A DNA stretch of 21,622 nt, taken from positions 1 through 21,622 of the IMG/VR virus record IMGVR_UViG_3300033153_000857, one strand, 5' to 3'. This DNA comes from a virus. The translations under genes and the position numbers were made by a program. The notes beneath the pieces are model-generated. The model did no database searches, was not told where the DNA came from, and saw nothing but the letters and a program-made list of their open reading frames with translations. Below are positions 1-21,622 of the stretch, in pieces. Each line of letters starts with the position of its first letter. The stretch's first letter is position 1.

Positions 1-1
1 A

Positions 2-520
2 TCAGAAACATATTATGAATCTACAAACGGACTAAAGGTTGAAAGAGGTTATGAATCACCTTTGTTTGTAAACAACCAAAAGAAAGATGAGTGTATACTA
101 GAAGATTGTTATATTCTAGTTAGTGATGCACCTATTGAAAACCTACTTCACATAGAGAATGTTTTGAAACCTATAATCTCAGAAAACAAAAGATTACTAA
201 TTATTGCACCCACCTCAGCTAATGTAACAAATACTCTAGCTGCGAATGTAATGAAGAACGGATTAAAGCTTTGTACTATTGGACCCCCATCATTTGGTTA
301 TAAACAACACGAACTAATGCAGGACATAGCACTAAGTGTAGGTGCTACTTACTATAGTGAAAAGACAGGAGATGATTTAAGTTTGATGACGTTAGAGGAT
401 TTGGGTCACTGTGCTAAGGTGATAGTTGGTCGTGACTCAACCGTCATCATTAAAGATGATGTTATTGGAGATGGCGAAATCTATAAAAGAATTAAAGAAT
501 TAAAAGAAGCAGTGGTGTAG
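2..520 (+). CDS. groEL: GroEL-like chaperonin, apical-domain part (5' partial, ends at a frame break)
   Basis: The reading frame enters from the left edge, so the start is missing. It aligns by eye with the apical domain of GroEL (about residues 185-350 of the E. coli protein). Visible landmarks are GLKVERGYESPLFV (GroEL GMQFDRGYLSPYFI), LLIIAP, a GPPSFG stretch matching the APGFG region, MQDIA, TLEDLG and GRDSTVII. It ends at TAG 518-520 after RIKELKEAVV. The chaperonin homology then resumes at once in the -1 frame (next feature), so this is not a natural C-terminus. Full-length GroEL forms a double-ring ATP-driven folding cage with GroES, which is encoded just downstream. Either the gene is broken, or the two parts are joined by frameshifting, or the assembly has an error. 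Identification as GroEL is strong; its functional state is uncertain. Confidence 0.88.
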   Translation, partial: SETYYESTNGLKVERGYESPLFVNNQKKDECILEDCYILVSDAPIENLLHIENVLKPIISENKRLLIIAPTSANVTNTLAANVMKNGLKLCTIGPPSFGYKQHELMQDIALSVGATYYSEKTGDDLSLMTLEDLGHCAKVIVGRDSTVIIKDDVIGDGEIYKRIKELKEAVV

Positions 521-975
521 GTGTTATTTATGTTGGAGGTCAAACTGACCTAGAACAAAAAGAACTTTATGATAGGATTGATGATGCAGTATGTGCAGTA
601 CGTTCAGCTTTAGAAGAAGGTATACTTCCGGGTGGAGGTTCAGCTTTAATGCAAGAGTCTTATAATATAGGTGATGATACTGTAGCTAAACAAATTTTAG
701 CGAGAGCACTTCGTGCTCCTTTAAAACAAATATGGGAGAACGCAGGAATAAAATATGAAGGTCAATATGAGGCTTCTGTTGAAAGCAACAAAATCGGATA
801 TAATAATGGGTTCGATGTAAAAGAAGGCAAGTGGGGAGATATGTATAAGTTGGGTGTTATTGACCCGTTAAAAGTAACTAAGTCGGCATTGCAGAACGCA
901 GTGTCTGTAGCAGTAACTATTCTTTCTACCAATGCTATTATAACAATGGCTAGGACTTACGAGGATAAAAATTAA
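496..975 (+). CDS. groEL: GroEL-like chaperonin, intermediate/equatorial C-terminal part in the -1 frame
   Basis: This frame is open from 496 and carries recognisable GroEL sequence from about 508: GVGVIYVGG (GroEL GGVAVIKVGA), DRIDDAVCAVRSALEEG containing the Asp equivalent to catalytic D398, PGGGSAL (the nucleotide-contacting GGG), APLKQI, IGYNNGFDV and GVIDPLKVTKSAL, with the Asp equivalent to ATP-binding D495. It has no ATG before 649, and 649 lies inside the conserved domain, so it is the continuation of the preceding frame rather than an independent gene. The Gly-Gly-Met tail of bacterial GroEL is absent and the segment after the GGG is short. ATP-site residues are kept, which argues against long-standing decay. 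Confidence 0.85.
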   Translation, partial: RIKRSSGVGVIYVGGQTDLEQKELYDRIDDAVCAVRSALEEGILPGGGSALMQESYNIGDDTVAKQILARALRAPLKQIWENAGIKYEGQYEASVESNKIGYNNGFDVKEGKWGDMYKLGVIDPLKVTKSALQNAVSVAVTILSTNAIITMARTYEDKN

Positions 976-991
976 TTTAAAACCTAATACA

Positions 992-1153
992 ATGCCAATT
1001 TATAATCAAATATTTGAACACTATAGACAAGAACAAGAAAGAATTGAGAAAGCAATTAGATTGTTAAAAAAGAAAGGATTCTATATAAAGGACTTAAAAG
1101 AAGATAAGTACCTAACTAAAAAACAGAAATCATATAATGAAGCCAATAGGTAA
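992..1153 (+). CDS. Small charged helical protein, unknown (53 aa)
   Basis: The ATG at 992 opens a 53-residue frame (MPIYNQIFEH...) ending at TAA 1151-1153, with its last 17 bases overlapping the start of groES. The product is rich in Lys, Glu and Gln with heptad-like spacing, so it is probably mostly helical. I recognise no family. It fills the 161-base space between the two chaperonin genes. Its overlap with groES suggests coupled translation. A role with the chaperonins is possible only by position. Confidence 0.5.
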   Translation: MPIYNQIFEHYRQEQERIEKAIRLLKKKGFYIKDLKEDKYLTKKQKSYNEANR

Positions 1154-1394
1154 GTACATCTTAATAAAAGAGATTAAAGAAGAAGTAAAGACTGAATCAG
1201 GTCTATTACTTTCTGCGGAAGACACGAGTAACATTAGATATAAGAAGGGGGAAGTAATAGCACCCGGAACAGATGTAAGTGTTATTGATTCAGGTAAAAT
1301 TATATTTTACGATTCAAGAGCCGGTTATACTTTAATAATTGAAGAAGAAACTTATACAGTTATTTCTGAGAGAGATGTCGTTGTTGTCTTATAG
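1137..1394 (+). CDS. groES: GroES-like co-chaperonin (Cpn10), 85 aa
   Basis: This is the lid of the GroEL folding cage: a 10-kDa beta-barrel that binds GroEL through a mobile loop. The start MKPIGKYILIKEI matches the MNIRPLHDRVIVKR start of GroES. The mobile-loop region (about residues 16-35) includes SGLLLSA, in the place of the GGIVLTG tripeptide that contacts GroEL. After this come GEVIAPG (GEVLAVG), GKIIFYD and the closing strand ISERDVVVVL (MSESDILAIV). At 85 residues it is about ten shorter than the bacterial family, with a reduced roof loop, a trend also known in phage co-chaperonins. It follows the groEL pieces and overlaps the 53-residue gene. Its 3' end overlaps the convergent minus-strand gene by 35 bases. 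Confidence 0.9.
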   Translation: MKPIGKYILIKEIKEEVKTESGLLLSAEDTSNIRYKKGEVIAPGTDVSVIDSGKIIFYDSRAGYTLIIEEETYTVISERDVVVVL

Positions 1395-1791
1395 CTTTGT
1401 TAAGCTTTTTAATATAGTTCCTAAATACAGTGTCCATATATCCTATATTTTTTAGGAAGAGAGGATTGTTTGATTTTGATTCAGATATTTCTTCTCCTTC
1501 TAATTTTTTATATATAGATGATATAACTCTAGATGCTTTATAAGATAGTTGGTATATAGCTTTCTTCTTACCTTTTCTTTTTCTAAACACTTCTATCCAA
1601 CCTCTCTCTCTTAAACTTTCAAAACGATTCTTATCCCAACTAAGCAGTTCATTAAACTCATCGAAGTCGTCTTTACTAAAGTATTTCTCAGACTTGAGAA
1701 ACATCAACATATCTAAATCTGCAGTTGTTAAATCGTATTTTGATTTGATGTAATATCGAACAACCTTCCAATATTTCAAGTAATCAGGCAT
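1360..1791 (-). CDS. Putative winged-helix (MarR-like) DNA-binding protein
   Basis: This is a 143-residue protein and the only minus-strand gene in the window. From about residue 18 the sequence suggests a winged helix: helices in YDLTTADLDMLMFL and DEFNELLSWDKNRFESL, a recognition-type helix leading into RERGWIEVF, and a wing RKRKGKKKAIYQLS. A basic C-terminal helix ends RQQRHLSQK. The GWI-basic hairpin-YxLS pattern is typical of MarR-type folds. It starts at ATG 1791 and is divergent from the small-protein operon across a 50-base spacer holding a palindromic double promoter, so auto-regulation or a lytic switch is a reasonable guess. It converges on groES with a 35-base overlap. Regulator function is inferred from fold-like features only. 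Confidence 0.72.
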   Translation of the reverse strand: MPDYLKYWKVVRYYIKSKYDLTTADLDMLMFLKSEKYFSKDDFDEFNELLSWDKNRFESLRERGWIEVFRKRKGKKKAIYQLSYKASRVISSIYKKLEGEEISESKSNNPLFLKNIGYMDTVFRNYIKKLNKAIRQQRHLSQK

Positions 1792-1805
1792 TCAATTAAA
1801 TTTAA

Positions 1806-1824
1806 TATCTTTGTAGCAAAGATA
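1806..1824. promoter_or_regulatory. Palindromic divergent promoter (two TATCTTTG boxes back to back)
   Basis: The spacer 1792-1841 contains TATCTTT (1806-1812), a five-base centre GTAGC, and AAAGATA (1818-1824). Each strand therefore reads TATCTTTG, matching the Bacteroidetes -7 element TAnnTTTG. The plus-strand box starts 36 bases before ATG 1842. The minus-strand box (1824-1817) lies about 33 bases before ATG 1791. No clear -33 TTTG box is visible on either side. The symmetry also makes it a candidate operator for the adjacent winged-helix protein. Confidence 0.7.
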
Positions 1825-1841
1825 ATAATAAATATTCCAAT

Positions 1842-2147
1842 ATGAGTTGCGAAGGATTAACAGGACAGAAATTAAAAGACTGCCAAGCTAAAGCAAAAAT
1901 TGATAAAGCTACTGAAGAAGATAAAAAGACCAATGCTGAAAAAGCAAAGGAAAGAGCAGAGAAATTAAAAAAGGCTACTACTGATTTAAGTACATTTAAA
2001 AAGAAAGATGTAGTTAAATGGGAAAAGAAACCAAATGGAGAAAGAAGAACTTCAAGCGGTAGCAAGTTAGCTTTTGGTGGAACCGGTCTCGGTAAATCAA
2101 GAACTCGTATTGCAAGAAAGAAAAAAGGTAGAAGCTATAGAGCATAA
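1842..2147 (+). CDS. Small basic protein, unknown (101 aa)
   Basis: This is the first gene of the rightward small-protein operon, preceded by the divergent promoter. The N-terminus has two Cys (MSCEGLTGQKLKDCQ). A long Lys/Glu/Ala-rich helix follows to about residue 50, then a strongly basic C-terminal tail (RIARKKKGRSYRA). No family is recognised. The charge and position suggest a nucleic-acid-binding or virion-internal protein, but that is inference. The stop TAA overlaps the next ATG (TAATG), which implies translational coupling. Confidence 0.72.
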   Translation: MSCEGLTGQKLKDCQAKAKIDKATEEDKKTNAEKAKERAEKLKKATTDLSTFKKKDVVKWEKKPNGERRTSSGSKLAFGGTGLGKSRTRIARKKKGRSYRA

Positions 2148-2275
2148 TGAAAAACTTAAAACCATACTTTACGGCAGCAAACAAAGTTATGAAAGGTAAG
2201 CCTGAAAAATTTGGATTACCATCTAATAAGCAAATTGCAAATAGTGTATATGTTAAATGTGGAAATAAAAAGTAA
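2147..2275 (+). CDS. Small basic protein, unknown (42 aa)
   Basis: This 42-residue frame (MKNLKPYFTAANKVMKGKPE...) starts inside the previous stop codon (TAATG at 2145-2149) and ends at TAA 2273-2275, which overlaps the next ATG in the same way. It is basic, with one Cys near the end (KCGNKK). No family is recognised. The exact stop-start chaining on both sides is the main support that it is real. Confidence 0.6.
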   Translation: MKNLKPYFTAANKVMKGKPEKFGLPSNKQIANSVYVKCGNKK

Positions 2276-2397
2276 TGGCTAGGAAAGCTAACGTATCTAC
2301 ATATACTAAGACTAAAAGAAAATCTCATTCTCATAATAAGAATGCTAGTAAAGGTCAAGTTAAGTATAAGAAAAAATATAGAGGACAAGGAAGGTAA
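2275..2397 (+). CDS. Very basic 40-aa protein, unknown
   Basis: The frame starts in the TAATG overlap at 2273-2277 and ends in another at 2395-2399. The 40 residues (MARKANVSTYTKTKRK...) are dominated by Lys, Arg, His, Ser and Tyr, and the C-terminus is KKKYRGQGR. It resembles a nucleic-acid-binding tail more than a folded enzyme. Support comes from exact coupling to genes on both sides and from composition like its neighbours. Confidence 0.57.
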   Translation: MARKANVSTYTKTKRKSHSHNKNASKGQVKYKKKYRGQGR

Positions 2398-2762
2398 TGC
2401 CAAAAGATGCGTGTTATAGAAAAGTAATGAAAAGCTACGGCAAGTGGTCGGCTAGAGCAGCACAGGCTACTGCAAAGTGTAGAAAGAAGAAAGGCAAAGT
2501 AAAAAAATCTAAAGCCGGTTCTAACCTCAAAAGATGGGGAAAGGAAAAGTGGGTAGATACTAGAACAGGTAAACCTTGTGGCACGGGAGGTAGAAGCGAA
2601 TACTGCAGACCATCTAAAAGAGTGTCTTCAAAGACACCGGTAACAAAATCGGAAATGTCAAGAGGTACTTTAAAAAAGAAACAAGCTGAAAAAGCTAGGA
2701 TAGGTAAGCAAGGTGCAGGTGGAAAAAAAGTTTCTGCTCTTAGACGAAGAAGAAGAAAGTAG
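2397..2762 (+). CDS. DUF5872-like basic protein (121 aa)
   Basis: The N-terminus MPKDACYRKVMKSYGKWSAR is followed by AAQATAKCRKKKG, a pattern I associate with many short phage proteins. A middle segment (about residues 42-80) reads LKRWGKEKWVDTRTGKPCG and then EYCRPSKRVSSKTPVT. This resembles the DUF5872 type found in phages and large DNA viruses: a W-rich start, paired Cys and a CRPSKRV motif. The C-terminus is RRRRRK. Four Cys could bind metal. Function is unknown. The family assignment is from memory and should be confirmed by a profile search. The gene is coupled at both ends (TAATG before, TAGTG after). Confidence 0.82.
   Translation: MPKDACYRKVMKSYGKWSARAAQATAKCRKKKGKVKKSKAGSNLKRWGKEKWVDTRTGKPCGTGGRSEYCRPSKRVSSKTPVTKSEMSRGTLKKKQAEKARIGKQGAGGKKVSALRRRRRK
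2621..2637. repeat. 17-base exact repeat, copy 1 (hairpin AGTGTCTTCAAAGACAC)
   Basis: This lies inside the DUF5872-like gene. The same 17 bases recur at 14482-14498 in the large terminase gene. The core pairs GTGTCTT with AAGACAC. The two copies are read in different codon frames (VSSKT here, CLQRH there), so shared protein sequence does not explain the identity. Confidence 0.7.
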
Positions 2763-3055
2763 TGGAAAATAGTTTACTCATAGCACTTCTGTCTGCTTTC
2801 GGTGTAAAAGAGATTTGGTCAATTATAAAAAAGAAGATGGACCAAAATGAAAGAGAGGGTGATAAGCTTGACCAATTATCCTTAAAGGTAATTGATGAGT
2901 TAAAAAATAAAATCGAAGATTTAGAATCTAAGATTGATGAATTAATTTTAGAGAATACTGATTTAAAAATAAAAGTTGCTCGTATGGAAGAAAGACTTCT
3001 TAAAGATGTAACTAAGAGAACTAGAAAAAAAAGGAATGCTAAACCGAACTCATAA
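2762..3055 (+). CDS. N-terminally membrane-anchored coiled-coil protein (97 aa)
   Basis: It starts with GTG at 2762, using the last base of the previous TAG. A hydrophobic segment at about residues 4-22 (LLIALLSAFGVKEIWSII) looks like a membrane anchor. A charged heptad-repeat region follows (about 35-82, with LESKIDELILENTDLKIKV), then a basic tail. One N-terminal anchor plus a coiled coil is the shape of an inner-membrane spanin or another lysis accessory protein, but no specific family is recognised. It could also be a structural coiled coil. Confidence 0.68.
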   Translation: MENSLLIALLSAFGVKEIWSIIKKKMDQNEREGDKLDQLSLKVIDELKNKIEDLESKIDELILENTDLKIKVARMEERLLKDVTKRTRKKRNAKPNS

Positions 3056-3179
3056 ATGGTTTGTTGAACAATACAACAGAAACAGACTGCCTAATGATTG
3101 GATAGCATCATATAAAGAACTTAAGGAAATAAGGAATGAACAAAGAAAAATTAAAAGAGGAAATACTAGCAAAAATTGA
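3036..3179 (+). CDS. Possible small overlapping ORF (47 aa)
   Basis: The ATG at 3036 has a good A-rich/AAGGA ribosome-binding region just before it. The frame (MLNRTHKWFVEQYNRNRLP...) ends at TGA 3177-3179. It overlaps the previous gene by 20 bases and the next by 44. Without it, an 80-base gap would lie between those two genes. The Trp-, Arg- and Tyr-rich sequence is plausible protein, but no family is recognised. Confidence 0.42.
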   Translation: MLNRTHKWFVEQYNRNRLPNDWIASYKELKEIRNEQRKIKRGNTSKN

Positions 3180-3543
3180 GATTGATAAAATACACGCAGA
3201 GTCAACTGCAAAAGAAATAGCTTCTAAACACTTAGGTAAGAATGCTATTAACTATATAACTATATTAGTTGTAATAGGTGTTATAAGTTCTCAGTTTTTA
3301 GAAGGTGGTGCACTTACTGCAGTTATAGGTCTTGTATCAACTGCAGCTATGGCTCTTATAGGTATTCTACAACATATAGTTGGAGCAAAAGAAAAAGAAG
3401 AAAAACCTGAGTTAGAAATAATTAAAAGTTTAATTAAAGAGTTATCTGACAAAGAAGATGACCCAATGCAGGTTGATGTAACCGATACAGATGTTATAGT
3501 TACAAAAGGAGAAAGTAAAGTAACCGCAAGTAAAAAGAAATAA
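3136..3543 (+). CDS. Two-TM membrane protein, holin candidate (135 aa)
   Basis: An amphipathic, charged N-terminal segment is followed by two hydrophobic stretches at about residues 37-54 (NAINYITILVVIGVISS) and 59-83 (ALTAVIGLVSTAAMALIGIL). The C-terminal half is acidic and then Lys-rich (TASKKK). Two TM segments joined by a short turn, in a phage late region, fit a class II holin. A virion or ejection-related membrane protein is equally possible. AAGGAATAAGGA precedes the ATG. The stop overlaps the next start (TAATG at 3541-3545). Confidence 0.72.
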   Translation: MNKEKLKEEILAKIEIDKIHAESTAKEIASKHLGKNAINYITILVVIGVISSQFLEGGALTAVIGLVSTAAMALIGILQHIVGAKEKEEKPELEIIKSLIKELSDKEDDPMQVDVTDTDVIVTKGESKVTASKKK

Positions 3544-3836
3544 TGGCAGTGAGTAAAAAAAATATGAAGTGTAACTCGGTAAGACCAAGCACACGACCCG
3601 GTAAAAAGAAAATGGTTAAGGCTTGTGAAAACGGAAAAGAAAAGCTAATTCATTTCGGTGCAAAGGGTTATGGTCATAATTATTCTTCTGCTGCAAGAAA
3701 GTCTTTTAAGGCTAGACATAAGTGCGGAACTGCAAAATCTAAACTAACCGCTAGGTATTGGAGTTGTAAAAAACTATGGGCAGGTAAGGGTGGTTCTACA
3801 AAATCCTCACCAAAAAATAGACAAGGAAAATATTAG
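3543..3836 (+). CDS. Basic Cys/His-containing protein of the IHFGAKGY type (97 aa)
   Basis: The central motif KLIHFGAKGYGHNYSSAARK followed by SFKARHKCGTAKSKLTARYW is one I recognise from small proteins of phages and large DNA viruses, probably related to DUF5754. The first 25 residues are basic (VRPSTRPGKKKMVKAC), and four Cys plus several His could bind metal or nucleic acid. Function is not established. It is coupled to the preceding membrane-protein gene by TAATG and is the last gene before the promoter at 3837. Confidence 0.8.
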   Translation: MAVSKKNMKCNSVRPSTRPGKKKMVKACENGKEKLIHFGAKGYGHNYSSAARKSFKARHKCGTAKSKLTARYWSCKKLWAGKGGSTKSSPKNRQGKY

Positions 3837-3844
3837 TATATTTG
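3837..3844 (+). promoter_or_regulatory. Bacteroidetes-type -7 element TATATTTG
   Basis: TATATTTGTAG begins right after the stop at 3834-3836 and 28 bases before ATG 3865. It matches TAnnTTTG and resembles the other four spacer elements in the window. No clear -33 box is seen. Confidence 0.55.
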
Positions 3845-3864
3845 TAGAATAAAAATATTTAAAA

Positions 3865-4065
3865 ATGAAACAAGGATATAATTCAAGACTCGATGAGTCT
3901 TTAGGAGCAAGAAACGGAAAGAAGTCTCAATCACTAAAATCTCGTAGAAACGAATCTAAAGGGATGGAGAAAGCTTCAGGTAAAAGAGCATACTCAGGAA
4001 ACAAGTCTTCTGCACAAGGATGTTACCATAACAACAATCTTAAAGTTGTAAAACATAACTTTTAA
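3865..4065 (+). CDS. Small basic protein, unknown (66 aa)
   Basis: The 66-residue product (MKQGYNSRLDESLGARNGKK...) is rich in Lys, Ser, Arg and Asn, with little hydrophobic core. The RLDESLGARNG start and the SLKSRRNESKGMEKASGKRA stretch are of a kind I have seen in short phage proteins with no known role. It has its own -7 promoter element upstream and heads the next group of small genes. Confidence 0.68.
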   Translation: MKQGYNSRLDESLGARNGKKSQSLKSRRNESKGMEKASGKRAYSGNKSSAQGCYHNNNLKVVKHNF

Positions 4066-4066
4066 G

Positions 4067-4216
4067 ATGGGTAAGTTATTGGTAAGGTTAGGAATGTGGA
4101 TGCAAAAGGTTTGGTGTAAGCTTTGTTGTAAATGGAATTGGTTAATTTCAAAATTAATCATTGACGTAAACGAATGTCCTGTCGCACAATGTATGTGTAA
4201 AAAAGAATCAAAATGA
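4067..4216 (+). CDS. Cys/Trp-rich 49-aa protein, unknown
   Basis: The ATG at 4067 begins one base after the previous stop. The frame ends at TGA 4214-4216, overlapping the next ATG (ATGA). The 49 residues contain six Cys in two clusters (CKLCC and CPVAQCMC) and four Trp. This could be a zinc-binding knuckle or a short membrane-associated peptide. No family is recognised. The tight packing between two better-supported genes favours its being real. Confidence 0.52.
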   Translation: MGKLLVRLGMWMQKVWCKLCCKWNWLISKLIIDVNECPVAQCMCKKESK

Positions 4217-4368
4217 AATCAAAAGGTTTAGGAGATACAATAGAGAAAATAACAACTGCAACCGGAATCAAAAAAATTGTTGATGCAGGAGCAAAAGCAT
4301 TAAATAAAGACTGTGGGTGTGGAAAAAGGAAAAGAATGTTGAATGACAAATTTCCTTATAAAAAATAA
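4213..4368 (+). CDS. Conserved small phage protein with DCGCGKRK motif (51 aa)
   Basis: The frame (MKSKGLGDTIEKITTATGIK...) starts in an ATGA overlap and ends at TAA 4366-4368. The pattern GLGDTIEKITTATGIKKIVD, then DCGCGKRK and a final KFPYKK, is one I recognise from many phages of Bacteroidetes, where it is an uncharacterised short protein near structural genes. The CxC pair and basic patch could hold a metal. Function is unknown, but existence as a gene is well supported by that recall and by the spacing. Confidence 0.72.
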   Translation: MKSKGLGDTIEKITTATGIKKIVDAGAKALNKDCGCGKRKRMLNDKFPYKK

Positions 4369-4373
4369 TAGAT

Positions 4374-4865
4374 ATGAGTTATCAAAAATTACAAGGATAT
4401 ATTGCAGTGGGAGTAATTCCATCGAACAATGCTAATGTTCCATTTCCCGGAGATACAGTCGAAGGTACAACTACCGCAGTAGCGACTGATAAGCTAATTG
4501 ACCAAGGAGGAGTTAGCTTTGTAAAAACAAAAGTAGCCACAGGAGATATAGTATATAATAAAACTCTAGGAAGTGCTGCAACAGTTTTACAAGTAGCAGA
4601 TGACACAACTCTTCTTTTAAATAGTGATATTATGTTAGGGGTTGGGGATGAGTATATTATTTATCCTGCCGGTCAAGATAGTGGAGCATCTGATGCTAAC
4701 AATGGTTGTGTATTATATGTAGGTGTTTCAGGAAACCTAACTGTTACAACAATTGGAGGAAGTAAAGTTACTTTATCAAATATGCCTGTAGGATTTGTAC
4801 CCGTTCAAGTAAAAAAGATATGGTCGACAGGTACGGATGCAAAAGAAATTATAGCACTTTGGTAA
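4374..4865 (+). CDS. Virion structural protein, spike-base/decoration type (163 aa)
   Basis: The sequence is beta-rich and Gly/Thr/Val-rich with no TM segment. The C-terminal part GCVLYVGVSGNLTVTTIGG, then SNMPVGFVPVQVKKIWSTGT and a final EIIALW, has the layout of small phage spike-base or head-decoration proteins: a cysteine-preceded strand, a valine/threonine strand, a PVQV strand and an IIALW end. It probably forms part of the particle surface or adhesion baseplate. It sits immediately upstream of the lysis cassette. The structural role is inferred from the pattern; the exact position in the virion is unknown. Confidence 0.7.
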   Translation: MSYQKLQGYIAVGVIPSNNANVPFPGDTVEGTTTAVATDKLIDQGGVSFVKTKVATGDIVYNKTLGSAATVLQVADDTTLLLNSDIMLGVGDEYIIYPAGQDSGASDANNGCVLYVGVSGNLTVTTIGGSKVTLSNMPVGFVPVQVKKIWSTGTDAKEIIALW

Positions 4866-4986
4866 TATGCAGACATTAGGAATAGCTATATCAATAAGAA
4901 TATGAAAGCATTTTGGACACAAACATCTACAATGGGAGATGACGTAACGATAATGTATAACTACATTAGTAATGATAAATAATTGG
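4866..4986 (+). other. 121-base interval with only micro-ORFs
   Basis: Two chained tiny frames lie here: 4867-4905 (12 aa, MQTLGIAISIRI) and 4902-4982 (26 aa, MKAFWTQTSTMG...), joined by ATGA. The first resembles the start of a longer structural protein that has been cut short. Neither can be claimed as a gene. No promoter or clear hairpin is visible in this stretch. Confidence 0.3.
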
Positions 4987-5151
4987 ATGGGTGACATTAA
5001 AATGTACTTATTAAATATAAGTACCCTTGCGATTTCGATGTCGCATATAGATATGATATTAAAGATTACTTTGTTAGTCTTATCAGTAGGATATACGGCT
5101 CAAAGGTGGTACTTGCTTAACAAGGAGTCTAAAAAGAAAAATGAAGATTGA
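4987..5151 (+). CDS. One-TM small protein before the amidase, holin/antiholin candidate (54 aa)
   Basis: ATG 4987 starts MGDIKMYLLNISTLAISMSH. A single hydrophobic segment follows at about residues 22-37 (DMILKITLLVLSVGY), then a basic tail (KESKKKNED). It overlaps the amidase start by 11 bases, the usual place for a holin or lysis regulator. A second in-frame ATG at 5002 (Met6) is followed directly by an 8-bp hairpin, which could allow two start sites. Short proteins of this type recur beside phage amidases; membrane location is clear, the lysis role is inferred. Confidence 0.68.
   Translation: MGDIKMYLLNISTLAISMSHIDMILKITLLVLSVGYTAQRWYLLNKESKKKNED
5004..5024 (+). promoter_or_regulatory. 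RNA hairpin, 8-bp perfect stem, just after the second start codon
   Basis: GTACTTAT (5004-5011), loop TAAAT, ATAAGTAC (5017-5024). It begins within the codon after the internal ATG 5002 of the small one-TM gene. It could affect the choice of start or the translation rate. It has no U-tract, so it is not a typical terminator. Confidence 0.45.
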
Positions 5152-5578
5152 TAAACTTATAGTTCATTGCTCTGCAACTCGTGAAGGTCAACACATCACA
5201 ATAGATACAATAAAAGATTGGCACGTTAATGGAAGAGGATGGAGAGATGTGGGATACCACTACGTCATTTACCTAGACGGTACAATTAAAAAAGGTAGAG
5301 AAGATAATGTTCCCGGTGCTCATTGTAAACAGTACAATAGAAGCAGTTTGGGAATTTGTTATATAGGGGGTGTTGAATCTGATGGAAAGACCCCAAAAGA
5401 TACTAGAACTCAAGAGCAAGTGGACAGTCTTGAGTCCTTATTACTAACTTTAAAAGCCATACATACTGATAGTGTAGTGCACGGTCATAGAGATTTTGCT
5501 AATAAAGCTTGTCCAAGTTTTGATGCTACCGAAGAGTATAGGTACATAAGCGAAATGGAATATGAAAAAAATAGTTGA
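5141..5578 (+). CDS. N-acetylmuramoyl-L-alanine amidase (T7 lysozyme-like endolysin)
   Basis: This is an endolysin that cuts the amide bond between N-acetylmuramic acid and the peptide stem, releasing progeny phage. It matches the Amidase_2/T7 lysozyme family over its whole 145 residues: LIVHCSATREG, DWHVNGRGWRDVGYHYVIY, the SSLGICYIGG strand, VVHGHRDFANKACPSFD. By alignment with T7 lysozyme the zinc ligands are His9, His116 and Cys124, and the catalytic partners are Tyr39 and Lys122, so the active site is complete. There is no signal peptide and no separate cell-wall-binding domain, so export should depend on a holin. It overlaps both the one-TM gene before it and the 3-TM gene after it, forming a lysis cassette. 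Confidence 0.95.
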   Translation: MKIDKLIVHCSATREGQHITIDTIKDWHVNGRGWRDVGYHYVIYLDGTIKKGREDNVPGAHCKQYNRSSLGICYIGGVESDGKTPKDTRTQEQVDSLESLLLTLKAIHTDSVVHGHRDFANKACPSFDATEEYRYISEMEYEKNS

Positions 5579-5957
5579 ATGGTTCGGAGGTAGTGTAGTC
5601 AAAGACATAATGGGAGGTCTTGACAAACTCTTTACATCTAAAGAAGAGAAAATAATAGCAGAGAATGCTATTAAGCAAATTTTAATTCAGAAAGAATTAG
5701 AGTTGCAAAAAATGCAAACAGAAATCATAGTTACAGAAGCAAAAGGTAATTGGTTACAAAGAAGTTGGAGACCAATATTAATGTTAGCTTTTGGTTTTAT
5801 AGTAATCTATGTAAAGTTTGTTGCACCTTTATTTGATTTGAAAATACCTGAGTTAGAAAATGAATTCTGGAACTTATTACAAATTGGTATAGGTGGTTAT
5901 GTTATAGGTAGAACAGGAGAGAAAATGATGAAGTCTTATTCAGAGACAAAAAAATAA
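5562..5957 (+). CDS. Holin-like protein, GTA 3-TM holin family (131 aa)
   Basis: A charged N-terminal half (about residues 25-62, probably helical) leads to NWLQRSWRPILMLAFGFIVI (TM at about 71-90), PLFDLKIPELENEFWNLL, and a second hydrophobic stretch GIGGYVIGRTGEK (about 103-117). The WLQRSWRP...GGYVIGRTGEK layout is characteristic of the Holin of 3TMs family (GTA_holin_3TM). It would permeabilise the inner membrane so that the amidase reaches the cell wall. It overlaps the amidase by 17 bases and ends the cassette, before the promoter at 5976. Confidence 0.88.
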   Translation: MKKIVEWFGGSVVKDIMGGLDKLFTSKEEKIIAENAIKQILIQKELELQKMQTEIIVTEAKGNWLQRSWRPILMLAFGFIVIYVKFVAPLFDLKIPELENEFWNLLQIGIGGYVIGRTGEKMMKSYSETKK

Positions 5958-5975
5958 TCCTTTCTTTTTTTTCAT

Positions 5976-5983
5976 TAACTTTG
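5976..5983 (+). promoter_or_regulatory. Bacteroidetes-type -7 element TAACTTTG
   Basis: TAACTTTGTAA lies in the 49-base spacer after the holin-like gene, 31 bases before ATG 6007. A T-run (about 5961-5972) precedes it, but no strong hairpin goes with that run, so a terminator is not called. It probably drives the tail-fibre unit. Confidence 0.68.
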
Positions 5984-6006
5984 TAACATAAAAAAAACTT
6001 ATATAA

Positions 6007-6756
6007 ATGGCTAGAATATCTACATATCCGATAGATACAGAATTAGTTGGAGCAGATAAGTGGATAGGAACAGATGCCACAAATAAGAACGCTACAAAGA
6101 ACTTTACTTTATCGGCAGTTGCAGATTGGATTAACACCACTGCATCAGTTGATTCTCAAACTTTAAGGTATAGATTTCAAGCGGTAGCTTATAATCAAGG
6201 AGCAAAAAGCAGAAAACTAGGCAGTATATCATTTGACCCGAATGAGGGAGAGACTGTTCCGTTTGATTCAATATCAGGTTTTGTCCTTAGTTCATATTCA
6301 TTAAAGTATGCTAGTCAGGCACCACCTGCAGATATTTCTGATTTTTATACAGGTGCACTTGTAAACTCCATAGTACTTATTTCAAATACAGATGACATAA
6401 GTAAATATGGAATATACACTTGGGACAGTGCGGTTGCAAGACAGAACAATCCGGGATTTTGGGATATAGGTTTATCACCTTTGGCTACAAACGGAAGCCT
6501 TCAAAACACTAAAGATTATTTCATATCTTTGTTGACATATAATCCTAGTGCAAGTGGTGGGGATAAAACTTTTGTATTTACACAAGGAACACCTTCATTA
6601 AATTGGGTTATAAACCATCCACTAGAAAAATTTCCATCAGTATCTGTAGTTGATTCAGGTGGTCAAGAGGTGATTTGTACAGTAGATTATATAGATAATA
6701 AAACAATAAACTTAACATTTAATGCGGCTTTCTCAGGACAGGCTTATTTAAATTAA
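6007..6756 (+). CDS. Tail fibre/appendage protein (249 aa)
   Basis: The N-terminus MARISTYPIDTELVGADKWI, then GTD..N..TKNF, matches the N-terminus of the fibre at 10909, so it is likely a shared virion-attachment segment. The C-terminal domain (about residues 189-249) reads FTQGTPSLNWVINHPLEKFP, then SVSVVDSGG, VDYIDNKTINLTF and a final AFSGQAYLN. This pattern is common at the ends of phage tail and adsorption proteins. The middle is beta-rich with no enzymatic motif. It is the first gene after the 5976 promoter and 21 bases from the next fibre gene. The fibre role is well supported; the ligand is unknown. Confidence 0.8.
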   Translation: MARISTYPIDTELVGADKWIGTDATNKNATKNFTLSAVADWINTTASVDSQTLRYRFQAVAYNQGAKSRKLGSISFDPNEGETVPFDSISGFVLSSYSLKYASQAPPADISDFYTGALVNSIVLISNTDDISKYGIYTWDSAVARQNNPGFWDIGLSPLATNGSLQNTKDYFISLLTYNPSASGGDKTFVFTQGTPSLNWVINHPLEKFPSVSVVDSGGQEVICTVDYIDNKTINLTFNAAFSGQAYLN

Positions 6757-6777
6757 ATAAATTAAAAAAAAAGAATT

Positions 6778-8892
6778 ATGGCAATTAGATTTTTAGATGC
6801 GATAGATTTGACAGGATTAGAAATGACTAATGTCCTTGCTCAAAATCTTACAAGTAACCCAACAACTGCTTTAGGAGAAGGTCAGTTTTTTTATGACAGT
6901 ACACTGCAAGTTTTTAAATATTACGCAGGTACTACTAAAGGATGGATTGCTTTAGATGGTCAAGGTGGTGTAACAAGTATATCTGCAGGTAAAGGTCTTA
7001 GTGTATCTTCCACAACAGGTGCAATAACAATTAGTCCTGACTATGCTACGGCACAAAATATTATTTTATCAGCAACCAATTTAGTAGGTACAGTTGTTCC
7101 TTTAGAGGCACACATTATTTATTCAGATTCAAAGAATGTTGTTAATTATGCTGCAGTACAAGACTTACCTTTCACTGCTAACACAGGTACAGTAACAGGA
7201 GTATCAGGAACTTTACCAATAACTTCAAGTGGAGGTACTTCACCGGCTATTGGTATTAATACCTTTACAGGTGCAAACGGTACGGCTGCAGGAACTAAAG
7301 GTGCAGTACCTGCACCGGCAGCAGCAGACAATGTTAAGTATTTAAAAGGTGACGGAACTTGGGCAACTATTCCTGCAGGATTCGCAGGGTTTGATATTAG
7401 TGATGGTAAAAACTCATTTGCAGTTGCTTCAGGTAATGGTGTAACATTCGCTTCTGCAGGAGGAACTATTGTGTGGGATGCTTCTACTGCATTAACAGTA
7501 GATGCAGATTTAGCTACAACAAGTGTAACTGCAGGTTCTTATACTTCAGCAGACATTACAGTTGATAAGTATGGTAGAGTAACTGCAGCAGCTTCAGGTG
7601 GAGCAGGAACAATGTCTTCATTTGATTTAACTTCAGATAAGGGTAATGCAGAAACAGTTACTGATGGTCAAACAGTTACAATTAGTGGTGGTACTGCTCT
7701 TACAGGAACAGTAAGTGCTAACGATACAGTAACCCTAGACCACGATTCTTTTGGAACTGCAGGTACATATACATACCCGTCACAAATTGTTACAAACGCA
7801 ACGGGTCACATTACATCTGTTACAAACGGAAGTGCTCCGGGAACAATGGATTCTTTTAAAGCTTCAGGTGATTCGGGTACTCCTCAATCAATTGGAGATG
7901 GCGACACATTAAGTATTTTAGGAAGCACAGGTATTGATACGGTGGCAAGTGCTACAGGTAAAGTAACAATAAATCTAGACCTATGTGAACTAGATGCACC
8001 GAAAAGTGATATAGACCCTACTAAAGATACTTTAGCAGGATGCTTTGGTAGTGCAAATGGTCAAGTTGTAATTGGTGATATTAAGCTAAATGATTTTGCT
8101 AATCCGAGTGGAAACTTGGATATGAATAGTAAGAAGATTGTTGATATGGCTGACCCAACGTCAGCACAAGATGCATCTACAAAAAATTATGTAGACACTA
8201 CATTTGCAGGTTCAGGTTCATTAATCTATCAAGGTGGATATGATGCAACAACTGCAGCACCAACAGGTTCCGCAACTAAGAAAGGATTTACTTATGCAGT
8301 AACCAAAGGTGGTACAGGAAATCCTCCAGGATTTTGGAGTCCTGCTTTAGAGATTGGTGATTTAATTATTGCTAATGTAGACAATCCTACAAGTGCAGCA
8401 GATTGGACAGAGATTAACAAAAACATTGATGTTGCAACTGCAACTGTTCAAGGTATTGCTAACTTCCCAACTGCAGGTGGACTAAGCGTTACTGCAGGAG
8501 CAGTAAGCATACCGGCTTCAGGAGTAAAAGCAGCAACATACGGAGCATCAGATACAGTATCACAAATAACTGTAGACGATAAAGGTCTTGTTACAGGAGC
8601 ATCAGATGTTACTATTGCAATTGATGCATCACAAGTAAATAGTTTCTGTACAGAAGTTGTTTCTTGTCAAACTGCAAGAGAAAAGACAGGTACAATCGGA
8701 AATGCTACAAGTTGGCAAATTACTCACAACTTTGGAACAAGAAATGTTATGGTTCAAGTTTATAGTAACACATCTCCGTATGACAATGTGGAAGTGAAAA
8801 TTGCTAGAAGCACTGTAAACATTGTAGATATTTCAGTAGCTAAGAATCCGGGAGTATCAGCATTAAATTATATGATTCAAAAAATAGGCTAA
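6778..8892 (+). CDS. Large repetitive tail fibre (704 aa)
   Basis: The N-terminal part has EGQFFYDSTLQVFKYYAGTT and GWIALDG, a segment frequent in fibres. The body is built of Thr/Ser/Gly/Ala-rich beta repeats with the recurring pattern G-x-Y-x-x-x-x-I-T-V-D-x-x-G-x-V-T (about 7520-7608, 7750-7840, 8521-8610). Near 8110-8208 is NPSGNLDMNSKKIVDMADPT, then SAQDASTKNYVD, a classic phage fibre repeat. The C-terminal domain (about residues 634-704) contains WQITHNFGTRNVMVQVY, related to the C-terminal domain of the preceding protein. An A-rich tract precedes the ATG. It should form a trimeric receptor-binding fibre. Confidence 0.88.
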   Translation: MAIRFLDAIDLTGLEMTNVLAQNLTSNPTTALGEGQFFYDSTLQVFKYYAGTTKGWIALDGQGGVTSISAGKGLSVSSTTGAITISPDYATAQNIILSATNLVGTVVPLEAHIIYSDSKNVVNYAAVQDLPFTANTGTVTGVSGTLPITSSGGTSPAIGINTFTGANGTAAGTKGAVPAPAAADNVKYLKGDGTWATIPAGFAGFDISDGKNSFAVASGNGVTFASAGGTIVWDASTALTVDADLATTSVTAGSYTSADITVDKYGRVTAAASGGAGTMSSFDLTSDKGNAETVTDGQTVTISGGTALTGTVSANDTVTLDHDSFGTAGTYTYPSQIVTNATGHITSVTNGSAPGTMDSFKASGDSGTPQSIGDGDTLSILGSTGIDTVASATGKVTINLDLCELDAPKSDIDPTKDTLAGCFGSANGQVVIGDIKLNDFANPSGNLDMNSKKIVDMADPTSAQDASTKNYVDTTFAGSGSLIYQGGYDATTAAPTGSATKKGFTYAVTKGGTGNPPGFWSPALEIGDLIIANVDNPTSAADWTEINKNIDVATATVQGIANFPTAGGLSVTAGAVSIPASGVKAATYGASDTVSQITVDDKGLVTGASDVTIAIDASQVNSFCTEVVSCQTAREKTGTIGNATSWQITHNFGTRNVMVQVYSNTSPYDNVEVKIARSTVNIVDISVAKNPGVSALNYMIQKIG

Positions 8893-8895
8893 TAA

Positions 8896-10587
8896 ATGGC
8901 ATCATACATTGAGTTTAAGGAACCAATCTCAGTTTCTACCGACATAAAAGTTGATGGGGTGAGTTTGGACACAGGTGCCTTCATTCCAAAACAATCTTTA
9001 ACAGTTAGCGGACAAACCCTTACTATTAGTGATGGTAACTCCGTTACTATGCCAACTAATACAGGACCTCAGGGTCCCAAAGGTGACAAGGGTGATACCG
9101 GAGCAACAGGACCTCAGGGTCCTATTGGTTTAACGGGAGCAACCGGTCCACAAGGTCCACAAGGAAAAACAGGTGATAAAGGTGATAAGGGTGACACCGG
9201 TGCTACAGGTCCACAAGGACCAATAGGTTTAACCGGTCCTGAAGGTCCCGAAGGTCCCGAAGGTCCACAAGGACCTCAGGGAGGTAAGGGAGATAAGGGA
9301 GATACCGGTGCTACAGGACCAACAGGTCCTGAAGGACCTCAAGGAAAACAAGGTGACCAAGGAGTAAAAGGAGATACAGGTGCACAAGGTCCTATTGGAC
9401 TAACAGGTCCTCAAGGACCTCAAGGTCCAAAGGGAGACCAAGGTGATGAAGGTCCTCAAGGAAAAACAGGAAATACAGGTGCTACAGGACCAACGGGTCC
9501 TGAAGGACCACAAGGACCGGAAGGTCCTGAAGGACCAAAGGGGGACACAGGTTCTCAAGGTCCAAAGGGTGATACAGGTTCTCAAGGTCCTCAAGGAGTT
9601 AAGGGCGACACAGGAGCAACAGGTCCTGAGGGACCGGAAGGTCCTCAGGGTAAGACCGGTGACACAGGTGCTACGGGACCTATTGGACCACAAGGTCCGG
9701 CAGGTGCAAAAGGCGATAAAGGAGACACGGGTTCTACAGGACCTCAAGGTCCGAAAGGAGATACAGGTGCAGTTGGACCGGAAGGACCCAAAGGAGATAC
9801 AGGAAGTACGGGACCACAGGGACCCGAGGGACCTGAGGGACCACAGGGTAAAACAGGAGACACAGGAGCCACCGGACCACAGGGACCTAAAGGAGATATT
9901 GGAGCAACAGGACCGGAAGGTCCTAAAGGAGATAAGGGAGATACCGGTTCGCAAGGACCTAAGGGAGACACCGGAAGTACGGGTCCACAAGGTCCACAAG
10001 GACCGGAAGGACCGGAAGGACCGGAAGGACCACAAGGGAAAACCGGAGATACCGGTGGAGTTGGACCGCAAGGACCTAAGGGAGACACGGGTGCAACCGG
10101 AGGAGTAGGTCCTGAAGGACCGCAAGGACCTAAGGGAGATACAGGTGCAACCGGAGGAGTAGGTCCACAGGGACCTAAAGGAGATACAGGGTCAACAGGA
10201 GGTGTTGGACCCCAAGGACCTAAAGGTGACCAAGGAGACGAGGGACCTAAAGGTGATACAGGCTCACAAGGACCCCAAGGAGTAAAAGGGGATACAGGAA
10301 GTACGGGACCAACAGGTCCTACAGGTCCACAGGGACCTGAAGGAAAAAAAGGGGATACAGGTTCGACAGGACCTGAAGGTCCACAGGGGAAAACCGGTAA
10401 TACGGGTGCAACGGGACCACAAGGACCACAAGGTCCTACGGGTCCAACAGGACCACAGTTCCCTGTAGACTTTGATGGTCAAGGAGATACCACAATAGAC
10501 AGAATAGATGTTGACACTAAAAGTGGTTGTGCTACTGTTACCCTAGCAGACGGGAATAGATTTAATCTTGCATTGTGTGCGAAGTAA
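8896..10587 (+). CDS. Collagen-like fibre protein (563 aa)
   Basis: An N-terminal 56-residue beta-type domain ([20 protein letters not shown]...) is followed by 155 uninterrupted Gly-X-Y triplets (residues 57-521) and a 42-residue C-terminal cap ([20 protein letters not shown], then [19 protein letters not shown]) with two Cys. Triplets such as GPQ, GPE, PKGD, GDT, GAT and GKT dominate. The Lys-Gly-Asp/Glu pairs can stabilise a triple helix without hydroxyproline, as in bacterial collagens. The protein is expected to be a rod-like trimeric fibre or a surface-adhesion element, nucleated by one of the end domains. The start is three bases after the previous stop. The gene is visibly richer in G and C than its neighbours because of Gly and Pro codons. 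Confidence 0.92.
9064..10458 (+). repeat. Gly-X-Y collagen repeat, 155 triplets
   Basis: The phase is kept over 1395 bases (exactly 155 units of nine bases) from the first GPQ to the last GPQ. Glycine codons vary (GGA, GGT, GGG, some GGC) and proline codons vary (CCT, CCA, CCC, CCG), so the DNA repeat is less exact than the protein repeat. Larger blocks such as PKGDTG recur in irregular order. The variation would lower slippage and recombination. Confidence 0.9.
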
Positions 10588-10607
10588 TAATCTAAATGAA
10601 AATTTAC

Positions 10608-10615
10608 TATCTTTG
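10608..10615 (+). promoter_or_regulatory. Bacteroidetes-type -7 element TATCTTTG
   Basis: TATCTTTGTAACT lies in the 57-base spacer after the collagen-like gene, 37 bases before ATG 10645. The octamer is identical to the plus-strand box at 1806. An AT-rich leader (AATAAATAATTAAATATAAA) follows. It probably starts the transcript for 10645 onward. Confidence 0.68.
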
Positions 10616-10644
10616 TAACTAATAAATAATTAAATATAAATCAA

Positions 10645-10905
10645 ATGGCAAAAAGTAAAAAATTAACAGAAAAAGAACTCACTCAAGTTCAATCAATGCT
10701 TAACGCATTTAACCAATTGAAAATGCAACTTGGGGATGTGGTTTTGCAACAAAGACAAATTGTTGATAATATCGACAAAGTAAAAGAAGACTATAAAGTA
10801 GTCGAAAAGGAATTAACTACAAAGTACGGTGAGGATGCCGTAATCAATCCAAAGACAGGAGAGATTACTAAAAATCCTAAAGAGACTTTAGAAAAAGTAA
10901 AATAA
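10645..10905 (+). CDS. Small coiled-coil protein, prefoldin-like shape (86 aa)
   Basis: After the Lys-rich start (MAKSKKLTEKELTQVQSMLN) there are two helices with heptad spacing, about residues 8-35 and 42-62, with QLKMQLGDVVLQQRQIVDNI between them. The C-terminal tail is KYGEDAVINPKTGEITKNP. The paired-helix hairpin resembles the general shape of prefoldin or fibre-chaperone subunits, and small proteins like this recur in aquatic phages without an assigned function. It sits directly upstream of the 673-residue fibre, so an assembly-chaperone role is a possible guess. It has its own promoter element. Confidence 0.72.
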   Translation: MAKSKKLTEKELTQVQSMLNAFNQLKMQLGDVVLQQRQIVDNIDKVKEDYKVVEKELTTKYGEDAVINPKTGEITKNPKETLEKVK

Positions 10906-10908
10906 AAA

Positions 10909-12930
10909 ATGGCAAGAATAGCAACATACCCTGTAGATGCAATACCAACTATTAACGACAAAGTAATAGGTACTGATGTCGATAATGAGTTGATTACAAA
11001 AAATTATAGGATTGGAGATATTCTTGCGTTAGTACCGGGTGGAGGTCTTTCCGTTCAGTCACTAAACACATTAACAGGAGAACTTACTTTACTAGGTACA
11101 GGAGGCATTACTATTAGTGCTTCCGGTACCGACATAACTATTGATGGTTCAGCTATTGGTGGTGGTGGATTAAGTAAATTTGATGTAACAGGTAATTCAG
11201 GTACAACTCAAACTATTGATGAAAATCAAGACCAATTGACATTTAAGTCTAATGACTTAGTTATTCAAGGAAGCAATTCGGGAACATTTGATTTTAACTT
11301 AATTGACCAAGGTGTAACAGGAACTTATACCAATGCTGACATAACTGTTAATGCTCAAGGTATTATTACTGCAGCAGCCAATGGAACAGGTGGTGGTGGT
11401 ACACCGGGAGGTGCACCTCAAGATGTTCAGTATCACGGAACAGGTGGTGTGTTTGAAGGGAATCAATACAATACTTATGTATTGGGTACTGATTTTTCAG
11501 AACATACTCTAGGTGGAAAGGAGAAAGCCGGTCAGGTAACTCTCGATACTTATGGTCTAGGTGATGCTATTAATTATGGTAATGCAGCAGTAGAACATAG
11601 AGCAGGTAACTATGTACACTTAGCAGGTTGTACTACACAAGAAGCAAGTGATGATTATTATATTCATTTCCCACAAAAGCAAGGTGGTGCAAATACCATT
11701 TTAGAAAACGATGGTAACGGTCAATTAAATTGGATACCAACCCCATCAGGTGGTGGTGGTGCTGATGATAAATTTAAAATAGATGCGGCAGATACTCAAA
11801 ACGGATATTGGAATGATAAAGTAACTATAGGTTCAGGTCTATCAGGTTCAGTAAATACTGATGCACAAGGTGTTAAAACTTTAACTATAAGTGCTCAATC
11901 AGTTAATACAGTAAATAGCATTAAGGTTGGTAATACTACAGAATCAGGATTGTTTGAGTTTACAGGTTCAGGTGTTACTATGGATAACTCTAGTAGTCCA
12001 ACTGTAATTAATTTTGCAGGTGGAACAGGAAGTCCTGCAGGTCTTGATGGACAAGTTCAATTTAATGATAATGGTGCATTTGGTGCTTATGTAGGATTAA
12101 CTTTTGATTCAAGTTATGCTAAACTAACATTAGGTAAATCTGCTGCTCCAACAAGTCAAGAAGGATGTTTAAGGGTTGAAGGAAACGGTTCAACTTTAGG
12201 TGGTAAAATTGAACTAGAAACAGGTGCAGGAAAAGGTAGTCCTGAAACAATGACTTTATTGGCTCCTGCTCAGGGTGCAAAACAAGAAATAATTTTACCT
12301 GAAACAGTACCAACTCTACAATCTCAAGTATTAGCAGTTAAAAGTATTAATGGTTCAGAGGTTCAAACACAATGGGAAGTTCCATCAGGAGGTGGTGGAG
12401 TAACTCAAATTGTTCCGGGAACAAATGTAAGTATTAGTCCACCTTCAGGTATAGGTGCAGTTACAGTCAATAGTACACCTATGGCTATGACAAAAGTTAT
12501 TGAGGATGTAGAAAATGCTACTCAATCAATGCAACCAACTGTAGCAACAACAATACTTTTTGGTAAGGGACAAACTACTGCTGACGTACAAATCACAAGT
12601 ACAGGAGATATTATCTTTGTAACTCCCGGAAATTATTTTGTAAACTTTGGTATTAATATGGCTAACCAAGACATCACAACTCAATATGCAATGTTTACTG
12701 CAGTAGTAAATGGTAATCCATATTTACAAACTTGGGTTCATCAAATTAGTGATGCAATCGCAGGTGGTTGGGAAGTTGGTTTCCCAATAACTGTTACAAA
12801 TGATGGAGATAGATTAAATCTACTTGGAACAGTATCAGGTCTGCAATGTAGAATTCAAACTGTAGCAACTAATGTTGCAAGTATGCCTACTGCTCCGGGT
12901 TCGTGGGTTGCTATTCATAAATTAGTGTAA
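10909..12930 (+). CDS. Large tail fibre with jelly-roll-like C-terminus (673 aa)
   Basis: The N-terminus MARIATYPVDAIPTINDKVI, then GTDVDN..ITKNYRI, is paralogous to that of the protein at 6007. The body contains fibre beta repeats, including GVTGTYTNADITVNAQGIIT (about 11311-11395), which matches repeats of the 704-residue fibre, and Gly-rich linkers. The last approximately 145 residues include TTILFGKGQ, DIIFVTPGNYFVNFGINM and GWEVGFPITVTNDGDRLNLL. They look like a C1q/TNF-type jelly-roll tip, a guess from strand pattern only. It is probably a second receptor-binding or side fibre. It ends in a TAATG overlap with the next gene. Confidence 0.85.
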   Translation: MARIATYPVDAIPTINDKVIGTDVDNELITKNYRIGDILALVPGGGLSVQSLNTLTGELTLLGTGGITISASGTDITIDGSAIGGGGLSKFDVTGNSGTTQTIDENQDQLTFKSNDLVIQGSNSGTFDFNLIDQGVTGTYTNADITVNAQGIITAAANGTGGGGTPGGAPQDVQYHGTGGVFEGNQYNTYVLGTDFSEHTLGGKEKAGQVTLDTYGLGDAINYGNAAVEHRAGNYVHLAGCTTQEASDDYYIHFPQKQGGANTILENDGNGQLNWIPTPSGGGGADDKFKIDAADTQNGYWNDKVTIGSGLSGSVNTDAQGVKTLTISAQSVNTVNSIKVGNTTESGLFEFTGSGVTMDNSSSPTVINFAGGTGSPAGLDGQVQFNDNGAFGAYVGLTFDSSYAKLTLGKSAAPTSQEGCLRVEGNGSTLGGKIELETGAGKGSPETMTLLAPAQGAKQEIILPETVPTLQSQVLAVKSINGSEVQTQWEVPSGGGGVTQIVPGTNVSISPPSGIGAVTVNSTPMAMTKVIEDVENATQSMQPTVATTILFGKGQTTADVQITSTGDIIFVTPGNYFVNFGINMANQDITTQYAMFTAVVNGNPYLQTWVHQISDAIAGGWEVGFPITVTNDGDRLNLLGTVSGLQCRIQTVATNVASMPTAPGSWVAIHKLV

Positions 12931-13154
12931 TGGATATTAGAAAGATTTCAGTAGGACCTGACTATAAATCGGGTGCAATGCATTATTTAGTAGGTCAAGT
13001 AATATTGAATGGAAGCTATGTTATTCATTTAATTAAATATGATATAGAAAGAGATTCTATATTAATTTATATAGAGAGTGATGGAGAAATTTTATTGTGG
13101 AAAGAGTTCACAAGTACTATGCCTATATCTATTGAATACAATATAAACTTTTAG
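12930..13154 (+). CDS. Conserved small phage protein, unknown (74 aa)
   Basis: It starts in the TAATG overlap with the fibre gene. The sequence MDIRKISVGPDYKSGAMHYL, then VGQVILNGSYVIHLIKYDI and WKEFTSTMPISIEYNINF, is one I associate with uncharacterised proteins in phages of Bacteroidetes. It is beta-rich with no TM segment. Its position between fibres and head genes suggests a structural or assembly role, not more. Confidence 0.72.
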   Translation: MDIRKISVGPDYKSGAMHYLVGQVILNGSYVIHLIKYDIERDSILIYIESDGEILLWKEFTSTMPISIEYNINF

Positions 13155-13157
13155 TGA

Positions 13158-13343
13158 ATGTCAGATTTAGCCAATCAGTTGTTACAAGAACAACTTGAAA
13201 TTTATACAGAACAAAAGAAACAACCCAATCTAACATTTGAGCAAGAAATGGAACTTGCAGATAAAATCCATAATATTAAAATGAAATTAAATGGAGTCAA
13301 GCCAACTGATTCATATATAGATTGTATTGGTTGTGGCTCATAA
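13158..13343 (+). CDS. Conserved small phage protein with C-terminal CIGCGS (61 aa)
   Basis: A helical, charged N-terminal half (MSDLANQLLQEQLEIYTEQK...) is followed by FEQEMELADKIHNIKMKLNG and a terminal DSYIDCIGCGS. The KIHNIKMKLNGVKP...CIGCGS end recurs in small phage proteins in my memory. The CxxC pair could bind metal or form a disulphide. Function is unknown. It starts three bases after the previous stop. Confidence 0.7.
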   Translation: MSDLANQLLQEQLEIYTEQKKQPNLTFEQEMELADKIHNIKMKLNGVKPTDSYIDCIGCGS

Positions 13344-13351
13344 ATTAAATT

Positions 13352-13915
13352 ATGAAATCACCAACATCTTTTATCGTAAAGCCTTTAAAAGGTAAAAGGT
13401 ACGATAATACCAAAACTTACGGAGATATTGATTTTATATTAAGTACATCTCAAGAGGACCATAGGTTCTCTAATCGAAAAGCAACAGTTATAGAACTTCC
13501 CCTTAATTATAGTGGACCAATAAAAAAAGGTGACACCCTACTTGTCCATCATAATGTTTTTAAATATTATAATGATATGCAAGGAAAGATTCAAAGTGGG
13601 AAAAGTTATTTTAAAGACGATTTGTTTTTTATAGATGAAGAACAATATTATGCATATCATAATGGTATAGAATGGAATGCAATAAATAGATATTGTTTTA
13701 TAAAACCTGCACCGGTAGAAGATTCTTATATTTATAAACCATTAAGTGAAGAACCTTTGATTGGAATTATAAAATATCCTAATGAATATTTAAAATCAAA
13801 AGGGGTTACAAAAGGAGTTAAGGTGTGTTACAAACCTGAAAGTGAATATGAGTTTAATGTTGATGGAGAAAAACTTTATAGAATGTTTGACCATCAAATA
13901 ACAATGATACTTTGA
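13352..13915 (+). CDS. Conserved phage protein, candidate tandem GroES-type barrel (187 aa)
   Basis: The first half has FIVKPLKGKRY, KATVIELPLNYSGPIKKGDT, LLVHHNVFKYYNDMQG, FFIDEEQYYAY and YCFIKPAPVED. The second half has GIIKYPNEYLKSKGVTKG, KVCYKPESEYEFNVDGEKLY and RMFDHQITMIL. Both halves follow the strand order of GroES: a closing GxV/I strand, a (K)xGDxV turn, a strand with an acidic xVDGEKLYRM, and a terminal I-T-x-I-L strand like SESDILAIV. I recognise the protein type from phages with no experimentally known role. The GroES fold is inference from motif order. If true, it may act with the phage or host GroEL on capsid or fibre proteins. Confidence 0.75.
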   Translation: MKSPTSFIVKPLKGKRYDNTKTYGDIDFILSTSQEDHRFSNRKATVIELPLNYSGPIKKGDTLLVHHNVFKYYNDMQGKIQSGKSYFKDDLFFIDEEQYYAYHNGIEWNAINRYCFIKPAPVEDSYIYKPLSEEPLIGIIKYPNEYLKSKGVTKGVKVCYKPESEYEFNVDGEKLYRMFDHQITMIL

Positions 13916-14109
13916 GAACTATATCTAAATTACATATGAGTTATATTTTTTGGGAAGACGAATGGAACGAGCACGATGGAAGTAATTTTCCAATCAGAAA
14001 AAAGAAAAGAATTAAAAATGAAATCAAAAGAAATAAAATTAAAAATAATAGAAGCAGGTCACAGAGCAGTGGAACAACTGATAAAGGTGGCGAAGGAAGC
14101 GATAATTAA
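13912..14109 (+). CDS. Small basic protein overlapping the putative small terminase gene (65 aa)
   Basis: The TTG start at 13912 shares bases with the previous TGA; an ATG at 13936 gives a 57-residue version (MSYIFWEDEWNEHDG...). The aromatic/acidic start YIFWEDEWNEHDGSNFPIRK looks like genuine protein. The second half is low-complexity Lys/Arg/Asn/Ser and overlaps the next gene by 92 bases in another frame. Without it a 100-base gap would remain before 14018. It is moderately supported, and the family is not recognised. Confidence 0.45.
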   Translation: MRTISKLHMSYIFWEDEWNEHDGSNFPIRKKKRIKNEIKRNKIKNNRSRSQSSGTTDKGGEGSDN

Positions 14110-14299
14110 ACACGACCCTGAAGATGATTTGTCTGCTGATAGATTAAAGAATGCGGCAGCTACAAAGAAATTAGCAATCTTTGATGCTTTTGAAATTTTA
14201 AATAGAATAGAAGCAGAGAAAGAAGCTATTGAATCTTTAGAAAGGGGAGCGAAAAAAACTGATACAAAACAAGGATTTGCAGAAAGAAGGTCTAAATAA
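14018..14299 (+). CDS. Putative terminase small subunit (93 aa)
   Basis: It starts at ATG 14018 (MKSKEIKLKIIEAGHRAVEQ); an in-frame ATG at 13976 would add 14 Lys/Glu-rich residues and is less attractive. The helical sequence EQLIKVAKEAIIKHDPEDDL, then SADRLKNAAATKKLAIFDAF, EILNRIEAEKEAIESLE and a basic tail GFAERRSK, together with the location immediately before and overlapping terL, fit a small terminase, which recognises viral DNA and loads the motor. There is no unmistakable helix-turn-helix, so the call rests mainly on synteny and on recall of similar short proteins before terL in Bacteroidetes phages. Confidence 0.65.
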   Translation: MKSKEIKLKIIEAGHRAVEQLIKVAKEAIIKHDPEDDLSADRLKNAAATKKLAIFDAFEILNRIEAEKEAIESLERGAKKTDTKQGFAERRSK

Positions 14300-16505
14300 A
14301 TTATATCAAGTACTTGAGGGTATTGTACCAAAAAATGTTTTAACGTCTAAGAACAAGGCTAAAACGTGGGAATACGGGTATGATTCAAAGTATGATATTG
14401 TTATCATATCTAAAAGCGGACAAATAGGAGATATAATTTCAATTCAAGGACTAAGTATTGCATTACCATTAGAGCCTAAAAAGTGTCTTCAAAGACACTC
14501 AAAAAAAGAAGAACAATATTGGGAAAGACAAGAACTGCCAAAAGCTTTATCTAAAATTCAATCTATATTTCAATGGAATGAAATGTCTTCAGAATTTAAA
14601 GACAGATGGGTTGATTATATAGAAGAAGAGTTTGATAGAAGAGAACAAGGTTTATGGTATAAATCAAACGGTATCTCTACCTACATAACAGGAGCACATT
14701 ATATGTATTTACAATGGACATCTATTGATGTCGGTTATCCTGATTTTAGAGAAGCTAATAGATTATTGTTTATTTATTGGGAAGCTTGTAAGGCTGACAG
14801 AAGAAGCTTTGGAATGATTTATTTAAAAATAAGACGTTCAGGTTTTTCTTTTATGTCTTCTTCTGAGTGTGTAAACACAGGTACTCTAGCTAAAGATTCA
14901 AGAGTTGGCATACTGTCTAAGACGGGTTCAGATGCAAAAAAAATGTTTACAGATAAAGTTGTTCCAATCAATAGCAGATTGCCATTCTTCTTTAAGCCTA
15001 TTATGGATGGTATGGATAAACCTAAAACAGAATTAGCTTTTAGGATTCCGGCTGCAAAGATAACTAAAAAAAATATGTACGATACAACTAATGATGAGTT
15101 GTATGGATTAGACACCACAATAGATTGGAAGAACACAGATGACAACTCTTATGATGGAGAAAAACTTTTGTTATTGGTTCACGATGAAAGTGGTAAATGG
15201 ATAAAGCCTAATAATATTTTAAATAATTGGAGGGTAACCAAAACCTGTCTACGTCTTGGTAGTAAAATTATTGGAAAATGTATGATGGGTTCAACCTCAA
15301 ATGCTTTAGACAAAGGGGGTGACAACTTTAAAAGTCTATACAATAATTCTAATGTATTAAAACGAAACGCTAATGGTCAAACCAAAAGCGGTATGTATTC
15401 ACTTTTCATCCCAATGGAATGGAATATGGAAGGGTTTATAGATAAATATGGAATGCCTGTATTTGAAAATCCTAAACAAGGAGTAGAGGGAATTGATGGA
15501 GAAACCATATATCAAGGTGCAGTTAACTATTGGAATAACGAGGTTGAATCTTTAAAGAAAGACCCTGATGCATTAAATGAATTTTATAGACAATTTCCTA
15601 GAACTGAATCTCACGCATTTAGAGATGAGAGCAAACAATCAATATTTAATCTAACTAAAATATATCAACAGATAGATTATAATGATTCATTAATTATAGA
15701 CCATCATTTGACTAGAGGAGATTTGGTTTGGAAGAATGGTATAAAAGATTCTAAGGTTGAATTTACTCCAAATCAAAGAGGTAGATTTTATGTTTCTTGG
15801 ACTCCTTCAAAAAATTTACAAAACAGAGTAGAAAACATAAACGGTAAAAAATCACCGGGTAATAAACACATAGGTGCATTTGGGTGTGATAGTTATGATA
15901 TATCAGGGACTGTAGGTGGTGGTGGTTCTAATGGAGCATTACACGGATTAACTATGTTTAATATGGATGACGCTCCAAGTAATGAATTTTTTTTAGAATA
16001 TATTGCTAGACCACAAACTGCAGAGATATTTTTTGAAGATGTATTAAAAGCTTGTGTGTTTTATGGTATGCCAATATTAATAGAAAACAATAAACCTAGA
16101 TTGTTATATCATTTTAAAAATAGAGGATATAGAAATTTTTGTTTAAATAGACCTGATAAACACTATAACAAATTATCAAAAACAGAAAGAGAATTGGGTG
16201 GTATTCCTAACTCAAGTGAAGCGGTAAAACAAGCACACGCTTCTGCAATTGAATCTTATATAGATGCAAATATAGGAATGAAACAAAATAATGAAATGGG
16301 TGATTGCATTTTCACAAGAACTTTAGAGGATTGGGCAAAATTTGACATTAGCAATAGAACAAAGTATGATGCTAGTATTTCCTCGGGTTTAGCGATTATG
16401 GCTTGTCAGAAACACCTATATATACCAAGGCAAAAAGTTTCAAAAATAAAGGTTAACTTTGCAAGGTATAGTAATAAAGGTACAATAAGCGAAATTATTA
16501 GATGA
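14277..16505 (+). CDS. terL: Terminase large subunit (packaging ATPase-nuclease)
   Basis: This is the motor that cuts concatemers and pumps DNA through the portal. In the ATPase domain the P-loop region is LKIRRSGFSFMSS (Lys184, Arg187, Gly189, Ser191). It lacks the usual GKS/T but fits the displaced-Lys form of lambda gpA (KSARVGYSK). Walker B is LLLLVHDE (Asp303, Glu304). The nuclease domain has FGCDSYD (Asp538, Asp541), PILIENN (Glu603) and TKYDAS (Asp698), a complete acidic RNase H-type set. Length is 742 residues, on the long side for the family. No ATG or GTG is available near the start. TTG 14277 is used here; CTG 14259, preceded by AAGGGGAG at 14242-14249, gives a better-spaced alternative adding IQNKD. 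It overlaps the small terminase and, by ATGA, the portal. Confidence 0.93.
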   Translation: MQKEGLNKLYQVLEGIVPKNVLTSKNKAKTWEYGYDSKYDIVIISKSGQIGDIISIQGLSIALPLEPKKCLQRHSKKEEQYWERQELPKALSKIQSIFQWNEMSSEFKDRWVDYIEEEFDRREQGLWYKSNGISTYITGAHYMYLQWTSIDVGYPDFREANRLLFIYWEACKADRRSFGMIYLKIRRSGFSFMSSSECVNTGTLAKDSRVGILSKTGSDAKKMFTDKVVPINSRLPFFFKPIMDGMDKPKTELAFRIPAAKITKKNMYDTTNDELYGLDTTIDWKNTDDNSYDGEKLLLLVHDESGKWIKPNNILNNWRVTKTCLRLGSKIIGKCMMGSTSNALDKGGDNFKSLYNNSNVLKRNANGQTKSGMYSLFIPMEWNMEGFIDKYGMPVFENPKQGVEGIDGETIYQGAVNYWNNEVESLKKDPDALNEFYRQFPRTESHAFRDESKQSIFNLTKIYQQIDYNDSLIIDHHLTRGDLVWKNGIKDSKVEFTPNQRGRFYVSWTPSKNLQNRVENINGKKSPGNKHIGAFGCDSYDISGTVGGGGSNGALHGLTMFNMDDAPSNEFFLEYIARPQTAEIFFEDVLKACVFYGMPILIENNKPRLLYHFKNRGYRNFCLNRPDKHYNKLSKTERELGGIPNSSEAVKQAHASAIESYIDANIGMKQNNEMGDCIFTRTLEDWAKFDISNRTKYDASISSGLAIMACQKHLYIPRQKVSKIKVNFARYSNKGTISEIIR
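14482..14498. repeat. 17-base exact repeat, copy 2 (hairpin AGTGTCTTCAAAGACACT)
   Basis: Identical over 17 bases to 2621-2637. With one more base here the arms AGTGTCTT and AAGACACT form an 8-bp match around CA. It lies in the 5' part of terL, read as KCLQRHS, not the frame used in copy 1. Confidence 0.7.
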
Positions 16506-18937
16506 AGAAAGTAGACATTAACATATCATCTACAGGATTTCCTAGTCAATTTGTTTCAGATTCAGAAAAAGCTACTGACGAATTTGGTTTACAAATCGGA
16601 CAGGCTATTCAATATGAATGGTTTAAAAGAGATGGAAATAGTTGTAGGTATTATAATCAATGGAGAGATTTCCATAGACTCAGATTATACGCAAGAGGAG
16701 AACAGTCAGTAGCCAAATATAAAAATGAATTAGCAATAGATGGAGATTTGTCTTATCTAAATTTAGATTGGACACCTGTTCCTGTATTGCCTAAGTTTGT
16801 TGACATTGTAGTCAACGGAATGCAGAGTAGAGAATTTGTACCTAAAGCTTTCGCTCAAGATGCATTATCACAATCTAAAAGAAGCAAGTACCAACAAATG
16901 GTGGAGGGACAAATGGTCGCAAAACCTATGCTTGAAACTATACAAAAGAAAACAGGTGCTAATCCTTTTACAGTAGAGCCTGAAGAACTTCCTAATTCTG
17001 ACGAAGAGTTGAAGTTATATATGCAATTAAATTATAAACCTGCAATAGAAATAGCTGAAGAAGAAGCAATCAGTACTTTATTTGAAGCTAATAAATATGA
17101 TGATACTAGAAAAAGACTAGATTATGATATGACTGTTTTAGGTATTGCAGTTGCAAAGCACGAATTTTTACCGGGTGATGGAGTAAAGATTAGTTATGTA
17201 GACCCTGCTAATATAGTATATAGTTATACTGAAGACCCTTACTTTAGAGATTGTTTTTATTGGGGTGAGATTAAAACTCTTCCTATTATAGAATTAAAAA
17301 AGATTGACCCAACTTTAACTAATGAAGATTTAGATGAGATATCTCAATATTCTCAGAGTTGGTATGATTATTATAATAATGCACAAGCATATCAAAACGA
17401 TATCTTTTATAAAGATACTGCAACCGTTATGTACTTTAATTATAAAACAACAAAAAAAGTTGTTTATAAAAGAAAAGTAAAAGATAATGGTAATGTAAGT
17501 ATGATTGAAAAAGATGATAATTTCAATCCACCTGCTGAAATGATGGATGAAGGAAACTTCACCAAAGAATCAAAAACCATAGATGTTTGGTATGAGGGTG
17601 TTATGGTTATGGGAACCAATATTCTTTTACAATGGAAACTAATGGAGAATATGGTTAGACCACAATCTGCTACTCAACACGCTATACCTAATTATGTAGC
17701 TAATGCTCCAAGAATGTATAAAGGAGTTATTGAGTCTTTAGTTAGACGTATGGTTCCTTTTGCAGATTTAATTCAAGTAACACATTTAAAACTACAACAA
17801 GTTATTTCAAGAGTAGTACCTGATGGTGTATTTATTGATGCCGATGGTTTAGGTGAGGTTGACTTAGGTAATGGAAATGCATACAATCCTGAAGATGCTT
17901 TAAGACTATATTTTCAAACAGGTAGTGTAATCGGTAGAAGTTATACTCAAGATGGTGATTATAATCAAGGTAAAGTTCCAATTAAAGAATTAACTTCAAA
18001 TTCAGGAGCATCTAAAACTCAGATGCTTATTACTAATTATAATCATTATTTAAACCAAATAAGAACTGTTACAGGTCTTAATGAAGCAAGAGATGCTAGT
18101 ATGCCTGACTCTAACTCTTTAGTTGGATTACAAAAAATGGCGGCATTAAATTCTAATGTAGCCACAAGACACATACTACAAGCAGGATTATTTATATATA
18201 AAAGTCTATCTGAAGCTATAACCTATAGAGTTGCAGATATTTTACAGTACTCAGATTTTAAGGAAGAGTTTATAAATCAAATTGGTAAATACAATGTATC
18301 TATACTTGGTGATATAGCAGACTTGTATATTTATGATTTTGGAATATTTATTGAACTATCTCCTGATGAGGAACAAAAAGCACAACTAGAGCAAAATATT
18401 CAAATGGCTTTATCTAAAGGGGATATTAATCTTGAAGATGCAATTGACATTCGTGAGATAAAAAATATGAAACTTGCTAATCAGCTTTTAAAAATGAAGC
18501 GAATTTCTAAGCAAGAAAGAGAAGAAAAAATGGCTATGCAACAACAAGCTATGAAATCTCAACAAATGATTAAGCAACAAGAAATGACTATACAAGCTAA
18601 TCAGCAAAAGTTGCAAATGGAAACTCAAGCTAAATTACAATTTAGACAAGGAGATATTGCTTTTGAAATAGAAAAAATGAAACAAGAAGCAATGTTGAAG
18701 TCTCAATTAATGCAGGAAGAGTTTGCAATTAATATGCAATTAAGACAGATGGATGCTCAAGGATTACAAGCTAGGGAAGACCAAAGGGAAAAGGCAAAGT
18801 CTCAACGTATATCTCAAGCTAATAGTGAGCAGTCTAAATTAATTAATCAGCGTAAAAACAATCTACCTCCAATGAATTTTGAATCTAATGAAGATAGTTT
18901 GGATGGTTTTGATTTAGCTGAGTTTAACCCGAGATAG
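16502..18937 (+). CDS. Portal protein (811 aa)
   Basis: The dodecameric portal ring at one capsid vertex is the channel for DNA packaging and exit. The position right after terL (ATGA overlap) and before scaffold and capsid genes, the size, and the sequence layout support this. The N-terminal part has WFKRDGNSCRYYNQWRDFHR, RLRLYARGEQS and VVNGMQSREF. The middle part has YVDPANIVYSYTEDPYFRDC, YKGVIESLVRRMVPFADLIQ and LNQIRTVTGLNEARDASMPD, typical of wing, stem and clip regions in podovirus-type portals. The last approximately 150 residues are a long Gln/Met/Lys-rich helix (QQQAMKSQQMIKQQEMTIQA...), matching an extended barrel. No enzymatic motif is present. Annotation as portal is strong; similarity to crAss-like portals is only an impression. 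Confidence 0.88.
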   Translation: MKKVDINISSTGFPSQFVSDSEKATDEFGLQIGQAIQYEWFKRDGNSCRYYNQWRDFHRLRLYARGEQSVAKYKNELAIDGDLSYLNLDWTPVPVLPKFVDIVVNGMQSREFVPKAFAQDALSQSKRSKYQQMVEGQMVAKPMLETIQKKTGANPFTVEPEELPNSDEELKLYMQLNYKPAIEIAEEEAISTLFEANKYDDTRKRLDYDMTVLGIAVAKHEFLPGDGVKISYVDPANIVYSYTEDPYFRDCFYWGEIKTLPIIELKKIDPTLTNEDLDEISQYSQSWYDYYNNAQAYQNDIFYKDTATVMYFNYKTTKKVVYKRKVKDNGNVSMIEKDDNFNPPAEMMDEGNFTKESKTIDVWYEGVMVMGTNILLQWKLMENMVRPQSATQHAIPNYVANAPRMYKGVIESLVRRMVPFADLIQVTHLKLQQVISRVVPDGVFIDADGLGEVDLGNGNAYNPEDALRLYFQTGSVIGRSYTQDGDYNQGKVPIKELTSNSGASKTQMLITNYNHYLNQIRTVTGLNEARDASMPDSNSLVGLQKMAALNSNVATRHILQAGLFIYKSLSEAITYRVADILQYSDFKEEFINQIGKYNVSILGDIADLYIYDFGIFIELSPDEEQKAQLEQNIQMALSKGDINLEDAIDIREIKNMKLANQLLKMKRISKQEREEKMAMQQQAMKSQQMIKQQEMTIQANQQKLQMETQAKLQFRQGDIAFEIEKMKQEAMLKSQLMQEEFAINMQLRQMDAQGLQAREDQREKAKSQRISQANSEQSKLINQRKNNLPPMNFESNEDSLDGFDLAEFNPR

Positions 18938-18965
18938 CCTGTCTAAAAGTATATTATTTTTTGTG

Positions 18966-18973
18966 TAACTTTG
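18966..18973 (+). promoter_or_regulatory. Bacteroidetes-type -7 element TAACTTTG
   Basis: TAACTTTGTAT lies in the 59-base spacer between portal and putative scaffold, 31 bases before ATG 18997. The octamer is identical to the one at 5976. It would give separate high expression of scaffold and capsid protein. Confidence 0.68.
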
Positions 18974-18996
18974 TATAAAATTAAATTTAATTAAAT

Positions 18997-20151
18997 ATGG
19001 AAATAAAAGTAAAAGAAGTCGGAGCGACTGAAGAAAAGTCTGTACAACAAGTTGAACAAGAATTGTTGGACAAACATAAAGAAAATACAACAGGAGAATC
19101 TCCTGTAAAAGAAGAGAAGGTTGTTGAGTCTACTAAAGTAGAAACCACAACGACAGAAGAAAAGAAACCGGAACCTGAAGCTGAGAAGAAGCAAGTTCCA
19201 CAAGAAGAAATTAAAACTCAATCCTCTGAGTTAAAAGAGGAAGACGTTCTTAAATATATTGGTAATAGATACGGCAAAGAGTATAAGTCTCTTGACGAGT
19301 TAAATCAACAGAGAGAGGAAAAACCTCTACCTGAAGATGTAGCTAAGTATCTTAAATACAAAAAAGAAACGGGTCGTGGATTTGAGGATTTTGCAAAGAT
19401 GCAAAAAAACTATGATGAAATGGAACCCGATAGATTGCTAAGAGAATATCTAACTGCAACCGAAAAAGGTTTAGATGCTGAAGACATCACAGACCTTATG
19501 GAAGATTATCAATACGATGAAGATATTGATGATGAAAAGCAAATTAGAAAAATTAAATTAGCAAAGAAAAAAACTATTGCTAAAGCCAAAGATTATTTTG
19601 TTAAGCAACAGGAATTATATAAGGTCCCTCTCGAGTCGAACAGGGAGTCTAATCCTGAAACTGAAACAGAAGAATACAAGGCATATAAGCAATATATAGC
19701 TGAAGCGAAGACAATCGGTGAACGGAACTCAAGAGCGAGGGAAGTTTATCTAGAAAAAACAAACAATGTATTCAGTGAGTTCAAAGGTTTTGAGTTTACG
19801 CTAGACGATAACAAAGTTTACTTTTCACCCGGTGATGCTGATGAGTTATTAAAAGTTCATTCTAATCCTTCTACTTTTATAGAAAAGTATCAGGAAGAAG
19901 ATGGTTCTCTTAAAAACGCAGAAGGTTACCACAGGTCACTAGCAATGGCAATGCATCCTGAAAAGTTTGCTAAATTCTTTTATGAGCAGGGTAAGTCTGC
20001 AGCAGCAGATGAGCAAATGAGAAAGTTGAAAAATGTAAATATGACTACTCGTACCGCTCCGGAAGTTGGAAGTACAAAATCAGGTATGCAAATAAAATCT
20101 ATAAACACCGACCACGGTAGGGGTTTAAAGATTAGGAGTAATAAAAAGTAA
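18997..20151 (+). CDS. Putative capsid scaffolding protein (384 aa)
   Basis: Located immediately before the major capsid gene, as scaffold genes usually are. The first approximately 80 residues are low-complexity Glu/Lys/Thr/Pro/Val and likely disordered. Charged helices follow (VLKYIGNRYGKEYKSLDELN, DVAKYLKYKKETGRGFEDFA, EKQIRKIKLAKKKTIAKAKD). The C-terminal part (from about residue 305) has GYHRSLAMAMHPEKFAKFFY, EQGKSAAADEQMRKLKN and a basic end KSINTDHGRGLKIRSNKK, which could be the capsid-binding helix-turn-helix. No protease motif is seen. The role is inferred from composition and synteny. Confidence 0.78.
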   Translation: MEIKVKEVGATEEKSVQQVEQELLDKHKENTTGESPVKEEKVVESTKVETTTTEEKKPEPEAEKKQVPQEEIKTQSSELKEEDVLKYIGNRYGKEYKSLDELNQQREEKPLPEDVAKYLKYKKETGRGFEDFAKMQKNYDEMEPDRLLREYLTATEKGLDAEDITDLMEDYQYDEDIDDEKQIRKIKLAKKKTIAKAKDYFVKQQELYKVPLESNRESNPETETEEYKAYKQYIAEAKTIGERNSRAREVYLEKTNNVFSEFKGFEFTLDDNKVYFSPGDADELLKVHSNPSTFIEKYQEEDGSLKNAEGYHRSLAMAMHPEKFAKFFYEQGKSAAADEQMRKLKNVNMTTRTAPEVGSTKSGMQIKSINTDHGRGLKIRSNKK

Positions 20152-20176
20152 AATTGTTAAACTAAAAAATTAAAAA

Positions 20177-21616
20177 ATGAGTGTATTAAACGTACCCGGT
20201 TTTGACTTACAACCAAGTGCACAAAGAGTGCCGTTGAAGTCTAACTACATTACTAATTTTGATTTCTTGAATCAGTATCTACCTGATACTTATGAAAAAG
20301 AATTTGAAAGATATGGTAATAGAACAATCGCATCCTTCCTAAGAATGGTAGGTGCAGAAATGCCATCTAACTCTGACCTTATTAAATGGGCAGAACAAGG
20401 AAGATTGCATACTAAATATGTAAAGTGTACAACTGCGGCATTAATTAATGCTGACGAAGCTGACTTTGTTATCGGTGATGCAGGTAACCCTGCTTTCGGT
20501 GCAAGTAACAGTATCGCTATTAGAAAAGGACAAACTGTATATATCTCTGATAATGCAGGTGGTGGTTCAGCTAAAGCAGTAGTAACTAAAGTTGATTATG
20601 CTACTAAGACAGTAAGCGTTGCATTTTATGACAACAATGGTCTTCCTGTAGCAGGAGCAGGTCTTGAGTTTACAATGTTCATCTACGGTTCTGAATTCAG
20701 AAAAGGAACAGTAGGAATGGAAGATTCTCTAGAAGCTGATGACTTCATCTTTGAAAACTCTCCAATTATCATTAAAGATAAATATGCAGTATCAGGTTCT
20801 GATATGGCACAGATTGGATGGGTTGAAGTAACAACTGAAAATGGAGCAAATGGATACTTATGGTATATGAAGTCTGAGCACGAAACTAGATTGAGATTTG
20901 ATGACTATCTAGAGACTGCAATGATTGAAGCAGTTCCTGCAGGTAATACTTCAGGTGCAGCTACTCAAGCAGTAGCAGGTGCTGAGATGGTAGGTAACAA
21001 AGGTTCAGATGGTATCTTCTACGCAGTAGAAAACAGAGGTAACATTTGGGGTGGAGGAAATCCAACTACTTTAGCTGATTGGGATTCTATCATTTCTAGA
21101 CTTGATAAGCAAGGTGCTATTGAAGAGAATGTTGTATTTGTAGATAGAGATTTCTCTTTCGACATTGACGATATGCTTTCTCAGCAGTCATCTAATGCAG
21201 CAGGTGGAGTATCTTACGGTCTTTTCGATAATGAAAAAGAGATGGCTCTTAACTTAGGATTCACAGGATTCCGTAGAGGTTACGACTTCTATAAGTCTGA
21301 TTGGAAATACTTGAATGACCCTACTATGAGAGGTGATTTACCAAGTTCAGCAGGTAGTGGAAAAGTAAGTGGACTATTAGTTCCTGCAGGTTCTACTTCT
21401 GTATATGACCAAATCTTAGGTAAGAACGCTAAGAGACCATTCTTGCACGTTAGATATAGAGCTTCTGAAACAGAAGACAGACGTTACAAGACTTGGATTA
21501 CAGGTTCTGCAGGTGGAGCAAGAACTTCTAGCTTAGATGCTATGGAGGTTAACTTCCTATCTGAAAGAGCAGTATGTACTCTTGGAGCAAACAACTTCTT
21601 CTTATTCAATTCATAA
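20177..21616 (+). CDS. Major capsid protein (479 aa)
   Basis: The main shell protein, probably of HK97 fold. It is placed after portal and scaffold and ends six bases before the window edge. Landmarks include NFDFLNQYLPDTYEKEFERY, GNRTIASFLRMVGAEMPSNS, DLIKWAEQGRLHTKY, FIYGSEFRKGT, ENSPIIIKDKYAVSGSDMAQ, YKSDWKYLNDPTMRG and a conserved-looking C-terminus EVNFLSERAVCTLGANNFFL. I recall this sequence type as the capsid protein of Bacteroidetes-associated, possibly crAss-like, phages. The N-terminus shows no obvious delta domain, in keeping with a separate scaffold. Codon choice is tidy and Ala/Gly-rich, as in a highly expressed gene. The 25-base upstream spacer is A-rich (TTAAAAAATG) with no promoter box, so it is probably co-transcribed with the scaffold. 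Confidence 0.92.
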   Translation: MSVLNVPGFDLQPSAQRVPLKSNYITNFDFLNQYLPDTYEKEFERYGNRTIASFLRMVGAEMPSNSDLIKWAEQGRLHTKYVKCTTAALINADEADFVIGDAGNPAFGASNSIAIRKGQTVYISDNAGGGSAKAVVTKVDYATKTVSVAFYDNNGLPVAGAGLEFTMFIYGSEFRKGTVGMEDSLEADDFIFENSPIIIKDKYAVSGSDMAQIGWVEVTTENGANGYLWYMKSEHETRLRFDDYLETAMIEAVPAGNTSGAATQAVAGAEMVGNKGSDGIFYAVENRGNIWGGGNPTTLADWDSIISRLDKQGAIEENVVFVDRDFSFDIDDMLSQQSSNAAGGVSYGLFDNEKEMALNLGFTGFRRGYDFYKSDWKYLNDPTMRGDLPSSAGSGKVSGLLVPAGSTSVYDQILGKNAKRPFLHVRYRASETEDRRYKTWITGSAGGARTSSLDAMEVNFLSERAVCTLGANNFFLFNS

Positions 21617-21622
21617 GAAGAT

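Follow-up and report, generated by a model that had tools for sequence, protein, structure and literature searches.

Genomic context of the collagen-like gene

The window, meaning the whole stretch of DNA analysed here, is a virus record of its own with 21,622 bases (IMG/VR IMGVR_UViG_3300033153_000857). At positions 8896-10587 on the plus strand it carries a complete open reading frame (ORF) of 563 amino acids with an ATG start, in which residues 57-521 (nt 9064-10458) form 155 consecutive Gly-X-Y triplets with zero interruptions. A 56-aa N-terminal part and a 42-aa C-terminal tip surround this rod. The features of the gene and its surroundings are as follows, with compared loci given by L numbers:

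6007-6756, plus strand: 249-aa fibre, first gene of a three-gene cassette; its N-terminus appears by eye to resemble that of the 673-aa fibre
6778-8892, plus strand: 704-aa fibre, second cassette gene; in PHROG, residues 575-695 match phrog_2647 (head decoration) and residues 4-152 match phrog_8309
8896-8988, plus strand: putative N-terminal anchor, residues 1-31; found conserved where fibre proteins of this slot begin, even in the rodless one of L087
8992-9063, plus strand: rod cap, residues 33-56; a similar segment lies directly before Gly-X-Y rods in L091, L111 and the crAss-like loci
9064-10458, plus strand: collagen-like rod, 155 unbroken Gly-X-Y triplets, residues 57-521; from triplet reading, Pfam, Gly selection and Lys-Gly-Asp (KGD) pairs
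10459-10584, plus strand: C-terminal tip, 42 aa, with Cys 545 and Cys 561; from alignment with 16 other tips, AlphaFold2 and tip differences among near-identical relatives
10588-10644, plus strand: intergenic stretch ahead of the 86-aa ORF; tip exchange has its 3' junctions near here
10645-10905, plus strand: 86-aa ORF before the 673-aa fibre; relatives occur here in many loci; weak match to phrog_33329 (E 0.0089)
10909-12930, plus strand: downstream 673-aa fibre, so named from its layout and place
13352-13915, plus strand: GroES-like gene, used as slot anchor; phrog_13932 (E 2.1e-19)
14277-16505, plus strand: terminase large subunit; phrog_6681 (E 1.4e-173)

The fibre cassette is placed between lysis and packaging genes. 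An amidase gene (5141) and a holin-like gene (5562) precede the fibre genes at 6007 and 6778 and the collagen gene at 8896, which is followed by the 86-aa ORF (10645), the 673-aa fibre (10909), two small ORFs, the GroES-like gene (13352) and the terminase (14277). An earlier sequence-only reading had set the collagen gene between two fibre genes. On the upstream side this is correct, as the 704-aa fibre ends 3 nt ahead of it (8892), but on the downstream side the 86-aa ORF comes before the 673-aa fibre. The 673-aa ORF has zero Pfam and zero PHROG matches.

The terminase, the portal and a structural protein of the capsid region match phrog_6681, phrog_6547 and phrog_13704. The terminase finds 87 named phage records, comprising 68 Flavobacterium, 15 Cellulophaga, 2 Tenacibaculum and 1 Maribacter phages and one unclassified record (MW202828, 73% identity), and a portal search of named phages gives equal group counts. 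Judged from its sequence, the window belongs to an uncultured phage related to Flavobacterium and Cellulophaga phages. Because the named relatives are of the Flavobacterium/Cellulophaga type, a short tail and a Flavobacteriia host can be expected, and the virus probably infects aquatic Flavobacteria. A Bacteroidota promoter pattern has 0 matches in the window against a shuffle mean of 1.47 and so yields no host evidence. In Cellulophaga phage phi38:1, the slot contains fibre-like genes, with gp085 annotated as carrying an endosialidase chaperone and gp087 as a tail protein.

Anatomy of the rod

The unbroken run of 155 triplets noted by the sequence-only reading is borne out at residues 57-521. 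Pfam Collagen (PF01391) matches the ORF with 225.6 bits (E 3.7e-68) against a curated cut-off of 27.2, and it is the sole Pfam match at E<=0.001. Chance or a frame artefact was rejected, given the length of the run within a complete ORF, the presence of the same ORF in relatives, and the retention of the pattern in relatives with other rod lengths. The ORF has 44 PHROG matches, the best 5 of which are labelled tail or tail fibre and rest on Gly-X-Y similarity. Its 56-aa N-terminal part gives zero PHROG matches at E<=1 and zero matches in named phages, and the structure model of this part is unusable (mean pLDDT 50.3). Residues 1-31 probably serve in attachment. An anchor shared with the 704-aa fibre was considered and rejected (hhalign probability 14.4%, E 0.0019, 11 columns).

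Fully extended, a rod of 465 residues at 0.29 nm per residue would span ~135 nm, in keeping with the original estimate of a hundred nanometres or more. Proline occupies 76 of the 155 X positions and none of the 155 Y positions, and the rod contains 34 Lys, 33 Asp and 21 Glu (54 acidic residues) and zero Arg. All four Gly codons are used, as had been remarked, but GGA and GGT account for 151 of 160, and 16 of the 17 Tandem Repeats Finder rows for the window lie inside the collagen gene (periods 9-99 nt). The repetition of the rod DNA is thus degenerate and not absent.

All 26 Y-position lysines are followed by Gly-Asp, against a mean of 5.5 and a maximum of 12 in 1000 triplet shuffles. In each of the other 31 rods or rod pieces, KGD exceeds its own shuffle mean, with a lower share in many (12 of 27 Y-position lysines in L197); two short pieces, L115 (4) and the second piece of L198 (3), only equal the shuffle maximum. 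These counts are not independent across repeats, owing to repeat duplication. Such charge pairs are reported in PMC7824840 to stabilise triple helices, raising peptide melting temperature by up to 17.5 C. The window gene offers one natural design for a long collagen rod without hydroxyproline, in which every Y-position lysine is paired with aspartate.

Selection, occurrence and rod length

Comparison with L085 shows how the gene changes. Across 151 aligned Gly codons there are 48 synonymous changes and 0 replacements, with 18 replacements at X and 20 at Y positions. The tip, with 16 of its 42 codons replaced, is the fastest-changing part; the 56 codons of the N-terminal part show 2 replacements. 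Because alignment tends to hold Gly in register, the weight lies on the zero Gly replacements despite many silent changes, a pattern that points clearly to selection for a triple helix.

Rod length changes by whole triplets. Gaps within rods are multiples of three residues in 7 of 7 comparisons, and some tip gaps are not. The window and L082 are 99.97% identical over 9,679 nt, and 99.69% over 8,965 nt in a partly overlapping piece; their collagen genes differ by two synonymous changes and one four-triplet gap. Likewise, L083 and L084 are separated by a six-triplet difference and two synonymous changes. Most of the compared sequences are metagenome contigs, where repeats invite misassembly.

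A relative of the GroES-like gene occurs in 213 loci, and the slot was judged complete in 77 by a simple rule. A locus qualified if a lysis-side gene was present upstream, if the sequence extended 2.5 kb or more ahead of the 86-aa ORF, or if it extended 9 kb or more ahead of the GroES-like gene. By hand count, the 77 loci represent 15 contigs with at least 72% GroES identity (window included) and 49 below 72%. The collagen gene is present in 14 of the 15 and in 1 of the 49 (L125); L103, with two short Gly-X-Y runs in another gene, was scored as lacking it. The exception among the 15 is L087, which keeps the anchor at the same place and continues into a rodless 264-aa protein. Eleven of the 14 contigs have a single unbroken run of 119-176 triplets, two are interrupted once (85+38 and 93+38 triplets), and in contig 33142_000289 (L198/L214) the rod is split by a frameshift. 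In L200, which is among the eleven, an interruption of the frame separates anchor from rod. Because several of these contigs are almost identical, they do not count as independent. The comparison of triplet number between strains that had been proposed thus gives rods of varied length in which the Gly-X-Y pattern is kept. Collagen matches in the seven records searched whole fall in one place each, and in the 61,102-base record at both ends.

A dispensable or decaying accessory gene, unneeded in the particle, would fit both the single occurrence among the 49 more distant contigs and the disruption in two contigs. Presence in 14 of the 15 closer contigs and 0 Gly replacements against 48 synonymous changes instead indicate continued selection and make this explanation very improbable.

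In L125 (3208-6735), six Gly-X-Y blocks occur, several of them parted by near-repeats of one short insert (GNGIAKT...YTDGTRF...). This blocks-plus-insert arrangement forms an alternative shaft in the same slot.

Tip family and predicted structure

An alignment of 17 tips points to a probable single family in which one Gly is invariant; the tip farthest from that of the window shares 18% identity with it. Two Cys are found in 16 of the 17, with spacing that differs between types, and the L125 tip has one. In a single-chain AlphaFold2 model, which leaves the expected trimer outside its reach, the tip appears as a three-stranded sheet with a mean pLDDT of 86.7 and a pTM of 0.60 (75.8-86.7 across five models). 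A fold search with this model returned zero PDB and zero viral matches at E<=0.001; among the 50 viral matches listed, 5 bear the name Collagen triple helix repeat, no more than a hint. Two tip types, A and B, were distinguished among close relatives. Tip A has zero matches in named phages, and a weak match of tip B in a microvirus capsid gene (E 0.1) was taken as chance.

Exchange of the tip and distal rod

Tip types were scored in contigs with about 92% GroES identity or more and the tip in view. The window, L082, L204 and L210 carry type A; contigs 22074, 48027 and 48034 carry type B, an arrangement present in three metagenomes. L204, L210, L226 and 48034 start inside the rod, with the anchor outside view.

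L210 was compared with L209 (contig 22074). Downstream of the gene, the two share 98.1% identity across 2,573 nt and 99.5% across 941 nt, and a proximal rod stretch matches at 297 of 300 positions. The distal rod and the tip diverge, with 28 of 59 positions identical in the last full tip window; identity returns within ~40 nt past the stop codon. L226 shares identical tip DNA with L209 (132/132) and a rod in which most long stretches are nearly identical and some have diverged. From about +69 onward, identity drops to 57-77% over ~500 nt and then recovers. Farther downstream, a second phage, L219, is almost identical to L226; between the tips of these two, 11 of 132 bases differ. An abrupt change of identity between the stop codon and about +70 nt is seen in L210/L209, L226/L209 and L209/window. 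Such a pattern is the one left by recombination that has a first junction within the rod and a second shortly after the stop codon. L210 and L226 are each a single contig, and chimeric assembly is possible for both.

The rod's degenerate Gly-X-Y DNA may act as a recombination platform on which distal rod and tip are traded as one cassette by these phages and, over longer time scales, by crAss-like phages, which would make the structural repeat an engine of host-range change as well. This reading is offered only tentatively. In the literature searched, no description was found of an exchangeable rod-tip cassette or of its sharing with crAss-like phages.

The variation of the tip also bears on what the rod does. 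The sequence-only reading allowed that the fibre may bind mucus, polysaccharide or other surfaces, or may space receptor tips from the particle. A rod that is itself the working part, binding mucus, exopolysaccharide or surfaces with the tip merely a trimerisation clamp, would suit the high charge of the rod (34 Lys, 54 Asp plus Glu) and the small size of the tip (42 aa), 16 of the 17 aligned tips having paired Cys. A mere clamp, though, need not vary between near-identical phages or change fastest, and the stabilising KGD pairs account for the placement of charge. This alternative is unlikely, and binding by the rod itself is unsupported. The spacer role fits best, given a 42-aa tip that varies among almost identical phages and evolves faster than the rest of the gene.

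Link to crAss-like phages and particle location

A related cap, rod and tip occur on a different protein in L088-L090, L093, L095-L101 and L184. In L097, the related rod-tip ORF lies upstream of genes that score above the Pfam cut-offs for crAss tail ring 2, muzzle and, by a small margin (28.6 vs 27), ring 1. This Pfam check covers L097; L096 and L099 were grouped by the same ORF layout and the rest by fibre similarity. A break in the frame upstream shortens the rod ORF of L097 to 575 aa. The best five pairs between crAss-like and window-group sequences share 80-82% DNA identity over 306-322 nt around the cap and rod start. The crAss-like ORFs differ from the window gene in length (at most 1173 aa), in having two blocks of 36-47 triplets, and in their N-terminus. 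L096 (7820-11338) and L125 (3208-6735) have a similar segment between two collagen blocks (PSKYRFWG... and YSKYRLWG..., ~73% DNA identity). L184, although labelled a Pseudomonadales draft genome, shows the fibre layout of the crAss-like loci, and mis-binning of a phage contig is the probable reason for its label.

These loci also bear on whether the product would be a head or a tail fibre. A head fibre decorating the capsid, with a tip making weak contacts to surfaces or cells, would agree with the match of the adjacent 704-aa fibre to phrog_2647 (head decoration, E 3.2e-14) and with the position of the cassette near packaging and head genes. The tail labels on the collagen ORF's best PHROG matches, the fibre-like genes in the phi38:1 slot and the related ORF beside tail ring and muzzle genes in crAss-like L097 all favour a tail fibre instead, leaving the head location rather improbable.

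Comparison with known collagen-like systems

Collagen-like phage fibres are an already known kind, and the window gene shares the features of the tail fibre class: a Gly-X-Y rod flanked by non-collagen ends, and a gene position among phage fibre genes. At 155 triplets its rod is long but no record; such a claim was rejected in view of 159-176 triplets in four close relatives and 163 in another phage record. The longest unbroken runs in five other phage records, which are no survey, are 65, 131, 51, 163 and 43 triplets. The run of 163 comes from L188 (LR756501), an uncultured phage of 735 kb; its open frame of 2168 aa contains 510 Gly-X-Y triplets divided among six blocks, of which that of 163 is the longest. 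Named phage records that match the collagen protein somewhere number 879, and none does so over 80% of its length in one place. Among the paper titles listed in the literature search, none names this gene or a collagen fibre of this phage group. A 1998 paper by Smith et al. is reportedly titled Bacteriophage collagen.

The EPcl proteins of E. coli O157:H7 prophages, proposed side-tail fibres, resemble the window gene in their Gly-X-Y rod with small end domains and in favouring acidic residues in X and basic ones in Y (PMC3368898). The same source describes E. coli prophage collagen-like proteins as trimers with a triple helix, a C-terminal trimerisation domain and dumbbell shapes, with the 111-residue rod of EPclA measured at ~30 nm. 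The longest rod there has 322 residues with one interruption, whereas that of the window gene has 465 uninterrupted residues. The EPcl end domains PF08400 and PF06820 were not among the Pfam matches of the window ORF at E<=0.001.

ORF67 of an E. coli O157:H7 Stx2 phage is a collagen-containing tail fibre candidate studied by gene deletion and electron microscopy; it is set apart, by its description, by multiple collagen-like domains plus a tail fibre C-terminus and repeat 2 domains (PMC5155283). FibU, the upper tail fibre of Staphylococcus phage 80alpha, is a virion fibre, but only its residues 178-208 are predicted to be collagen-like, and it is present in twelve copies as six dimers (PMC7048315). 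The streptococcal adhesins Scl1 and Scl2 also have a long Gly-X-Y rod, and their NCBIfam models match the window rod below cut-off (Scl1/SclA 290.7 of 400 bits, Scl2/SclB 252.3 of 325 bits). Unlike them, with the LPXTG cell-wall anchoring given in the NCBIfam entries, the window has a phage gene without a cell-wall anchor.

Proposed function and significance

The most likely explanation, held with moderate confidence, is a homotrimeric collagen-like virion fibre, most likely on a short tail, whose rod holds out an exchangeable host-binding tip. In this mechanism, the N-terminal anchor would fix the fibre to the particle and the cap would start the triple helix. The 155-triplet rod, with Lys-Gly-Asp pairs replacing hydroxyproline, would span up to ~135 nm, and the 42-aa tip would probably keep the three chains in register and contact the host surface. 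Recombination and the gain or loss of whole triplets would alter tip and rod length without changing the anchor or the Gly register. A rod that keeps its pattern, changes its length and exchanges its tip is what might be expected of a host-gripping fibre.

Several observations count against this explanation: the head-decoration PHROG on the 704-aa neighbour, the rodless L087, the disrupted L198/L214 and L200, the weaker KGD pairing in relatives, the single-Cys tip of L125 and the lack of a PDB or viral match to the tip model at E<=0.001. Overall, the initial interpretation is partly supported. Good support exists for its core, namely a collagen-like fibre that carries short terminal parts and is encoded next to other fibre genes.

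These phages provide a natural series of collagen rods with varied length and tip on nearly one phage backbone, whose effects on adsorption are measurable. Should exchange prove as frequent as it looks from these contigs, two phage groups would have an adhesin platform in common in the form of collagen-like fibres. The known members of both infect Bacteroidota, in one case the flavophage relatives and in the other the Crassvirales, as reported in PMC10136315.

A separate observation concerns chaperonin genes. GroEL and GroES genes are annotated in the relatives MW202828 and Flavobacterium phage elemoF, and window ORFs at 649 and 1137 show similarity in the GroEL/GroES places of relatives (window 1-1394 and 13352-13915), so the phage may bring its own chaperonin. 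The gene in the GroEL place (window 1-975) is broken, with 64 nt missing at 511 compared with L082, whose ORF runs through; the first 511 nt are only 96.3% identical to L082 and the remainder more than 99.6%, possibly a contig-end or chimera effect.
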